64,000 nucleotides of DNA from Methanoculleus taiwanensis. GTDB lineage: Archaea > Halobacteriota > Methanomicrobia > Methanomicrobiales > Methanoculleaceae. Position 1 is the stretch's first letter. Each line of letters opens with the position of its first letter. The notes beneath the pieces were generated by a model that had not been told where the DNA came from, made no database searches, and was given only the letters and a program-made list of their open reading frames with translations. Shown in pieces: positions 1-64,000 of the stretch. A program made the translations under genes and the position numbers. The stretch is from contig NZ_LHQS01000002.1 in NCBI RefSeq assembly GCF_004102725.1, positions 425,984-489,983 of the forward strand, in the 5' to 3' direction.

Positions 1-880
1 AAGTATATTCAGGGCCGCCTAAGTCAAACTCTACGCCGGTATATAGGTCTTGTTTAAACAGCGTCGTCCAACGTGCAGTATCATCGGAATAGTACTTCAC
101 ATATTCTTCTGTAACTGTGAGCATGCCTTTCTCGCCATGTACCTCGATCTTGATCTCTGGAAGGCGGTAATTTCTCACACTCCATGAGGTATCCAAATAG
201 CCTTCCAGCCCGTTTTCAAACTGAATGTAGGCATGAACAAAGTCCTCGACATCCTTTGAATAGTAACTCTTTGTGTTGCCTTCAACGGATGTCACATGCC
301 CGAAATACCAGAGTAAGAGATCCACGAGGTGAGTAGCAAGAGTGTTCAAAACGCCTCCACCACTGGCTTCTTTCTTGTATCGCCACCCTTTTCCTTTCGA
401 AAATAGTTGTGAAACGTACATTGTAGCGTTGAAATACGTGAGTTCACCTAAAGAACCATTTTCGATTATTTCTTTTGCCTTTCTGAATGTATCGACATAA
501 CGTTTGGAGTATCCTATCATGTTGATGACTGGTTTTGAGGAGACTGCTTCAATCAGGGGCACGCAGTCTTTTGCTGATATACCCAGGGGTTTTTCAACAA
601 AAAATGGTGTCCCGGCCTTTATGCAATCCAATCCGATTTTTGTGTGGAAAGATGTTGGTGTAGTGATAAATACGAGGTCTAATTGTTCATTGGTGAGCAT
701 ATCGGCGTAATCTTTATATGTTTGTATTGCTGGAAATTGTTGGCCGATAAAATTAAGAATAAGATCTTGGGTGTCAGCAACAGCTCGCACTTGCACATTT
801 TCAAGAGCGTTCAGTAATCCTGCGTGCATGATCCCCATCTTCCCCATGCCGACAATTCCTACATTAATGGTTTTGCTCAT
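1..880 (-). CDS. Gfo/Idh/MocA-family NAD(P)-dependent sugar oxidoreductase (3' end outside window)
   Basis: The frame opens at the ATG at 878-880 and stays open to the window edge, so the C-terminus is missing. The protein begins with a Rossmann dinucleotide-binding stretch (VGIVGMGKMG) and carries the EKPLG motif, whose lysine is conserved in the family, followed by a GGGVLNTLATHLVDLLLWYFG-type region (start shown in part) with the usual His/Asp of the sugar-binding half. Members oxidise or reduce NDP-sugars or inositols; the substrate cannot be told here. It lies 4 bases downstream of the GT2 gene on the same strand, which suggests surface-glycan synthesis. Its codons are much richer in A/T at third positions than those of genes to the right, consistent with transfer from a lower-GC source. 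Confidence 0.85.
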   Translation of the reverse strand, partial: MSKTINVGIVGMGKMGIMHAGLLNALENVQVRAVADTQDLILNFIGQQFPAIQTYKDYADMLTNEQLDLVFITTPTSFHTKIGLDCIKAGTPFFVEKPLGISAKDCVPLIEAVSSKPVINMIGYSKRYVDTFRKAKEIIENGSLGELTYFNATMYVSQLFSKGKGWRYKKEASGGGVLNTLATHLVDLLLWYFGHVTSVEGNTKSYYSKDVEDFVHAYIQFENGLEGYLDTSWSVRNYRLPEIKIEVHGEKGMLTVTEEYVKYYSDDTARWTTLFKQDLYTGVEFDLGGPEYT

Positions 881-884
881 CAGA

Positions 885-1850
885 TCACCTGTTATTGTTG
901 GTGTTAATTGTATTCAATTCGAGTTTTTTCAATCGGTATAGTATCTCATCCTGCACTTTTTTCTGTGTTCTCATAATATCTGCTAAAAGTCCTAGGACGA
1001 TTGTTGTAAATCCGATTATCAGGAGCAGCATTGCAACCATTGCACTACCGTAAAACGCCACGGTATAGGTGGATAGATAGTGCAACAATGGTTTGAGGCC
1101 TACAATAAAACCAGCGACTATCATTACTGATCCGAGGAATAGAAAAGTTCTCAATGGTTGATAGTCCCTATATGATTTTAATATGGTGACTCCTGCTCTT
1201 TTAGCGTAATTAAAAATATTCGAGATCAGCCGTGATGATCCTCCCGTCCTCTTCCGGAACAGAATCGGCACCTCGGTATACACAAGTCCCAGATTCGCCG
1301 CCTGAATCAGCGTCTCCTGCACATACGTATAGTCTGACATCACATTCAGTCGCATCGCTGCATCCCGGGTAAACGCCCGGAAACCCGACTGCCCATCTGA
1401 TACCGGCAGCCCCGAAACGTTCCGGGTGACCCAGGTCGCCATCCGGTTGCCGATCGTCTTCTGGAGGGGCATCTCCTCGATGGTGCCTTTTGTGCGGGAG
1501 CCAAGGACGAAGTCGGCCTTGTTGTCGAGGATGGGCTGGATCAGCTTCGGGATCTCGCCCCCATCATACTGGCCGTCGGCATCGGTGTTGACGATGATGT
1601 CGGCGCCCATGGAGAGGGCGGTTTCAAGGCCCGCACGGAAGCCCGGGGCGAGCCCTTTGTTCTTCTTGAAGCTGATGATCTTATCGGCACCGGCCTTCCG
1701 GGCTTCTTCGACCGTACGGTCGGTTGAACCGTCGTTGATGACGAGGACCTCGACGGTTTCGATGCCCGGGATAGACCGGGGGATCTCCCGGATGACGGAT
1801 GCGATCGTCTCTTCTTCGTTGTAGGACGGGATCATTACGACGAGTTTCAT
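885..1850 (-). CDS. GT2 family glycosyltransferase, dolichol-phosphate-sugar synthase type with C-terminal membrane anchor
   Basis: A 321-residue protein with a GT-A fold: IPSYNEEETI near the start, VINDGSTDRT around residues 37-46, the DxD motif as D90-A-D92 and SDGQSGFRAF around 151-160, typical of enzymes moving a sugar from NDP-sugar to a polyprenyl phosphate. Two hydrophobic segments (about 236-257 and 266-291) are followed by a charged tail, so the enzyme is probably anchored with the catalytic domain in the cytoplasm. It is followed closely by the oxidoreductase and preceded after 144 bases by galU. Codons up to about residue 205 are GC-rich like the rest of the window; from about residue 207 to the end they are A/T-rich, so the gene looks mosaic. 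Confidence 0.88.
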   Translation of the reverse strand: MKLVVMIPSYNEEETIASVIREIPRSIPGIETVEVLVINDGSTDRTVEEARKAGADKIISFKKNKGLAPGFRAGLETALSMGADIIVNTDADGQYDGGEIPKLIQPILDNKADFVLGSRTKGTIEEMPLQKTIGNRMATWVTRNVSGLPVSDGQSGFRAFTRDAAMRLNVMSDYTYVQETLIQAANLGLVYTEVPILFRKRTGGSSRLISNIFNYAKRAGVTILKSYRDYQPLRTFLFLGSVMIVAGFIVGLKPLLHYLSTYTVAFYGSAMVAMLLLIIGFTTIVLGLLADIMRTQKKVQDEILYRLKKLELNTINTNNNR

Positions 1851-1994
1851 GGAGTGCCTCTGTTTCGTAAGAACTGCTCGGATAGGTGCAGAAGTTCGTC
1901 CGTTGCGGGTGCATGGCCTTTTCCAGCTGCAAACTCTCTAGAAACCAGGTCAATCTTTGCTGTTAACATAATCACGGCTCCTCACGTTTGTTAA

Positions 1995-2924
1995 TCACAG
2001 TTCGTCTAGTCCTTTGACGGAATCTGGGAGTTCTTGGCCTGCGGCGTTCCAGGCGGCCTTCGACATGGCTGAGTAGAGATGCCGGGATATGCTGTCCCGC
2101 AGATCCGGATCTTCAAGGGCGAAGCCGATGATCGCTTCGAGATACCCCGCCTTATCCCCGGTATCATACCGCTTCCCCTGGAACGCGTGAGCGTAGATAT
2201 CCTGGAATTGAAGGAGGATCCGTATTCCATCGGTGAGCTGGACCTCGCCGCCGACGCCCGGGGCCGTGTGCTCCAGGCACTCGAAGATCTCGGGGGTGAA
2301 GACATACCGCCCGATCGCCCCGATATTCGAGGGCGCCTCCTCGATCCGGGGTTTCTCGATGATATCGATGATCCGGTAGAGGGACGGGGTTACCTGCTCC
2401 CCCCTGATGATGCCGTAACTGCTGACCTTCTCCCGGGGCACTGCCTCGACCGCAATGACGGATCGCCGCTTCTCCTGGTAGAGGTCGATGAGCTGCTTTG
2501 TACAGGGAGTCCGGTTCCGGATGATGTCGTCCCCGAGGAGCACCGCGAACGGTTCGTCGCCGATGTGCTTCTCGGCACGCATGATGGCATCGCCAAGCCC
2601 CTTCGGCTCCTTCTGCCGGATGTAGTGAATGTCGATAAGGGACGAGATCTCCTGCACCATCTTGAGCGTGTCATGCTTTCCGTGTTCACGCAGGTGCATC
2701 TCGAGCTCCGGCGAGTCATCGAAGTAGTCCTCGATCGCCCGCTTCCCCCGGCCGGTGACGATGATCAGATCCTCTATCCCCGAGTCGACCGCCTCCTCCA
2801 CCACGTACTGGATCACCGGGCGGTCGATGAGCGGGAGCATCTCCTTGGGCATCGACTTCGTCGCCGGGAGGAACCGGGTGCCGAGGCCTGCCGCTGGGAT
2901 GACGGCCTTTTTGATCTTTGTCAC
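1995..2924 (-). CDS. galU: UTP-glucose-1-phosphate uridylyltransferase
   Basis: A 309-residue nucleotidyltransferase that makes UDP-glucose from UTP and glucose 1-phosphate. The N-terminus has the signature AVIPAAGLGTRFLPATKS, followed by PKEMLPLIDRPVIQYVVEEA, the classic GalU opening; GDDII in the middle holds the metal-binding Asp, and IEKPR and the GEVQLTDGI segment match the family. Length is usual for GalU. Its start overlaps the end of the UDP-glucose dehydrogenase gene by 4 bases, and that enzyme uses its product, so the two form a UDP-glucuronate module for surface polysaccharide or glycoprotein sugars. Confidence 0.95.
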   Translation of the reverse strand: MTKIKKAVIPAAGLGTRFLPATKSMPKEMLPLIDRPVIQYVVEEAVDSGIEDLIIVTGRGKRAIEDYFDDSPELEMHLREHGKHDTLKMVQEISSLIDIHYIRQKEPKGLGDAIMRAEKHIGDEPFAVLLGDDIIRNRTPCTKQLIDLYQEKRRSVIAVEAVPREKVSSYGIIRGEQVTPSLYRIIDIIEKPRIEEAPSNIGAIGRYVFTPEIFECLEHTAPGVGGEVQLTDGIRILLQFQDIYAHAFQGKRYDTGDKAGYLEAIIGFALEDPDLRDSISRHLYSAMSKAAWNAAGQELPDSVKGLDEL

Positions 2925-4189
2925 CAGCAGACCCCCTCGTAAATCTCTGCAGTCCGGGAAGCCGCGGCAATTCGCCGTCCGTCGACGACAATCGTCCCGT
3001 TATAGTCGAGGCGCTCGAACTCCTCCCACTCGGTTGTGATCAGGACGGCGTCGGCCGTGAGGACGGCCTGTGCCGAGGGCGCGTACTCGATCTGCGGGAA
3101 GAGGGTGGCAAAACTCTCCATGGCGAGAGGGTCATAGGCGACGACCAGAGCGTCAGCATCGAGCAGCGCCTGGATGACCGGGATGGCCCGGCTCTCCCTG
3201 ATGTCGTCGGTGTTGGGCTTGAAGGCGAGGCCGAGGACGCCGATCCGCCGGCCCTTCAGGTTGGGGATCTTCGCCTGGAGCAGCCTGACCAGTTTCAGGG
3301 GCTGGTCATCGTTGACCCGCAGTGCTGCATGAAGGATCTGGAGTTCCTCCCCATACCCTCCAGCCCCGGCGATCAGTGCCCGAACGTCCTTCGGGAAACA
3401 CGAGCCGCCGAACCCGATCCCCGTCCGGAAGAAGGCAGGGCCGATCCGGCTGTCGAGCCCGACTCCGGCAAAGATCTCCTCCGCGTCGATCCCGAGCTTC
3501 TTCGCGAGGTTCCCGATCTCGTTTGCGAAGCTGATCTTTGTTGCAAGGAAGGCGTTGCTGGTGTACTTGATCATCTCCGCCGTCCGGATCGAGGTCTCGA
3601 TCTTTGGACAGGTGAAGGAGGTGTAGAGGTCTCCGAGCGCCCTCATCGTCCTCTCGTCCATGGCACCGAGCACGATCCGGTCGGGTACGCAGAAGTCGTG
3701 GATGGCGTTTCCCTCCCGGAGGAACTCCGGGTTTGAACCGAGGCCGAAGTCCACGAACGCCTGCTTCCCCGATGCCTCCTCAAGCGCCGACCGGATCGGC
3801 CCTTCGGTGCTCCCCGGAAAGACAGTGCTCTTGACGATGATGGGATGGAAATCCGGGGTCTCCCGCAAGGCCTTGCCAATCGTGGCGGCTGAAGAGAGGA
3901 TGTAGGCGAGGTCTATCGATCCGTCATCCCGGGACGGGGTGCCGACGCAGATGAACGTGATGTCTGTACCACACACAGCAGCCGTGAGGTCAGAGGTCGT
4001 GGCGAGGCGTTGACGGTTCTTCTGGATCAGGTCATCGAGAGAGGGTTCATAGATCGGCGACTCTCCCCGGGCAAGGAGATCCAGTTTTCTCTCGTCAACA
4101 TCGTAAAAGACGATGTCATGGCCAAAGTTAGCAAAGCATACGCCGGTAACCGTGCCGACATACCCGCAACCGATGATGGATATCTTCAT
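2921..4189 (-). CDS. ugd: UDP-glucose 6-dehydrogenase
   Basis: A 422-residue enzyme that oxidises UDP-glucose twice with NAD to UDP-glucuronate. The Rossmann motif IIGCGYVG opens the protein; GTPSRDDGSID, STVFPGSTEG and EFLREGNAIHDF follow. The catalytic cysteine is C264 within GFGGSCFPKDV, and the C-terminal UDP-binding domain contains VLGLAFKPNTDDIRES. Length is normal for UGD/KGDG dehydrogenases. It is the first intact gene of the co-oriented set and is coupled to galU by a 4-base overlap. A decayed glycosyltransferase stretch abuts its start (overlap of a non-functional frame), so the natural promoter may have been displaced by a deletion. Confidence 0.95.
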   Translation of the reverse strand: MKISIIGCGYVGTVTGVCFANFGHDIVFYDVDERKLDLLARGESPIYEPSLDDLIQKNRQRLATTSDLTAAVCGTDITFICVGTPSRDDGSIDLAYILSSAATIGKALRETPDFHPIIVKSTVFPGSTEGPIRSALEEASGKQAFVDFGLGSNPEFLREGNAIHDFCVPDRIVLGAMDERTMRALGDLYTSFTCPKIETSIRTAEMIKYTSNAFLATKISFANEIGNLAKKLGIDAEEIFAGVGLDSRIGPAFFRTGIGFGGSCFPKDVRALIAGAGGYGEELQILHAALRVNDDQPLKLVRLLQAKIPNLKGRRIGVLGLAFKPNTDDIRESRAIPVIQALLDADALVVAYDPLAMESFATLFPQIEYAPSAQAVLTADAVLITTEWEEFERLDYNGTIVVDGRRIAAASRTAEIYEGVCW

Positions 4190-4224
4190 ATTTTTACCGC
4201 CAGCGAACAGTTTCCTTGTCCGTC

Positions 4225-4385
4225 AATTCTTTCAGGTTTCGTAAGCTTTGGAGACTTCTCCGTAGCCGTTGAGTCTGTGACGTCCTGCGATCCCCAGAGA
4301 CTGTGGGACGAGCGAGGCATTGAGGTCAAGAGTTCTTGCGACCGTTTCGCCCCAAGAATGCTGTGAGACGATCTTCGCTCTCGCT
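4225..4385 (-). pseudogene. GT4 (group 1) glycosyltransferase 3'-end remnant
   Basis: In another minus-strand frame the DNA reads AKIVSQHSWGETVARTLDLN and ends YGEVSKAYET before a stop near 4220. The H-S-W-x-x-T-V-A-R-T-L pattern resembles the C-terminal helix of GT4 glycosyltransferases (F/H-S-W-x-x-x-A-x-x-x-L). No upstream GT4 sequence is present: the match begins right where the GT2 remnant ends. The simplest reading is a deletion that joined the middle of a GT2 gene to the end of a GT4 gene beside ugd. Recognition is by motif only. Confidence 0.4.
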
Positions 4386-4394
4386 GTCCGTCGC

Positions 4395-4560
4395 CGTCGA
4401 GCATCACGACCGTTTCGCAGCCGAGGTCGTTTGCCCGCTCTGACCTGTCCATCATCGCATGGGCATTGCCGCCGTTTTTGGGTATCTTAGAATCGGTGCC
4501 GAGTGGGAGATCGGCTGCGTTTTGGGAGATCGTTGTAACCTGGCTCATCCTGGTATCCTC
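4395..4560 (-). pseudogene. GT2 glycosyltransferase remnant
   Basis: In the minus-strand frame that also contains an ATG at 4548, a stretch reads KNGGNAHAMMDRSERANDLG then CETVVMLDGDGQ. This matches the middle of polyprenyl-phosphate GT2 enzymes, where N-x-G-K-G-x-A precedes an alpha helix and a DGDGQ metal-binding motif. Nothing before it gives the N-terminal NDGSTD region and the frame after DGDGQ changes character at once. I read it as an internal fragment of a lost glycosyltransferase gene; the open frame of 134 codons running to 4186 is probably not a functional protein. Confidence 0.5.
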
Positions 4561-4590
4561 GGCGGTCTGTCGTTGGCGGTATTGCTGCAT

Positions 4591-6059
4591 GTCACTGGAC
4601 GGAGAGTCGTCCTGCCCGGCGAGCCCGGCAGATCGATGCTATTTTGCTACTCTATTATTTTTGATGTGATGATATAAAATTACTGAATATGAGTGGAGCC
4701 TTCCGATGCAGCTGTACTGGATAATTCCAATATTATTGTTCTGTTTTGCCGGAATTCGTCACGATTGTGCAGGAAGCGGGATCTAAAATTTAGGTGCTGG
4801 ATATAATACATTCTATTTTTTATTTTGTAACAATGGCGCCTGATAGGAATTATATCTGATACTATTGTGGCTTTGGGGAAATAAATTGTTCTGTGAGGTG
4901 TTTCATGCTTCGGATACGTTCGGTAATGGTCTTGTCGCATCGATCGGCGCTGTGTAGGGAGAATGGCGGCTACGGGGCTGGAATTGGGGATAACGGGTGC
5001 GTTTCTGCCGGGAGAGAGGGTAAGGAGATCTGGATACCCGGGTGGCGGCCCAGAGCCGGGCGGCCGTGCCCGACCGAAAACCCGGAGATGCTCTTCTTGC
5101 TGCTATCAGAGAGACAGGAACTCGTTAAATGGTCGTGCGCTTGAGAGAGCCGGGTGCATGGCGGTTTCGGCCGTTAAATGGCGGTTTTGCGGTCCGCGAT
5201 GAGCGGCGAAGGGCGACGTTGCCGGTTGCAGGGGAGGTGGCGGGGTACCCTGCCGCACCGTGGCCGGGATGGGTCGGCCGGAAATGCCGCCGGAGCACCG
5301 GTGAGGGTGGGTCGGGCCTCACGCGGTCAGAACGGAGGCGGAATCTCACGGTATTTTCCTATTCCGTCGCCGTGCTGCGAGTCCGGATCCAGGCAGAATC
5401 CTGCCGGATCTCGACCCGCACAGAAGCCCGTAGACGGCCGATCTCGGGGCGAGGCATGCTCCGCATCCTCCGGAAATTACTCGTGCTCATATCGCCGATG
5501 TGGCCTCGGGATCCTGCCGCTTTTCGGCGATCGGGCTCCATCTGTCCGGTTTCTCCGGGCGGCCGATGCCGGGATCCGTGAGCGGCGTTAAAATCGAAAA
5601 ATAGCCTTTATTCGGCCTTATTTTTGGACGGGGGAGGGGGCGTCTCACCGGGATAGCTTCCCGGCCGGAGAAGGCGGAAAAGGGCGTGTCGGAGACGGAC
5701 GCCGGCAGGCAGGGGATCTGCCGGCAGGGAGCCCTGGAAAATCCGGTGCCGGCTTGAGTACGTCACCTAACGCTCCCGGCGGCGATACGCTCTGCCTGTC
5801 CGGCGCATGCGGATCTTTTCGGGCGGTCGGCAGATCCCTTGCCGCGTGGAGCACCATGTGGCCGTCCGGATCAGCGATCAGGCTGCTCGGGCACGGCTTT
5901 TTCTTCCGGTGCTCCCTGATCCCTGCAACGACCGTATCGACGTCCTGCTCGAGCCGGGCTTCGCGCTCGTGTGTGTAATCGCCGCTTCTATCGGTAATCT
6001 CCGGCGGCTTCGCGTTTCGGCCACTGTGCGATGAAACGAGGAGACTGATCGTGGCAGAC
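4591..6059. other. Gene-poor stretch
   Basis: About 1.5 kb between the glycosyltransferase remnants and VapC. Bases 4660-4900 are A/T-rich with no convincing frame. Bases 4930-5600 are GC-rich with overlapping frames whose translations are rich in Arg, Ser, Gly and Pro and lack recognisable motifs; I accept none. A short direct repeat, CGTTAAATGG, occurs near 5122 and 5172. An A/T-rich tract with T-runs at 5588-5630 could stop transcription. Between about 5650 and 6010 a minus-strand frame without its own start codon contains an E-R-E-A-R-L-E-Q-D-V-D segment that may be a decayed coding region. Confidence 0.5.
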
Positions 6060-6461
6060 CTACCTTCCCGTGCGCTCATAGGCGCAGATCTCGATATCCG
6101 CAACCTCTCCGATGACCAGAAAGTCGGCATCGCGGGTGGCGATCGCACCGGCACCGTGCGCTCGTGCAATCCCGGCGATGAGGGTGTCGAGGGCGTTGAC
6201 CGGCGTACCCCGGGCTGCAAGGCGTGCCGCGATGGAGCTTGATTCTTCGGCAGCACCGATCGTGTACTCGAGCACCGGGGTCTGCGCGAAGAAGTCTCTG
6301 AAGAACTCCTCTTCCTTTCGTGCATGCGTCCGCTTGACGCCGGCCAGTATCTCGTGGCAGGTGATCGCCGTTGTTGCGTAGACCTCATCCCCGAGGCACG
6401 AGCGCGTCTCGGGAACACCGCGGAAGAAGTCTATGAGGAAGGAGGTATCGAGGACGATCAT
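6060..6461 (-). CDS. vapC: VapC-type PIN-domain ribonuclease toxin
   Basis: A 133-residue PIN-domain protein. The four acidic residues expected for Mg-dependent RNA cleavage are present: D5 in VLDTSFLID, E37 in CHEILAG, D92 in NALDTLIAG and D111 in TRDADF. VapC toxins usually cut tRNA or rRNA when not bound by VapB. The start overlaps the stop of the upstream antitoxin gene by 4 bases, the classical antitoxin-first layout. Size and motif order are normal, so the toxin looks intact. Confidence 0.88.
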   Translation of the reverse strand: MIVLDTSFLIDFFRGVPETRSCLGDEVYATTAITCHEILAGVKRTHARKEEEFFRDFFAQTPVLEYTIGAAEESSSIAARLAARGTPVNALDTLIAGIARAHGAGAIATRDADFLVIGEVADIEICAYERTGR

Positions 6462-6670
6462 ACGCGGAACCGTGCGGCATGACGGGTTGCTTCGGCGAAG
6501 GCTTCGATCTCATCGAGAGCGGTGCTCCCCGCGAGTGCCCCGAACCGCCGCTCAAATCCGGCGGAGCGTGACCGCAGCAGAAGGTCGATGGCATCGGAGA
6601 AGCTCATATCCGGTTCTTTTAACCGGCGGAGATTCTCATAGGTCGATTCGCGGATGGTGATGGTCTTCAT
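6458..6670 (-). CDS. vapB: VapB-type antitoxin
   Basis: A 70-residue protein starting MKTITIRESTYENLRRLK, the beginning of archaeal VapB antitoxins of the DUF217/ribbon-helix-helix type: a short beta strand followed by two helices that dimerise and bind DNA. The second half (FGALAGSTALDEIEAFAEAT) is the likely VapC-wrapping part. It is coupled to vapC by a 4-base overlap. A perfect 12-bp palindrome and a TATA-like sequence lie directly upstream, consistent with autorepression. Confidence 0.82.
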   Translation of the reverse strand: MKTITIRESTYENLRRLKEPDMSFSDAIDLLLRSRSAGFERRFGALAGSTALDEIEAFAEATRHAARFRV

Positions 6671-6679
6671 GCACCAATG

Positions 6680-6706
6680 CGTGTATACACGAATTAATAT
6701 ATACCT
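6680..6706 (-). promoter_or_regulatory. vapBC promoter with palindromic operator
   Basis: The palindrome CGTGTATACACG occupies 6680-6691, between the vapB start at 6670 and an A/T-rich box (TATATATTAAT read on the minus strand, about 6694-6705). The spacing fits a TATA box with a start site close to vapB, with the palindrome covering the initiation region where VapB or VapBC would block transcription. Confidence 0.6.
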
Positions 6707-6873
6707 TTCCCTCGCGTCCCTCGCGTTTGGAGAGCGTTGCAGTGGCCTGTAATGGATACGATGAAGACGGGAGAGCGCAAAGCCGGCAACAATCTCTCAT
6801 GAGGTGCCCGGCAGTCCGCCCGATACCACTCCCCCGCAGATCCGATGCAAATCCTTATGGGGTAAACTGCAGT

Positions 6874-6885
6874 ATACCTTGGTAT
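6874..6885 (+). promoter_or_regulatory. Inverted repeat over the start codon of the RHH antitoxin
   Basis: ATACC-TT-GGTAT, two 5-bp arms with a 2-base spacer, ends inside the ATG of the antitoxin gene at 6884. Such a site at a probable leaderless start would let the antitoxin block its own transcription. The same half-site sequence recurs in the control region at 9181-9206. Confidence 0.45.
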
Positions 6886-7120
6886 GTCCTCTACAACGAC
6901 GATCAAGATCGCAAGCGATCTCCGCGATCGGCTCAATGCACTGAAGGTCCATCCGCGTGAGACCTACAGCGAGGTGATCGGCCGCCTGGTGGAGAACAGC
7001 GTCGACGACGAACCGCTGAGCGACGAGACGATCCGGGCTCTCGAAGCATCTCTTGAGGACCTCAAAGCGGGCCGCATCTTCACGCTGGACGAAGTCATGG
7101 CGGAGCTCCGCGAAGAATGA
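6884..7120 (+). CDS. Ribbon-helix-helix type antitoxin
   Basis: A 78-residue protein beginning MSSTTTIKIASDLRDRLNAL, an RHH-like DNA-binding start (beta strand then helix), followed by a PRETYSEVIGRLVE helix and an acidic tail (LEDLKAGRIFTLDEVMAELRE) of the kind that wraps a RelE/ParE toxin. It ends in a 4-base overlap with the toxin gene. It resembles small archaeal DUF7557-like antitoxins; the family name is from memory and less certain than the function. Confidence 0.82.
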   Translation: MSSTTTIKIASDLRDRLNALKVHPRETYSEVIGRLVENSVDDEPLSDETIRALEASLEDLKAGRIFTLDEVMAELREE

Positions 7121-7389
7121 CCTGGCGTGTCGTATTCACGGCGACCGCACGGCACGCGTTGAAACGTATTCCGCGGCCTGTCGCGTTCACGATCGGAGAA
7201 GAACTTGCATCGCTTGCCGGGAAGCCCGATCCGAAAAAATTCGTCAAGAAGCTGCAGGGGTCGCAGAATCCGCCGTTTTACTCACTCCGGGTCGGCGACT
7301 ACCGGGTAATCCTCTCCATCGTCGATGATCTGGTGATCATCCACGTAGTCGACGTCGGGCGTCGGAGCAGTGTATACCGAAAGTACTGA
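7117..7389 (+). CDS. RelE/ParE-family toxin
   Basis: A 90-residue protein with the RelE fold pattern: VVFTATARHALKRIPRPVA at the start (strand plus two basic helices), FVKKLQGSQNPPFYSLRVGD in the middle and a C-terminal YRVILSIVDDLVIIHVVDVG with the final basic R-R-S-S-V-Y-R-K-Y. RelE-type proteins cut mRNA in the ribosomal A site, while ParE-type ones poison gyrase; the C-terminal Arg and Tyr favour an RNase. It is translated directly after its antitoxin (4-base overlap). Confidence 0.88.
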   Translation: MTWRVVFTATARHALKRIPRPVAFTIGEELASLAGKPDPKKFVKKLQGSQNPPFYSLRVGDYRVILSIVDDLVIIHVVDVGRRSSVYRKY

Positions 7390-7754
7390 CATACGAGGAA
7401 TCCGTCATTCCGGCATCAGTGGGAAAGTGTAGGCTTTGGTCAACGATTTTCCACAAAACTGTCGATTACGTTCGACGGAATCGCCGGAGGTTCACAAGGC
7501 CGGCAGGTGCCGGAAGTGCCGACGTCCGGGGAGATGAGGGGAGACGTTCCGTTCCGTCACCGGCGATCGGTACGAGAGCTCTTCGGGTCGGTCCGGCAAA
7601 GGCCGTCGTTCCAGAACTGGTGATGCCGGGGGAGCCGCATCGCCGGACGAAGAAGCACCCCGGGTGTACTCATCCTCTCCGGGGAGAATCCTTAATGGTA
7701 TCGCACAACCAAATAATTTGGCTGCAGAGATCCGGCAGGTATCATACTTTAGGC
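7390..7754. other. Intergenic stretch before tRNA-Gln
   Basis: No convincing gene on either strand. GC-rich with several short hairpins (for example GCCGGCAGGTGCCGG near 7499-7513). A TATA-like AAATAATTT at 7711-7719 lies about 40 bases before tRNA-Gln and is its likely promoter. Confidence 0.45.
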
Positions 7755-7827
7755 ACCCCCGTAGTGTAGTGGTCAATCATGCAGGACTTTGGATCCGGCG
7801 ACGGCGGTTCGAATCCGCCCGGGGGTA
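7755..7827 (+). tRNA. tRNA-Gln (anticodon TTG)
   Basis: A 73-nt cloverleaf: acceptor strands ACCCCCG (7755-7761) and CGGGGGT (7820-7826) with discriminator A7827; T arm GGCGG-TTCGAAT-CCGCC (7803-7819); anticodon loop CTTTGGA (7787-7793) giving TTG at 7789-7791. No CCA is encoded and no intron is seen. The second pair of the anticodon stem is A7783 against G7797, a mismatch. In this lineage Gln-tRNA is formed by the GatCAB or GatDE amidation route. Confidence 0.9.
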
Positions 7828-8520
7828 TAATAACGGTACGTTCAGTACCTCCTGAGTTATTCTACGTTTAAGGGGACCCCTGTTATCCTGTTTTCAGCAG
7901 GAAGATGTTCCATTAAGTGGTGAGGGATGTAGAGAGCTGACTCTCGGCACCGTGCAGTCGGCAACGAGATCCAAACCACGGATCGGGAGCTTGGCTTTCG
8001 TCGGACTATCGCATTGTGGGTAATTGGGGGTGGCTAGCCCCTCTTGGCATAGGATTTTTAGGAAGATTTCAGCGATTTTCGATGATTGGATGGACAAATT
8101 GGGCGTGAGGGGCGGCTTTGCCCCTTCACCCACATACGGTGACCTTGATTTATATCGCGAGAATGTGTCTCTTTAAGCTAAGCAGACGTACCTGAGAGAA
8201 GAACCTGCCTCTGTAAGAAAACATACGTTAACGTAGATGGTGTCTGTCTTGCAGATAATCTCTGCACAAAATCTGGAGTGAGCGGTCTTTTATCAAAAAA
8301 TGGTTACAGTGTTTTCTATTTCTACTCAAGGTGCTCTGGAAAGACCGGCGCCGGAAGAGGCGGAGTGACGCCTTTTCGATTGCTGCATATACCATCTCTT
8401 TTCCGGCAGAACGCTCTGTGATCGGCGGGCTACCCTGAGCGAGAAGCGCTATCCGCGGGAGAACCGTAAGCCACCCCACGCGAACCAAAGGTATTTCTCA
8501 TAGCGGCGCCATTCTCGGTC
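7828..8520. other. Long intergenic stretch after tRNA-Gln
   Basis: About 690 bases, less GC-rich than neighbours, with no frame I can support. A hairpin with arms GTGAGGGGC and GCCCCTTCAC lies near 8108-8132 and could be a terminator or part of a small repeat. A minus-strand frame of 79 codons (7894-8133) has no recognisable motif and uneven codon use, so I leave it out. Confidence 0.45.
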
Positions 8521-8766
8521 ATGGTCGGCACACCGGAATGGATGCAGAGGAGGATGGGACTCTGGCGGCACCGGGGGCACCGCCCGGCACGGCGACCCGG
8601 CATGCTGAAGGCCGGGTATGCCGAGGTGCCGCTCGGCCGCGATGCCCTCCGGGCGATCCGAAAGGGGCTTCGGGATATCCGGTTCGGGCGGGTGCCCCGG
8701 CTCGGGGCGATCCTCGAGGAGCTCGATATCCTGCAGGCGCCCGCCGAGCGCTCGGCAGAGTCCTGA
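8521..8766 (+). CDS. Hypothetical small basic protein
   Basis: An 81-codon frame with the window's typical coding signature: ATC, CTC, GAG and GGC codons dominate and third positions are mostly G or C, while the opposite frames give Arg/Ser-rich translations. The protein is basic (MQRRMGLWRHRGHRPARRPG) and ends in a possible helix (LGAILEELDILQAPAERS). It converges with the zinc-ribbon gene, their ends lying 19 bases apart. No family recognised; reality of the gene is uncertain. Confidence 0.4.
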   Translation: MVGTPEWMQRRMGLWRHRGHRPARRPGMLKAGYAEVPLGRDALRAIRKGLRDIRFGRVPRLGAILEELDILQAPAERSAES

Positions 8767-8785
8767 ACCGCGAACCGACCCGCCT

Positions 8786-9148
8786 CTACCGGGGGCGGGC
8801 ACCCGGCTCTTCCGGAGCACCGCAGGCACCGCCTGCCCGCTCGCGGGAGAAATCGGCGAGAAAGCGGCATTTTTGCATGAACCCGTTACCGCACCGGATG
8901 CACCGGTACTGGGAGTATGCGATCGTGCGGTCAGGAACGTCGACAAACCCGAGCAATTCGCCCGGACTCCCGCAGCGCGGGCAGAGCGGCGTTGCCTCCT
9001 CCCGTCTCTTCTGTCTCGTGAGGAGGGCGACCACCGCCCGGTTCGCATCGGGGTAGAGGCCGTCGTGGTCGTCCGTCCGTACCTTATTCATCAGCCACCG
9101 GTACAGCGTGTTCGGCAGCAGGAGGTCGATCCGCTGGCGTTCTTCCAT
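8786..9148 (-). CDS. RHH-like protein with C-terminal zinc ribbon
   Basis: A 120-residue protein from the ATG at 9148 (an ATG at 9160 adds four residues). The N-terminal half, IDLLLPNTLYRWLMNKVRTD and ANRAVVALLTRQKRREE, matches the paralogue starting at 9269 in pattern and looks like a ribbon-helix-helix DNA-binding unit. The second half has a four-cysteine ribbon, CPRCG then CIRCG. I prefer 9148 because a minus-strand TTTATA box at 9174-9179 predicts transcription starting near 9151-9154, leaving almost no leader. Function unknown; probably a small DNA-binding regulator that may control its own promoter and the divergent gene. Confidence 0.65.
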   Translation of the reverse strand: MEERQRIDLLLPNTLYRWLMNKVRTDDHDGLYPDANRAVVALLTRQKRREEATPLCPRCGSPGELLGFVDVPDRTIAYSQYRCIRCGNGFMQKCRFLADFSRERAGGACGAPEEPGARPR

Positions 9149-9172
9149 GTACTTGTCCATGGAACTCTCAGC

Positions 9173-9240
9173 GTATAAATGATACCAATTGATACCAGAA
9201 GGTATCTTCGATCTGCCATAAAAAACAAGATACTATATCG
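9173..9240. promoter_or_regulatory. Shared divergent promoter with repeated GATACCA operator
   Basis: GATACCA at 9181 is repeated directly at 9191, and GGTATC at 9201 is the inverted half-site; a diverged copy GATACTA sits at 9229. The minus-strand TATA box (9174-9179) and plus-strand box (TACTATAT, 9231-9238) flank these repeats, so one bound protein could cover both promoters. Confidence 0.6.
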
Positions 9241-9268
9241 ATCCGTGCGGAGTACCTGAAGAAGAGTG

Positions 9269-9562
9269 ATGGAACCCGCCGAGAACGTAACAGGCAAGCA
9301 GGTCGGGGTGCGGCTCCCGGGCCACCTCTACCGGTGGCTGAAGGCGAAGGTGGACGGCGGCGAATACTCCAATATGGCCCAGTCCGTCATCGGGGAGCTG
9401 ACAAAGGCGAAGGCGCTTGAAGAGCGGCGGTGCGAGCCGGTGGCCTACGATATCCGCGAAGGGCCGGAGAGCGATCCGCTGCTCCGGCTCGTCAACGAGC
9501 GCCTGGACGAGATCCGCCGCGAGCTCCGGGGCGAGATCGAGCGGCGGCGGCGCGAGCGGTGA
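9269..9562 (+). CDS. RHH-like small protein with C-terminal coiled coil
   Basis: A 97-residue protein from the ATG at 9269. Residues about 10-50 (VGVRLPGHLYRWLKAKVDGG, then MAQSVIGELTKAKALEERR) repeat the pattern of the divergently transcribed neighbour (I-D-L-L-L-P-N-T-L-Y-R-W-L), so the two are paralogues. The C-terminus (LVNERLDEIRRELRGEIERR) is a highly charged helix likely to be a coiled coil and replaces the neighbour's zinc ribbon. Probably a DNA-binding regulator or antitoxin-like protein; no partner toxin gene follows it, and about 175 non-coding bases lie downstream. Confidence 0.65.
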   Translation: MEPAENVTGKQVGVRLPGHLYRWLKAKVDGGEYSNMAQSVIGELTKAKALEERRCEPVAYDIREGPESDPLLRLVNERLDEIRRELRGEIERRRRER

Positions 9563-9738
9563 AACCGGGCGGCAGTCCTTCCCTTCAGGAGTTCCGGTTT
9601 TGGTTTCAATGGTGGGTAAACCGATCCTATTGCCCTGGCGATAATTCCTGTGGTCGGCCTAGACCACTCGTGAACGAAGTATCTGCCTGCATTTCAGCCT
9701 CATGCATTCATCCCGATACGCAACCGTGACGGCAAAGG

Positions 9739-10137
9739 TCAGTGAGCGGTACCGGCGATGATATGCTCTGCCGCCAAGGCAAAGTCATGAGCCTTTACAA
9801 TCACGGAGGCTGCCTCTTCTCTGCTGATGGTGCGGCAGATGGTGTACTCCACCTCTTCCCGCAGTTCTTCAGCAAGGTTCAGCGCCCGTCCGTGTTCCGG
9901 AGCCAGCTCGCCTGTTTGCACGTATGCGGAACCGATCGCTGCAATGAGCCCTGCGTGAGTTTTTACCTGTATGCCTTTTCGGCGCAGCAGAGCAAGAGCG
10001 GAAAGATACATTGCATAATACGCACGGTTCACCGCGTCTTCGTAGAGGCCTTCTTTGCAGAGCAGATGCGCAGCACTGAGCCGCTGGCGTGATTTAACCA
10101 GGAGATCACAGATTTCCTTATCCGACCGCCTGATCAT
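9739..10137 (-). CDS. HEPN-domain protein of an MNT-HEPN toxin-antitoxin pair
   Basis: A 132-residue HEPN protein if translation begins at the ATG at 10137, 4 bases after the stop of the nucleotidyltransferase gene (an upstream extension to 10206 would run into that gene). It has the HEPN layout: SRQRLSAAHLLCKEGLYEDA, then NRAYYAMYLSALALL with the conserved aromatic pair, then helices ending VKAHDFALAAEHII. In such pairs the HEPN protein is the RNase toxin and its partner inactivates it by adding nucleotides to a C-terminal tyrosine. The upstream neighbour is that partner. Confidence 0.85.
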   Translation of the reverse strand: MIRRSDKEICDLLVKSRQRLSAAHLLCKEGLYEDAVNRAYYAMYLSALALLRRKGIQVKTHAGLIAAIGSAYVQTGELAPEHGRALNLAEELREEVEYTICRTISREEAASVIVKAHDFALAAEHIIAGTAH

Positions 10138-10141
10138 GTTA

Positions 10142-10459
10142 TCAAACCGCCACCCCATCGGTTGCAACATTTCTGATAAACGAATAGTTCCGGCATGCCG
10201 TAACATCGGCTCGTGATAGCACCTTGACCGAGAGGTACTCTCCGGTCTCGACCATCAGGTCGAAGGCAAGACCCGTGAGCAGCTCGCGGAGGCGAAAGTC
10301 TTCGTTGCGGGTGATTACCAGAATATCGATATCTGAGTCCGGCCGGTCGTCTCCTCGTGCAACCGACCCGAAGAGCAGGATCTCCTCGATGGCATCCCCG
10401 CATGCCTCTCGTGCCTTTGCCGCGAAGATATGGACAACCGGCCGTATTGTGCGTGTCAT
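10142..10459 (-). CDS. Minimal nucleotidyltransferase (MNT) antitoxin
   Basis: A 105-residue minimal nucleotidyltransferase. The catalytic signature GSVARGDDRPDSDIDIL gives the G31-S32 pair and D43/D45 that bind metal-NTP. In MNT-HEPN modules this enzyme adenylylates the HEPN toxin and so silences it. It precedes the HEPN gene, with 4 bases between stop and start. The intact G-S-x10-D-x-D motif argues for an active enzyme. Confidence 0.87.
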   Translation of the reverse strand: MTRTIRPVVHIFAAKAREACGDAIEEILLFGSVARGDDRPDSDIDILVITRNEDFRLRELLTGLAFDLMVETGEYLSVKVLSRADVTACRNYSFIRNVATDGVAV

Positions 10460-10758
10460 ATGATGGAAGAATCTCGGTTTTCCTGATGAGTGTTTGGAGG
10501 GTATGTGCTTAAATAGTATCTGTCGGCTCCGAAGCAGAGCGTTCGAACCGGTACCGGCCAGGGCGGCTGCCGAACCCTAAAGCGCTCGAGGGCAGGAATG
10601 GGGCGAGCGAAGTCGGCATGAGGTTTGGAGGTGTTCCGCTCTGGTATCGCCCGCCTGCTCGTGAGCAGTCTCTCAGACGTGAGCGCCGGATCCGAGCCAT
10701 TGATCTGAACCCGCTGGATACAATCGCCTTTTTATACCCGCACCACCCAGATCCCGCT
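10460..10758. other. Intergenic stretch with the CBS-gene promoter
   Basis: No gene seen. CTTTTTATAC at 10728-10737 is a TATA box whose expected start site coincides with the ATG of the CBS gene at 10759, implying a leaderless transcript. A second box-like GCTTAAATAGT lies at 10508-10518. Confidence 0.5.
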
Positions 10759-11217
10759 ATGGAGCCCGGCGAGATACCCATCCGGCAGCTCATGCACCGG
10801 GAGTTTGAACACGTCACTCCGGATACGCCCGTCGCCGTCGTCCTCGAGAAGTTCTCGGAACGTGGGCGGCACGACCTGATCGTCCTCGACGAGAACGGCG
10901 GCTTCGTCGGGGTGATCCTGCTGACCGATATCCTCGGCTGCGTCGTCCCCCGGCTCGGCATCAGGGCGAAGAAGCGATCCGCAGCGCTCCCGTCCGACCT
11001 CCTCTGCATGATGCGGGGCGGCGACCAGCGTGCCGGGGACCTCGCCACCCGGTCGCATATCGCGATCCCGGATCACGCGACCGTCGCCGACGCCCTCGGC
11101 CACATGGCCCGCGACCGGCACCCCTACCTCGTCGTCGTGGACGCGGCCGGGGCGGCCGAAGGCTGTATCGAGATCTCCGACATCATCGCGTTTCTCCGGA
11201 AGGACGGCCACCTGTAA
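10759..11217 (+). CDS. Tandem CBS-domain protein
   Basis: A 152-residue protein made of two CBS domains: IRQLMHREFEHVTPDTPVAV to LTDILGC, and HIAIPDHATVADALGHMARD to ISDIIAFL. Such stand-alone pairs bind adenine nucleotides and act as energy or ionic-strength sensors. The frame is open upstream to 10618 but I start at 10759 because the fold begins there and a TATA box lies at the right distance. Its 3' end overlaps that of the convergent antiporter gene by 35 bases. The partner it regulates is unknown; the antiporter is one candidate by position only. Confidence 0.82.
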   Translation: MEPGEIPIRQLMHREFEHVTPDTPVAVVLEKFSERGRHDLIVLDENGGFVGVILLTDILGCVVPRLGIRAKKRSAALPSDLLCMMRGGDQRAGDLATRSHIAIPDHATVADALGHMARDRHPYLVVVDAAGAAEGCIEISDIIAFLRKDGHL

Positions 11218-12379
11218 TCCTCTTCTCCCGCCGATCCTCGAGGGCAAACCCCCACCGCATCAGGAGCGGGGCTGCGAAGACCGTCGCGATCACCATCACC
11301 GTCACGGCCGAGTAGAGCCCGGCGCCGATGATCCCGGCCGCGAGCGAGACCTGGGCGACGACGAGCGCGATCTCGCCGCGGGCCGAAAGCCCGAATCCCA
11401 CGGTGAGCGCCGCGAGAGGGCTTTCGAAGAAGTAGCGCGAGCCGAGGTAGCCGCCGAGGGTCTTGCCGGCGATAGCGAGGAGGATAAGCGCCGGGACGAG
11501 CAGCGTCCCGAAGACCGCCGGGTCGGGGTGGAAGAGCAGCCCGATCGAGGCGAAGAAGAAAGTGACGAAGAACCCGAACCCGAAGTCGATGATGCCGTCA
11601 AAGATGCTCCGGTCGTTCCTGACCTGCCGCCCGAGGATGATCCCGGCGATGAACGCCCCTATGGCGTAGTGCAGGCCAAGCGCATGCGCTGCAGCCGCCG
11701 TTGCAAGAGCGATCGCGATCGCCGCCACATAGGGCATCTCGTGGGTCAGCATCGACCGTGATGCCCGGAAGAGCCAGATCGCGAGTCGCCGGCCGACGGT
11801 GAAGGCAAACGCGATGAAGAGAACGGCGAGGACGAGCGCTCCCGCGAGCGGCAGGAGGTCGAGATGCCCGGAGAGCGCGACCGAGGAGAGGACGCCGAGG
11901 AGGACGATCCCGATGATATCGTCGACGATCGCGGCGCCGACGATCGTGTTCCCGACCAGGCTGTCGAGACGCCGGAGATCGATCAGCGTCCGGACGGAGA
12001 CGCCGATCGAGGTGATCGAGAGGATCACGGCGAGAAAGAACTGTTCGGCGAAGGAAAAGCCGAGGAGTGCGCCGCCGACGAGCCCGAGGACGAAGGGCAC
12101 GGCAACCCCGGCCACGGCGGTGAGGGTGGCGGCGTTTCGCGCTGCGGCGAAGGCCTTCGGGTTCATCTCGACCCCCGAGATGAAGAGGAGGGCGATGATC
12201 CCGATCGTCGCGAAGACCTCGAGCGTCGCGTCGAGTTCGACGAGCCCGAGGACGGCGGGTCCGAGGAGGATCCCGGCAGCGATCTCGCCTATCATCGGCG
12301 GATATCCGAGCCGCTCCAGGCCCTCGCCGAAGACCTTGGCGACGACCAGGATGACGATGATCGCGACGATCGGATCCAT
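11183..12379 (-). CDS. Kef/NapA-type cation:proton antiporter (CPA2 family)
   Basis: A 398-residue membrane protein from the ATG at 12379 (MDPIVAIIVILVVAKVFGEG), with about 12 hydrophobic segments. IGEIAAGILLGPAVLGLVE is the hallmark N-terminal CPA2 motif, ISGVEMN and IVDDIIGIVLLG (the Asp-Asp pair in the transport core) follow, and YAIGAFIAGIILG is characteristic of Na+ or K+/H+ antiporters. There is no C-terminal TrkA-N domain, so it is the short Na+/H+ antiporter-like form. The upstream ATG at 12406 would add nine non-hydrophobic residues. Confidence 0.88.
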   Translation of the reverse strand: MDPIVAIIVILVVAKVFGEGLERLGYPPMIGEIAAGILLGPAVLGLVELDATLEVFATIGIIALLFISGVEMNPKAFAAARNAATLTAVAGVAVPFVLGLVGGALLGFSFAEQFFLAVILSITSIGVSVRTLIDLRRLDSLVGNTIVGAAIVDDIIGIVLLGVLSSVALSGHLDLLPLAGALVLAVLFIAFAFTVGRRLAIWLFRASRSMLTHEMPYVAAIAIALATAAAAHALGLHYAIGAFIAGIILGRQVRNDRSIFDGIIDFGFGFFVTFFFASIGLLFHPDPAVFGTLLVPALILLAIAGKTLGGYLGSRYFFESPLAALTVGFGLSARGEIALVVAQVSLAAGIIGAGLYSAVTVMVIATVFAAPLLMRWGFALEDRREKRITGGRPSGETR

Positions 12380-12654
12380 GGGAGGGAAGTACCCGTTTGC
12401 GCGCAAAAAGCCTTCCGAAGCGTGCGGGCTCTCTTAAGGCAGCCCTCCCCCGAAGGGAGACCTGAAACGGGCGGCGGCCTGTATTCGAGCACGGGCAGGT
12501 CTTCCGGCTATCGCATCGCGGGGGAGGTGCGGGAGGAGGCTCGCCCCCTCCTGCAAAAGAGTTCGCGACAGCGCCGGTATCAGAGATGACGGTAGCGAAC
12601 GGACGTATCGGGAGGCGGAATCTTCTCTCTGGAGCGAATGCCCCTCCTGCACCG

Positions 12655-12683
12655 TTTTTTGAAAGATCGGTAAAAAAAGGAAT
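12655..12683 (-). terminator. T-rich tract after thrS
   Basis: Read on the minus strand, two T-runs (CCTTTTTTT at about 12672-12680 and a second near 12654-12660) follow the thrS stop, fitting the T-tract terminators of archaeal RNA polymerase. Confidence 0.45.
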
Positions 12684-14516
12684 TTAGATGAACCGGGGTT
12701 TCTTCGAGAGTTTCCGCGGCGTGTAGAGCGGGCGGCAGGGCTTCCCGGCGGTCTCGGTCCTGACGGCGGCGATGAGTTCGTCCTCCGTCATCTGCACCTT
12801 GCAGGGCTTCTTCGGCTCGGAGAGCTTCCGCACCGTCACGGTGAGCCGCCCGGTCTCGGCCTCCTGGTCGCCGATGACCGCGACAAACGGAACCCAGTCG
12901 ACGCCGGCCTCGCGGATCTTCTTGTTCACGCTCTCCTCGCGGTCGTCGAAGTCGGCACGGATCCCGGCAGCGTTCAGGCGTCCGGTGATCTCCTCGGCGA
13001 AGGGGTGGTGCCGTTCGGCGACCGGCACGAGCCGTACCTGGGTCGGGGCAAGCCAGGTCGGCAGCGAGGGCACCTTCTGGGTCGCGGTATTCTCGAGGAG
13101 CGCGCAGATGACCCGCTCGATGCTGCCCGTCGGCGAGCAGTGGAGGATCGGCGGATAGACCTCCTCGCCCTCGGGGGTGTAGTACTTGATCCCGAACCGG
13201 CGGGAGCTCTCGACGTCGATCTGCACCGTCGGGTTCTCGATCGGCCGGCCCTGGCCGTCGATCGCGGCGAGGTCGACTTTTGCGATCCAGTAGTGGAAGC
13301 GCTCCGAGAGCACCTCGATCAGCATGGGGACGCCGGAGTCGGCGACGATCTTCTTGATCCAGGCCTCGTTTGCGGCGTAGAAGTCGCGGGTGCAGCGGAA
13401 GACGCCGACGAGCGGCGTCTCGAGGTCTCTCCCGGTCTGCCAGCCCATCCGGAGCTGCTCTTCAAACGCCTGCAGGGTGCCGGCCTCGTCGCGGCAGAGG
13501 GTGTGCATATCGGGCATCGTGAAGGCGCGAAGACGCTTGAGGCCGATCACCTCGCCCTTCTGCTCGTGGCGGAACGAGTAGGTGGAGAGCTCGTACATCT
13601 TCATCGGGAGGGTGTTCGGCGAGATGTGCATATCGTGCATGATCGAGAACATCCCGAAGCACGCCGCGAACCGGAGCATCATATCGCGGTTGCCGCTCTT
13701 GAACCGGTACTGCCGCTCGCCGAACTTCCCGGCGTGCTCGTTGATCGCGGTATCGCCGAGGTCGTACATCACCGGCGTCTCGACCGGCATGCCGCCGTAG
13801 TCGAGGACGAGGCCGAGGACGTAGTCGGCGAGGAGGTCGCGGACGAGCTTGCCGCGGGGCATCCAGCGGTGGTGGCCGACGTCGGAGAGCGCCTCGTAGT
13901 CGACGAGCTCTTTTGCGCGCATCAGCTCGACGTGGAGCGGCTCGCCGCCCTCAGCGCCGGGAAGGCCGATCTCCTTCTTCACGAGCGCGCCGAAGGCCGA
14001 GTTGTCGGCGTACTCGGTCGCGTCCTTCCGCTCGCCGGCGGGGGTCAGCACGAAGAACTCGTGCTCGATCTCCTTCTTCGCCGCCGTCTCGGCAGCGCCG
14101 GGGACGATCGTCCGGGAGAGCTCGGAGAGCGGGTGGCCCTTGCAGGAGAGGGTGAACGCCTTGTACCAGCCGAAGGGCGCCCGCTTCACCGTCAGACCCT
14201 CGTCCGCGGCGAGTGCCTCCTCGATCCCTTTCAGGGCGCCGACCGCCGCCTCGGGCGATGCGAGATCGCTCGAGAGGTGGGCGTAGGGGTAGATCATGAT
14301 GTTCGCTACATTGAGCTGGCCGGCGGTCGACCGGATCTCGGCGACCGCCTGGCGGACGGCGTCGTCCATGTTCTCTTCGTCGGCCGATTCGACGGCGCAG
14401 AAGACGGTGAGCGCCTCGTCGAGCATGTCCTGCATGACGGCTGCTTCTTCGGCAAGCTTCGTCTTCTTCCGTGCTTCGTATTCGATATGGTCTGAGTGTA
14501 TCAGGAGAAGTCGCAT
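12684..14516 (-). CDS. thrS: Threonyl-tRNA synthetase, archaeal type
   Basis: A 610-residue class II synthetase charging tRNA-Thr. The N-terminus ([19 protein letters not shown], to about residue 145) is the archaeal D-aminoacyl-tRNA-deacylase-like editing domain rather than the bacterial TGS/HxxxH domains. The catalytic core has motif 2 ([26 protein letters not shown]) and motif 3 ([17 protein letters not shown]); zinc ligands are expected from the Cys and His in these segments. The anticodon-binding domain ends the protein with VRKLSE. It stands alone with its own promoter. Confidence 0.96.
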
Positions 14517-14558
14517 GTCATTAACCCCGGGAACATTCGTTAGCTATCTGTTTTCCAT

Positions 14559-14570
14559 CTCTATATAGAG
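14559..14570 (-). promoter_or_regulatory. thrS TATA box
   Basis: CTCTATATAGAG, a palindromic A/T box, lies about 48 bases before the thrS start at 14516, giving a predicted leader of about 20 bases. Confidence 0.55.
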
Positions 14571-14630
14571 TGCGGCGTGATGTCTGCAGGTTATCAGGCG
14601 TATCTGGAAAAATAACGGGCGGGATCGGCG

Positions 14631-15188
14631 TCAGGCGCCGCGCCGGTTCTCATGGTAGCGGGAGAGCGTCGCCTGCCGCTGATCCATGTATTTCGCATCC
14701 CCTTTGAGATTGTACGGGCGCTCGGCGCGCTCCGTCGCGTAGAAGACCAGCTGGCCGATCGGCATCCCGGCGTAGACCCTGACCGGCCGGGAGTTGACGT
14801 TGCACATCTCGAGCGTGATCGTCCCGCGGAACCCCGCGTCGATCCACCCTCCCGTCTGGTGGAGTTCGATCCCGAGACGGGCGATGCTGCTTTTGCCCTC
14901 GATGCTCGCGACGACCTTGTCGGGGAGCTCGATCGCCTCGTACGTCTCGGCGAGGACGAACTGGCCGGGCTTGAGGACGATCGCGTCCGTCGTCGTCTCC
15001 TCGATCCCCGCGCAGACGCTCTCGCGCTGGTAGGGGTCGATCACCTCATCACCCGGGACGTACCAGACGAAGTGGCTCCCGAGCCGGATATCGAGCGAGT
15101 TCGGCTGTATCAGGGACGGGTCGAAGGGATCGACCCGGATAAACCCTCGTTTGATGTGGTCCTCAATCTGCCAGTCAACAAGAATCAT
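14631..15188 (-). CDS. dcd: dCTP deaminase
   Basis: A 185-residue trimeric dUTPase-like enzyme that turns dCTP into dUTP (or dUMP in bifunctional forms) for dTMP synthesis. Diagnostic stretches are [28 protein letters not shown] with the substrate-binding Ser and Arg, [16 protein letters not shown] with the catalytic Glu region, and MPIGQLVF. Length fits the family. It ends the long co-oriented run and overlaps the trmJ-like gene by 14 bases. Confidence 0.94.
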
Positions 15189-15921
15189 TGATAGTAGTAT
15201 CTTCCGGAAACCCGTTTATGGTTTCTTCTTTGTTCTCCATGTGCCACTCGGCCCGCCGCATCAGGCCGTGGAACGTGCTCGCCTCCCGTGCGGTGAGCTT
15301 CGTCCGGCCGAGAACGCGCCGGATCAGGGTCATCGTCGTCGTCCGTTTGCAGTCGGGGTGGTCGATCCGGCTGAGGAACTGATCGATGTGGGCGTAGAGC
15401 GCCTCCATCTCGACGGACGACGCCAGGTGGTAGGTTCCCCGGGGGAGGTTTGCGAGCTCGTAGCAGAGGATCCCGACGGCGTGGGAGAGGTTTAAGATCG
15501 GGTAGGTCGCGCTCGTCGGGATGGTGCAGATGAGATTGCTCCGCAGGAGTTCGCTGTTATTGAGGCCCCAGTTCTCCCGGCCGAAGAGGATCGCGACGGT
15601 GCCGTCGATGTCGGCGACGATCTCCCGCACCTCGGCGGGCCCGTAGTAGGGCATCCGGGTCGGCGTGCAGATCGACTTGCTCACCTCGCCGGTGGTGGCC
15701 ACCACGAAGTCGTGCTCGCGGTAGACATCCTCGAGGCTGCAGCGCCGGGCATTCTCGAGGACGTCGCGGGCATGCGACGCCCGGGCGCGGGCGTCGCCGC
15801 CGAGCGGGCAGGGGTCGACGAGCACGAGCCGGTCGAACCCGAAGTTCTTCATGACGCGGGCGGTAAACCCGACATTCCCCTCGTAGAGGGGTTCGACGAG
15901 GACGAATGCAATCTCCGGCAT
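15175..15921 (-). CDS. trmJ: SPOUT-family tRNA 2'-O-methyltransferase, TrmJ type
   Basis: A 248-residue SpoU/TrmJ-like methyltransferase that probably methylates position 32 in the tRNA anticodon loop. I start at the ATG at 15921 ([20 protein letters not shown]), because codons further upstream overlap the GGGP synthase gene and look non-coding. The knot motifs are visible: [47 protein letters not shown] and [20 protein letters not shown]. The C-terminal 80 residues are helical and family-typical. It sits 7 bases after the GGGP synthase stop and overlaps dcd. Confidence 0.88.
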
Positions 15922-15928
15922 GGGGATC

Positions 15929-16630
15929 TTACTGCACTGCCCGGACGGTCGCCCGCAGTACGTCGGTGCCGTTATCGTAGACCGCGTTCCCGACGACGAT
16001 CGTATCCGCGTACCTGCCCATCTCCGCGGCGCGTTCGGCGGAGTTGATCCCGCCGCCGTAGTAGAGGACGGCGTTTTCGACCGCTTCGGCTGCGGCACGC
16101 ACGACCGCAGGGTCGCCGTAGGTGCCGGAGTACTCGATGTAGACGATCGGGAAGCGGAAGTAGCGGTCGGCGACGCTCGCGTAGGCGGCGACGTCGGAGG
16201 CGCTGATTTCGCAGTGCGCCCCTGTCACCCGGCCGACGGCCGAAGCGGGGTTCAGGACGATGTAGGCCTCGGGCACGACCTTCTCCCAGTGAATGCTCCC
16301 GTTGCTCCTCCGCAGCCACGCCTGGTGCTTCCCGACGATCCAGCGGGCGTCGTCGGTGTTCATCACGCTCGGGACGAAGAGGAGGTCGATCCCGTCGAAG
16401 ATCGCGCACTCGGGCCCCGCGGGCTCCACCACGAGGGGGAGACCGTGTGCGGCGACCATATCGAGGAGGTCGCGCATATTCTCGGGCGTTACGTTCAGGG
16501 TGCCCGAGAGCATCAGAGCGTCCGTCCCGCTCGTTACCACATCCTCCACCGCTTGCGGGGAGATCGTCTTGTCGGGGTCGAGTTTGGTTACATGAACCCA
16601 TTCTTTCCAGTTCTGCTGCATGGACGTCAC
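15929..16630 (-). CDS. Geranylgeranylglyceryl phosphate synthase
   Basis: A 233-residue TIM-barrel enzyme joining sn-glycerol 1-phosphate and geranylgeranyl diphosphate, the first committed step of archaeal ether-lipid synthesis. VHVTKLDPDKTIS near the start, SGTDALMLSGTLN, PLVVEPAGPEC, YIVLNPASAVGRVTGA, YIEYSGTYGDP and LYYGGGINSAERAAEM are the phosphate- and prenyl-binding loops of the GGGPS/PcrB family. It overlaps topA by 4 bases. An ATG three codons later is an equally possible start. Confidence 0.93.
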   Translation of the reverse strand: MTSMQQNWKEWVHVTKLDPDKTISPQAVEDVVTSGTDALMLSGTLNVTPENMRDLLDMVAAHGLPLVVEPAGPECAIFDGIDLLFVPSVMNTDDARWIVGKHQAWLRRSNGSIHWEKVVPEAYIVLNPASAVGRVTGAHCEISASDVAAYASVADRYFRFPIVYIEYSGTYGDPAVVRAAAEAVENAVLYYGGGINSAERAAEMGRYADTIVVGNAVYDNGTDVLRATVRAVQ

Positions 16631-19422
16631 GTCAGGTTGGCGATAAGGGTGCGTATCGTGGCTGCCGGAATACCGGTGATGGCCGCGGTCTGGTCGGGGT
16701 CGGCGTTTCGAAGCGTCGCTTTATCGTAGATACCGGCGAGGAGGAGCTTTTCGAGCGTCGTCTCGCCGATACCCGGGACGGCGAGCAGGTCCTCGCGGCC
16801 GCGTTCGTAGCTCCCCTTCGTGATCTTCAGAGGAACCGGGCGGTCGAGGTGCTCGCAGACCTTCTCCACATGTTTATAAACGGTCTCCGGATTCAGGCCG
16901 GTTCTGCTGGCGAGGTAGGGGATCGGGAGGAGACAGAAGGCGTCGGGGCTCGTGATCCCCGCTTCGCGGTACTTCTTTAAGGAGACGGCCGGAACGCCGG
17001 CCTCTTTGAGCGTCCGCTCGTGGCAGATCTCGCGGGAGGTGGTGAGGAGTTCCTCCGCCTCCGCTTCGCTGATCCCGGCCTTCTTGAGCGTCGAGGCGCG
17101 TGCCCCGCTGAGCGAGCGGATATCCCCGATCCCTTCGTCGAGGAGTTTTGCGAAGATCTTCGCGTGGCTCCGGCCGCGGCGGGGCGGCACGATCTTCCGG
17201 AGGAACTTCCGAAGTTCCGAGCGGCGCCGGAGGACGTTTAAGACCTCCCCTGCCTCGGCGATCAGCATCTCCGCTTCGGTCTCGGTGACGCCTGCGGCTT
17301 CGGCGAGAGCCTCCGGTTTCATCCCCGCGATATCGTAGACCGCGTAGATGTGCCGGGCGCGGAGGCGCTCTCTGATATCGTCGGTCATCCCCGGCATCAT
17401 GCCGAGCGCCTCGACGTTCGACTTGATGTGGCTGCAGAGCGGGCAGCCGATGTTCCAGGGCGGCGCTCCCTTCCTGATGAGGCGGACGTGGGCGAGGGTA
17501 TGCTCGGAGCAGACCTCCTCGACCCGGATCGCCCGCCCCCACATCGAGCCCGGGAGGCTGATGTTGAACCGGCAGTCCGGGTATCCCGTGCAGCCGATGA
17601 ACTGCGACGCGCCGGTGTGGCGGATCCGGAGATCCTCACCGCAGACCGGGCAGGGGCCGAGGGTATGCTCTTCGGCCGTCTGCTCCATGATCTCGCCGCC
17701 GATCTCCTGTTCGTGTGCCTCGAGCTCGTCGAAGACCCGGTGGAGCATCTCGCGGGACTCGGTGATCACGTCCTCCCGCGTTCGCTGCTGCTCTTTGATG
17801 AGCTGCATATGTTCTTCGAGCGTCCGGGTCATCTCGGGTTCGGTGATGGTGTCGGCATGGTTGTCGAGGGCGTCGGTGACCGCACGGCCGACGAGCGTCG
17901 GGCGGAGGGGGTTACCCTGCACGTAGCGGCGGGAGACGAGTTTTCCGATAACCTCGTGCCGGGTGCTCTTCGTTCCGAGGCCGAGTTCCTCCATCACCTG
18001 GATCAGCTTGCTCTGCGAGTAGCGGGGCGGGGGCTGGGTCTGCTTCTCCTCGAGCTGTATCCCGTGGATGGGGAGCCGCTCCCCGACTGTGAAGGTCGGC
18101 AGGATATTCTCCTTCGCCTCGCTGTACGGGTAGACCCGGCGCCACCCGGGATCGATCAGCCGCCCGCCCGTCGCGGTGTAGGGCTCGCCGCCGGCGTCGA
18201 AGGTGCACTTGATCGTCGCCCACGTCGCGTCGGGCGAGAGGGTTGCGAGGAACCGGCGGACGACGAGTTCGTAGATCTTCCAGCGGTCGCCCGCCAGCGC
18301 CTGCCGGGTCGCCGCCCCTGCGGGGTGGATCGGCGGGTGGTCGGTCGTCTCCTTCTTGCCGCGGGTCGGCACCGGCCGGCGGTTCTTCTCGACCCATGCG
18401 ACGTCTTTGTCGAAGTCCGTCCCGCGGAGCGTCTGGAGGATGCCGTTTAAATTCAGGGACTTCGGGTAGACCGTATTGTCGGTTCTCGGGTAGGAGATGT
18501 ACCCGTTCATGTAGAGATCTTCGGCGATCCGCATCGCGTTCGCCGCCGAGAACCCGAGCCGGCTCGCGGCGACGATGAACGACGTGGTATCGAGCGGGGT
18601 CGGCGCCCGGTCGGTCTTCTGCCCCTCCTTGATCGCGGTGACGGTCAGGGGCTCGCGCGTCCGCTCTTCAGCGGCGAGCGCTTCGGCGTGGTCGTCGAAC
18701 TTCCCGTGGGTGTGCCGCGCCTCGACGGCCGTTCCGTCCTTCTCGGTCGCAAGGGAGAGCATCCAGTAGGTCTCGGGGACGAAGGACTCGATCTCCTTCT
18801 CCCGTTCGACGATCATCGCGAGCGTCGGGCTCTGCACCCGGCCGACGGAGAGGATGTTGGTGCCGCCCCGCTTTGCGGCGATACTGATGAACCGGGTGAG
18901 CGAGGCGCCCCACATCAGGTCGATCGTCTGGCGGGCCTCGCCGGCGGCGGCGAGCGCGAAGTCGATCTCGGTGAGGTTCGCGAAAGCCTGCCGGATCTCC
19001 TGCGGGGTGATCGCCGAGAACCGGGCGCGGTTGACCGGGACGTCCTTGTTCACGGCGCGGACGAGCTCGTAGGCCTCTTTCCCGATGAGTTCTCCCTCGG
19101 TATCGTAATCGGTCGCGATCGTCACGAGGTCGGCTTTCTTGGCGAGTTTCTGGATCAGGCCGACGATCTTCTTCTCGGTCGGTTTCTTCACCGTCCCGGC
19201 GTCGATCAGGCTCCGGGGCGTGTGGACGGTGCTCCGCCAGTTCGTGTAGCCGGGCTCGAAGTCCACCTCGACCACGTGGCCTTTCAGGCCGACGACGGTC
19301 TTGGTGTCGAAACTGTAGGTGGAGACGCTTCCGTCCTTGACCGCCCGCACCTTCTCGTCGCCGGCAAGGATGCCGGCGATACGGTTTGCCGATATATTCT
19401 TCTCTGCGATGATCAGATGCAC
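16627..19422 (-). CDS. topA: DNA topoisomerase I (type IA)
   Basis: A 931-residue type IA topoisomerase relaxing negative supercoils. The Toprim domain opens it (MHLIIAEKNISANRIAGILA; the acidic DYDTEGELIG follows near residue 105), and the active-site tyrosine is Y311 in GYISYPRTDN. After the core comes a four-cysteine zinc finger (CPVCGEDLRI, then CTGYPDC). The last about 240 residues are unusual in carrying repeated helix-hairpin-helix-like units ending VPGIGETTLEKLLLAGI and ITGIPAATIRTLIANL, similar to extensions in methanogen enzymes. It begins 4 bases after gatB. Confidence 0.95.
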   Translation of the reverse strand: MHLIIAEKNISANRIAGILAGDEKVRAVKDGSVSTYSFDTKTVVGLKGHVVEVDFEPGYTNWRSTVHTPRSLIDAGTVKKPTEKKIVGLIQKLAKKADLVTIATDYDTEGELIGKEAYELVRAVNKDVPVNRARFSAITPQEIRQAFANLTEIDFALAAAGEARQTIDLMWGASLTRFISIAAKRGGTNILSVGRVQSPTLAMIVEREKEIESFVPETYWMLSLATEKDGTAVEARHTHGKFDDHAEALAAEERTREPLTVTAIKEGQKTDRAPTPLDTTSFIVAASRLGFSAANAMRIAEDLYMNGYISYPRTDNTVYPKSLNLNGILQTLRGTDFDKDVAWVEKNRRPVPTRGKKETTDHPPIHPAGAATRQALAGDRWKIYELVVRRFLATLSPDATWATIKCTFDAGGEPYTATGGRLIDPGWRRVYPYSEAKENILPTFTVGERLPIHGIQLEEKQTQPPPRYSQSKLIQVMEELGLGTKSTRHEVIGKLVSRRYVQGNPLRPTLVGRAVTDALDNHADTITEPEMTRTLEEHMQLIKEQQRTREDVITESREMLHRVFDELEAHEQEIGGEIMEQTAEEHTLGPCPVCGEDLRIRHTGASQFIGCTGYPDCRFNISLPGSMWGRAIRVEEVCSEHTLAHVRLIRKGAPPWNIGCPLCSHIKSNVEALGMMPGMTDDIRERLRARHIYAVYDIAGMKPEALAEAAGVTETEAEMLIAEAGEVLNVLRRRSELRKFLRKIVPPRRGRSHAKIFAKLLDEGIGDIRSLSGARASTLKKAGISEAEAEELLTTSREICHERTLKEAGVPAVSLKKYREAGITSPDAFCLLPIPYLASRTGLNPETVYKHVEKVCEHLDRPVPLKITKGSYERGREDLLAVPGIGETTLEKLLLAGIYDKATLRNADPDQTAAITGIPAATIRTLIANLT

Positions 19423-19426
19423 GTGC

Positions 19427-20851
19427 TTACACCCCGGTCGTGTCGATGCACCCGGCCACGATCCGGCCGAGTTCGCGCGGGTCGGCGCGTCCCCGCGTCT
19501 CTTTCATCACCTGGCCGACGAGGAAGTTGAGCGCACCCTTCTTCCCGGTGCGGTAGTCGTCGACTGCCTGTGGGTGCGCCTCGATCACCGAGCGGACGAT
19601 TGCGTCGAACTCCCCGCCGGTCGCCTTCGCGAGCCCTTCGCGCTCGACGATGGCGGCGGGCTGCTCGCACGCCTCACCGGCGGCGCAGGAGTCGAGCATT
19701 TCTCTGAGCACCTCGACGCCTGCCTTGTCGGTGATGGTATCCTCCTTGAGGAGTGTGAGGAGCTCGGCGAAGTGGCCGGGCGGCACCGCCGCGATCCGCA
19801 TGCTCCGGTAGTTGAGCTCGCCGAGGAGCGTGTCCGCGACCCAGGTGGCGGCGAGCACCGGATCGACGGCGGCGATCCGCTCGTAGAACTCGGCGACCTC
19901 AAGGTCGCCGGTCAGCGTCCGGGCGTGGTTGAGGGAGATCCCGTACTGCTCCACGAACCGGTTCTTCCGGGCGACGGGGAGCTCGGGGAGGACGATCTCC
20001 TCGACCCACCCGGAAACGGCGAGCGGCCGGAGATCGGGCTCCGGGAAGTAGCGGTAGTCGTGCTCCTCCTCTTTGCTCCGGGCCGCGGTCGTGACGCCCC
20101 TTCCTTCCTGGAAGTGGCGGGTCTCTCTGACCGTGACCGGCTGGCCGCGCCGGACGAGGTTCCTCTGCCGGGTGACCTCGAAGGTGAGCGCTTTTTCGAC
20201 GCCCTTGTAGGAGGAGATGTTCTTGACCTCCACCCGCTCGTAGCCCTCGATCGAGATGTTCGCGTCGACCCGGAGCGAGCCTTCCTTATCGCCGTCGAAG
20301 ACGCCGAGGTATTCGAGCGTCGAGCGGAGGCGGTTTAAGAACCGGCGTGCCTCCTGCGGCGAGCGGAGGTCGGGCTCCGTCACGATCTCGAGGAGCGGGA
20401 TGCCACTCCGGTTGTAGTCGACGAGCGAGTAGCGGACACGGTCGCCGCCGCCCTTGTGGACGAGCCGGCCGGGGTCCTCCTCGAGGTGCGCTCGCGTGAT
20501 CCGCACCGTCTTTTCGTGCCCCTCGTCGTCCTCGATCTCGAGATTTCCCCAGACTGCGAGGGGTTTGTCATACTGGGTTATCTGGAAGGCTTTCGGGAGA
20601 TCCGGGTAGAAGTAGTTCTTCCGGGCGAACTCGGACTCCTCGGGAACTTCCATCTCGAGCGCCTTAGCGACCCGGAGGCCGTACTCCACTGCTTTTCTGT
20701 TCACGCGGGGGAGCGCGCCCGGGAGGCCCAGGCAGACCGGGCAGCAGTGGGTGTTCGGCGGGTCGTCCCGGTAGTCGGTCGAGCATCTGCAGAAGAGCTT
20801 CGTCGCGGTATTGAGCTGGACGTGGATCTCAAGGCCGATGATAACGTTCAT
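19427..20851 (-). CDS. gatB: Asp-tRNA(Asn)/Glu-tRNA(Gln) amidotransferase subunit B
   Basis: A 474-residue subunit from the ATG at 20851, which overlaps the gatA stop by 4 bases; the longer open frame upstream is only a shadow of gatA. It starts [20 protein letters not shown] and has the zinc-binding cysteines FCRCSTDY and CCPVCLG, then [10 protein letters not shown] and [20 protein letters not shown], all GatB hallmarks for kinase and tRNA binding. The C-terminal YqeY-like tail is present. It phosphorylates the misacylated tRNA-bound Glu or Asp before amidation by ammonia from GatA. Confidence 0.97.
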
Positions 20852-22149
20852 GATCGGCCTCCCTGCTCGTAGGCATAGGCAGCGTCGACGACGCGCTCGT
20901 CCTCGAAATGCCGCCCGATCAACTGCAGGCCGACGGGAAGGCCGTCCACCGTCCCGCAGGGGACGGAGATCGCCGGGACGCCTGCGAGGTTTGCCGGTAC
21001 GGTCAGGATATCGGAGAGGTACATCGAGAGCGGATCGCTCTTCTCGCCGAGCCGGAACGCCACGGTCGGCATCGTCGGGCCGGCGATGATATCGACCTCT
21101 CCGAGCACCCGCTCGAAGTCCTGCCGGACGTTCCGGCGGGCGATCTGGGCTTTGCCGTAGTACTTGCCGTAGTAGCCGGCGGAGAGGGCGAAGGTGCCGA
21201 GCATGATCCGGCGGCGGACTTCCCTGCCGAAGTGCTCCCCGCGCACCTCCTGGTAGGCCTCGTGCCACTGCTTCTGCGTCGGCGCCGCGGGGCCGTAGCG
21301 GACGCCGTCGAACCGGGCGAGGTTCGAACTCGCTTCGCTCGTGCAGATGACGTAGTAGGCGGCAAGCGCGTAGGACATGCTCGGGATGGTACAGGGCACC
21401 GTCTCGGCGCCGAGGTCCTCGAGCCGGCCGATAGCGTTTCTGACGGTCTCTGCGACCCGGGGGTCGACGCCTTCGCCGAAGTACTCGGCAGGGAGGCCGA
21501 TCCGAAGGCCGGCGATATCGGCGGAGGGTGTGTGGGCATAGGGGCGGTCGACCATCGTCGAGTCGCGCCGGTCGTATCCGGAGATGACCTCCATAAGGAG
21601 GGAGACCTCTTCGACGCTCCGCGCCATCGGGCCGATCTGCTCGAGGGAGTTTGCGTAGGCGACGAGGCCGTAGCGCGAAACCCGGCCGTAGGTGGGTTTC
21701 AGGCCGACGATCCCGCAGAAGGCGGCAGGGCAGCGGATCGAACCGCCGGTATCGGTGCCGAGCGCCATCGGGACGAGCCCGGCGGCGACGGCTGCTGCAC
21801 TTCCTCCGGAGGAGCCGCCGGGGACGCGGGTCTGGTCGACCGGGTTTAAGGTGGGCCCATAACCGCTCGTCTCGGTCGTAGTGCCCATCCCGAACTCGTC
21901 CATGTTGGTCTTGCCGACGATCGCGGCGCCCTCGCTCCGGAGGAGCGCGACGACGTGTGCATCGAAGGGCGGCACGTATCCAGCGAGGATCCGCGATCCG
22001 CAGGTCGTCTGGATGCCGCAGGTGGAGATGTTGTCCTTGACGGCGACGGCCGTGCCGGCGAGTCTCCCGTCGGTATAGGGGGCGGCGTTGCAGGTGGTGA
22101 TGAAGGCGTTATAGCGATCCGCGGGCTCGAAGGTGAGGGTTCCCGCCAT
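20848..22149 (-). CDS. gatA: Asp-tRNA(Asn)/Glu-tRNA(Gln) amidotransferase subunit A
   Basis: A 433-residue amidase-signature enzyme that releases ammonia from glutamine. The Lys-Ser-Ser triad is visible: K38 in [10 protein letters not shown]113/S114 in [12 protein letters not shown] and S137 in [12 protein letters not shown]. Slightly shorter than bacterial GatA (about 480). It follows gatC with no intervening base and overlaps gatB by 4, so the three subunits are translationally coupled. In methanogens that also have GatDE, GatCAB mainly makes Asn-tRNA; GatDE is not in this window. Confidence 0.97.
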
Positions 22150-22419
22150 TCACATCACCCGCGGTGCTTTGATAAATCCGTCTTCCGTCGATCCGGCGTT
22201 TGCGAGGACGTCCTCCTGCGAGAGGCAGCAGCCGGGCTCGTCGTCCCGCCAGACGTTGACGAGTTCCGCCGCCACCGTCTCTTTCCCGGGAACCTGGTCG
22301 AGGACGTCGAAGTACTCCAGGATAGCGTTGAACTCACGGGTGAACCCGGCAACCTCCTCACGGGAGAGGCCGATATCCGCAAGTCGTGCAATATTCTCTA
22401 TATCAATCTCCGATACCAT
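22150..22419 (-). CDS. gatC: Asp-tRNA(Asn)/Glu-tRNA(Gln) amidotransferase subunit C
   Basis: An 89-residue GatC. IDIENIARLADIGLSREEVA and FTREFNAILEYFDVLDQV are the N-terminal helices, and the tail NAGSTEDGFIKAPRVM contains the conserved F-K-x-P-R-V segment that wraps around the GatA-GatB interface. The start lies 17 bases inside the end of the asparagine synthase-like gene, so the two are probably co-translated. Confidence 0.95.
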   Translation of the reverse strand: MVSEIDIENIARLADIGLSREEVAGFTREFNAILEYFDVLDQVPGKETVAAELVNVWRDDEPGCCLSQEDVLANAGSTEDGFIKAPRVM

Positions 22420-23413
22420 ATTCTGCCCTACTGATCTGATTTAAGTACCCTTGTACCGACTTTTTATAACCGTTTTTACGTGCGAGCCGCTGGATGACCC
22501 GCCATATTCCGCTGCCGTACTGCATTGCTTTCTTCTCATGCCAGGCGATCTCCGCTGGAATGTGGCGTTCTGCGATCGTTCGGAGGAGGTGCTTGCGCAC
22601 CCCGTCGCGCACCCGCTCGTGCGCCGGGACGCCCCGGATAGCGCGCACGACACGGACATCCATATAGGGGAGCGAGAAGTATGCCCCGTGGAGTGCGGCG
22701 ATGCGCTGGTCCCGGAGCGCCTGATCGGCAAGGCCGTGGAAGTCGTGCTCGAGCTCGGCCGCGAGGTCATCGGACCCGAGGTAGCGGGCGTACCCGCCGA
22801 AGAGTTCGTCGGCACCCTGGCCGGCGAGGATCCGGGAGTAGCCCTGTTCGCCTGCCCACTCGGCGACGAAGTACAGGGTGGTCGCGATCGAGGCGTCGAC
22901 CGGGTTCGTCGGATCCGGGATCACCGAAACGACATGGGTGAGCGCCTCCTCGATCAGCGCCTCCGTCGGGGTGACGGTGTGGAGGGTAAGACCGAGCTCC
23001 CGCGCGGCCCGCGCAGCCTGCACTGCGTCGTGTGACTCTTCAAACCCGACGACGACGCACTCAAGACCGGCGATCCCGGCGACGAGCGACGAGTCCACCC
23101 CGCCCGAGAGGGCGACCACACCCTCGTCGCTCCGGAGGCGGATGGCGGTGAGGATGGCCTCTTCGAGATCGCACGGCGGCGGCGAGGGCTCGATTCTGCC
23201 GACTGTTCGGCCGCCGCAGACGATTGCGCCCGCCGGGACGGATGCCGGGATGATCCCGAAGTGGTCGCGTGCCCTGCAGGCATCCCACGCGAGGGCGAAC
23301 TCGCCCCCGCACTGCGAGAGGAGCGCCGGTTCCTGGCTGAGCATCCGCTCGATCTCCGTACGGGTGAGGCGCTCTCCGTTCCGCTCCATCCAGCCTGTAT
23401 ACTGCACGTCCAA
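22403..23413 (-). CDS. Asparagine synthase-like protein with degenerate glutaminase domain
   Basis: About 336 residues. The C-terminal synthetase domain is well kept: ATP-pyrophosphatase loop VVALSGGVDSSLVAG, DPTNPVDASIATTLYF, LAGQGADELFGGYARYLG and LPYMDVRVVRAIRGVP. The first about 80 residues (RMLSQEPALLSQCGGEFALA, HFGIIPASVPAGAIV) look like a shrunken class II glutaminase domain without its N-terminal catalytic Cys, so it may use free ammonia. Start uncertain: I use TTG at 23413; GTG at 23407 and ATG at 23389 are in frame. A minus-strand TTTATAA box at about 23504-23512 fits a start in this region. It overlaps gatC by 17 bases. Confidence 0.75.
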   Translation of the reverse strand: MDVQYTGWMERNGERLTRTEIERMLSQEPALLSQCGGEFALAWDACRARDHFGIIPASVPAGAIVCGGRTVGRIEPSPPPCDLEEAILTAIRLRSDEGVVALSGGVDSSLVAGIAGLECVVVGFEESHDAVQAARAARELGLTLHTVTPTEALIEEALTHVVSVIPDPTNPVDASIATTLYFVAEWAGEQGYSRILAGQGADELFGGYARYLGSDDLAAELEHDFHGLADQALRDQRIAALHGAYFSLPYMDVRVVRAIRGVPAHERVRDGVRKHLLRTIAERHIPAEIAWHEKKAMQYGSGIWRVIQRLARKNGYKKSVQGYLNQISRAEYGIGD

Positions 23414-23501
23414 AACCGTTGCTCCCGTCCTCTTCCGGCATCGCCGCTCGCGGGCGGCCCATACGCCGGAGGTTGAACTATCTCTGGTTTTGAACCGATG
23501 A

Positions 23502-23515
23502 ATTATAAATATGAT
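23502..23515 (-). promoter_or_regulatory. TATA box of the asparagine synthase-gatCAB-topA run
   Basis: Minus-strand CATATTTATAATTC lies between purB and the asparagine synthase-like gene, about 90 bases before its start; the only good A/T box in front of this long co-oriented gene set. Confidence 0.5.
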
Positions 23516-23624
23516 TGAATATCGAACGGTTCGCGAGAGCGGGGCTTTCCATTTTTTACGGGATGAACATCCGGGGAAAAGCGCTGCCGGGCAGCTTGCT
23601 GCAGAAAAAGAGGTGGGGGGAAGC

Positions 23625-24980
23625 TCACCGCACCGTCTCGTCGCCGGCGAGCGGGGCAAGTTTCTCGCGGAGCATCTCCACCTGCCGCACGGCCGTGCCG
23701 ATGTATGCGTCGGGGTCTAAGAGCTCGAGGAGCTCCCGGTGCGAGCAGTAGGCGGCAACCGCCGGCCGCTCGGCGAGGACATCGGCGAGGTTCCGCCCCT
23801 CGGCGAGCGCCTGCATGCTCGCTTCCCGCATCAGTTCGTGCGCCTCCTGCCGCTCCATTCCCCTTTTTGTCAGTTCGATCATCACCGATTCGGCGAGGTT
23901 GATCCCGCGCAGCAGCATCAGGTTCCGGCGGATATTCTCCTGGTTTATCCGGAGGCCTTCAAGCACCCGCGTCATCACCACGAGGATATGATCGAGGAGG
24001 ATCGAGGCCTCGGGGAAGAGCACCCGTTCGGTCGAGGAGTTCGTGAGATCCCGCTCGTCCCAGAGGACGTTGTTCTGCAGAGCCGGTTCTACGGCCGAGC
24101 GGACGATCCGGGCAAGCCCGCAGACCTGCTCGCTCTTGATCGGGTTCCTCTTGTGCGGCATGGTGCTCGACCCGACCTGCTTGCTGCCGAAGGCCTCCTC
24201 GAGTTCGCCGATCTCGGAGCGCTGCATGAGCCGGATCTCAAGGCCAATCTTGTCGAGCGTCGTCGCCACGTTCGCGAGGAACATGAAGTACTCTGCGTAG
24301 CGGTCGCGGGAGATGATCTGGTTTGAGACGTCGACGGCTGAAAGGCCGAGGAACTCCATCATCGCCCGCTGGATCTCCGGCGCCTTCTCGCCGAGCGCTG
24401 CCTGGGTGCCGACGGCACCGGTCAGCTGTCCGACGAGGAGGCGCGGCCGCATCTCGCGGAGCCGCTCGATATGGCGTGCCACTTCGCTCGCCCAGATGGC
24501 AAACCGGAGCCCGTAGGTCGTCGGGACGCCGATCTGGCCGTGCGTCCGGCCGGCGCAGACGAGGGTTTTGTTCTCGCCCGCCCGCCAGAGAAGGACGCGC
24601 AGGAGGTTCGCCAGTTTCTGCTCGATCAGCGCGAGTGCGTCCCGAAGCTGCAGTCCGGTTGCGGTGTCGAGGATATCGTTCGAGGTCGCCCCGTAGTGGA
24701 TCCACCTGCCCGCATCCCCGCAGACCTCGGTGACGGACCGAACGATCGCCATCATATCGTGGTTGATCTCTTCCTCGATCTCCTTTGCCCGTGCAAGGCT
24801 TGCGTTCTCGGCGCATGCCGCTATCGTCCGGGCGTCCTCGTCCGGGATCATGCCGTATGCCGCCTCCGCCCGGGCGAGAGCGACCTCGGCGGCGACGACC
24901 GCCCGGAAGCGGTTCTCCTCGCTCCAGACGCTGCGCATCTCCGGCGTGCCGTACCGGTAGTCGATGGGGTGAATTGCCAT
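23625..24980 (-). CDS. purB: Adenylosuccinate lyase
   Basis: A 451-residue enzyme of the fumarase/aspartase superfamily acting twice in purine synthesis (SAICAR to AICAR, adenylosuccinate to AMP). I start at the ATG at 24980 (MAIHPIDYRYGTPEMRSVWS); the 40 codons before it are low-complexity. GRTHGQIGVPTTYGLRFAIW carries the catalytic His and VGSSTMPHKRNPIKSE is the family signature loop. Length is standard. It is followed after about 200 bases by a separately promoted gene set. Confidence 0.96.
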   Translation of the reverse strand: MAIHPIDYRYGTPEMRSVWSEENRFRAVVAAEVALARAEAAYGMIPDEDARTIAACAENASLARAKEIEEEINHDMMAIVRSVTEVCGDAGRWIHYGATSNDILDTATGLQLRDALALIEQKLANLLRVLLWRAGENKTLVCAGRTHGQIGVPTTYGLRFAIWASEVARHIERLREMRPRLLVGQLTGAVGTQAALGEKAPEIQRAMMEFLGLSAVDVSNQIISRDRYAEYFMFLANVATTLDKIGLEIRLMQRSEIGELEEAFGSKQVGSSTMPHKRNPIKSEQVCGLARIVRSAVEPALQNNVLWDERDLTNSSTERVLFPEASILLDHILVVMTRVLEGLRINQENIRRNLMLLRGINLAESVMIELTKRGMERQEAHELMREASMQALAEGRNLADVLAERPAVAAYCSHRELLELLDPDAYIGTAVRQVEMLREKLAPLAGDETVR

Positions 24981-25212
24981 AGTAGAGAAACGTTGGCCTT
25001 CCCGGATGAAAAAAGGGATGGCGTCGCAGGGCCTTCCGGCACCCGGTGAGACTATCGAGGCCGGGGTATGGGGAGGTTCTTCCCCCTTTTCATCAAGCAC
25101 ACCCTAAAACTGCCCGGAAGTGAAGAGATCGTGGGCACGGCCAGTACCGGTATCGCAATTGGGGGGCGAGCACCCTCCTGCTAACGAGCTGTGGCGCAGT
25201 GCACCCCTTCTC

Positions 25213-25557
25213 TCACTTCACGCCCGTTCCCCTGAAGAACGTGTAGCAGAACGTCCCGTCCCTGAAGGGGAGGTGCATGATATCCGCCTGCCCGAACCGG
25301 ACGCCGGGATCCCTCCGGCGTGCCTGCAGTACGGAGGATGCGGCGATGTCCACGGAGACGATCGCCGCCCCCGGGCTGTTTTCTGCAAGGATCACCGTCT
25401 GTGCACCGACCCCGCACCCCGCCTCGAGCACGAGGCTCCCCGCAGGATAGCGGGTGTCACTATGCAGCAGTTCCGTCAGCGTCTCTGCTGGATCGTGGAG
25501 GCGATCCGATTCGCGCTCGGAATCGCCGTGGATGTACGCTCTTCTGCCTTCCGCCAT
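25213..25557 (-). pseudogene. Truncated SAM-dependent class I methyltransferase
   Basis: From the ATG at 25557 the frame gives 114 residues: an N-terminal region (HDPAETLTELLHSDTRYPAG), SAM motif I VLEAGCGVGAQT, motif II IVSVDIA and motif III-IV QADIMHLPFRDGTF, then it ends after C-Y-T-F-F-R-G-T-G-V-K. Full-length relatives carry on for roughly another 150 residues, including the rest of the Rossmann sheet, and nothing downstream resembles it. I call it a 3'-truncated gene. The overlapping opposite-strand frames have no motif. Confidence 0.7.
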
Positions 25558-25648
25558 AGGCGCACCTCTCTTCGGATGGCGTACTGGTGTGTGTTCTTTG
25601 TCGTATATGGGTGGTCGGTTGGGGTACGGCGAGACGGCCGCGATCAGG

Positions 25649-26419
25649 TCATCGCCTCCGCCGTTCACACGCATCGAGCAGCCGCTCTGCAAGCTCCCGC
25701 ACCGCCGTCCTGGCAGGGCTGCTGTCCGGAATACCGACGATCGGCTCGCCGGCAAGATCCGCCTGCTCCACGGCCGGGTCTTCGGGAACGGTGGCTATCA
25801 GGGGGAGTACGGTGCCAAGCTCCGTCTCTTCTCTGTTGATGCCGTCCCGAACGCGGTTGACGCAGAGGAACATCCGGTCCTGCGCCAGACCGAGCGTTCC
25901 GGCGATCTCCCGTATCCTCCGGGCGGTCCGGATCCCCCGGGCACCGGGATCGCTCACGATGAGCAGAACGTCGGGGTTCTTCACGGTCCCCCGCGCGATA
26001 TGCTCCATGCCTGCCTCGGAGTCGACGACGACGAACCGGTAGTCGCGTTCCAGCGTGCCGATGCACTCCGAAAGGAGGGCGTTCGGGAAGCAGTAGCACC
26101 CCGACCCTTCCGGGCGCCCCATGGCGAGAAGGTCAAAGCCTTCCGCTTCTGCCAGCACCCGGTGGAACCGGAATTTGATATAGCCGGTGCGGTCCATGCC
26201 CGGCGGGATGCTCTCCGTGAAGGCCTTCTCGCGCACGTTCCCCAGCGTCTCCTCGAGCGCAATTCCGAGCGCTTCGTTGAGGTTCGTGTTGGGATCGGCG
26301 TCGACGGCCAGGACCGGCCGCTCACCTGCCGCAATCAGGGCATCGATCAGCAGCGCGGTAATCGTCGTCTTGCCTGTCCCTCCTTTCCCGGATACGACGA
26401 TGGTGCAGGGTAGGTTCAT
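25649..26419 (-). CDS. cooC: CooC/AcsF-family nickel-insertion ATPase
   Basis: A 256-residue MinD-like P-loop ATPase. The deviant Walker A motif is SGKGGTGKTT (residues 10-19), and C108-x-C110 in GSGCYCF is the dimer metal-binding CxC pair of CooC proteins that load nickel into carbon monoxide dehydrogenase or, for the AcsF homologue, acetyl-CoA synthase. AVDADPNTNLNEALG and VVVDSEAGMEHIARGT are typical too. It is the last gene of the operon, overlapping the MetE-like gene by 4 bases. As no CO dehydrogenase gene is near, loading the acetyl-CoA synthase A-cluster (the AcsF role) is the more likely job. Confidence 0.88.
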   Translation of the reverse strand: MNLPCTIVVSGKGGTGKTTITALLIDALIAAGERPVLAVDADPNTNLNEALGIALEETLGNVREKAFTESIPPGMDRTGYIKFRFHRVLAEAEGFDLLAMGRPEGSGCYCFPNALLSECIGTLERDYRFVVVDSEAGMEHIARGTVKNPDVLLIVSDPGARGIRTARRIREIAGTLGLAQDRMFLCVNRVRDGINREETELGTVLPLIATVPEDPAVEQADLAGEPIVGIPDSSPARTAVRELAERLLDACERRRR

Positions 26420-27450
26420 GCCGCCTCCTCCCGGGCACGGCGGGAGAGTTCGGCGGCGGTCTGCATGATCGCCTCCGCGTCCGGCACGTCGGCAAGCCTG
26501 ATGCCGCAGGTGGGGGTGATCAGTGAGCGCTCATTAAAGAGGCGGTCTCCCACGAGATCGGTGACTTTGCTGCGGATCTGCATGAATCGGTCAAAGAGCG
26601 CATCGAGGCTCTCGGCAGCATAGAGGTGCGGTTCGGAGGGGACGATGCCCCAGGCGATCACCCCGCCCGCCTCCAGGTAGGCGGCCAGGTCGTCAGCGTA
26701 GAGGAGGAACTCCCGGGCGTGCTGGTACGCGTCGAACGAGATCACGGCGGGCTCAAGCGACATAAGGAAGCCCCAGTCGGTGTTGGAGCAGCAGTGAATC
26801 CCAAGACTCCCCTCGAGGAGACCGGCGGCATCGGAGACGCTCGAGCGTACGACCTCCTCGTCGACCGGAACGACCGAAGACCCCAGTGCCGCCAGGTACG
26901 GCTCGTCCAGGACGATCAGCGTCCGTTTGGCACCCGTTCGCTCACGCATGACCGTCTCGCACCACTTTGCCCGGAGCGCGATCATCTTGTTCAGCACGTC
27001 GGCGTACTCGGGGTCGTAGTGGATCGGCCTTTTGCGCTCATCCACCACCTGCATCCCGAAGGTGACCGATCCTGTGAGCTGGAATTTGAAGACGAGCACA
27101 TCGGAGAGATCGAAAGAGAGCATCCGGTGGAACGCCGAACCGTACGCCTCTCCGACTGCGTATGGGGCGGCGTTCCCTTCCAGGTAGTCGAGCAGGATCT
27201 GCTCCATCGCCGGCGCATGGCTGCCCGATGTGTCGACCGTCAGCCGCTCATCCGCGAGCACCCTGCCTGGGAGGTGTTCCGAGTCGCAGAAGACGATCCG
27301 TTCGAGGAGCCCCCTGTTCGGGAGTGTCGGTGCGTACGGCACCCGGGGAAAGGCTGCCAGAACCGACCGGCATGCCGCGTCCGGGTCGAGGTGGGGAAGC
27401 GCCCCGATACCGGTCGCGTGCAGGTCCATCTGCGGGAGCATCGTCGCCAT
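26416..27450 (-). CDS. MetE-like (core) zinc methyltransferase, putative corrinoid-dependent methionine synthase
   Basis: A 344-residue UROD/MetE-like TIM barrel, the size of the catalytic half of MetE without the N-terminal folate domain. The zinc ligands fit: H219-x-C221 in GIHCCSNTDW and C315 in TPTCGIRLAD, with the VISFDAYQ strand between. Short MetE proteins ('core MetE') in Dehalococcoides and methanogens take the methyl group from a methyl-corrinoid protein rather than methyl-folate. Here the gene sits 4 bases after the corrinoid activator and in one operon with both corrinoid protein subunits, so methyl-corrinoid to homocysteine transfer is the most economical guess. Another thiol acceptor such as coenzyme M is possible. 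Confidence 0.75.
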   Translation of the reverse strand: MATMLPQMDLHATGIGALPHLDPDAACRSVLAAFPRVPYAPTLPNRGLLERIVFCDSEHLPGRVLADERLTVDTSGSHAPAMEQILLDYLEGNAAPYAVGEAYGSAFHRMLSFDLSDVLVFKFQLTGSVTFGMQVVDERKRPIHYDPEYADVLNKMIALRAKWCETVMRERTGAKRTLIVLDEPYLAALGSSVVPVDEEVVRSSVSDAAGLLEGSLGIHCCSNTDWGFLMSLEPAVISFDAYQHAREFLLYADDLAAYLEAGGVIAWGIVPSEPHLYAAESLDALFDRFMQIRSKVTDLVGDRLFNERSLITPTCGIRLADVPDAEAIMQTAAELSRRAREEAA

Positions 27451-27454
27451 CCGA

Positions 27455-29356
27455 TCACCCCCGCCTCATCCTGCACGCCTCGAGCGTCTGCTGCACCTTC
27501 GGGAAGAGGGTAAGATCGGTATGCGGCAGGAAGCAGCTTGATGTATACCGGTCCATGAACGACGGCTCCGCGTTCAGCTCGATGTAGGTGATCCTCTGTG
27601 CGAGGGCATCCAGCAGCTTGCGGGACTGCCGGTTGATCAGGGCGATGTTCGCGCCGGTGATCGCGCCGTTCCCGATGTTCTTCACCTGATCCAGCCCCAC
27701 TTCGGGGATCAGCCCGATGGTGATGGCGTTCTCCTTATTGATGTAGTTCCCGAACGCCCCGGAGAAGTAGACCGTGGCGATCTCCCCGTGATCGAGGCCT
27801 GCCGCGTCAAGGAGCGTCATGCATGCGCCAAGGATTGCAGCTTTGCTCATGATCAGGTTCTTGATATCGTTCTCGGTGATGACGATATCCTTGGCGACCG
27901 CTGTCTCCTCCTTCCATGCCACCACAAACTCCGGACAGTAGCGCCCTCTCCTGACCCGGGGATTTTCGATCTCCATGTTGATATTGCCGTTCCGGTCGAT
28001 GACGCATGCGCGGATCAGCTCGGCGAGCAGATCGATGAGCCCCGATCCGCAGATGCCCTGCGGTCCGGCACCGTTGATCGTCGTGAAGGTCGGGGTGAGC
28101 GTGTCGCCGTTGATCCGGACACGCTCGATCGCGCCCGGGTTCGCACGCATCCCGAAGAGCACCTCCCCGCCCTCGAGGGCAGGCCCGGCCGCGCCTGCAC
28201 AGGAGAGCATCCAGTCGCTGTTGCCGAGGACCGCCTCGAAGTTCGTGCCGATGTCCACCAGGAGCGAAACCTCCTCGCGCTCTGCCATGCCGCTGGCCAG
28301 AATGTCGGCGATGATGTCGCCGCCGATGAAGTTGGAGACCGCCGGGAAGGTATAGACACCGGCATTCCGGTGGGTCGCAATCCCGATCCGGCCGGCGGCG
28401 GTCGAGAGCATCCGGCGCACCGCAGGCGTATACGGCTCTGCGATCATGTAGGCGGGGTCGATCCCGAGCAGGAGATGGGTCATCACCGTGTTGCCCGCGA
28501 TCATCACTTCGAAGATGTCTTCGAGGTCGATACCGGCGGCATCGGCGGCGGCGCACAATGCATCGTTAATGCTCTCGGCCGCCAGCTGCTGCAGCCGGGC
28601 AAGGCCGCCTTTCCGTGCAAAGGTCACCCGGGAGAGGATGTCTTCACCGCAGCTGATCTGCCTGTTGTAGTTCGATGCCGTGGCCGCAATCCGGCCGTCT
28701 GCCAGACTCCAGATGTAGACCACGATCGTGGTGGTTCCGAGATCCACGGCAGCCCCGTAGAGCCGGTTGCTGCTGTCCCCTTCGTCCACGTGAAGCAGCC
28801 GGTATCCGCCGGGAACCAGCGCGACGGTCGCGGTCATATTCCAGTTCCCCTGGCGGAGCGCCCTGGGGAGGTACTGGAGGACGTCCAGCGGCACGTAGAT
28901 CCGGTTCGGGCGCGGGCCTCCCTGCCGCTCGATCCCTTCGAGCAGCCGGTTGACGTCCGGGGTGGTATCGTCCAGGGATGGCGGGGAGAGGCGGAGGACG
29001 TACTTCCGGACTGCGGGATCGGGCGGAATTTCCGTCCCGGGAAACTCCACCAGGATCTTCTGCTGCTGCACGAGCGACTGTTCGGGAACCTCCACCCGTA
29101 GGTCGTTGACGACGAACGTCTGGCATGCAAGGCAGGCCCCCCGTGCGATCTCCTCGTCCGCAAAGAACCGGCGGTACTTCTCCAGGTCGAAGGAGGCGGT
29201 CCCGCTTTTTAGGAAGACAATGCATTTCCCGCATTTCCCCTGGCCGCCGCATACGACGTTCATATGAAGGCCGGCCGCTATAGCCGCCTCGAGGAGCGAG
29301 TCTCCCTGGTGCACGGTCGCCTTCCGGTAACCGGGCAGGAACGTGACGGTGGGCAT
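27455..29356 (-). CDS. ASKHA-domain reductive activator of corrinoid iron-sulfur protein (RACo/RamA-like) with N-terminal ferredoxin
   Basis: A 633-residue protein. The N-terminal plant-type [2Fe-2S] ferredoxin has C36-x5-C42-x2-C45 in VVCGGQGKCGKCIVF and a fourth Cys in CLACQ (C78). A linker leads to a large ASKHA ATPase domain: YGAAVDLGTTTIVVYIWSL, MIAGNTVMTHLLLGIDP, LLVDIGTNFEAVLG and YFSGAFGNYINKENA. Such proteins use ATP to reduce Co(II) in corrinoid proteins back to Co(I) after accidental oxidation. Lacking a C-terminal 2x[4Fe-4S] domain, it is of the RACo rather than the RamA type. It starts right after the CdhE stop. Confidence 0.9.
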   Translation of the reverse strand: MPTVTFLPGYRKATVHQGDSLLEAAIAAGLHMNVVCGGQGKCGKCIVFLKSGTASFDLEKYRRFFADEEIARGACLACQTFVVNDLRVEVPEQSLVQQQKILVEFPGTEIPPDPAVRKYVLRLSPPSLDDTTPDVNRLLEGIERQGGPRPNRIYVPLDVLQYLPRALRQGNWNMTATVALVPGGYRLLHVDEGDSSNRLYGAAVDLGTTTIVVYIWSLADGRIAATASNYNRQISCGEDILSRVTFARKGGLARLQQLAAESINDALCAAADAAGIDLEDIFEVMIAGNTVMTHLLLGIDPAYMIAEPYTPAVRRMLSTAAGRIGIATHRNAGVYTFPAVSNFIGGDIIADILASGMAEREEVSLLVDIGTNFEAVLGNSDWMLSCAGAAGPALEGGEVLFGMRANPGAIERVRINGDTLTPTFTTINGAGPQGICGSGLIDLLAELIRACVIDRNGNINMEIENPRVRRGRYCPEFVVAWKEETAVAKDIVITENDIKNLIMSKAAILGACMTLLDAAGLDHGEIATVYFSGAFGNYINKENAITIGLIPEVGLDQVKNIGNGAITGANIALINRQSRKLLDALAQRITYIELNAEPSFMDRYTSSCFLPHTDLTLFPKVQQTLEACRMRRG

Positions 29357-30685
29357 CTAGGTTCTCCACTCCTTCTCCAGGTACCCGGCGAGCTCAGCCG
29401 CGTCCCGTGGGCCTACCAGCACCTTCCAGCCGGTTTCGTCCTCGATCTTTCCGGAGAGGGGGGCGGCATAGCCCGGGATGATCAGCTGCCGGTGGTCTAC
29501 CTTTTCATTGAGGCTGAACTGCTTGATGGACGCAGCAACCAGGGATTCGGTCAGTTTCCCGCCGGCGACTGCGGTGAGCACCGAGAGCCCTTCGGTGTCC
29601 ACCACAAAGAGGTGGCAGGGGATGCGGGACGCCTCCAGGTAGCCGAGCAGGGTGAAGTAGGTGAGCGAGAAGTTCACTGAGAGGAGCACGGGAGCATCGC
29701 GCCCTGGTTCGTTGACCGGGTAGATGCCCGGCGTCATCTGGATGGGTTTCTGCGGGTCGGTGTAGATGTTCTGCCGCAGGGTGAGTGCCGCCTCCATGGA
29801 GGCGGGCGAAAGCGGTTCGGTGACGATGATCCCGGCGTACTTCAGGACGCCTGCTGCAAGGGCGGCGTCGGTGATGCCGAGCGGTACGGTGTCGAAGACG
29901 ATCGGGTAGCCGAGATCGGGGTCGGTCCGCTCGATCGCGGCCTTTCTGATCCGGGTCGCGGCGGCGATGAACTCGCGGAGCGATCCCGGTGCGATATCCA
30001 GCATGAGGTCAGGGACGCCGGCACCGACGCAGTTCCTGACAAGACTGGTGAGCGTCTTTACGTCGCCGGCCCGTACCGCCAGCGGGCAGCCGTAGCGCTT
30101 CGCAAGCGCCGCACATTCGCGCCAGTTTCTGTCGGTTGCGGCATGGATGAGCGGCAGGAAGTTCCCGCACTCCGCCAGTGCCGCCTCGTGGGCTGCCGGA
30201 TCGGCGGCGATCAGAACCTCGGGCAGGTCGCCGCAGGCCTCGACCAGCGCCACGGTCTCTGCAAACTGCGTCGGAGACCCGCTCTCGTTGCGGATGGCAA
30301 TACCGTCGAGCATCAGGTCCGTCCCGACCCGGTGGACAACGCTGTCACGGACATCCTCCGCGACGGTCCGCACCTGCTCTTCTGGCCAGGTATCGGAGAT
30401 ATGCACCATGATCCCCGGCGGGTGGTAGAAGGTCTTTTCATGCCGGAAAAGGACGAACTCCTCTCCGACGGTGACCGAGCGCTCACCGACGCCGACCTTC
30501 ACGAGCCGGATTGGGGGACGGGTCGCACCGCCGAGGAGCGTTTTGGTTTCGGGATCGAGGTCAGGACACAGCTCCACATCCGCCTTGCCGGCTGCAAGCT
30601 TCATGGCAAAGGCAAGACAGGTGGGATAGCCGCATTTCTTGCAGTTCGTCTTTGGGAGGAGTTTGTAGATCTCCAGCGCCTTCAT
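29357..30685 (-). CDS. cdhE: Corrinoid iron-sulfur protein large subunit (acetyl-CoA synthase gamma subunit)
   Basis: A 442-residue CdhE/AcsC. The N-terminal [4Fe-4S] motif is C15-x2-C18-x4-C23-x16-C40 (TNCKKCGYPTCLAFAMKL), followed by a TIM barrel (for example VPDLMLDIAPGS and PIVFDTVPLGITDAALAAG) and a C-terminal B12-binding domain. With CdhD it carries the methyl group on cobalt between a methyltransferase and the synthase A-cluster. I start at the ATG at 30685, with a GGAGGTGTGACC ribosome-binding stretch before it; an in-frame GTG two codons earlier is possible. It begins 8 bases after the cdhD stop. Confidence 0.93.
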   Translation of the reverse strand: MKALEIYKLLPKTNCKKCGYPTCLAFAMKLAAGKADVELCPDLDPETKTLLGGATRPPIRLVKVGVGERSVTVGEEFVLFRHEKTFYHPPGIMVHISDTWPEEQVRTVAEDVRDSVVHRVGTDLMLDGIAIRNESGSPTQFAETVALVEACGDLPEVLIAADPAAHEAALAECGNFLPLIHAATDRNWRECAALAKRYGCPLAVRAGDVKTLTSLVRNCVGAGVPDLMLDIAPGSLREFIAAATRIRKAAIERTDPDLGYPIVFDTVPLGITDAALAAGVLKYAGIIVTEPLSPASMEAALTLRQNIYTDPQKPIQMTPGIYPVNEPGRDAPVLLSVNFSLTYFTLLGYLEASRIPCHLFVVDTEGLSVLTAVAGGKLTESLVAASIKQFSLNEKVDHRQLIIPGYAAPLSGKIEDETGWKVLVGPRDAAELAGYLEKEWRT

Positions 30686-30693
30686 CGCCACGG

Positions 30694-31644
30694 TCACACC
30701 TCCTTTTGGCCGGAGGCCGGTTGCATCGCCGCAAGGGCGTTCTTGAGGCGTGCCACGGTCATCGGGTGCCGGACGCAGACGATCGAGGCGCCTGCCGCCA
30801 GGGCGGAAAAGGCGGTGTAGAACTCCCAGGCAACCGCCATCGCGTCTCTGTCGCCGGCCGCCGCCTCTCTCACCTCCCTGACCGCAAGCGCATCGGTGGC
30901 GGCGCTGATCATCGGCATGGCGAGATCGGCATCTCCGGCGAGCCCGGCCGTCCGGATCCGCTCCATCACCGAGTACGAGTACTCGAACCCGTACCCGAGC
31001 GCTCCCGTGTAGGGATCGATTACGATCCGATCTCGCGCTACACCGGTCTCCTGCAGAAGGATGTTCAGCTGCTTTGCCAGGTTGATGTCGATAGGGGACT
31101 GGGCGATCACCGCGTGGCCGTAGGCGAGCGCCGCGGCGGCGACGCTCCGGTAGCGGTCGGCTTCCGCGGTCCCGAGCAGAAGCCGTTCTCCCTCTCCGGC
31201 CTCGCCGCACCGCCTGAAGACCTCGCTGTCGAGCTCCGGTTCGCTGCTCCCCTCTACGATGAGGGGACGGGATGTTGCCGCAAGCACCTGTTCCATCGTT
31301 TTGGTGATCCCGGGAAAATCGTCGAAACCGCGCTGCTTTGTGCTGGTGAAGTTCAGCCGCACCAGATCCGCACCCCAGGTGCGCTCCGCCGTCTTCGCCC
31401 ATTCGTCGGGTTGATCCGCGAGATCCCCCACGTATTCGCGGATAACCGGCGGCCAGAACTGGGTTTCGTCGCAGATCTCAAGCGCAACGAGCAGCCGGTC
31501 GGGCTCTGCCTCCGTGAAGGGGAGTTTCGTTTCTCCGCCGATCCTGTAGGAGACCTCCCGCGTCCCCCCCTCGCTCCGGGTGGCACCGAGCTGCACTTCG
31601 AGTACTGCATCTTCTTTCTCTGTCAACTGCATCTCCGTCCTCAA
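30694..31644 (-). CDS. cdhD: Corrinoid iron-sulfur protein small subunit (acetyl-CoA synthase delta subunit)
   Basis: A 316-residue CdhD/AcsD TIM-barrel subunit. LEVQLGATRSEGGTREVSYR, IGGETKLPFTEAE, ADLVRLNFTST, PLIVEGSSEPELDSEV, VIAQSPIDINLAKQLNILL and IVIDPYTGALGYGFEYSYS are family hallmarks. It is nearer the length of bacterial AcsD (about 310-320) than of the longer methanosarcinal CdhD (about 400 or more). It pairs with CdhE to hold the corrinoid. Start overlaps the synthase gene by 4 bases. Confidence 0.92.
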   Translation of the reverse strand: MRTEMQLTEKEDAVLEVQLGATRSEGGTREVSYRIGGETKLPFTEAEPDRLLVALEICDETQFWPPVIREYVGDLADQPDEWAKTAERTWGADLVRLNFTSTKQRGFDDFPGITKTMEQVLAATSRPLIVEGSSEPELDSEVFRRCGEAGEGERLLLGTAEADRYRSVAAAALAYGHAVIAQSPIDINLAKQLNILLQETGVARDRIVIDPYTGALGYGFEYSYSVMERIRTAGLAGDADLAMPMISAATDALAVREVREAAAGDRDAMAVAWEFYTAFSALAAGASIVCVRHPMTVARLKNALAAMQPASGQKEV

Positions 31645-33671
31645 ATAAGGGGTTTCATCTTCAGCACCGGATGGTCGACGCGTTCAAGGAACGCAATCAG
31701 GTCGTCAAGCGTCGGTGCGGTCGTCTCGTCGGCGATCTTTTCCGAGATGTTCGGCATGTCCAGGCTCTCCAGTCTCGCACGTAGCCGATCCCGGAGTTCC
31801 TCCTTGAGGGTCGACGGCATCCAGACGACCCGTTCGATGCCGTTCTCTGCCTGGAGGAACCGGTCGCTGACGATATAGTTCCTGGATACTCCGACGAATC
31901 CCGGGGTCTGCGCCCCGCCCCCGATGGTGCCGGCAAGGGTGGAGAAGGTCATCCCGAGCGGGGTCTCACCACCGAAGTCACGGTTGACGATCAGGATGCC
32001 GCTCACCTCCGGGACGATGGCGGCGATGCACTCAAAGCATCCGCAGGCGGTCATCGGGTTCTCCAGCATGCTGTACAGGGAAACCCGGTCAGTCTCGCCG
32101 TGGGATGCCTTCTTCACGAACCGGTTCACGCCTGCAAACTCTCCGAGCACCGGATCGATCACATCGCCTTTCCGGACGGGCTGGTTTGCCCCGGCCGGGG
32201 TGATCTCGTATGCGATGCGGGCATCAAGCCAGGTGATGGCGCCGCAGAGTGCGGGGCGCTCGGGAGTGATGATGCAGACGTGGTTTGGGGCGAACGTCTG
32301 GCAGAGTGTGCAGGAGTAGAAGGTCTCCGTGTCTTCGTCCTTCATGCCGGCGATACGCTCATCCCGTTCGGCATAGAGTGTACGCGCCTCCGGGAGCATC
32401 TCCCTGACCTTTTGGCCGTCGGTGACCAGCGTCACCTGCACTGCATCGATATGGTCGGGAAACTCCATCCTGAACTTGTGGGCGAGCAGCGTTCCGAGAT
32501 CGCCGATCGTCACCCCTTTGGCGACCGCATCCTTCGAGATACGGACCCAGATCATGTCCCGCTGCGCGACATGCCAGGACCCCTCGCCGTAGTTGATGAA
32601 CGTGTGGATTCTCCGCTCCAGTACCGGTTCAAAGTCCTTCTTCATCCTCTGCCCTGCGACATCCACGAGGACGGCAAGGGGGAGAGCGGTGCCCGGGGCG
32701 ACCGAGTCCACGTCCGGGCCGACGACGCTGACCGCACCGTCACGGAACTCTTCTTGCGGGCGCATCCGGAGGAGTTCGAATGCCGGTGTCCGTCCCCCGC
32801 CGAACTCCACGTACATCTCTTCCTTGCGGATGCTCTTCCCCTCAAAGGCGGGAGAACAGGCCATGGGGATAGGTATCGCAGTGACGGCGACCCTGATCCC
32901 TCGCATCTCCATTCCCGTCCTGACCGTATCGGCGGGAGCGGTGCGGATCCAGGTCCCTCCTTCGTAGCCGCCCGTCGTGAGGATCGGAATCCCGAGAACC
33001 TGCAGTGCCTCGACGAATGCGATCTCCTCCTCCGTGAGACCGGGGAAGGCAACGACGAATGCCTTTGCCCGTTCCGCAGCGTAGACCAGCAGGCGGTCGA
33101 GATCGCCGGGTTGGACTCCGCCGAACATCATCGCGACACGGGCGATGATATCGGCAAAGTGGATCCCATCCGCCCCGTCGGGGCCGAGCGGCACCAGGCG
33201 GTAATCGAGCCCCACGTGGACGCCGGCCTCACCCAGGGCCGATACGACCCCGCCCGCGAGGAACGTGAGCATGTACTTCTCCTGCAGCTCCCTGCAGATG
33301 GCGGCCGCCGCTTCACCGCTCTCAGGCGTCCCCACGAGCAGACCGATGCCGACGACACTCCCGTCGACCAGCGAGTAGCCGAGCTTCCGCAGTATGGCAT
33401 CGCCGATAAATCCCGTGTATGGCTCCTTCTTGCCGCCTTCCGAGGCGCTCCGTGCCGCCATCAGGCACTCGGATGCGACGAGCGGATTCATTCCCGACCG
33501 CTCGTATGCATCCCGGGCATCATCTGCGGTCTGCACGGCTATGCCGGTGACGGCATACGTGACGGGGAGGGCGTATGCGGTCCCTTCGTATGAGAACTGC
33601 CCTTCCAGCCGTTGCATGGCCCCATCGAGGCTGGCATTTCCGTGCTGCACCGCCGCATCGATACTGTTCAT
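31641..33671 (-). CDS. cdhC: Acetyl-CoA synthase (A-cluster subunit), bacterial-size
   Basis: 676 residues from the ATG at 33671. All six A-cluster ligands of the Ni-Ni-[4Fe-4S] site line up: C454-x2-C457-x8-C466-x9-C476 (YSCTLCQTF to PALCG) and C543-G-C545 in TACGCFEC. The enzyme joins or splits CO, a corrinoid-bound methyl group and CoA. Archaeal CdhC usually has about 400-470 residues and lacks the N-terminal CO dehydrogenase-contacting domain; here about 300 residues (VGIGLLVGTPESGEAAAAIC, RLVPLGPDGADGIHFADII) precede the core, as in bacterial AcsB (about 730). First gene of the operon. ACS sits next to its corrinoid protein, activator and Ni ATPase, but no CODH gene. Confidence 0.93.
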   Translation of the reverse strand: MNSIDAAVQHGNASLDGAMQRLEGQFSYEGTAYALPVTYAVTGIAVQTADDARDAYERSGMNPLVASECLMAARSASEGGKKEPYTGFIGDAILRKLGYSLVDGSVVGIGLLVGTPESGEAAAAICRELQEKYMLTFLAGGVVSALGEAGVHVGLDYRLVPLGPDGADGIHFADIIARVAMMFGGVQPGDLDRLLVYAAERAKAFVVAFPGLTEEEIAFVEALQVLGIPILTTGGYEGGTWIRTAPADTVRTGMEMRGIRVAVTAIPIPMACSPAFEGKSIRKEEMYVEFGGGRTPAFELLRMRPQEEFRDGAVSVVGPDVDSVAPGTALPLAVLVDVAGQRMKKDFEPVLERRIHTFINYGEGSWHVAQRDMIWVRISKDAVAKGVTIGDLGTLLAHKFRMEFPDHIDAVQVTLVTDGQKVREMLPEARTLYAERDERIAGMKDEDTETFYSCTLCQTFAPNHVCIITPERPALCGAITWLDARIAYEITPAGANQPVRKGDVIDPVLGEFAGVNRFVKKASHGETDRVSLYSMLENPMTACGCFECIAAIVPEVSGILIVNRDFGGETPLGMTFSTLAGTIGGGAQTPGFVGVSRNYIVSDRFLQAENGIERVVWMPSTLKEELRDRLRARLESLDMPNISEKIADETTAPTLDDLIAFLERVDHPVLKMKPLI

Positions 33672-33707
33672 ATCGGTACCTTCTGTATGGTGAGATCGGA
33701 GCGCAAG

Positions 33708-33720
33708 GGTATAAATAGTC
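33708..33720 (-). promoter_or_regulatory. TATA box of the acetyl-CoA synthase operon
   Basis: Minus-strand GACTATTTATACC, about 43 bases before the synthase start at 33671, predicts a leader of about 15-20 bases. It is the only strong box in front of the six-gene operon, whose later genes overlap or abut. Confidence 0.65.
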
Positions 33721-33808
33721 GCTCGCACGTCACCGGTCGGATCGGTTCTGCCGCGGCACCGCCTCCAGGGCGGTTGACGATGAGGAAAATCCGGCCTCGC
33801 GAGGACTC

Positions 33809-34405
33809 CTACGGCATCTCGCTCTGCTCCGCAGGGCAGAAGTTGCAGAGCGAGTGAGGCACGTCTTTCTCCCGGTCGCGCACGGGGCAGAGGAATCTGC
33901 CGCTCCTCTCTTCCACGGCAAACCCGCCGGGAAACGGCATCCCGACCGGGTGGCCGGGGCGGTTGAGGACGAACATCTCGAATGCGGCGACGAGGTAGTA
34001 GAAGAAGCGGTGGCGGGGGCCGTAGTTGTCCGCCCCGGTATCGTCCCAGCAAAAGCACCCTTCCGGCACCATGGCGAAGTAGGCGGCGGCAGCCTCCCGG
34101 TCGGCGATCGGCTCCGCCATAGCAGTGAAGCGCCCGCTCCGGTGCATCGAGATGAGACGGTGGTACGCGCCGAGGATCTGCTCGGTGAAGTACGGGCGCA
34201 CCGCCTCGCGGTAGGGTGAAGGAAGGCTCGCGACCTCCCGGTAGAGCCGTCCGCCGATCACCTGGAGATCGGCGAGCGTGTAGCGTTCCGCCTCGCGGGC
34301 GAGCAAGGTGCCGAGCTCGGCCTTTGTCCGTGCGGATGCAAGTAGGGCGCAGACTCCCTCGATATGCAGGCGTTCTGAATCCGCAGCGTGTCTGCTGTTG
34401 TGCAT
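33809..34405 (-). CDS. DUF2115 (UPF0305) protein
   Basis: A 198-residue protein of a family found mainly in methanogens and of unknown function. Recognisable are YREAVRPYFTEQILGAYHRL, the central ECFCWDDTGADNYGP-type segment (GCFCWDDTGADNYGPRHRFF), the FPGGFAVEE stretch and the C-terminal FLCPVRDREKDVPHSLCNFC ending C-P-A-E-Q. The conserved cysteines suggest a metal or iron-sulfur site. It lies upstream of the acetyl-CoA synthase operon on the same strand, separated by that operon's own promoter. Confidence 0.8.
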   Translation of the reverse strand: MHNSRHAADSERLHIEGVCALLASARTKAELGTLLAREAERYTLADLQVIGGRLYREVASLPSPYREAVRPYFTEQILGAYHRLISMHRSGRFTAMAEPIADREAAAAYFAMVPEGCFCWDDTGADNYGPRHRFFYYLVAAFEMFVLNRPGHPVGMPFPGGFAVEERSGRFLCPVRDREKDVPHSLCNFCPAEQSEMP

Positions 34406-34462
34406 GCGCCTGATCTTCTGGGTACGCCGGGGGGGATGAAAAATCTCACTACCCCGAGCTTC

Positions 34463-35521
34463 TCATATCCATCGTTTTCGCCAGAACCAGATCAGCATCG
34501 CGATTGCGACGGTCGCCATCCCGACGAGCGCTGCCGGGTACGCCCACGGGTGGTCGAGCTCCGGCATATGCCGGAAGTTCATCCCGTAGACCCCGGCGAT
34601 GAAGGTGAGCGGGATGAAGATCGTCGCGATGACGGTCAGGACCTTCATCACCTCGCTCATCCGCCTGCTCTGCTCGGAGAGGTAGAGGTCGAGGACGCCT
34701 GCCACCGTATCCCGGTAGGTCTCGACCGTCTCCGCCACCTGGAAGGTGTGGTCGTAGACGTCCCGGAGGTACACCCGCATCGCTTTTTGGATCAGGGGCG
34801 ACTCCCCGCGCTCAAGGGCGCCCACCACCTCCCGGAGCGGCCAGACCGAGCGCCGGAGTTCGATCAGCTCCCGCTTTGCGGCATAGATCGCCTGAAGGGT
34901 TTCTGCGTCTGCGGATGCGAGCACCTCCTCTTCGATCCCCTCGATAGCATCCCCGAACTCCTCGAGCACCAGGAAGTAGCCGTCGACCACGGCGTCGAGC
35001 AGCGTGTAGGTGAGGTAGTCCGCCCCCTCTTTCCGGATACGGCCTTTGCCGAGCCTGAGCCGCTCCCGGATCGGATCGAAGACGTCTCCTGCCCGCTCCT
35101 GGAATGAGATGACGAACGAAGGCCCGAGGATCAGGCTGACCTGCTCGCTCCGGACGGCACCCTCTTCATAGCGGAGCATCCTCGTGACGATGTAGAGGTA
35201 GTCGTCATACTCCTCGAGCTTCGGCCGCTGCCGCGTGTTGACGATATCCTCCTCGGTCAGCGGGTGCAGGCCGGCCCGATCCCCGACCGCCTTGACAAGC
35301 CCAGTCTCGTGGAGGCCGTTCACGTTGATCCAGGTCGTATACCGGCCGTCCGGCAGGTCAGGGAGGCTCTCAGGGGCGACGGCGCATCGCTCGTCGTAGT
35401 GCTGCTCGTCGTAGGTGATCACCGATATCGTGACGGGTTCATCCCGCCGCTCGCCGATATGGACGAGCGTTCCCGGCGGGAGCCCCTGCTTCAGTGAGCT
35501 CCGGGACGGATCGGGCGTCAC
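34463..35521 (-). CDS. corA: CorA-family Mg2+/Co2+ transporter
   Basis: A 352-residue CorA. A long soluble alpha/beta and helical N-terminal part (HPLTEEDIVNTRQRPKLEEY, YLTYTLLDAVVDGYFLVLE) leads to two C-terminal membrane segments with the selectivity signature YGMNF (TFIAGVYGMNFRHMPEL) and the basic end WRKRWI. It forms pentamers importing Mg2+ (some members move Co2+ or Ni2+). Its start overlaps the mscS stop by 4 bases. Import of Co or Ni would suit the nearby corrinoid and Ni enzymes, but that is only a positional hint. Confidence 0.93.
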   Translation of the reverse strand: MTPDPSRSSLKQGLPPGTLVHIGERRDEPVTISVITYDEQHYDERCAVAPESLPDLPDGRYTTWINVNGLHETGLVKAVGDRAGLHPLTEEDIVNTRQRPKLEEYDDYLYIVTRMLRYEEGAVRSEQVSLILGPSFVISFQERAGDVFDPIRERLRLGKGRIRKEGADYLTYTLLDAVVDGYFLVLEEFGDAIEGIEEEVLASADAETLQAIYAAKRELIELRRSVWPLREVVGALERGESPLIQKAMRVYLRDVYDHTFQVAETVETYRDTVAGVLDLYLSEQSRRMSEVMKVLTVIATIFIPLTFIAGVYGMNFRHMPELDHPWAYPAALVGMATVAIAMLIWFWRKRWI

Positions 35522-36501
35522 GATGCTCCCTCGAAAGGTCCTCCCTCGTAGACGATGATATTCTCGGTGGCGATCGCGATGTAGCCGGACTCTTCGACCG
35601 CCTCCAGGAGTTTCCGGGAGAGCTCGTCCTTCAGGATCCTCCGCGTCCGCACCTCGGTCACGTACCTGATATCGAAGGTGATCCAGTTGTCGGTGAGCGT
35701 CAGGTAGATCGAAGGTTCGACGACCTTCTTCGGGAAGTAGTACTTCTCGCCGATCCGGGCGATCTCCCGTTCCGCCTGGAGGGTGATCTCTTCAGTCTCC
35801 TTCGTGACGATCGCAAGGAAGAGTTCGGTTGCCCGTCGCCAGTCCGTGTCGTAGGTGATGGGGATCGAGATCTCGTCCCAGATGAAGGAGTGGTCTTTGG
35901 TGAAGTTGAAGCTCTTGGAGCTGAGGATGGCGCCGTTCGGCACCGTCGTGATACGGCCCGTCGGCTGGTCGCCCTGTACTCCCCGTTCGTGGATCTCAAG
36001 AAGCGTGGTATTCAGGATCCCGATATCGATAACGTCTCCCATCGTCTCCTCAAGCTCGATCCGGTCGCCGACGGTGTAGATCCGGGAGACGAAGATAAGG
36101 ATGCCGCCGACGAAATTCTTGAAGAGGTCCTGGAGGGCGATGGCGATGCCGGCGCCGATGATGCCGTAGGCGACGAAGATGTAGTTTGTGTCGATCCAGA
36201 TCCGGACGGTGACGGCGATGATGATGATATAGTAGAGCACCGAGACGGTGCGTTTGAACGAGTAGCGTGTCTTCTTTTCCCGGATTTGCCGGAGCGCTAT
36301 CCACCGGATGACGGTAAAGATGAGGTAGATGATCGTCACGGCGAGGAACGTGAGGTAGAGCTTCTCAAGGGAGATGTCGGGGAAGATCTGATCCGCGAGC
36401 CAGAACGATACCGTGATGCCCGCGAGGAGCGCGAGGCTGATCAGCACCCGGACGGTATCCCGGAAAAACTCGTTACGTTGCTTCCTGGCATCGTCGTCCA
36501 T
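35518..36501 (-). CDS. mscS: MscS-family mechanosensitive channel
   Basis: A 327-residue channel with about four N-terminal membrane segments, then the pore helix and beta domain motif GAGIAIALQDLFKNFVGGIL (MscS signature GxxGxAxxxA...N), IYTVGDRIELEETMGDVIDI and VPNGAILSSKSFNFTK. The C-terminal domain is soluble alpha/beta. Such channels open on osmotic downshock. Translationally coupled to corA by a 4-base overlap, giving an ion/osmotic unit. Confidence 0.92.
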   Translation of the reverse strand: MDDDARKQRNEFFRDTVRVLISLALLAGITVSFWLADQIFPDISLEKLYLTFLAVTIIYLIFTVIRWIALRQIREKKTRYSFKRTVSVLYYIIIIAVTVRIWIDTNYIFVAYGIIGAGIAIALQDLFKNFVGGILIFVSRIYTVGDRIELEETMGDVIDIGILNTTLLEIHERGVQGDQPTGRITTVPNGAILSSKSFNFTKDHSFIWDEISIPITYDTDWRRATELFLAIVTKETEEITLQAEREIARIGEKYYFPKKVVEPSIYLTLTDNWITFDIRYVTEVRTRRILKDELSRKLLEAVEESGYIAIATENIIVYEGGPFEGAS

Positions 36502-36517
36502 CTCTCATGCCTCTCCG

Positions 36518-36751
36518 TCACACAATCTCTTTCGCCCGGGCGGCGATGCGCCCTATCCAGAGTGTTGCGATGACGGCGATGACCGTCACGACAATCGCGT
36601 AGACGAACATTGCCGGGATGGTGGTCTGCGGCCCGAAGTACTCCCTGAACAGCGCCTGGATAGCCGAGTTCCATGCGAGTGCGGCAACCAGCCCGAAGGC
36701 GGCGGTGATGAGCGCGGCCATTTTATCGATAACGTCCGTGGTGGGCAGCAT
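36518..36751 (-). CDS. DUF5654-like small membrane protein
   Basis: A 77-residue protein with a short amphipathic start (IDKMAALITAAFGLVAALAW) and two hydrophobic stretches, the second being MFVYAIVVTVIAVIATLWIG, with a basic tail. It closely resembles the 87-residue protein at 37076-37339: both share ITxAFGLVAALAWNxAIQA. The family is seen in archaea and has no known role. A TATA box at 36790-36802 precedes it; it lies 16 bases before mscS, so it may be the first gene of a DUF5654-mscS-corA unit. Confidence 0.8.
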   Translation of the reverse strand: MLPTTDVIDKMAALITAAFGLVAALAWNSAIQALFREYFGPQTTIPAMFVYAIVVTVIAVIATLWIGRIAARAKEIV

Positions 36752-37075
36752 CGGAGACTCTCTGCTATTCGGATAGGCACTCCGGCATCATATACTTATA
36801 GCCCTGAACGCGCCCACTGCGGCGGATGCTCGGTGTACAGGTCTGCCGGTGAGAAGAGATTGGGATCGCGGAGACGGCGAGGATATCCTGGACATCTCCC
36901 TCGGGCTGCGGGCACCTTCACGGGATATACCCTCCATCTCGTGCTACAGGCAGCCCTGACTGTGAATAGGGTCAACCCCCGCATAAAACGTCCCGGTTCG
37001 GGCTTTGGAGTGCGGCTCCATCTCTCAGGGAAAAGTGGCGGGTAGTATGGATAGCCTCCGGCGGGATCCCGGTGC
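36752..37075. other. Intergenic stretch between the two DUF5654 genes
   Basis: No coding frame supported. Minus-strand GGCTATAAGTATA at 36790-36802 is a good TATA box for the 77-residue protein starting at 36751 (predicted leader about 20 bases). Confidence 0.5.
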
Positions 37076-37339
37076 TTATACCTTCCTTTCCTTGGCCATC
37101 TGCGCTTCCCGTGCCCGGGCGGCTGCCCGCCCGATCATGATGGTGGCGATGACGGCGATGATCGTGACGAGAATCGCGTACCCGAGCAGTGCCGGAATGT
37201 CGCTCTGCTCCCCGAAAATCTCTGTGAAGATCGCCTGAATCGCCCCGTTCCAGGCAAGTGCGGCAACCAGCCCGAAGGCCACGGTGATGAGATCGGACAT
37301 CTTATCGATAATTTCTGTCTGCAGTGCCAAACCTGACAC
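37076..37339 (-). CDS. DUF5654-like small membrane protein
   Basis: An 87-residue paralogue of the protein at 36518-36751: MSDLITVAFGLVAALAWNGA is nearly the same sequence, followed by a second membrane segment (GYAILVTIIAVIATIMIG) and a longer basic/charged tail (RAAARAREAQMAKERKV). A strong ribosome-binding site, GGAGGTG, lies 7 bases before the start, and a TTTAAGAG box lies near 37366. Tandem copies beside channel genes hint at a membrane-tension or ion role; that is inference. Confidence 0.8.
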   Translation of the reverse strand: MSGLALQTEIIDKMSDLITVAFGLVAALAWNGAIQAIFTEIFGEQSDIPALLGYAILVTIIAVIATIMIGRAAARAREAQMAKERKV

Positions 37340-37440
37340 CTCCGGGTGAGCGATACGGCGCTCCTCTCTTAAAGGTTTGCTTCACTTTCGGGGCGCCCGG
37401 TATACCCATAACTAACAAGCCCTCCGACGTCGAAGTATAG

Positions 37441-39453
37441 ATGATGGATACCCTCGACGACTGGTTCCCGTACAGCAGTTACCGCCCCCACCAGCGGGAG
37501 ATGCTCGAGCTTGCAGCATCCTCGGCGAGAGATGGCGGCATCGCGATGGTCGACGCCCCCACCGGCAGCGGTAAGTCGAGCGTCGTCTCGGCGCTGCTTG
37601 CCGAGAGTCGGGGGAGAAAAGTGATCATCGGGGTGCGCACCATCAGTCAGCTCAACACGTTCATGCGGGAGCTTGCGATGATCCGCAAAAAGCGTGGCTC
37701 TCTCAAATTCGCGTATCTCATCGGGAAGGGGAGCATGTGCCCTCTTCGCGGAGAGGGGGATATCTACCGGCGGTGCGAGGGCGTGAAAGCCTTCTCGACG
37801 GCTCTCATGCGGGAGCGGGCGCAGAAGGGGTCGCTCATACCGGCGAACGACCGGCAGATCCGCCAGCAGATCCGGAAGATGGATCTCGATCACCCGCTCA
37901 TCTGCCCCTACTACGTCCACGCGAAGTCGTATGTCGAGCCTGAGGACGCGGGGCTGAAGATGATCCCCTCGGCGGCGCTCCGCGTCCGTGCCGAGCGGGT
38001 GCGTAACGAGCTGATCCTGCCCGACCAGCTCGTCAAGTTCTGCGGCGAGATCTGCCCGTACGAGACGATGCTGCATGCCGCACGGGAAGCGGACGTCATC
38101 CTCGTGAACTTCCACCACCTCTTCAACGACGCTATCCGCGAGCAGCTCTACCAGTCGCTCGATATCGACGGCGGCGATGCTCTTCTCCTGATCGACGAGG
38201 CGCACAACTGCGGGGAGGTCGTCCAGAGCATCGAGAGCGTGGTGCTGGAGGAGCGCGATCTCGAACAGGCGGCAAACGAGCTTGCCCACCAGCGCAAGAC
38301 AAGCAAGGAAGCGGATGCGATCCAGCACCTCCTCCCGCCGGTCCGCCAGTTCATGGAGGCGCTGAAGGCGTCGCGGGAGACCGAAGACTGGTTCGAGCCT
38401 GCCATCTTCCAGAAGATGATTATGAAAGGCTCGCTCTACCCGAGTATGGAGGCGATCGTCGACGATCTCCTCAAGATCAGCGAGGGTCTCCGCGAGCGGA
38501 ACTTAAAAGCCGGAGAGTTCCGCGAGAGCGCCATCGAGCGGCTCTGCGAGTTCTTCTACCGGATCTTCCGTTCGGCGGCCGATCCTGCATTCCTCACCGT
38601 CTACCGGCGGGACGACGACGGGAACGTCGCGCTCGAGGTGCGCAACATCGACCCGAGCACGAAGCTGCAGGATATCGCCCAGGCGCACGCCTGCTGCATC
38701 CTCATCTCGGGGACGCTCTCGCCGATCGAGAGCTACCGCCGCTACTACTTCGGCGACCTTCCTGTCCGGACGCTCTCGCTCCCGAACGCCTTTCCGAAGG
38801 AGAACCGGCTCATCCTCGCGGCGACCGATATCACCACCGCGTACTCGATGCGCCGCGACCCGCAGAACCTCGCACGGCTCGACGAGTACATCCGCACCTT
38901 CGCGACCCTCCCCGGAAACCTCGCTATCTACTTCCCCTCGTACGATCTCCTCAACACCTTCGCGGAACGGTGCTCGCGGAGTATTCGGGGCAAGCAGGTC
39001 TTCATCGAACCGAAAGGGGCGGCAGATGCGAGTGCGGCGCTAAAGGAGTTCATGGCGCTCCCGGGCCAGCGTAAGTCCGGGATCCTCTTTGCGGTCAGCG
39101 GCGGGAAGTGGAGCGAAGGGCTCGACTACCGGGGCGACCTCCTTGCAGGAGCGCTTGTCATCGGCCTCCCCCTCGCGCCCTTCAACCAGGTACGGAAGAT
39201 GGTGATCGAGTACTTCCGGATGAAGTTCGGAGAAGAGGGTGAGTTCATCAGCTACACCCTGCCCGCGATCAACCGTGCCCTGCAGGCGCTCGGGCGGGTG
39301 CTCCGGACGCCGGAGGATCGGGGCGTGCTGGTGCTCGGGGAGAAGCGGTTCCTCGAACCCCGGGTGAAGGGCGGCCTCCCCCCCTGGATGCAGACGGAGA
39401 TGGTGGCGTGCGAGGTAGAAGGATTCAAAGCGGCGGTCTCGGGATGGAGATAA
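37441..39453 (+). CDS. XPD/Rad3-like (DinG-type) superfamily 2 DNA helicase
   Basis: A 670-residue helicase. Walker A is APTGSGKSS (from residue 39), the DEAH box is D252-E-A-H255 in LLIDEAHN, and motifs IV-VI appear as ILISGTLSP, FAVSGGKWSEGLDYRG and INRALQALGRVLRTPEDRG. Cysteines C100, C112, C155 and C201/C205 lie between motifs I and II, where XPD proteins hold a [4Fe-4S] cluster, so it is a 5'-3' iron-sulfur helicase of nucleotide-excision or replication repair. Its last codons overlap the Ogt gene by 10 bases, linking two DNA repair functions. Confidence 0.92.
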   Translation: MMDTLDDWFPYSSYRPHQREMLELAASSARDGGIAMVDAPTGSGKSSVVSALLAESRGRKVIIGVRTISQLNTFMRELAMIRKKRGSLKFAYLIGKGSMCPLRGEGDIYRRCEGVKAFSTALMRERAQKGSLIPANDRQIRQQIRKMDLDHPLICPYYVHAKSYVEPEDAGLKMIPSAALRVRAERVRNELILPDQLVKFCGEICPYETMLHAAREADVILVNFHHLFNDAIREQLYQSLDIDGGDALLLIDEAHNCGEVVQSIESVVLEERDLEQAANELAHQRKTSKEADAIQHLLPPVRQFMEALKASRETEDWFEPAIFQKMIMKGSLYPSMEAIVDDLLKISEGLRERNLKAGEFRESAIERLCEFFYRIFRSAADPAFLTVYRRDDDGNVALEVRNIDPSTKLQDIAQAHACCILISGTLSPIESYRRYYFGDLPVRTLSLPNAFPKENRLILAATDITTAYSMRRDPQNLARLDEYIRTFATLPGNLAIYFPSYDLLNTFAERCSRSIRGKQVFIEPKGAADASAALKEFMALPGQRKSGILFAVSGGKWSEGLDYRGDLLAGALVIGLPLAPFNQVRKMVIEYFRMKFGEEGEFISYTLPAINRALQALGRVLRTPEDRGVLVLGEKRFLEPRVKGGLPPWMQTEMVACEVEGFKAAVSGWR

Positions 39454-39908
39454 CGACCGGTGCCTGCAGGCTCGGTCTCTGGTTCGTGCACGTCTCCTGG
39501 CAGGGCGACCTCGTCCTCCGTGTTCGGTTCTCCCGGCAGGGGGTGGAGAGCAGCGTGCCCGCTCCGATCCGCCGCTACTGTGCCGGGCAGCGGGAAGACC
39601 TCCTCGCCCTTACGAGCACCGCGACCGAAGGGGACTCGGTTATGGCGCGGATCTACCGCGAGGTGCGGCGTGTTCCCTACGGAGAGACCGCGACCTACGG
39701 GGCGATTGCCGCGAAGGTCGGGACGGCGCCGCGTGTCGTGGGGATGGCCATGGCACGGAATCCGACGCCGCTCGTCATCCCCTGCCACCGTATCGTCGCG
39801 AAAGGCGGTATCGGAGGATTCTCGCCCGAGGTTGGGATTAAGGAGCATCTCCTCTCTCTGGAACGGAGGGCTGCCCGAAAAAACGGAGAGTTTAACCCCG
39901 ATCTTTGA
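39444..39908 (+). CDS. ogt: Methylated-DNA-[protein]-cysteine S-methyltransferase
   Basis: A 154-residue suicide repair protein taking alkyl groups from O6-alkylguanine. The acceptor is C114 in VIPCHRIVAKGGIGGFS, preceded by the helix-turn-helix GETATYGAIAAKVGTAPRVV and the arginine-finger MARNPTP region. I start at the ATG at 39444, which overlaps the helicase gene by 10 bases; earlier in-frame starts lie deep in that gene. Both are likely one repair transcript. Confidence 0.94.
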   Translation: MEITTGACRLGLWFVHVSWQGDLVLRVRFSRQGVESSVPAPIRRYCAGQREDLLALTSTATEGDSVMARIYREVRRVPYGETATYGAIAAKVGTAPRVVGMAMARNPTPLVIPCHRIVAKGGIGGFSPEVGIKEHLLSLERRAARKNGEFNPDL

Positions 39909-39928
39909 CAAAGTGATACGAGTAATCT

Positions 39929-40852
39929 ATGAAGGTTGTAATTCTTGGTGCGGGGGCGGTCGGTCTCACCGTCGCCGCGAAGCTCTCGGCTGTCTGTGAG
40001 GTTCACGCGGTCTGCCGGAAACGTCATGCCGACCGCATCAGGGAGCGGGGATTCCTCCTGACCGGTATCTGGGGTGAGGGCACGTACCGGTTCAGTTGCT
40101 CCGAGGCTCTTCCCGAAGGGAGCGATCCGGACTACTTCATCATCACCTCCAAGTCCACCGGCACGGAAGCGATCTGCAGGGAGTATGCCGATGCACTCCG
40201 CGGGCACGAGGTGGTCAGTCTCCAGAATGGCATCGGCAACGAGGAGATCATCGCCCGGTATACCGATCGCGTCATCGGCGGCATGATCATCACGGGGTTT
40301 GAGTGGCGCGGCGATGCGGCGGTGCACGTCTCTGTGGAGGCGTCGCCGATGAAACTCGGACGGTTCCCGGAAGGGATCGATGATGCGGTCATGCGGCTCG
40401 TACGCCTCATCGAAAGCGCCGGGATGAATGTCCTTCCCGGCGATGCGATCAGGAGCGACATCTGGTCGAAGACGCTCTACAACTGTGCCTTAAACCCGCT
40501 CGGCGCCCTCGCCGACGTCCCGTACGGGAAACTTGCCGACCCGCACGCCTGGCGGATCGTCACCGAGCTCGTCCGGGAGGTCTGCCAGGTTGCAGAGGCG
40601 GAAGGCATCCGGCTTCCCTGGAAGACCCCGGCCGAGTACCTTGCGTTCCTCCGGGACACCCAGCTCCCGGCGACTGCGGCGCACCACTCCTCGATGCTCC
40701 AGGACCTTAAAAGCGGGCGGAGGACCGAGATCGATTTCCTGAACGGCGCGGTGGTATCCCGGGGGCGCCTGCACGGCATCCCGGTGGCCTACAACGCCTG
40801 CATCACCGAACAGATCCGGTTCCGCGAGGAACTCGGACGGGAAGGACGGTAG
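39929..40852 (+). CDS. panE: 2-dehydropantoate 2-reductase (ketopantoate reductase family)
   Basis: A 307-residue NADP-dependent reductase. The Rossmann motif is VVILGAGAVGLTVAAKLS; TSKSTGTEA, VVSLQNGIGNEE and GMIITGFEWRG follow. The C-terminal half has IWSKTLYNCALNPLGALADV, with the conserved Lys and Asn of the active site, and MLQDLKSGRRTEIDFLNGAV. It would make pantoate for coenzyme A. Archaeal homologues are usual in this role, though other 2-oxoacid substrates cannot be excluded. A GTG-started gene follows after 5 bases. Confidence 0.88.
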   Translation: MKVVILGAGAVGLTVAAKLSAVCEVHAVCRKRHADRIRERGFLLTGIWGEGTYRFSCSEALPEGSDPDYFIITSKSTGTEAICREYADALRGHEVVSLQNGIGNEEIIARYTDRVIGGMIITGFEWRGDAAVHVSVEASPMKLGRFPEGIDDAVMRLVRLIESAGMNVLPGDAIRSDIWSKTLYNCALNPLGALADVPYGKLADPHAWRIVTELVREVCQVAEAEGIRLPWKTPAEYLAFLRDTQLPATAAHHSSMLQDLKSGRRTEIDFLNGAVVSRGRLHGIPVAYNACITEQIRFREELGREGR

Positions 40853-40857
40853 GTCTC

Positions 40858-41463
40858 GTGCGGTCTGCCGTCGTCCTTGTTGGTGGAGAGGCACGCCGTG
40901 CCGGCGGCCGGGAGAAGTACTTCTTCACCTACCACGGGAAGACCTTCATCGACCGGCTCCTCGATACGCTGCATGCGGTCGTGGACGAGGTCGTGGTGGT
41001 GGCCCGTAATCCCGGGCAGTGCGAGCGGTTCGCCGAGATCGAAAGCATCCGGTGCATCCACGATCTCCGGCAGGGAATCGGGCCTATCGGCGGTCTGCAT
41101 GCGGGGTCGCAGGCGGTGCATGGGGAGCTTATCTTCGTTGCGGCCTGCGATATGCCCTGCATCAGCCGCGATGTCATAGAGATGCTCTTCGAGAGCATCG
41201 GTGACTGTGATGCGGCTATCCCCTGCTGGAATCGGGAGATGCTCGAACCGCTCCACGCCGTCTACCGGAGGTCGGCACTCCTCGAGTACCTGAGCGAGCA
41301 CGAGTCGCTCTCGCTCCGGACGATGGTTCGGAACCTCAACACCCGGTACGTAGCTATGGACCGTATCCGTCAGATCGACCCGGAACTCCGCACCTTCGTC
41401 AATATCAATAAGCTCGAGGAGCTCGGGGAGATCGACGGCCTTGCTGCAGATCGGGATCCGTAG
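40858..41463 (+). CDS. mobA: MobA-like molybdenum cofactor guanylyltransferase
   Basis: A 201-residue nucleotidyltransferase beginning with GTG at 40858, 5 bases after panE. The NTP loop VLVGGEARRAGGREKYFFTY replaces the usual LAGGxSxRMGxDK pattern in a diverged form, then FVAACDMPCISRDVIEML holds the metal-binding Asp and CWNREMLEPLHAVYRRS matches MobA. It would attach GMP to molybdopterin, needed for formylmethanofuran dehydrogenase and formate dehydrogenase. The loop divergence leaves a small chance of another sugar- or cofactor-nucleotidyltransferase. Confidence 0.78.
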   Translation: MRSAVVLVGGEARRAGGREKYFFTYHGKTFIDRLLDTLHAVVDEVVVVARNPGQCERFAEIESIRCIHDLRQGIGPIGGLHAGSQAVHGELIFVAACDMPCISRDVIEMLFESIGDCDAAIPCWNREMLEPLHAVYRRSALLEYLSEHESLSLRTMVRNLNTRYVAMDRIRQIDPELRTFVNINKLEELGEIDGLAADRDP

Positions 41464-41769
41464 CCCTGGAGCTGCAGGGTGCCGCAGTTTGCGGGCAGGG
41501 ATGCTCCGGCCAACCGGGTGCCCGGGATAAATGTTCTCCGCTCTTTTCCCGGAATGTTCCGGGGCTCTTTCTATGGATTAACACGGCTTTCCGGCGTGCA
41601 TGAGTTGGATGCCCTTCTTCCCGCTGGTTTTACCGGATAGAAGCCTTTAGGTGGAAAGAACGATTCCCGATATCCTCTCTATTAATTTAACTGTGTTTAT
41701 TCAATTGCAATGGTGATCCAATCTCGCTGACAGGAACATATATATATATTCCTGATCAGTGACGGTTCC
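41464..41769. other. Intergenic stretch with terminator hairpin and A/T-rich promoter
   Basis: No gene. CCCTGGAGCTGCAGGG (41464-41479) forms a hairpin after mobA. Further on the DNA turns A/T-rich, and GGAACATATATATATATTCC (41732-41751), palindromic except for one base pair, covers the likely TATA box of the propeller gene. Confidence 0.55.
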
Positions 41770-42996
41770 ATGATTGTGGGGGAAAGCGCGCCGGTGAACC
41801 GTAACCCTGCCGGCGGCAGTAGAGAGGCTCACCCTCCCGTGCAGAAGAGATCGATGATCCGGCGAAGTCGCCCCGGACTGATCGCATGCGGCCTGCTCGT
41901 TCTTGCCGTGCTGCTCTGCGGCACCGCTTCGGCAGAGGAAGAGGCTTACGGCCTCCTCTGGAAGGCCGAAATGACCGCTCCGGTATCCGGGATGGGCATC
42001 TCACTCGACGGCTCGACGATAGCGGTCGGTGCGGGGAGCACACTCTATCTCTTCGATAAAAACGGACATGAACTCTGGTCGGAGCCTATCGGCGGTCAGA
42101 TTCAGGGCGTCGGGCTCTCTCCCGAAGGTTCGCACATCGGTGTCGCCGCCGATAAACTCTACCTCTTCGATCGCGAAGGCAACCTGCTCTGGACGGAGAA
42201 GACCAATAACTTCCCCTATCATGACGTCGCCCTCTCTTCGAACGCGTCGAATATCGCCGGTGCATGTGACGACGGTACGATCTACGTCTTTGACTCCGAG
42301 CAGGAGGTGCTCTGGGACGCAAGCCTCGGCGCCGACTGTTACGGGATCGCCATCTCGAACGACGGGAGGTTCATCGCAGCAGGGTGCGGCGATCAGGGTG
42401 TCTACCTCCTCCTGAACGGTGAAGGGACGCTCTGGAGCTACGGCACAGGAAAGGCGGTGGCCAGCATCGGGATGTCGCCGACCGGGGGCTACATCGTGGC
42501 CGGTTCTCTCGACCGGTGCGTCTACCTCTCCACCCGCGGGGGCGACCATCTCTGGAAGTACCCGGCCACCAAGCCGATCCATGGGGTTGCCGTCGCATCG
42601 AACCAGGGCGGCGTTGCCGCCGGGTCGGGTGATACCGTCTACCTCTTCAAGAATGACGGCGAGCTGGCCTGGAAGTACCGGGTGGGGAGCAGTATTGAGG
42701 ACCTCGAGATCTCGGCAGACGGAGCGGTTGTAGCCGTCGGAACCGGCATGGGAGGAAACAGCCTCTACCTCTTCACGAACGACCGGGCTCTCCTTGGCGA
42801 AAATACAACCGGAGATCAGGAGGGCGAAGGTGCATTGGAAGACGTTGTTCCGGTGAACAGCACCTCTGATACCGGTGACGAGAACGTGTCGGTATCGGCG
42901 AATGCTTCCGGCACCACGGGAGCTGCCGGCAGTATGCTTGCCTGGATCGATAATCTCCTCGCCATCCTCTTCAACCGTGCTCCCGGGGAGTTTTAG
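41770..42996 (+). CDS. Secreted PQQ/WD-like beta-propeller protein
   Basis: A 408-residue protein. An N-terminal signal segment (LIACGLLVLAVLLCGTASAEE) is followed by about seven or eight blades of roughly 40 residues, each ending in a pattern like LYLFDKNGHELW, LYLFDREGNLLW, IYVFDSEQEVLW or VYLLLNGEGTLWSY, and then a Thr/Ser/Asn-rich linker and a weakly hydrophobic C-terminus. It is likely exported and may scaffold protein binding; no enzyme motif is seen. The ATG at 41854 gives a shorter, more conventional signal peptide; I keep 41770 because the TATA box suits a near-leaderless start there. Confidence 0.75.
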   Translation: MIVGESAPVNRNPAGGSREAHPPVQKRSMIRRSRPGLIACGLLVLAVLLCGTASAEEEAYGLLWKAEMTAPVSGMGISLDGSTIAVGAGSTLYLFDKNGHELWSEPIGGQIQGVGLSPEGSHIGVAADKLYLFDREGNLLWTEKTNNFPYHDVALSSNASNIAGACDDGTIYVFDSEQEVLWDASLGADCYGIAISNDGRFIAAGCGDQGVYLLLNGEGTLWSYGTGKAVASIGMSPTGGYIVAGSLDRCVYLSTRGGDHLWKYPATKPIHGVAVASNQGGVAAGSGDTVYLFKNDGELAWKYRVGSSIEDLEISADGAVVAVGTGMGGNSLYLFTNDRALLGENTTGDQEGEGALEDVVPVNSTSDTGDENVSVSANASGTTGAAGSMLAWIDNLLAILFNRAPGEF

Positions 42997-42997
42997 G

Positions 42998-43017
42998 GGC
43001 GGGGTCCCGTCCCCGCC
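42998..43017. terminator. Hairpin between convergent genes
   Basis: GGCGGGG (42998-43004) and CCCCGCC (43011-43017) form a 7-bp GC stem with a 6-base loop, placed between the convergent stops of the propeller gene and pyrK. Confidence 0.5.
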
Positions 43018-43025
43018 GGAGGAGT

Positions 43026-43790
43026 TCAGAGGTTTTTTCGCTGCCCGCTCGCATCCCGTGTATAGTGCCCGAACTCGCTTGCGATCAACCGATCGCCGGT
43101 GAAGACCGGGCCGTCGCGGCAGACCCGGAGGCCGCCCGGGTCGGTGCAGCAGGAGCCGCAGATGCCGATGCCGCACTTCATATAGCGGTGGAGCGAGAAC
43201 TGCCCGCGGTCGGTGCATCCGTGCCGCTCGAGGATGCCAAGGACGGCGCGCATCATCACCTCGGGGCCGCAGACGCAGATATGATCGAAGTCGATCGGAT
43301 CGATCCGGCCGAGGAGATCGGTGACGAACCCGTGATGCCCTGCCGATCCGTCGTCGGTGGCCGTAAAGAGGGTCGTCGTCTCCGCGAGCCGGTCAGCAAA
43401 GATCAGATCTTCAGCCGAACGTGCACCGAGCAGGAAGACGTCGACCAGTCCCGCGGTCGCGAGGGGGTGGAGCGGGGATACGCCAATCCCGCCACCGACG
43501 GCAAGCGTCCTGCCGGTTACGGCAAACCCGTTCCCGAAGGGCCCCCGGATCCCGATCTGATCCCCGACGCCGAGTGAGAAGAGCGCTGCGGTGGCGTCCC
43601 CGACCTTCTGGACGGTGATGGCGTCGGTCGCGGAGAGTGCCATCGGAATCTCATCGACGCCCGGCACCCAGACCATCACGAACTGGCCGGGGTTGAACGG
43701 TATCTCTTGATCGAAGGTGAACGTCCGTATCGAGGGGCTCTCCTCCGTGATCCGGGTGATGGTAACCCCGATCGGCATCTGTTCACGCAT
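43026..43790 (-). CDS. pyrK: Dihydroorotate dehydrogenase electron-transfer subunit
   Basis: A 254-residue flavoprotein of the ferredoxin-NADP reductase fold: FTFDQEIPFNPGQFVMVWVP (FAD-binding region), IRGPFGNGFAV and AVGGGIGVSPLHPLA (NAD-binding). The C-terminal [2Fe-2S] site is CGIGICGSCC with a later Cys in LRVCRDGPVF. It passes electrons from the class 1B dihydroorotate dehydrogenase to NAD. I start at the ATG at 43790; earlier codons overlap pyrD. Overlap with pyrD is 8 bases. Confidence 0.93.
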   Translation of the reverse strand: MREQMPIGVTITRITEESPSIRTFTFDQEIPFNPGQFVMVWVPGVDEIPMALSATDAITVQKVGDATAALFSLGVGDQIGIRGPFGNGFAVTGRTLAVGGGIGVSPLHPLATAGLVDVFLLGARSAEDLIFADRLAETTTLFTATDDGSAGHHGFVTDLLGRIDPIDFDHICVCGPEVMMRAVLGILERHGCTDRGQFSLHRYMKCGIGICGSCCTDPGGLRVCRDGPVFTGDRLIASEFGHYTRDASGQRKNL

Positions 43791-44670
43791 GGGCGCACCC
43801 CACGATTCCGGCAGGGTCTTCCCCGTCCGGCGCATAGAGGTCGCCTGCAATCGTCGCGAATATCCCGATATCGTCCATAACGGCGCTTCCTATCTCGACG
43901 GCGCTCGCTCCCGCCATCATCATCTCCACCACGTTGTCGGCGGTCGTAATGCCGCCGCATCCGACGATCGGTATCGAGCAGGCTTCGTATAAGTCATAAA
44001 CCGACCTGACGGCTACCGGGAAGACGGCCGGCCCGGAGAGGCCGCCGAACGTGTTGCCGAGAACCGGCCGCCGGAGCGCCGTCGAGATCCGCATCGCTTT
44101 TAGCGTGTTTATCGCGACGATCGCAGTCGCACCGCCGCGCTGCGCCGCCCGGCCGCATTCGGCGATATCCGTCACGTTCGGGGTGAGTTTTACCCACGTG
44201 GGGAGGCCGAGGCGGCTGACGGCACGGGTGCACGCCTCCACTATGGCAGGATCGCTTCCGAGTGCCGCACCGTAGCCCGCGGCGTGCGGGCAGCTTACGT
44301 TCAGTTCAAAACCTGCAGCATTGCCGGCAAACCAGCCGGCGACGGTGGCAAACTCTTCAGGGTTTCCCCCGAAGATACTGACGACCACGGGCTGGCCGCG
44401 GATTGCTTCGAGTTCGCGGGTGAACCCTGACGAGGGGTTCGGGAGTCCCATGGCATTGAGGACTCCTCCGTCGACCGTCACGACGCATGGGCCGTGATGC
44501 CCGGCTTTCGGCTCGGGGCCGATGGACTTGGTGACCACACCTCCCGCTCCGCTTGCAAGGATACGGGCGAGTGAGGCTCCGGTTGTTCCGAGGATACCTG
44601 CCGCCAGCAGGAGGTGATTATTCAGTCGGAGACCTCCGACGTTGATGGGGCCTGGTTTGAGCGTAACCAT
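43783..44670 (-). CDS. pyrD: Dihydroorotate dehydrogenase (class 1B), catalytic subunit
   Basis: A 295-residue FMN TIM-barrel enzyme of pyrimidine synthesis. VTKSIGPEPKAGHHGPCVV, FELNVSCPHAAGYGAALGSD with the catalytic Cys in N-V-S-C-P, WVKLTPNVTDIAECGRAA, AIVAINTLKAM and PIVGCGGITTADNVVEMMMA are the signature strands. Translation-coupled to pyrK. A minus-strand TATAATAATA box at 44695-44704 lies about 25 bases before the predicted start site, giving a nearly leaderless mRNA. Confidence 0.95.
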   Translation of the reverse strand: MVTLKPGPINVGGLRLNNHLLLAAGILGTTGASLARILASGAGGVVTKSIGPEPKAGHHGPCVVTVDGGVLNAMGLPNPSSGFTRELEAIRGQPVVVSIFGGNPEEFATVAGWFAGNAAGFELNVSCPHAAGYGAALGSDPAIVEACTRAVSRLGLPTWVKLTPNVTDIAECGRAAQRGGATAIVAINTLKAMRISTALRRPVLGNTFGGLSGPAVFPVAVRSVYDLYEACSIPIVGCGGITTADNVVEMMMAGASAVEIGSAVMDDIGIFATIAGDLYAPDGEDPAGIVGCAHA

Positions 44671-44694
44671 TCTGAGAAGAGCTTTGGCGTTACG

Positions 44695-44704
44695 TATTAT
44701 TATA
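44695..44704 (-). promoter_or_regulatory. pyrDK TATA box
   Basis: TATAATAATA on the minus strand, centred about 30 bases before the pyrD ATG at 44670. Confidence 0.6.
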
Positions 44705-44889
44705 GTGTCGAGCCAATACTAGAATAGAAATGCCGGAAAAATGCCCCGCCAGCGGGCTTTTCCGTGACGGCGTCTCTGCGGAAGCGGGCGATCCAGTGTG
44801 GCATAGTGCCCTCCCGCGGATATGGGATACCCCCAAGCGAGTGGTATCCGGTTTTTAATCTCTCATACCCCAATAGAGTTGTTGATAGC

Positions 44890-45756
44890 ATGACCAGCCT
44901 TGCAGTAATGGGAGTAGGACGGGTGGGCGGAGAGACCGCGTACCTCGCCGCGGTGCTCGGCCTTGTCGACGAGATCATCATGCACGATGTCTACGAACCC
45001 CTCCTTCGTGCCCAGGTTCTCGATCTATGCCATACCGGGCTCGATGTTGCCGTCAGTACCGACACGGAAGCGATGCGGGATGCGGATATCTTCGTCTTCG
45101 CTGCGGGCACGCCGCGAAACCCGGGCATCAGGACCCGGGCGGATCTGCTCGAGGCGAACCTCCCTGTTGCCAGATCCTGCGGCAGGCACCTGAAGGGCTT
45201 TGAAGGGGTCGTCATCACGATCACGAACCCCATGGACGCGAACAACTACGCCCTCTCCAAGCTCATGGAGGTGGATCGGCGCCGCTGTATCGGATTCGGC
45301 GGTCAGCTCGACAGTGCACGGTTCGGCTGCATCCTCGGAAGCGAGAACCTCCGCGGCCCGGCCGTCGTGCTCGGCGAGCACGGCGAGCACCAGGTACCGA
45401 TCTTCTCCCGGACCGGTCAGGTGGTCGCCCCCGAGCTCCGGGAGTCGATCCTCACCCGGCTCAGAGGTGCGAGCATGGAAGTGATTGCAGGCAAAGGCGG
45501 CACCGTCTTCGGGCCTGCCTGTCACATCGCCCGGCTCATCGAAGCGATCGTCCGTGACCGCCGGGAGGTGCTGCCCTGCTCGTGCATCGTCGACGGGGAG
45601 TACGGACTCTCCGGCTGCTCCATCGGCGTTCCCGCCCGTATCGGCCGGGAGGGTGTTCTCGCGATCGAGGAGTGGGATCTCGACCCCTGGGAGGCGGAGC
45701 GGATGCATGCCGCCGGAGCGTATATAAGAGACCTCGCACGGAGATTTGATGACTGA
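44890..45756 (+). CDS. mdh: Malate/lactate dehydrogenase
   Basis: A 288-residue NAD(P)-dependent 2-hydroxyacid dehydrogenase. LAVMGVGRVGGETAYLAAVLG is the coenzyme loop; AGTPRNPGIRTRADLLEANL has the catalytic arginines, GFGGQLDSARF the substrate Arg and LGEHGEHQVPIFS the proton-relay His. In methanogens it serves the partial reductive TCA branch (oxaloacetate to malate). I start at the ATG at 44890, about 10 bases after the start site predicted from GTTTTTAATC (44851-44860); an upstream extension to 44764 has no conserved sequence. It overlaps the DNA polymerase gene by 11 bases. Confidence 0.9.
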   Translation: MTSLAVMGVGRVGGETAYLAAVLGLVDEIIMHDVYEPLLRAQVLDLCHTGLDVAVSTDTEAMRDADIFVFAAGTPRNPGIRTRADLLEANLPVARSCGRHLKGFEGVVITITNPMDANNYALSKLMEVDRRRCIGFGGQLDSARFGCILGSENLRGPAVVLGEHGEHQVPIFSRTGQVVAPELRESILTRLRGASMEVIAGKGGTVFGPACHIARLIEAIVRDRREVLPCSCIVDGEYGLSGCSIGVPARIGREGVLAIEEWDLDPWEAERMHAAGAYIRDLARRFDD

Positions 45757-48199
45757 GGGAGTGCTCCGGGACGACGGCTGTTCGACGCAGGCCGGGGACA
45801 CGTCTGCAGACTGCGACAGAGTGCGGTTCGGGATCCACCAGGTGGAGTACAGCGTCGGGGGCGAAGGATCGATCATCCACCTCTTCGGCCGCGACTCCGC
45901 GGGTGCCGCCGTCCGGCTCGACGTGACGGGTTTTCGCCCCTACTTCTACGCACCCGTCGAGCAGGTGGACGCCCGCAGCCACCCTGCGCAGGTTGATGTC
46001 GAAGCGGGCACGGTGTACCGCTCGATACGGGGAAAACCGCTCCGCCGCCTCTATACCCGGCGCCCGAGCGATGTCCGGGATGTCCGAGAGGGTTATGAGC
46101 ACTACGAGGCCGATATTCCGTTTGCGACCCGCTTCATGATCGACTGCGGGCTCACCGCCGGTGTGGAGGCGCCGGCAGGCCCGACCGCCGACTACCGTGC
46201 TCTCACGCCTGACGACGTCCTCGCTCCCGCCCGCCACTGCATCATGGATATCGAGTGCGAGGACGAGCGGGGATTCCCCGAGCCTGAGCGCGATGCCATC
46301 ATCAGCGTCACCTGCTGGGACTCGTTCGACGACGAGTACGTGACGCTTATCTGGCTCCCGGGCATGTCGACGGACGAGCCCTGCACCTTCGAGCCCGAGT
46401 TCTCCACGGGCGATGCGCACTCCGTCTTCCGGTTTCCGGACGAGGTCTCGATGCTCAAGGCACTCATCGCCTACGTCTGCGCCCGCGACCCGGATATTCT
46501 GAGCGGCTGGAACTTCACCGAGTTCGACGTTCCGTACCTTCTGCGGCGGATGGAGGTTCTCGGGCTTCGCACCGTGGATCTCTCCCGCCTCCCCGGTCAG
46601 ACCGAGCGTAACGCCATCCGCGGAAGGGCGATCTTCGATCTCCTCGCCGCCTACAAGAAGATGCACCAGTCGCAGAAGGAGTCGTACCGGCTCGACGCGA
46701 TCGGCGAGGAGGAACTCGGTATCAGGAAGGTCAGGTACGCCGGAACGCTCTCCGATCTCTGGCGGGACGACCCGGCAAAACTTGTGGAGTACAACTGTCG
46801 GGACGTCGAGCTCTGCGTCGGGATTAATAAGAAGAACAATATCATCGAGTTCTACCGCGAGATCGCCCGGTACGTCGGTTGCCCGCTCGACCGGACGCTG
46901 AACAGTTCGAACGTCATCGATATCTACATCCTCCGGAAATCCTCCGGGCAGTTTATCCTGCCCTCGAAGGGCTTTGCGGCCGGGGACGAGTTCGAGGGCG
47001 CCATCGTCTTCGAACCGGCGTCGGGCCTCCGCGAGAACGTGGTGGTCCTCGACTTAAAGAGTCTCTACCCGATGGCGATGATGACGATCAACGCCTCGCC
47101 CGAGACGAAAGACCCTGCGGGAGATCTCCGGGCGCCGAACGGGATCCGCTTTAAGAAAGAGCCCGACGGCCTGACGCGGAGCATCATCGCCGAGCTCCTC
47201 GAGGAGCGCGACCGGCGAAAGCAGCTCCGGAACACCTATCCGTTCGGATCGCCCGAGTACGTCCTCCTCGATCTGCAGCAGAACGTCCTGAAGGTGATCA
47301 TGAACACCTACTACGGTGTCTCGGGGTACGCCCGGTTCCGTCTCTACGACCGGGAGATCGGCTCCGCGGTCACCTCGGTGGGACGGGCGATCATCCAGCA
47401 TACGCGCGACGTGATCACCGGCATGGGGTATACCGTCCTCTACGGCGACACCGACTCCTGCATGATACAGGTGCCGCCCGGCGACCTTGATGCTATCATC
47501 CGGGCATCCCGCACGATGGAGGAGACGCTGAACGCGAGTTACGCCGAGTTTGCCCACGACGTCCTCGGCGCGGATACCCACTACTTCTCCATCAAGTTCG
47601 AGAAGGTCTACCGGCGGTTCTTCCAGGCCGGGAAGAAGAAACGTTACGCCGGTCATCTCGTCTGGAAGGAGGGAAAAGACGTCGACGAGGTCGACGTCGT
47701 GGGTTTCGAGATCCGCCGGAGCGACTCGCCGCAGATCACGCGTGAGGTCCAGCGGACCGTGATCGAGATGATCCTCAAGGGCGACGGCTACGAGGACGTG
47801 CGGGCGTACCTGCGGGACGTCATTCGGAAGTACCGGCGGGGCGAGTACCCCCTCGACGTGGTCGGCATCCCGGGCGGGATAGGGAAGACCCTCGATGCTT
47901 ACGAGAACGACGATGCGCAGATCCGGGGCGCGAAGTACTCGAACGAGTATCTCGGCACCGACTTCAAGCGCGGCAGCAAACCAAAGCGCGTGTACATCCG
48001 GAATGTGACGGCGAAGTATCCGCGGACGGACGTCGTCTGCTTCGAGTATCCCGATCAGGTACCTCCGGAGTTTGTCGTGGACTGGGAGACGATGCTCGAT
48101 AAGACACTGAAAGGACCCATCTCCCGGATCATCGAGCCGCTCGGGTGGGGATGGCACGACGTCGACCCGTCGAGGACGACGCTCTTTGATTTCGGGTAG
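45746..48199 (+). CDS. polB: Family B DNA polymerase
   Basis: An 817-residue replicative/repair polymerase. Exo I is CIMDIECEDE (D168, E170). Region II DLKSLYPMAM begins at D436, region III contains LKVIMNTYYGVSGYARF, and region I is YGDTDS at residues 566-571 with the two catalytic aspartates. Length suits archaeal PolB. No intein interrupts these motifs. The N-terminal about 25 residues are poorly conserved, and a second ATG at 45749 is possible. It overlaps the dehydrogenase gene by 11 bases, so it is probably co-expressed. Confidence 0.96.
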   Translation: MMTEGVLRDDGCSTQAGDTSADCDRVRFGIHQVEYSVGGEGSIIHLFGRDSAGAAVRLDVTGFRPYFYAPVEQVDARSHPAQVDVEAGTVYRSIRGKPLRRLYTRRPSDVRDVREGYEHYEADIPFATRFMIDCGLTAGVEAPAGPTADYRALTPDDVLAPARHCIMDIECEDERGFPEPERDAIISVTCWDSFDDEYVTLIWLPGMSTDEPCTFEPEFSTGDAHSVFRFPDEVSMLKALIAYVCARDPDILSGWNFTEFDVPYLLRRMEVLGLRTVDLSRLPGQTERNAIRGRAIFDLLAAYKKMHQSQKESYRLDAIGEEELGIRKVRYAGTLSDLWRDDPAKLVEYNCRDVELCVGINKKNNIIEFYREIARYVGCPLDRTLNSSNVIDIYILRKSSGQFILPSKGFAAGDEFEGAIVFEPASGLRENVVVLDLKSLYPMAMMTINASPETKDPAGDLRAPNGIRFKKEPDGLTRSIIAELLEERDRRKQLRNTYPFGSPEYVLLDLQQNVLKVIMNTYYGVSGYARFRLYDREIGSAVTSVGRAIIQHTRDVITGMGYTVLYGDTDSCMIQVPPGDLDAIIRASRTMEETLNASYAEFAHDVLGADTHYFSIKFEKVYRRFFQAGKKKRYAGHLVWKEGKDVDEVDVVGFEIRRSDSPQITREVQRTVIEMILKGDGYEDVRAYLRDVIRKYRRGEYPLDVVGIPGGIGKTLDAYENDDAQIRGAKYSNEYLGTDFKRGSKPKRVYIRNVTAKYPRTDVVCFEYPDQVPPEFVVDWETMLDKTLKGPISRIIEPLGWGWHDVDPSRTTLFDFG

Positions 48200-48444
48200 C
48201 GACGGGCGAGCGGACTTTCTTGCTCTGCCGGTTTTGCCCTCTTCCGGCAGAGACCTTTTTAGATGACCCCGATGGAACGGGGAGTTACGCCCGCCGGCGA
48301 CTCTTCGGCCTTCGCCGCTCGGACTTCCGGATACGTACCCCTCCTGCCCGTTCTCCGGGGGGTGATCGCCGCGGCTCCGTCTCCTCATACCCGGGGCTCG
48401 CGCTTTCGTAACGGTAAGAAAAAAGTGTGGATGGGAAGGTTCGG
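48200..48444. other. Convergent intergenic stretch
   Basis: No gene. A T-run (ACCTTTTT, about 48250-48258) follows polB, and an A-run at 48416-48423 is the T-tract of the opposite gene; both look like terminators. Confidence 0.4.
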
Positions 48445-48876
48445 TTATGCGAGCCCTTTCTGCTGCCGCTCAGCCTCGACGGCCTCGCTCCGCTCGAGGT
48501 TCTTGGTCCAGGCGATCCGGTTTCCAAGAACCTTGTAGGAGTCGAGGCGGACGATATCGATACCCTCTGCGGTTGCCGGAACCTCGGCACCGGTCGGGAC
48601 GACGAGAACCGCCCGGTCTACGGGCTTCTTCTGGCCTGCGAGGCTGCGGGTCTGGCTTGCGAGCTGCTCCAGCGCGCTTGCCGGGATCGCCTTCTCCATC
48701 TTGACGCCGACGAGGACGCGCTTGGTCTGCCCCTTCTCGCGGCGGGTAATTACGCACTCGGGCTGAACTGCGCCGTAGTCGGGTCTCCACTCAAACTCCC
48801 AGCCCTCTCGGGGAGCGTACTGTTTGCTCAGCGCCTTCATCACATCAAGGTACGTAGCATCTCGTGTAAAGCCCAT
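48445..48876 (-). CDS. Conserved-looking hypothetical protein
   Basis: A 143-residue protein with strong coding bias that I do not recognise. It has an N-terminal helix (YLDVMKALSKQYAPREGWEF), then ECVITRREKGQTKRVLVGVK, a helix ASALEQLASQTRSLAGQKK and a strand VDRAVLVVPTGAEVPATAEG followed by IDIVRLDSY. The order (strand with Lys, helix, V-x-L-V-V-P strand) recalls restriction-endonuclease-like folds, but no catalytic D-x-E/Q-x-K can be assigned with confidence. It converges with polB and its start is 178 bases from the TnpB gene. Confidence 0.7.
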   Translation of the reverse strand: MGFTRDATYLDVMKALSKQYAPREGWEFEWRPDYGAVQPECVITRREKGQTKRVLVGVKMEKAIPASALEQLASQTRSLAGQKKPVDRAVLVVPTGAEVPATAEGIDIVRLDSYKVLGNRIAWTKNLERSEAVEAERQQKGLA

Positions 48877-48929
48877 TAAGTATACCTCTCTTTTACTCTA
48901 TTGGTGCCGAATAATTTAACCTTGCCGGG

Positions 48930-48999
48930 AGTGAATGGCGGAGCAGGAAGTCCCCGGTCAACAGGTGCGGGGACGGCCGCTCCGCCGCCCATCTTCACT
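48930..48999. repeat. Long nested inverted repeat
   Basis: Three stacked pairs of arms share one centre: AGTGAA (48930-48935) with TTCACT (48994-48999), GGCGGAGC (48937-48944) with GCTCCGCC (48979-48986), and GTCCCC (48950-48955) with GGGGAC (48969-48974). RNA from either strand would fold into a 70-nt hairpin. It lies between the divergent hypothetical gene and TnpB and could be part of the element's left end, a small RNA or an attenuator. Confidence 0.6.
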
Positions 49000-49000
49000 T

Positions 49001-50247
49001 TCACCCTGCACGGATCGAGTATACTCTTGTCCCTGACAAACTGTCCTGTTGCCTATGTTCATTTCCTACAAGTATCGGGCGTATCCAGATGCAACTGTCG
49101 AGACACGGCTGAACGTCGCCCTCGATACCTGTAGGTGGCTCTACAACAACCTTCTCGAAGAATGCACCGCTGCGCGGGAGAACGGAATCACTCCAACAAT
49201 GCGGGAAACACAGGCCCGGATCGTTACGCTGAAGGACGAGAATCCTGCCCTGAAAGAAGTCTACTCCAAAGTGCTCCAGATGGTGAACGCTACTCTCTGG
49301 AGCAACATCGCTGCTCTCTCAGAGTCAAAGAAGAAGGGGCGAAAGATCGGCAAACTCAGGTTCAAGAGTGCATCTCGGTACCGGACGCTCAACTACAACC
49401 AATCCGGGTTCAAGATCGACAGGGAACACAGCACGATCACCTTCTCGAAGATCGGAACCGTTCCGTTCACGCTGCACCGGCCATACGCTGGAATGGTGAA
49501 GGGTGTCCTGATCACCCGTTCTGGAGAGCGGTGGTACGTGATCATTCAGGCAGAGATAGAAGTCTCCGAGCCAAAGCGCGAGGGTCGGTCTGTCGGCATC
49601 GACGTCGGGCTGAATTCGTTTGCAGTCGATAGTGACGGTATGGTGATCGAGAATCCTCGCTTCTATGAGCACTCATTGGCCAAGATCAGGAAGTTGCAGC
49701 AGAGTGTTACCCGGAAGCAACGCTTCTCGCAGAACTGGAAGAAGGCAAAGCGCAAGTTGGAGAAGGTCTATGATCATATCACGAACCAGAAGAAAGATTT
49801 CCTGCACAAACTCTCTCGACACTATGTTGACACGCACGCTACGATCTGTGTCGAAGACCTGGATATCAGAGGTCTGAAGGAAAAAGGCAACTTTACAGGA
49901 CTGCACAGGAGCATTCATGATGCTTCGTGGGGACGATTCTATTCTTACCTCTCGTACAAGGCTGAAAGTGCTGGTACGAACCTCATCAAAGTCGATCCCC
50001 GAAATACATCACAGATATGCTCAAACTGTGGGAGTATCGTGAAAAAGGCGCTCTCCGAGAGAGTCCACAACTGTCCGTATTGCGGGTTTGTTGCCGATAG
50101 GGATTACAATGCTGCGGTGAATATTCACCGCACGGGGATGGAACAGCCCTTCGAGCCTGTGGAGTCGATACCTCTCCATCACGTCTCTGTGATGCAAGTA
50201 TTGGCCATGAAGCAGGAAGCCACGCCCTTCAGGCCGGGGTAGTTCAC
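49001..50247 (+). mobile_element. TnpB-only element of the IS200/IS605 group (IS1341-like)
   Basis: Contains one gene, tnpB, and no TnpA transposase anywhere in the window. The right end is placed at about 50246 from the GAAGCCACGCCCTTCAGGCC segment followed by GGGGTAGTTCAC (50216-50246), the stem-loop and GTTCAC tail typical of archaeal TnpB element right ends. The left end is not defined; short palindromes GAGTATACTC (49017-49026) and GACA-AACT-GTC (49035-49045) are candidates. Confidence 0.6.
49055..50242 (+). CDS. tnpB: TnpB RNA-guided endonuclease
   Basis: 395 residues from the ATG at 49055 (TTG two codons earlier is possible). RuvC catalytic residues are in place: D183 in SVGIDVGLNSFAVD, E267 in ICVEDLDIRGL and D348/D350 in VADRDYNAAVNIHR; the zinc ribbon is C322-x2-C325 and C340-x2-C343 (CSNCG, CPYCG). 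The N-terminal YKYRAYPD and RWLYNNLLEE stretches are standard. The protein appears complete and possibly active. Codon use is visibly less GC-rich than neighbours (AAG/AAC, TTC mixed with A/T-ending codons), consistent with mobility. TnpB cuts DNA guided by an RNA from the element's 3' end. Confidence 0.95.
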   Translation: MFISYKYRAYPDATVETRLNVALDTCRWLYNNLLEECTAARENGITPTMRETQARIVTLKDENPALKEVYSKVLQMVNATLWSNIAALSESKKKGRKIGKLRFKSASRYRTLNYNQSGFKIDREHSTITFSKIGTVPFTLHRPYAGMVKGVLITRSGERWYVIIQAEIEVSEPKREGRSVGIDVGLNSFAVDSDGMVIENPRFYEHSLAKIRKLQQSVTRKQRFSQNWKKAKRKLEKVYDHITNQKKDFLHKLSRHYVDTHATICVEDLDIRGLKEKGNFTGLHRSIHDASWGRFYSYLSYKAESAGTNLIKVDPRNTSQICSNCGSIVKKALSERVHNCPYCGFVADRDYNAAVNIHRTGMEQPFEPVESIPLHHVSVMQVLAMKQEATPFRPG

Positions 50248-50266
50248 TAGTTATAGTTTGTTGATG
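50130..50266 (+). ncRNA. Predicted omega RNA (scaffold plus guide) of the TnpB element
   Basis: By analogy with studied TnpB systems, the guide RNA overlaps the end of tnpB and extends past the element's right end. The terminal stem-loop is at about 50220-50240 and the scaffold would end with GTTCAC near 50246. The first bases outside the element, TAGTTATAGTTTGTTGATGC (50247-50266), would be the guide. The 5' limit is a guess. Confidence 0.45.
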
Positions 50267-50320
50267 CAGCGTTTCCCTCTCCTGTTCGGGGAGGATCGAC
50301 AGGGGATCGGCGGAGCAGGG

Positions 50321-50333
50321 AAATATATTTAGC
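50321..50333 (+). promoter_or_regulatory. TATA box and ribosome-binding site of the 50370 gene
   Basis: AAATATATTTAGC (50321-50333) predicts a start near 50351; GAGGT (50358-50362) follows, 7 bases before the ATG. Confidence 0.55.
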
Positions 50334-50369
50334 ATACCTTGGGCATTACGTTCGCGTGAGGTAATCCGT

Positions 50370-51005
50370 ATGGAACAGGCGAAGGTGGCTCACAGCGATA
50401 TCGTCGAGGCGTACGACACGATTGCACGGGATATTCTGGGACGGCCGGAGAGCGTTCCGAGCGCGATCCATAACATCCTGCTCAAACTGGCGGAGACGCA
50501 CCCCGGTGCGGTATACTGGATCACGCGGAAGTTCTCCCAGGAGTATCTCAAACTCTACGTCGCCGACACGGGCTACATCGGGATCGCCGACCGGTACGTT
50601 CCCGGAATGCTGTATCCGGGTGACATCGCCTTCTACGTGCTTCCCGAGAACCTGAGCGAAGGCGATGTCGTCCAGGTGATCTTCACCGACAAGGACGAGA
50701 TGCGGGTCTTCGTCGTTCACGGAAAGGTTTCATCCCTGCAGGAGGACGGTTCGGTCGAGGTGGAGGATATCAGAAGCGGCGAAGCCTACACGGTCGTCCC
50801 CTGGAACCTCCTCGGCAAGGTCGCCAGAGTCGTTCCCTTCCGCTCCGAGGAGTGGAACGACCTCTTCCCGCAGACAGGGGTGCCGGAGGACTGGATCACG
50901 ACCGCTCTTGAGGAGACTATCCGGAACGTGCAGTCCACCGGCATGCCGGATGCGGAAGCGGTGGTGAGCGAGCTCAAAAGCCGCCTCCAGGAACTCGTGC
51001 ACTGA
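50370..51005 (+). CDS. Hypothetical protein with signal-peptidase-like strand pattern
   Basis: A 211-residue soluble protein I do not recognise. The middle, MLYPGDIAFYVLPENLSEGDVVQVIF, given here only as a short pattern (GM-x-Y-P-G-D-I then L-S-E-G-D-V-V-Q-V), is arranged like the S26/S24 peptidase beta fold, but the catalytic Ser before M-x-P is not present (VPGMLYPGD). Other parts are an N-terminal helix (SDIVEAYDTIARDILGRPES) and a C-terminal helix (DAEAVVSELKSRLQELV). Lacks membrane segments. It is a good gene by codon use and has its own promoter; function unknown. Confidence 0.75.
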   Translation: MEQAKVAHSDIVEAYDTIARDILGRPESVPSAIHNILLKLAETHPGAVYWITRKFSQEYLKLYVADTGYIGIADRYVPGMLYPGDIAFYVLPENLSEGDVVQVIFTDKDEMRVFVVHGKVSSLQEDGSVEVEDIRSGEAYTVVPWNLLGKVARVVPFRSEEWNDLFPQTGVPEDWITTALEETIRNVQSTGMPDAEAVVSELKSRLQELVH

Positions 51006-51082
51006 TCCTGCGCCACTCTCTTTTTGTATCCGGCCTGTGCAGGACGGAAGCGTTCATCAGGCTCCCGGGCGACGAATACAGT

Positions 51083-51718
51083 ATGAGTACACCTGTCGAC
51101 GGGGCTCTGGGCGGCACCGACGCCGAGGGGATGAGCACCCACCGGCTCGAAGCGCTGACCGACGGGATCTTCGCCATCGCGATGACGCTTCTCGTGCTGA
51201 ACCTCGATGTTCCGGATGTTCCTCTGGAGACGGCCGCAAGCGCCGTTCCGGCCTTCCTCCTCTCGAACTGGCCGCAGTTCACCAATTATGCGGTCGCGTT
51301 CTTCGTGCTCGCCGGGTTCTGGACCGTCCACCATAAACAGTTCCACTCGATCCGGCATGTAACCGGGCCTCTGCTCTGGCTAAACATCCTCGCGCTGCTC
51401 TTTGTTGCCCTCGTCCCGTTTACGACGTCGCTCTCCGGAGATTACCATCCCATCCTGCTCTCTGCCGTCATCTTCGACGTGAACTTCCTGATCATCGGGA
51501 TCATCTATCTGGTGCAGTGGCTGTACGTCTCGGGCAACCCGGAGCGGTTCCTGCACGCGAGTGTCGACGGGCATCGCATTGTGCAGGCGAAAAGGAGGCT
51601 TCTCGTCCTCCCTCTGGCCGCCACTGCGGCGCTTGCCATATCGGTCATCATCGCTCCCGGGTTAAACGGGTTTGGGTATCTCATCATCCCGATCCTGCTC
51701 GCCGCTCTCCGCAGGTGA
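51083..51718 (+). CDS. TMEM175-family potassium-channel-like membrane protein
   Basis: A 211-residue integral membrane protein of the DUF1211/TMEM175 family. The defining first-helix motif R-x-x-A-x-x-D-G-I-F-A-I-A-x-T is present as RLEALTDGIFAIAMTLLVLN, followed by five further hydrophobic segments (for example FTNYAVAFFVLAGFWTVHHK and LLWLNILALLFVALVPFTTS). Prokaryotic members form tetrameric leak K+ channels. An ATG at 51131 (MSTHRLEAL) is an alternative start that drops a non-conserved N-terminus. Confidence 0.9.
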   Translation: MSTPVDGALGGTDAEGMSTHRLEALTDGIFAIAMTLLVLNLDVPDVPLETAASAVPAFLLSNWPQFTNYAVAFFVLAGFWTVHHKQFHSIRHVTGPLLWLNILALLFVALVPFTTSLSGDYHPILLSAVIFDVNFLIIGIIYLVQWLYVSGNPERFLHASVDGHRIVQAKRRLLVLPLAATAALAISVIIAPGLNGFGYLIIPILLAALRR

Positions 51719-51770
51719 CAGGAGAGCCACCTGCCGAACCTTTTTGAGCTCAGCCGCCATCCTGACGTGC

Positions 51771-52754
51771 ATGAAACACCTGATTGTGTTCGTACTGATC
51801 GCACTCTGTCTTCTGCCTGCAGTATCGGACGCATTCGTCTTCATCTCGGATGATCAGGCGGTGATAGCGACACCGATCGACGATGATGTAATTGCATCCG
51901 GCGGGACGATCCTGGTGAACGCTCCGGTACGGAGTCTGATCGCCACCGGGGGCTCGATCATCGTCAACGCCCCGGTTGCAGGGGACGTGATCGCCGCCGG
52001 CGGGACCATTATCGTCGGTGCCGATGTCGACGGCAAGGTGCTTGCGGCAGGGGGAAGCATCGGGATCAACGGAACCGTGGAGAACGTCTTTCTCACCGGG
52101 GGGACGGTGGTTCTCGGGTCGTCCGCAACGGTGCTCCGGGACGCGGTGATCAGCGCCGGGAGCGTTACCAATGCAGGAACCGTGGTGCGGAACCTGAGCG
52201 TCTCCGCCGGCACCTTCGAAAACCCCGGTACCGCCGGAGCCATCACCTACGAGCAGCAGGGCGGGCCGGATATGCCGGGTGGATTCGGCCTGCTCTCACT
52301 CCTCGTCACCGTCGGCTTCCTCTTCCTCGGGGTTATCCTGATCCAGATCTTTCCCGAGGAGTTTGCCCACGTCGTACGCGAGGTCGTAACCAATCCGATC
52401 ATCAAGACGATCGTCGGATTCTTCGGCGTCATCATATCGACCCTCATCCTCCTCGTGATCGCGATCACCGTCATAGGTCTGCCCATCGCCGCTGTTCTCG
52501 GGATGTTCTTTCTCGTTGCGGTCCTGCTCTCGAGCCTCTTTGTTGCCTTCGCCCTCGGGGACGTCGTCGTCTCGCGCCTCCGGTGGAAGACGGGGGTTAC
52601 CGCAATCTTTGTGCTCGGTTTCGTCCTGTTGCAGATCTCCTACCTCATTCCGGTGCTTGGCTGGCTCGTCCAGGTAGGGGCGGTCAGTCTCGGGTACGGC
52701 GCGTTCCTCTATGCCCTGCGGGACGCGTGGCGGGTGTACTCGGGGGCGGCGTGA
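51771..52754 (+). CDS. Bactofilin-like beta-helix domain fused to membrane segments
   Basis: 327 residues from the ATG at 51771. A signal peptide or anchor (HLIVFVLIALCLLPAVSDAF) is followed by about eight short right-handed beta-helix turns with repeated I-A-S/T-G-G-T/S-I-x-V-N-A-P patterns (residues about 35-150), like the polymer-forming core of bactofilins and related extracellular proteins. Four or five membrane segments follow (GLLSLLVTVGFLFLGVILIQ and onward). The arrangement suggests an exported beta-helix anchored by a C-terminal membrane domain. Role unknown; perhaps envelope structure. Confidence 0.8.
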   Translation: MKHLIVFVLIALCLLPAVSDAFVFISDDQAVIATPIDDDVIASGGTILVNAPVRSLIATGGSIIVNAPVAGDVIAAGGTIIVGADVDGKVLAAGGSIGINGTVENVFLTGGTVVLGSSATVLRDAVISAGSVTNAGTVVRNLSVSAGTFENPGTAGAITYEQQGGPDMPGGFGLLSLLVTVGFLFLGVILIQIFPEEFAHVVREVVTNPIIKTIVGFFGVIISTLILLVIAITVIGLPIAAVLGMFFLVAVLLSSLFVAFALGDVVVSRLRWKTGVTAIFVLGFVLLQISYLIPVLGWLVQVGAVSLGYGAFLYALRDAWRVYSGAA

Positions 52755-52795
52755 GGCGGAATACCTTTTTCCGGTGTCCGAGAGAGAAGAAGGGT

Positions 52796-53077
52796 ATGGA
52801 ACCGCACGACCTGAATATGGCCGCACAACCCTGCCGATGGTGCGGCGGCACCGGCAGAAGCAACGAACTCCACCGGAGGTATGCTCCGGGCACCTGCCGT
52901 GCCTGTGCCGGAGCCGGCACCGTCCTCGTCTATCTGCCGGCATCGGCATGCCCGGGGTGCGGGGGGACAGGCGTGCACGGCATCCGTGACCCGGTCTACG
53001 GCAGCGTTCCCTGCCACGACTGTTCCGGCACCGGGTGGAGTTTCTTCATGCACCGGTTCGACGGTGACGGCGTCTAA
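52796..53077 (+). CDS. Small protein with two DnaJ-type zinc-finger modules
   Basis: 93 residues, almost entirely four C-x-x-C-x-G-x-G repeats: CRWCGGTG, CRACAGAG, CPGCGGTG and CHDCSGTG, the cysteine-rich domain of DnaJ without the J domain or substrate-binding part. Eight cysteines would bind two zinc ions. I start at the ATG at 52796, after an A/G-rich stretch. It ends 4 bases inside the convergent Rsm22 gene. Similar mini-proteins are thought to be redox or protein-folding helpers; the role is not established. Confidence 0.8.
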   Translation: MEPHDLNMAAQPCRWCGGTGRSNELHRRYAPGTCRACAGAGTVLVYLPASACPGCGGTGVHGIRDPVYGSVPCHDCSGTGWSFFMHRFDGDGV

Positions 53078-54579
53078 CTGTCGGCGGGGCTCGTGCCGGG
53101 CGAGACCCGTTCGATTGTGGTATCCGGCTGGATAACGAGGTTGTAGGCGTCGTGTTCCCGGTTGTAGCGGACGACGACGCCGGAGATCCGGACGATATCG
53201 CCGTAGGGTGTGTTCTGCAGGATATACCGGTTCTCGCCCTTCAGGTAGCGGGGAACGATCGCGTAGACAGGGTTTGCGGGCGTCCCGTCGCAGAGTTTAT
53301 AGACCTTCGAGTCGGCATCCCCGAGGTTGCCGGACATGACCGCGGCGACGACGTTGATCCGCCTGTTCCGGTGGCGCTGGAGCTGCGAGAAGCGGGCGGC
53401 CTTCGCCCCGGCGGGCACCCGGTAGTCGCAGCGCGCCTGCCGGTCTTTTCTGATCGTTGCCGAGGAGTATTTGATATCGGTATTGACGAACCGGTAGCCC
53501 TCGGAACCTTCGGCAAGCCCCTTCATCAGCCGTGTCGGGCGGATGTCGATCTTCTGCTCGAACGTCCAGCACCGGGAAGGGTTGCAGTGCGTGCCCCAGA
53601 TGAACGAGCACGGCCGGTAGATGGCAAGGTCGCTCTTCGCCAGCTCGAGGACGGTCTCGCGCATCGTGGTCGCGTTGGCGAGATCCGCGGGCTCGACGAT
53701 GACGATCGTCCCGTCGTCGGCGAGGCGATCCGCGAGGGAGAGGACGAGCTCGGCACGTTCTTTGACGGAGATCTGGCGGAGTTCGTTCAGCACGTTCGAG
53801 AAGACCATAAGATCGATCTTGCCCGGGACGGCGCCCTTCGGCAGCGCCTGCAGGTCGGCGAGGAGCGGCTTTTCAACGGTCACTCTCCCGCCGGGTGCGG
53901 CCGCCGGAGGCACGAGGGCGTTATAGGCCTCGAGGTTTTCTTCGGAACGGTCGATGGCAAAGATGCGGGCACTCCCCTGCCCGAGTCGGTCGAGGAGATC
54001 GATGATCGCGAGCGGCACGACACCGGGGCCTGACCCGACGTCGAGGATCCGCATCCGTTCCTTGACGAGCCCGTCTTCGATGAGCTGCCAGAGGATGTGC
54101 TCGAACTGCACCAGGTAAACCGGGGCGTGGTAGCCGAGATAGCCGAGCACCTGGTAGCCTTTCTGGTATCTGCCCGCCTGCTCTCTCCAGTAGCGGCTCT
54201 TCTGTGCGAGGATGGTGCTCCTCATCCGTTCGAGCACCGTCGGGTCATCCCACGCTTTTCCGGTCTTCTTCTCGATGTAGGCCTCGATGAGCTGCTGGGT
54301 GCTCTCGGGGACGGCGGGAGACCGGAAGAACGCCTCCTGCCGCTTTCGTCCGCCGCCCGTGGGGGTAAGCGGCCCCGGCGGCGGCATCCGCGCGAGCTCG
54401 TAATCCTCGCCCCGGGGGCGGATCGTAAGGTCGAGGCCCTGGAGGGCGGGCTCTATCGCTGCCGCGAGATCCGGCAGCGACCGCTCGTCCGCCAGGCACT
54501 GCCTGACTTCGGAGAGGCGGAAACTGGCCGATCTCGCCGCCAGATGCTTCAGGGTTGCAATGACCTCCTGCTCGCTCAT
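53074..54579 (-). CDS. Rsm22-family (class I SAM) methyltransferase with C-terminal extension
   Basis: A 501-residue protein. The helical N-terminus (residues 1-160) includes YLGYHAPVYLVQFEHILWQL. SAM motif I is RMRILDVGSGPGVVPLAIID, with AIDRSEENLEAYNAL, VFSNVLNELRQISVKERAEL and IVIVEPADLANATTM following, the Rsm22 pattern of mitochondrial/ribosome-associated methyltransferases. Cysteines in PCSFIWGTHCNPSRCW correspond to the family's metal-binding cluster. A final about 80 residues (YGDIVRISGVVVRYNREHDA) look like an OB-fold, suggesting RNA binding. It begins 57 bases after iorB. Confidence 0.82.
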   Translation of the reverse strand: MSEQEVIATLKHLAARSASFRLSEVRQCLADERSLPDLAAAIEPALQGLDLTIRPRGEDYELARMPPPGPLTPTGGGRKRQEAFFRSPAVPESTQQLIEAYIEKKTGKAWDDPTVLERMRSTILAQKSRYWREQAGRYQKGYQVLGYLGYHAPVYLVQFEHILWQLIEDGLVKERMRILDVGSGPGVVPLAIIDLLDRLGQGSARIFAIDRSEENLEAYNALVPPAAAPGGRVTVEKPLLADLQALPKGAVPGKIDLMVFSNVLNELRQISVKERAELVLSLADRLADDGTIVIVEPADLANATTMRETVLELAKSDLAIYRPCSFIWGTHCNPSRCWTFEQKIDIRPTRLMKGLAEGSEGYRFVNTDIKYSSATIRKDRQARCDYRVPAGAKAARFSQLQRHRNRRINVVAAVMSGNLGDADSKVYKLCDGTPANPVYAIVPRYLKGENRYILQNTPYGDIVRISGVVVRYNREHDAYNLVIQPDTTIERVSPGTSPADS

Positions 54580-54636
54580 GGTCTTATCTCCTCTCCTGCT
54601 GGGTTAATAGGAGTTGTGGAGCGAGCAGCCATCCGA

Positions 54637-55221
54637 TCAGCATCCGCGGTCGGTACTCCGGCCGATACGGAATGCCTTCTCATTGATCTCGATCGTCTTT
54701 TTCGGGACGCATTTTCTGACCGCTTCGAGAAGCGCCTCCGGGGAGAGCGGGATATCGACCGAGGCGGCACCGAGCATGACGATGTTCTGCGCGAGCGTGC
54801 TGCCCGCCTCTGCGGCGAGTGCCGCCGCATCGACGCAGGTGACGGAGAGCCCCGCAAGGCCGGTGAGAATCTCGCTCTCGTCCGGGATCTGGAGGTTCTG
54901 CATGTATACCGAGGTCGGCGGAACGAACCGGCTGTTCGTCACGACTCTGCCACCCTCCGGCAGGTAGTGGCGGTAGCGGAGCGCTTCGAGGAGATCGAAG
55001 GCGATCAGGAGATCGGCCGTTCCCGGCGCGATCAGCGAACCGTGCTCGGCACCGATGCGGACGTGGCTCTCGACCGATCCACCCCGCTGGGCCATGCCGT
55101 GCGTCTCCGCACTGCGGACGGGCTTTCCTTCGGCGATGCATGCCTCCCCGAGGACGTTTGAGGCGAGCACCGTGCCCTGCCCGCCGATCCCGACTATCAG
55201 AATATCGAACGAGTCTTTCAT
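54637..55221 (-). CDS. iorB: Indolepyruvate:ferredoxin oxidoreductase beta subunit
   Basis: A 194-residue gamma-domain-like subunit. FDILIVGIGGQGTVLASNVL, GMAQRGGSVESHVRIG and DLLIAFDLLEALRYRHYL are the IorB/pyruvate-oxidoreductase gamma signatures. With IorA it converts arylpyruvates to aryl-acyl-CoA plus CO2 with ferredoxin as acceptor (or the reverse reaction, to make aromatic amino acids). I start at the ATG at 55221, overlapping iorA by 4 bases. Confidence 0.94.
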   Translation of the reverse strand: MKDSFDILIVGIGGQGTVLASNVLGEACIAEGKPVRSAETHGMAQRGGSVESHVRIGAEHGSLIAPGTADLLIAFDLLEALRYRHYLPEGGRVVTNSRFVPPTSVYMQNLQIPDESEILTGLAGLSVTCVDAAALAAEAGSTLAQNIVMLGAASVDIPLSPEALLEAVRKCVPKKTIEINEKAFRIGRSTDRGC

Positions 55222-56993
55222 CGTCTCCCCTCCTTTCGAATGGCGCCTGCAGGACAGATGTCGGCGCAGACCCCGCACCCGGCACAGAGTTCGGTCACGA
55301 ACGCTTTCTCGTCCACGAACGCGATCGCCGGGCAGCCGAACGAGCGGCAGACGCCGCACCCGGTGCAGCGGTCGGTATCCACGGCATAGGGCTTTCGCTT
55401 CATCCCGGCGCGGCGTGCCGAGATGACGCAGGGCTGCTTTGCGATGATCACTTTGACGCCGCTTTTTTCCTTCGCCTGGCGGAAGGTGGAAAGGAGCATC
55501 GGAAGATCGTAGGGGTCGACCGTCTCGACGAACGCAACGCCGCAGGCGCGGCAGATGGCGTCGAGCGATATTGGAGTACTCTCCTCGCCCATCGCCGTCA
55601 CACCGGTGTTCGGATTCGGCTGGTGGCCGGTCATGGCGGTAATCCGGTTGTCGAGGATCACTACCGTCATATCCGCGCCGTTGTAGACGGCGTTTAAGAG
55701 GCCCGGTATCCCGGTATGGAGGAAGGTCGAATCCCCTATGGTGCAGACGACATCCCGCTCCTCACCGGACTGTTTCATTCCGCTGCCGACCGTGATCGAG
55801 GCGCCCATGCAGATCGTCGTATCGACGCCGCCGAGCTGGAGGCCGAGGGTGTAGCACCCGATGTCGCTTGGGAATATGCCGTCTTTGAAGACCTTCCGCA
55901 TTGCGTAGAAGGCGGAACGGTGCATGCAGCCCGCGCAGAGGATCGGCGGGCGCGGCGGTATTCCTTCGACCGGCGATGCGGGCGGGAAGGATTTCGTCGG
56001 GGCAAAGCCGGCCTTCTCCATGGCGAGTGCCACTCCGGCGGGGGAGAGTTCGCCCTCGAAGGGAACGGTGCCTGAGAGCTTTCCATAGACCTCGGCCGCG
56101 GTTGCAACCCTCCGCACCGCCTCCTCGACGACCGGTGCAAGCTCCTCGACGACGAGAACGCGCGTATGCCGCTCTACGAACCCGCGGAGCCAGTCCTCGT
56201 CGATCGGGTATGCTCCTACCTTCGCGAAGGAAATGTCGTCAGGGATAACCTCCTGGACGTAGGAGGCGGCAACGCCGCTTGCTATGATCCCGGTCGTTCC
56301 CCGGATCTCGGCGTGGTTATAGCCGAGCTCGACGAGCCGTTTTTTGATCCCCTGCTGCTTCTCGTTCAGTTTCACGTGAAGCACGCGGGTGTGCGCCGGG
56401 ATGACCACGTACTGCTTCGGGTCGCGGCGGAACATGCCTTTGCGGTGCTCCTGCCCGACCTCGCCGAGCGTCACGTCGCTCTTCGAGTGGCAGATACGCG
56501 TCGTCGGCCGGAAGATGACGGGAAGGTTGAACTCTTCGGAGAGAGCGAATGCATCCCGGATCATATCGTGCGCCTCCTGGACGGTCGCGGGGTCGAGACA
56601 GGGTACCCGGGCGAAATGAGCGTAACACCGGGTGTCCTGCTCGTTCTGGGAGCTGTGTGCGAAGGGATCGTCGGCGGAAAGCACGACGAGTCCTCCCGTA
56701 ACGCCGGTGTACGCGCTCGTCATCAGGGGATCCGCCGCGACGTTCAGGCCGACGTGCTTGGTCGTGAAGAGTGCGCGGGCGGTGCACCACGCAGCCGCGA
56801 GTGCGTTCTCATAGGCGACCTTCTCGTTCGTCGACCACTCCACGTAGAACGATCGTTCCCCCTGCGATCGGAGAATGTCTATCACTTCAGAAGAAGGCGT
56901 TCCCGGATAACCGCTTGCAAAATCGATATTTGCCTCAAGGCATCCGTGTGCGATGGCCTCGTTCCCGAGTAGGTATCGTGTTGCCATATCCAC
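55218..56993 (-). CDS. iorA: Indolepyruvate:ferredoxin oxidoreductase alpha subunit
   Basis: A 591-residue TPP enzyme. Pyruvate-type domain I opens it (YLLGNEAIAHGCLEANIDFA, SGYPGTPSSEV), the TPP site is CTIGDSTFLHTGIPGLLNAV with NAVYNGADMTVVILDN, and the C-terminus has two [4Fe-4S] ferredoxin motifs, CTGCGVCRSFGCP and CAGCGVCADICP. Length is usual for IorA. A minus-strand TATA-like CTTAAAAA near 57015-57022 gives a short leader; the ATG two codons later is an alternative start. Confidence 0.95.
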   Translation of the reverse strand: MDMATRYLLGNEAIAHGCLEANIDFASGYPGTPSSEVIDILRSQGERSFYVEWSTNEKVAYENALAAAWCTARALFTTKHVGLNVAADPLMTSAYTGVTGGLVVLSADDPFAHSSQNEQDTRCYAHFARVPCLDPATVQEAHDMIRDAFALSEEFNLPVIFRPTTRICHSKSDVTLGEVGQEHRKGMFRRDPKQYVVIPAHTRVLHVKLNEKQQGIKKRLVELGYNHAEIRGTTGIIASGVAASYVQEVIPDDISFAKVGAYPIDEDWLRGFVERHTRVLVVEELAPVVEEAVRRVATAAEVYGKLSGTVPFEGELSPAGVALAMEKAGFAPTKSFPPASPVEGIPPRPPILCAGCMHRSAFYAMRKVFKDGIFPSDIGCYTLGLQLGGVDTTICMGASITVGSGMKQSGEERDVVCTIGDSTFLHTGIPGLLNAVYNGADMTVVILDNRITAMTGHQPNPNTGVTAMGEESTPISLDAICRACGVAFVETVDPYDLPMLLSTFRQAKEKSGVKVIIAKQPCVISARRAGMKRKPYAVDTDRCTGCGVCRSFGCPAIAFVDEKAFVTELCAGCGVCADICPAGAIRKEGRR

Positions 56994-57051
56994 TCTAAAT
57001 GTACCTCAATCATCGGTTTTTAAGATACTGATCCGAAACTCGATTCAAAAC

Positions 57052-57060
57052 CCTTAATAC
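57052..57060 (+). promoter_or_regulatory. tRNA-Ile TATA box
   Basis: CCTTAATAC ends 36 bases before the mature tRNA 5' end, a usual archaeal spacing with a short 5' trailer. Confidence 0.5.
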
Positions 57061-57096
57061 CTACGACGAGAGAAGTAGTAGGGTAGTTCCATAAGG

Positions 57097-57169
57097 GGGC
57101 CCGTAGCATAGCTGGTGGTGCACCCGGCTGATAACCGGGAGGTCATGCGTTCGAATCGCATCGGGCCCA
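57097..57169 (+). tRNA. tRNA-Ile (anticodon GAT)
   Basis: A 73-nt cloverleaf with acceptor GGGCCCG (57097-57103) and CGGGCCC (57162-57168), discriminator A57169, anticodon stem CCCGG/CCGGG around the loop CTGATAA (57128-57134) and T arm ATGCG-TTCGAAT-CGCAT. All stems pair. No CCA and no intron. Confidence 0.93.
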
Positions 57170-57476
57170 TTTTCCCTTCTTTGCATTTCTAATCGGATAA
57201 AACCGGCTTTCCGAATCCCTTCTCCGGCGCCTGTCTTCTGCGTTTTCTGCTTTTGTTTCTGCCTCTTTAAAATACGTTTTCCCTTTCATAGCCGGGGCGT
57301 TCGTCGATTCCGCGATGCGCGCCGGGGTACGCGGCGGGGAGCCGGTTATGCCGACCCCCGTCTCCGAACCGACGAGCAGATGGTTGAAGCAGGACCGCGT
57401 GACCCGGGGATGCTACGGTGCAGTGCCGCATCTCCCCTCTTGAAGGATTAATATCCCCTGCATGCCTATTCTCTGT
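57170..57476. other. Intergenic stretch after tRNA-Ile
   Basis: No convincing gene. T-rich at 57170-57190 and 57241-57275, which would stop tRNA transcription. GGATTAATAT (57444-57453) is a TATA-like box for the membrane protein starting at 57477, implying a nearly leaderless mRNA. Confidence 0.5.
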
Positions 57477-57929
57477 ATGGATAAAAACCAGAAAGCTGTC
57501 CTGGTCGTCGGACTTCTTGCGGTTCTGGGACTGCTCTTCATCAATATCTATCTCGCGCTCATCGCACTCGTCATCGTGCTCGTTCTCCTGATGAGCCTGC
57601 GGATCATGAGCGATGCCGTCGATAACCCCGAGATCGTCGCGGTACTGAACGAGGACGCGAAGGGAGTGACCGTGAGGAACCGGGGGAACGCCGAGGCGTT
57701 CAGGATTCACGTCGCCGTCGTTCCGCTCAACATCGAGTTCGACGTCCCGTCTCTGAAGGTGGATGAAACGTCGGAGTACGCGCTGCCGGTGATGATCGAG
57801 CAGGCAAAAGCGGTTGTCACCTATGAAAACGATCGCGGCCAGAAGTACAGTCAGTCATACGCGCTCTCGGCGCTTGGAGGCGACGAAGACCTATTAAAAC
57901 CGGTATTCCCGATATTCGGGTGGAAATAA
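57477..57929 (+). CDS. Small membrane protein of unknown function
   Basis: 150 residues from the ATG at 57477 (57462 would add five). Two adjacent membrane segments, AVLVVGLLAVLGLLFINIYL and IALVIVLVLLMSLRIM, are followed by a soluble beta-rich domain (VAVLNEDAKGVTVRNRGNAE, FDVPSLKVDETSEYALPVM) resembling a small immunoglobulin-like fold that would lie on one face of the membrane. Codon use is fully typical. Function not recognised. Confidence 0.75.
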   Translation: MDKNQKAVLVVGLLAVLGLLFINIYLALIALVIVLVLLMSLRIMSDAVDNPEIVAVLNEDAKGVTVRNRGNAEAFRIHVAVVPLNIEFDVPSLKVDETSEYALPVMIEQAKAVVTYENDRGQKYSQSYALSALGGDEDLLKPVFPIFGWK

Positions 57930-57932
57930 GGG

Positions 57933-58457
57933 TTATGAGGATAGATACTCGAGCGTCTTGCCGAGGGCGTCGACAAGCTCTCTCTCTTTCTGCAGGTATT
58001 CCCGCATCGCCCGGTAGAGCATAAACATGATCTCGTAGCCGTAGAGGTCGAGCGCGGTAGCCGGATCGAGCGGGTTTTTGTACGAATCAGTCCGGATCTC
58101 GGTTGAACTGTACATCAGTTCGTAAAAGGAGCCGTCTTCGGAGAGGACGCAGATCTGGGTGTCGACCGCCTTGTTCAGATCGTCCGGCCGATACGCGAGC
58201 GGTTCGGTCTTGCCGAGGAGGATCATCTTCTCAGGGTAGAACTCGGGATCGTAGAGTTCCCCATTCGCATCCTTCCGTGCCCGGTTAAGCATGGAAAGGC
58301 CGATCCGGGAGACGAGCGGTGCGGTTTCTTCGGCCATGCGGGCAAGGAGGGCGCCCTCCTGCTTTTTGATCTCCGCTGCACGCTCTTCCTCGACACCGGC
58401 GAGTTCTTTGAGGCTCTCGATCAGTCGGGCATAGCCCTCTTCAATAATCTCGTCCAT
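57933..58457 (-). CDS. Hypothetical helical protein
   Basis: A 174-residue, acidic, mostly helical soluble protein. The N-terminus (ARLIESLKELAGVEEERAAE and IKKQEGALLARMAEETAPLV) is a coiled-coil-like region, and the C-terminus contains ELMYSSTEIRTDSYKNPLDP and YGYEIMFMLYRAMREYLQKE. I do not recognise the family. It stands alone; its 3' end nearly touches the convergent membrane protein gene (3 bases between stops). Confidence 0.72.
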   Translation of the reverse strand: MDEIIEEGYARLIESLKELAGVEEERAAEIKKQEGALLARMAEETAPLVSRIGLSMLNRARKDANGELYDPEFYPEKMILLGKTEPLAYRPDDLNKAVDTQICVLSEDGSFYELMYSSTEIRTDSYKNPLDPATALDLYGYEIMFMLYRAMREYLQKERELVDALGKTLEYLSS

Positions 58458-58521
58458 AGGTCGTCTCCGTTCTTTCTTCGTGAACGTATTCTCTTGCCGC
58501 GCCCCGGATAAAGATGCCGGA

Positions 58522-59328
58522 TCAGCGTCCGTTCCACACCCGTACGGCGACCGCGCCCGCGTACCCGGCGGTGCCTATCAGGATGATCGTCGCTCCCGAG
58601 GGGACGTCGAGGAGGTACGAGAGCCAGATTCCACCGGTCGTATAGAGGATGCCGAGCACGACGGAGAGGAGCATCATCGGTCGCAGGCGTGCTGTAAACT
58701 CCGCACTGGTCGCCGGAGGGAGGGTGAGAAGCGCGATCACGAGGATGATCCCGACAACGCGGATGAGCATCACCACCGTGCATGCGACGAGAGCGAGGAG
58801 GAGGAGGTAGAACGCCCGTACCGGGAGGTTCATGATCGTCGCGTACTCCTCGTCGAAGGTCACCGCGAGGAACTCATTGTAGAAGAGCATAACGAGCCCC
58901 ACCGTCACGACGACGAGACCACCCATCAGCCAGAGGTCTCCTGCCGGGACGAGGAGAATGTTGCCGAAGAGGTAGCTGAAGAGGTCGGGAGCAAACCCCG
59001 GGGTGAGATAGACGAAGAGGATGCCTACTGCCATTCCGGCGGCCCAGACCGTGCCGATGAGCGTGTCCATCCGCTGCTTTGCAGAGAGGCGCACGGCGCC
59101 CATCCCGAGTGCGGCGGCCAGGGTGAATCCGAAGGCTCCGAGGATCGGATCGATCCCGAAGTAGTAGCCAAGGCCAATCCCGCCGAACGACGCATGCGAG
59201 ATCCCGCCCGCGATGAAGACCATCCGTTTGACGACGACGTAGGTTCCGATGATACCGCAGGCGATGCTGGCAAGCATTCCTGCGAGAAGGGCGTTCTGAA
59301 AGAAGGCAAACTCCAGCACCTCGAGCAC
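58522..59328 (-). CDS. znuB: Metal ABC transporter permease (ZnuB/MntB type)
   Basis: A 268-residue ABC-3 family membrane protein with about eight segments. FFQNALLAGMLASIACGIIG starts the protein, GISHASFGGIGLGYYFGIDP is the diagnostic loop that contacts the ATPase, and RVVGIILVIALLTLPPATSA is also characteristic. It forms the channel of a Zn2+, Mn2+ or Fe2+ importer. Preceded by the ATPase gene after 3 bases. Metal identity cannot be fixed from sequence. Confidence 0.92.
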   Translation of the reverse strand: MLEVLEFAFFQNALLAGMLASIACGIIGTYVVVKRMVFIAGGISHASFGGIGLGYYFGIDPILGAFGFTLAAALGMGAVRLSAKQRMDTLIGTVWAAGMAVGILFVYLTPGFAPDLFSYLFGNILLVPAGDLWLMGGLVVVTVGLVMLFYNEFLAVTFDEEYATIMNLPVRAFYLLLLALVACTVVMLIRVVGIILVIALLTLPPATSAEFTARLRPMMLLSVVLGILYTTGGIWLSYLLDVPSGATIILIGTAGYAGAVAVRVWNGR

Positions 59329-59331
59329 GGG

Positions 59332-60099
59332 CTACTCCTCCTCGTCGTGCTCGCGGAAGATCCGGTGAGGGAGGCCGTGAGCGATGAGGTCGACAGGGCA
59401 GTGGTACGTGGCGGAGAGCATGTCTTCGGTGATCTCGGCCGAGTCGTGCGTGTAGAGCCGCCGGTTGAGGCAGGCGACCTTCGTTACGTGCGACGAGATG
59501 ACCCCGATATCGTGTGTCACGAGAACGATCGTCATCTCTGCCCGGAGCCGCTCCAGGGTCTCGTAGAACCGCATCTCCGTTGGGGTATCGACGTAGATCG
59601 TCGGCTCGTCGAGGAGGAGCACCTCCGGCTCTCCTGCAAGCGCCCGGGCGATGATCGCACGCTGCTGCTGACCGCCGGAGAGCGCCCGAAGCTCCCGGTC
59701 GGCGAGATCGGCGATCTCCATCATATCGAGCGCTCTTGCTGCATGGTCGTTGTCTATCTCGCGGTAACGCCGGATGGGGCCGGGGATGTGGCCGAGCCTG
59801 CCGGAGAGCACCATCTCCATCACGGTGACGGGGTAGGAGAAGTCGAACGTCCGGAACTGGGGGACGTACCCGAGCAGCTGCCGTTTCTCGCGGGGCGAAC
59901 CGCCGAAGATGCGCACGCTGCCCTCCGAGGGATGGACGAGCCCGAGGATCACCTTGAGGAGCGTGGTCTTGCCGCTCCCGTTCGGGCCGATGATGGCGTA
60001 AAAGTCCTGCGGGTTGATGGTAAGGTTCACGCCTTCAAGTACGGGTCTCCCCCCGAGCCTGACCGAGACATTCTCAAGCGCGATAAGAGGATCCATCAT
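59332..60099 (-). CDS. znuC: Metal ABC transporter ATP-binding protein (ZnuC type)
   Basis: A 255-residue ABC ATPase. Walker A is GPNGSGKTTLLKVI, the Q-loop is VPQFRTFDFSYPV, the signature is ALSGGQQQRAIIARAL and Walker B is VLLLDEPTIYVD, followed by the switch His in VTHDIG. The C-terminal Cys (VACLNRRLYTH) is common in ZnuC. Its start overlaps the end of the binding-protein gene by 4 bases. Confidence 0.94.
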   Translation of the reverse strand: MMDPLIALENVSVRLGGRPVLEGVNLTINPQDFYAIIGPNGSGKTTLLKVILGLVHPSEGSVRIFGGSPREKRQLLGYVPQFRTFDFSYPVTVMEMVLSGRLGHIPGPIRRYREIDNDHAARALDMMEIADLADRELRALSGGQQQRAIIARALAGEPEVLLLDEPTIYVDTPTEMRFYETLERLRAEMTIVLVTHDIGVISSHVTKVACLNRRLYTHDSAEITEDMLSATYHCPVDLIAHGLPHRIFREHDEEE

Positions 60100-60986
60100 G
60101 CCTCTTCGGTCGCGGTAAACGCCTCTGCCACCGTCTGCATATTCGCGGTGTAGTTCCGTGCGAGCGGGGAGACGAGCACGACCCTGCCGTCGACCTCGGC
60201 AGCGATGACCTCCGCGCTCCGGGTCGAGAACTCGGGCTCTGCGAAGATGACGGTGATATGCTCTGCCTTCGCCTCTTCGATAAGGCGGCTTAGGGTCTGG
60301 GGCGACGGCTCTTTCCCCTCCTCCTCGATTGGCACCTGGGTGAGGCCGTACTCCTCGGCGAAATACGTCCAGGCCGGATGGTACACCATGATCTTCTGCG
60401 TCCCGCTCTCTTCAACCGCCTGCCGGATATCCCGGTCGAGGCTCTCGAGCTCCTGCAGGTACGCGTCCGCATTCTGCCGGTAGTACTCCTGGTGCTCCGG
60501 ATCGACGGCTGCAAGCCCTGCATAGATCTCCTCGACCATGATCCCCGCGTTCCGTGGCGACGTCCAGATGTGCGGGTCGGCCTCGATGAGGTCGACACCC
60601 TTTGAGCAGTCCACGACGAGCATAGCGGGGTTTAACCCGGTGATCTTATCCATCCACGCGCGTTCGAATTCGATGCCCGACCCCACCTTCGCGTACATCG
60701 CCGCCCGGCTCACGGCCGTCAGGTCTCCCGGTGTCGGTTCGTAGGTGTGCGGGCTTGCTCCCGGGGGCACCATGACCACGACCCGAACCCGGTCTCCCCC
60801 GACCCGCTCGACGAACTCTGCCTGCGGGGGGATCGTCACGGCGACGGTGATCGTATCGCCCGGAGTGTCCGGCTGCTCCACGCCGGTGCATCCGGCCGCG
60901 ATAGCGAGCAGAAAGAGGGCGGCAAGTACGGCAGACGGGAGGTATGCGCTCGATACCGGTGTTCGTATAATCCCTGACGAGATCAT
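60096..60986 (-). CDS. znuA: Metal-binding lipoprotein of ABC importer (ZnuA/MntC type)
   Basis: A 296-residue extracellular solute-binding protein. A signal segment ending in the lipobox LAIAAGC predicts a lipid-anchored protein. Metal ligands typical of the family are seen: His in SPHTYEP, His in DPHIWTSP, His in VYHPAWTYFAEEYGL and an acidic FAEPEFS. There is no long His-rich loop, so it is closer to the Mn/Fe or short Zn type. It is followed by the ATPase and permease and preceded after 27 bases by a DtxR-type regulator, giving a self-regulated importer operon. Confidence 0.9.
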   Translation of the reverse strand: MISSGIIRTPVSSAYLPSAVLAALFLLAIAAGCTGVEQPDTPGDTITVAVTIPPQAEFVERVGGDRVRVVVMVPPGASPHTYEPTPGDLTAVSRAAMYAKVGSGIEFERAWMDKITGLNPAMLVVDCSKGVDLIEADPHIWTSPRNAGIMVEEIYAGLAAVDPEHQEYYRQNADAYLQELESLDRDIRQAVEESGTQKIMVYHPAWTYFAEEYGLTQVPIEEEGKEPSPQTLSRLIEEAKAEHITVIFAEPEFSTRSAEVIAAEVDGRVVLVSPLARNYTANMQTVAEAFTATEEA

Positions 60987-61013
60987 GCTGCGTCCTCCGA
61001 TTTTGCAGGTAAG

Positions 61014-61490
61014 CTAAATTCGGCGCCCGCTCTTCCCCGCCTCTCCGGAAGAGCAGCAGCAGATATCGTGCTCGATCCGGCCGCAGACGCTCATCATCGG
61101 GTGGCCGAGCGACGAGCATATCCTGTCGACCACCGCTCTCGAGACGCATCCTTCGAGTTTCTGCGCCTCCCTGCAGGCCTCATCCGCAGAAAGGCCGAAC
61201 CTGCTGAGCATGAGCGCGACGATCCGGTGACGGCGGACGAGAAACCGTGCATACCGCTCCCCCTCATCTGTCAGCGCAAAACCGTGGTAGGGCGAGTGCT
61301 CGAGGTACCCGGCCCGCGCGATCTCTTCGAGCGTTCTCGTAGCGGTCGACGGGGCGACCGCGAAGTGTGCGGCAACCTCGCTGGTTCGGGCGGTCTCGCC
61401 GCGGATATGGATGTATTTGAGATACTCCGCCTTCTTTGCGGAGAGTTCGTGGCCGCTGATCTCCTGCATGCGAGGTAGTCTCGCGGTCAT
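61014..61490 (-). CDS. DtxR/MntR-family metal-dependent transcriptional repressor
   Basis: A 158-residue protein. The winged helix is AEYLKYIHIRGETARTSEVA, then FAVAPSTATRTLEEIARAGY and EHSPYHGFALTDEGERYARF; the dimerisation and metal-binding helices follow (RRHRIVALMLSRF, GLSADEACREAQKLEGCVS). Normally the third metal region reads H-P-x-x-C-P-H-G; here it is HPMMSVCGRIEHDICCCSSG, an unusual Cys-rich end. It is the first gene of the importer operon and likely represses it when metal is plentiful. ATG at 61490 or 61469 are both possible starts. Confidence 0.88.
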   Translation of the reverse strand: MTARLPRMQEISGHELSAKKAEYLKYIHIRGETARTSEVAAHFAVAPSTATRTLEEIARAGYLEHSPYHGFALTDEGERYARFLVRRHRIVALMLSRFGLSADEACREAQKLEGCVSRAVVDRICSSLGHPMMSVCGRIEHDICCCSSGEAGKSGRRI

Positions 61491-61512
61491 GCAGGTAAAG
61501 TTTGCGGTCTCT

Positions 61513-62742
61513 CTAAATGTGCTCTCCCCGATCGCGGATACGCCGCCCGATGACGTAGTGCCGCCTCTTCTCGGTGACGACCGCCCTTCCTTCGAATCCG
61601 AGCGGGAGATCCTCTCTGATGACGATGTTCATGTACTCCGGACTCCTCGCGACGACCGAACCGGCGGCCTTCCTCTCGGTCACCACGATCGGCGTCTCCG
61701 TCCCGATACGGCGGGAGTGGTAGTCGTCATAGATCCGGTCGGCCTCGGCGAGGAGCCGGCGCGACCGCTGTTTCCTGACGTAATCGGTGAGATCCTTCTC
61801 CCGGGCTGCAGGCGTCCCCGGCCGGCGCGAGTAGCGGGTGATATTCACCTTCGCAAACGCCGCCTCGCGGAGGAGCGCGATCGACTCTGCAAACTCGGCG
61901 TCGCTCTCGCCCGGGAACCCGGCGATGAAATCGGATGAGATGATCATCTCCGGATACCGCTCCCGGAACGCCCGGACGACGGCGAGGACGTCGGCGGCAC
62001 GGTATCCACGCTGCATCCGTCCAAGAACGGCGTCCGAGCCGGACTGGACGGGCAGGTGGAGAAACCGGAAGATCTTCTCGCTATCGTAGGCCCGGGCAAG
62101 ATCGTCGAGGATCGGAAGGACGGTCGCCGGGTTCATCATCCCGAGGCGGAGGCGGAAGCGTCCCGGAACCGTCACGATCTCCCGGAGGAGATCCGGGAGG
62201 CGCTCCCCGCGGTCGATCCCCCAGGCGGAGACGTCCTGGCCGGTGAGCTGGATCTCCTTCGCTCCGCCTGCTGCGAGGGTCCTGACGGCATCGAGGACTG
62301 CATCGACGGACTCGCTTGCGATCGCCCCGCGTGCACGGCGCGTGATACAGTAGCTGCAGCTCCCGACGCAGCCCGTGGCTATCTGGACGATGCCGACCGC
62401 TCCGTCTGCCGGCGTCCCGGCACTGCCGTACCGTTCCCGTATGCTCTCCGGGAGGATGATCCGGGGACTGCAGGCCGACTCTATCGCATCCATCCGGGCG
62501 AGCGGCATGCATCCGGTGAGGTAGAGTTCCTTATCGGCAAAGACCCGCATCCGGCGGATCATATGCCGCTCCGTCGCGCCGATGACGATGCAGGTGTTGA
62601 TGACGACGGCCTCGGCCTCATCCGCGCCGACACGGGTGCACCCCTGCCCCTCCAGGATCGCGATCAGTTTCTGCGTGTCCGCGTGGTTGTAGGTGCAGCC
62701 GTACGACTCGATATAGACCTTCTTCCCTATCAGGCGCTCCAT
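61513..62742 (-). CDS. tRNA N6-threonylcarbamoyladenosine methylthiotransferase
   Basis: 409 residues from the ATG at 62742. The UPF0004 domain has three Cys (YGCTYN, NTCIVIG, LTGCMP), the radical-SAM site is TGCVGSCSYC (C-x3-C-x2-C), then AGGAKEIQLTGQDVSAWG and LRLGMMNPATVLPI, and a C-terminal TRAM domain (RIGTETPIVVTERKAAGSVV). This is the e-MtaB/CDKAL1 type, thiomethylating t6A37 of ANN-decoding tRNAs. The upstream extension to 62784 lacks conservation. Confidence 0.92.
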   Translation of the reverse strand: MERLIGKKVYIESYGCTYNHADTQKLIAILEGQGCTRVGADEAEAVVINTCIVIGATERHMIRRMRVFADKELYLTGCMPLARMDAIESACSPRIILPESIRERYGSAGTPADGAVGIVQIATGCVGSCSYCITRRARGAIASESVDAVLDAVRTLAAGGAKEIQLTGQDVSAWGIDRGERLPDLLREIVTVPGRFRLRLGMMNPATVLPILDDLARAYDSEKIFRFLHLPVQSGSDAVLGRMQRGYRAADVLAVVRAFRERYPEMIISSDFIAGFPGESDAEFAESIALLREAAFAKVNITRYSRRPGTPAAREKDLTDYVRKQRSRRLLAEADRIYDDYHSRRIGTETPIVVTERKAAGSVVARSPEYMNIVIREDLPLGFEGRAVVTEKRRHYVIGRRIRDRGEHI

Positions 62743-62928
62743 GGTTCGTCCCGAAAATCTCTGATTTTGTCCGTCCTCCAGCAATTTGCACTTCCCTATC
62801 CGCCGGAAGGATCCGGGCGGTTATTTTGCCTTCCCCTGCCTGTTCGGGGCGGATACGACGCGCCGGGGATGGGGCGGCAGTTCGTGGAGCACAATGCTTA
62901 ACCGCTGATATTACTATCTCTTTATTCG

Positions 62929-63687
62929 ATGATTAACGTAGGGTTGCTCGGATGCGGCAACGTCGGCCATATTCTTGCACGACATGCGGAGAACTTCCGG
63001 ATCGTTGCTGTCTTTGACATAATCCCGGACCGGGCGCAGGAGCTTGCGGCGCTCAGTCACGCGGAGCCCTATGCCGATTTTGATGAGTTCCTCCGCCAGG
63101 ATACCGATATCATCGTCGAGGCGGCGTCGGTCGCCGCCGTCAGGCGGTACGGCGAGGCTATCCTCGGGGCAGGAAAAGACCTCGTCGTTTTGAGCGGCGG
63201 CGCCCTTGCGGACGACGAGTTCCGCACCCGGCTTATCGAGGCAGCACGGAGCGCCGGGCGGAAGATCCGCGTGCCGAGCGGTGCCGTTACAGGCCTCGAC
63301 AACTTAAAGATCGGGCAGATCTCCCCCCTGCAGACACTCCTCCTCCGGACGACGAAGTCTCCCGGATCGCTTGGGATCTCGACCCCTGCGCGAATGGAGA
63401 TCTTTAAGGGGATGGCACACGAGTGTATAAAGCAATACCCGAAGAATATCAACGTCGCGGTAGCGCTGGGCCTTGCTGCCGGGAGGGAGGCTGACGTCGA
63501 GCTTTATGTCGATCCCGATGTGGAGCGGAACGTCCATGAGATATTTGCAGAAGGGGAGTTCGGGGACATTTACATCCGGGTGCGGAACGTCCCGAGCCCC
63601 GAGAACCCCGCGACAAGTTACATGGCCGCCCTCTCGATCCTGACGCTGCTCAAGAACCTTGACAATCCTCTGGTGGTGGGGACATAG
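62929..63687 (+). CDS. nadX: L-aspartate dehydrogenase
   Basis: A 252-residue NAD(P)-dependent enzyme that oxidises aspartate to iminoaspartate, the archaeal first step of quinolinate synthesis. The Rossmann loop is VGLLGCGNVGHILARHA; VVLSGGALADDEF and VPSGAVTGLDNLKIGQ are diagnostic, and EIFKGMAHECIKQYPKNINV holds the catalytic His and substrate-binding residues. It is followed 2 bases later by nadA, which uses its product, so the two form a NAD synthesis operon. Confidence 0.95.
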   Translation: MINVGLLGCGNVGHILARHAENFRIVAVFDIIPDRAQELAALSHAEPYADFDEFLRQDTDIIVEAASVAAVRRYGEAILGAGKDLVVLSGGALADDEFRTRLIEAARSAGRKIRVPSGAVTGLDNLKIGQISPLQTLLLRTTKSPGSLGISTPARMEIFKGMAHECIKQYPKNINVAVALGLAAGREADVELYVDPDVERNVHEIFAEGEFGDIYIRVRNVPSPENPATSYMAALSILTLLKNLDNPLVVGT

Positions 63688-63689
63688 CA

Positions 63690-64000
63690 ATGGAAAAGGA
63701 GCTTCTGGCACTTAAATCTGAGAAAAATGCCGTTATTCTGGCACATAATTATCAGCCGGCGGCAGTCAGGGCGGTCGCCGACGCCGTGGGCGACAGCCTC
63801 GAACTCGCCCTCCTCGCGCGCGACGTGACGGCCGATTGCATCGTCGTCTGCGGCGTCCTCTTCATGGCCGAGACGGCAAAGCTCGTGAACCCCGAGCGGA
63901 AGGTGCTTCTCCCGGCACGGGATGCGGGCTGCCCGCTCGCGGATCACCTCACTCCCGGGATGATCGAAAAGGCACGGGAAGAACACCCGGATGCCGCCGT
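63690..64000 (+). CDS. nadA: Quinolinate synthase (5' part, cut by window end)
   Basis: The frame opens with ATG at 63690 and runs off the window, so about one third of the protein is visible. MEKELLALKSEKNAVILAHN begins it, then YQPAAVRAVADAVGDSLELA, the iron-sulfur ligand Cys-containing CGVLFMAETAKLVNPER and LLPARDAGCPLADH, all NadA hallmarks. NadA condenses iminoaspartate with dihydroxyacetone phosphate. It is co-transcribed with nadX. Confidence 0.94.
   Translation, partial: MEKELLALKSEKNAVILAHNYQPAAVRAVADAVGDSLELALLARDVTADCIVVCGVLFMAETAKLVNPERKVLLPARDAGCPLADHLTPGMIEKAREEHPDAA

Follow-up and report, generated by a model that had tools for sequence, protein, structure and literature searches.

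Acetyl-CoA synthase (ACS) is usually seen as one of two partners in a complex that channels gas, and the question raised by this locus is what an ACS might do in an organism whose genome holds no carbon monoxide dehydrogenase (CODH). The locus lies in a window of 64,000 nucleotides, the whole stretch of Methanoculleus taiwanensis DNA that was analysed, and has the following features:

33710..33717, minus strand: TATA-like box TATTTATA, 38 nt 5' of the acsB ATG, read from the sequence
31641..33671, minus strand: acsB, bacterial-type (A1 domain-containing) acetyl-CoA synthase, 676 aa (NF040764, 907 bits)
30694..31644, minus strand: acsD, CFeSP small subunit (PF03599, E 1.4e-39; PRK04452 subfamily, 357 bits)
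29357..30697 (start approximate), minus strand: acsC, CFeSP large subunit with a 4Fe-4S motif and a GTG start (PF03599, E 3.4e-97; PF04060, FeS; NF003195, 538 bits)
27455..29356, minus strand: acsV/RACo, ATP-dependent corrinoid reductive activator with a 2Fe-2S domain (PF14574, PF17651, PF17650, Fer2; NF040756 (AcsV) 562 bits, under that model's cut-off of 800)
26416..27450, minus strand: mesB-like core-MetE methyltransferase, 344 aa, Zn ligands H219, C221, D240 and C315
25649..26419, minus strand: acsF-type nickel-maturation ATPase of the CbiA/MinD family, not cooC

The original prediction described six tightly coupled genes behind one TATA box. All six are in place behind the putative box, in the order acsB-acsD-acsC-acsV-mesB-acsF, and adjacent genes overlap or are at most 5 bp apart. 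A sigma-70 promoter scan gave no promoter support for the operon, which is expected in an archaeal host. The gene order is the same in the complete operons retrieved from relatives. Two of the names given earlier could be sharpened: the RACo-like reactivator is RACo, with its family now specified as AcsV, and of the label CooC/AcsF-like ATPase only the AcsF half survives. In all 30 loci having both genes the AcsF-position gene gave the ATPase the better score (median 211 bits, against 93 for the CooC-position gene), and by these scores it is of the AcsF type (ACS maturation) and not CooC.

It had also been claimed that CdhA, CdhB and CooS are absent from this locus and from the rest of the window, and a complete CODH gene elsewhere in the genome, co-expressed and purifying with this synthase, was named as the finding that would overturn the proposal. 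The window has no CODH gene. In the whole genome (2.75 Mb, 99.98% complete) profile searches gave zero matches to CdhB (PF02552), no CooS (TIGR01702) at E<=1e-10 and only noise for CdhA (TIGR00314, best E 3.8e-5). A lone match to PF03063 (Prismane) was rejected as a CODH; it is the 538-aa hybrid-cluster protein Hcp, which begins MFCYQCEE. The claimed absence is borne out, no complete CODH came to light, and the genome does not encode the CODH subunit (CooS/AcsA or CdhA) which a CODH/ACS complex calls for.

A survey of 199 Methanomicrobiales genomes found the long bacterial-type ACS in 84 of them, and it is the MesB-like gene which accompanies it, in 83/84 cases in each direction. No association emerges between the long ACS and CooS (p=0.67), and CdhA goes with a separate short CdhC (55/56). 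Many genomes gave low-scoring CdhA matches, several of which coincide with CooS genes scoring fully with TIGR01702, and CooS was therefore counted separately from CdhA; once this was done the 44 genomes initially found without CdhA shrank to 16 which have the operon and no CODH at all. The single-contig genome G004 is among these 16, and completeness reaches 90% or more in nine. Some CODH is present in 68 of the 84 operon-carrying genomes, and in three genomes CooS lies within about 10 kb (8.7-10 kb) of the operon's ACS. Both observations would fit a model in which a CODH encoded elsewhere, CooS or CdhA, acts as a separate diffusible partner of the ACS. We consider this model very unlikely: in the present genome it is refuted unless an unassembled CODH exists, the two CODH types are distributed as just described, and the AcsB has the short docking bundle and bulky tunnel residues presented below. 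As a general partner a CooS near the operon was rejected, the case being confined to the three genomes; in the two of these loci that were read, other sequence lies between CooS and the operon. In most bacterial reference loci CooS is directly upstream of AcsB. The Cdh of Methanospirillum hungatei (Mhun_0686-0690), the role of which has been described as undefined (PMC4704411), was rejected as the same operon; the locus compared with it, L090, is of the CdhA/short-CdhC type, and the genome of that locus, G156, has no MesB.

The AcsB itself has all the A-cluster cysteines (C506, C509, C518, C528, C595 and C597 in Moorella), which are identical across the alignment except for one gap. F229 and F512 (Moorella numbering) are invariant in the alignment, and four of the five alcove residues are retained. 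The NF040764 score is above the cut-off of that model, and the AF2 model matches full-length ACS as well as isolated A1 structures; PDB 1ru3 and 7nyp belong to its top matches. The A1 domain is the part of ACS that binds CODH (PMC11474084). Here the N-terminal part has about 80-87 residues, against about 130-136 in most CODH-linked ACS, and the helical bundle that docks CODH has lost about 50 residues by comparison. A short N-terminus is not a general rule for an ACS without CODH; that of Methanomassiliicoccus (locus L157) retains 117 residues and has no CooS within 10 kb.

The residues lining the CO tunnel are also changed. A CODH/ACS tunnel has small residues at the positions of Moorella A222 and A265 and Ile, Leu, Val or Thr at 146; the window AcsB has I176, F219 and Y99 there, and V179 as a further bulky residue, and from this the tunnel looks filled or closed. 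In the alignment I146 is replaced by Tyr in 32/32 sequences of the clade and in 0/59 other ACS, the A222 position is bulky (I/L/V) in 32/32 of the clade and Ala in 58/59 others, and the A265 position is bulky (F/L/V) in 31/32 of the clade. The changes are shared by a single clade with a long stem branch, and they count for that reason as one evolutionary episode. The PDB holds variants engineered at the equivalents of A222 and A265, A225L and A268M according to the PDB entry titles. The letters of the C. hydrogenoformans ACS query are those of an engineered chain, and they served only as a search seed. We take the Moorella equivalents of these variants to be A222L/A265M. Nature has replaced tunnel residues at positions which structural biologists mutate to block the passage of CO, in an ACS that is widespread in methanogens and has no CODH beside it in the present genome; this offers a natural test of the purpose of the CO tunnel.

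The missing CODH and the shortened N-terminus might suggest that a complete bacterial CODH/ACS has decayed here and left a remnant without function. This is hardly credible, since gene order and reading frames are maintained across five families, the catalytic residues are invariant and MesB is retained in step with the ACS. The shortened bundle, the apparently filled tunnel, the ACS-only ATPase and the fixed coupling to a thiol methyltransferase point instead to an ACS working without CODH, as far as sequences can tell.

The explanation we prefer, to which we give about an even chance, is a stand-alone, CODH-free module of ACS, corrinoid protein and thiol methyltransferase, most likely cleaving acetyl-CoA. 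AcsB would transfer methyl from acetyl-CoA to the AcsCD corrinoid or back, AcsV would re-reduce the corrinoid and AcsF would load nickel into AcsB. The MesB-like zinc enzyme would pass the methyl from the corrinoid to a thiol, homocysteine being the simplest. The net reaction would be acetyl-CoA + thiol -> methyl-thioether + CO + CoA, with the CO let go into the solvent and not channelled down a tunnel to CODH. The acetyl-CoA-splitting methyl supply proposed earlier is partly supported, by the genome-wide absence of CODH and by the CODH-independent features of the ACS, and its direction and acceptor are what we infer.

The reaction could also run towards synthesis, AcsB joining free CO, of environmental origin or released by other cells, to the corrinoid methyl and so easing a need for acetate; the methyl would come from methyl-H4MPT or a methylthioether, with MesB as a side branch or as the methyl entry. 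The complete A-cluster and the four retained alcove residues speak for this, and a CODH-free monomeric ACS has been crystallised before (PDB 1ru3, 7nyp). The F229W exchange in ACS increases CO binding 80-fold (PMC11321310); by analogy an aromatic alcove residue could tighten CO binding, which would fit CO capture and counts against cleavage. A search with PF00809 found no AcsE-type methyltransferase, only one gene above the cut-off, outside the operon, and one weak match, and MtrH, single-copy in this genome, is the only candidate found for a methyl-H4MPT:CFeSP methyltransferase. A methanogen CFeSP might accept methyl from methyl-H4MPT without AcsE, which also counts against the preferred explanation. 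The constant partner is nevertheless a thiol methyltransferase, there is no linkage to a CO-producing enzyme, and we regard synthesis as unlikely. The acetate need of many Methanomicrobiales, put forward in the original prediction, is compatible with cleavage and not diagnostic, as both this ACS and every type of CODH are missing from 49 of the 199 genomes. AMP-forming acetyl-CoA synthetase gave two matches above the cut-off in this genome, each of which reads across one stop codon; they count in favour of the preferred explanation.

The acceptor in the cleavage reading depends on the MesB-like protein. It has no Pfam or NCBIfam match and a PDB sequence search found nothing, whereas the 21 best PDB matches of its AF2 model are all MetE structures (best E 4.9e-8), and it has a MetE fold. 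MesB-like proteins from Methanomassiliicoccus and from Aminicenantes are 31-34% identical to it. The zinc ligands have the MesB spacing and are conserved in every sequence ungapped there. The homocysteine-binding Ser and Asp are "mostly conserved" in MesB according to Price et al. (PMC7857596); in the window protein Ser is replaced by Ala17 and Asp is retained (D182), and in Methanomicrobiales the Ser433 equivalent is kept in 6/43 and the Asp599 equivalent in 4/43.

A special case of cleavage has homocysteine as the acceptor and methionine as the main product, as proposed for Dehalococcoides. The MetE fold and the zinc ligands agree with it, and the MesB of D. mccartyi works with methylcobalamin and homocysteine (PMC7005905, PMC7857596). 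The altered pocket speaks against it, as does a MesA in 83/84 of the MesB-carrying genomes. As a methanogen with MtrH and a separate MesA-type methionine synthase the organism does not lack another methyl source, which makes a need for acetate-derived methyl less obvious. Like the altered pocket, this counts against the preferred explanation as well. The methionine role is uncertain; we think it possible and lean against it. We would rate as improbable a variant in which homocysteine is not the thiol: the tunnel-less ACS would trade methyl between acetyl-CoA and another one, such as coenzyme M, free CO being the second partner, the zinc site of MesB being kept and amino-acid recognition lost with the changed substrate. 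If true, it would link acetyl-CoA to the methanogenic methyl pool.

Cleavage of acetyl-CoA with release of CO has been proposed for D. mccartyi, the incomplete Wood-Ljungdahl set of which likewise has ACS, CFeSP and a core methionine synthase and no AcsE (PMC7005905, PMC7857596). The analogy drawn in the original prediction, a likeness taken from published descriptions, holds for the missing CODH and the CODH-independent ACS. It fails in that the genes here form a single operon including AcsV and AcsF, in a methanogen with MesA and its own methyl-H4MPT pathway, and in that most members of the order have lost the homocysteine-pocket residues. In 2021 Price et al. (PMC7857596) described mesB-acsC-acsD operons in some methanogens and MesA together with MesB in some Methanomicrobiales, very probably the same gene cluster. 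They place it in the Wood-Ljungdahl pathway, in a text without 'CODH' or 'carbon monoxide dehydrogenase'; the absence of CODH and the altered tunnel and pocket residues do not appear in that work, and they bear on the role of ACS in Methanomicrobiales unable to make acetyl-CoA from CO2. The bacterial CODH/ACS of Moorella and Carboxydothermus shares the AcsB/C/D/V/F homologues, the A-cluster and the A1 domain; it differs in having CooS, another gene order, the longer bundle and a tunnel without I146Y, A222I/L/V and A265F/L/V. The archaeal ACDS (CdhABCDE) belongs to the same chemistry family and occurs in the same order of organisms, sometimes in the same genome. Its CdhC has no A1 domain, and a domain of the CODH stands in for it (PMC11474084), whereas the window ACS has one by profile and predicted structure; this is at odds with the statement that A1 is missing in all methanogens (PMC11474084), which is hereby corrected.

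The genes acsB, acsD, acsC and acsV, a gene for a 344-aa MetE-like (MesB-like) protein and an ATPase gene form a single compact cluster, which has the following neighbours in the window:

25649-33671, minus strand: acsB-acsD-acsC-acsV-mesB-acsF operon
33809-34405, minus strand: DUF2115 gene, directly upstream of the operon
25213-25557, minus strand: short, apparently truncated ORF right downstream of acsF that covers positions 1-69 of 97 of Methyltransf_25, the start of this SAM-dependent methyltransferase domain

The six tightly coupled genes of the original prediction are borne out at the coordinates given, on the minus strand; all neighbours overlap or are spaced by at most 5 bp, and a TATTTATA box can be read 38 nt 5' of the acsB ATG. 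Pfam and NCBIfam confirm the gene names except that of the MetE-like protein, which matches no model in either collection. A stretch with 57% identity to the short ORF is found at the same place in another genome (G104, locus L088). Contamination as the source of the operon was ruled out, because its ACS shares 81% identity with the one encoded in a complete genome from the same family, and its gene order recurs across the order Methanomicrobiales.

The absence of CODH from the window extends to the whole genome (2.75 Mb, 12 contigs, 99.98% complete), in which searches gave zero matches to CdhB, nothing at E<=1e-10 for CooS and noise-level matches only for CdhA. The sole Prismane-family match was rejected as a CODH, being a hybrid-cluster protein; a DUF2115-like protein is encoded beside its gene (L001:688-1461). 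The search being negative, the proposed acetyl-CoA-splitting methyl supply is not refuted by a CODH elsewhere in the genome.

Among 199 Methanomicrobiales genomes there are two kinds of ACS. Fifty-five carry the short archaeal CdhC, each together with CdhA, and 84 the long ACS (~676 aa, A1 domain included), 83 of them with a MesB-like gene; in the lone MesB genome lacking the long ACS the contig starts inside acsD. CooS shows no association with the long ACS (48/84 with it vs 61/115 without, p=0.67). Such p-values are rough as the sampled genomes are related, but for MesB the co-occurrence is nearly all-or-none. The long ACS is found with neither CdhA nor CooS in 16 genomes, of which nine reach 90% completeness or more and one (G004) is a single contig, 99% complete. 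Many genomes of the order encode a CooS-type CODH (101/199 over the cut-off, e.g. G007, G083 and G182), sometimes in two copies, and many of these carriers have no long ACS.

The A1 domain, which binds CODH in both bacterial classes, has been stated to be missing in all methanogens (PMC11474084); the long-ACS genomes contradict this statement. In the alignment (Moorella numbering) the operon ACS keeps all A-cluster cysteines and the alcove residues G145, V149, F229 and F512. Most CODH-linked ACS have ~50 residues more in the helical bundle that precedes the A1 Rossmann fold. Known enzymes are described as having Ile, Leu, Val or Thr at position 146 (149 in C. hydrogenoformans; PMC12289521); the residue is Tyr in 32/32 Methanomicrobiales vs 0/59 others. 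Just five of the 27 alanines conserved outside the group are bulky within it (222, 225, 265, 269 and 538), four of them within two short A1 segments. Positions 222 and 265 are A225 and A268 of C. hydrogenoformans, whose ACS was crystallised as the variants A225L and A268M; by a crude count the chance of both being in the bulky set is ~0.03. From these residues we infer that the CO tunnel is filled. The AF2 model (mean pLDDT 83) supports the fold and gives no tunnel radii. The Methanomicrobiales long ACS form one fully supported clade, whose stem branch is long (0.72 changes per site), so the changes count as one episode, retained since.

In the simplest account, a stand-alone ACS would exchange methyl between acetyl-CoA and CFeSP with no CODH partner, AcsV and AcsF having helper roles and MesB passing the methyl on to a thiol. 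The main rival is capture of free CO by the module, which an aromatic alcove residue could favour (PMC11321310). For the stand-alone exchange we favour the direction of cleavage, because the genome is without a CO source, no AcsE-type methyl entry was found in it, it encodes acetate-activating enzymes, and the constant partner, MesB, is a methyl acceptor enzyme.

The AF2 model of the MesB-like protein (pLDDT 87) has 21 MetE structures as its best Foldseek matches, and the protein's four zinc ligands are invariant wherever the aligned sequences have no gap. The residues binding the homocysteine carboxyl and amino groups are mostly lost in Methanomicrobiales (Ser kept in 6/43, Asp in 4/43; in the window protein they are Ala17 and Asp182) and retained in Methanomassiliicoccus and Aminicenantes. 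Of the 84 MesB-carrying genomes, 83 also have MesA, so MesB is not the sole methionine synthase, and with the pocket residues mostly lost its acceptor may be homocysteine or another thiol.

The ATPase had been called CooC/AcsF-like, of which the AcsF part stands and the CooC part does not: at 30/30 loci having both, its score to the AcsF-position gene is about twice that to the CooC-position gene, so the maturation factor too is of the ACS type. In the majority of named bacterial loci AcsB is preceded by CooS, ~2 kb upstream, and followed by AcsC, AcsV, AcsF and AcsD, unlike the CooS-free AcsB-AcsD-AcsC-AcsV-MesB-AcsF order in Methanomicrobiales. A Methanomassiliicoccus locus (L157, 9782-16900) has AcsB-AcsD-AcsC, with AcsF-MesB-AcsV in opposite orientation and no CooS within 10 kb, possibly a second methanogen lineage with a CODH-free set. 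In acs operons of Dethiobacter and relatives (L130, L131, L132) a CooC-like gene lies immediately 5' of AcsB, and CooS was not detected within the flank fetched. Two Aminicenantes loci (L156, L160) have a CooS-AcsB-AcsF-AcsD-AcsC operon immediately preceded by MesB, so MesB can go with operons that include CODH too.

In the literature examined, whose cover is incomplete, no report was found of the CODH absence in Methanomicrobiales, the ACS tunnel and docking changes or the MesB pocket changes, part of which Adam et al. 2018 may well cover. Price et al. (PMC7857596) pointed out methanogen operons of mesB with acsCD, and an ACS without CODH plus a core-MetE, as in the window operon, is already known from Dehalococcoides (PMC7005905).
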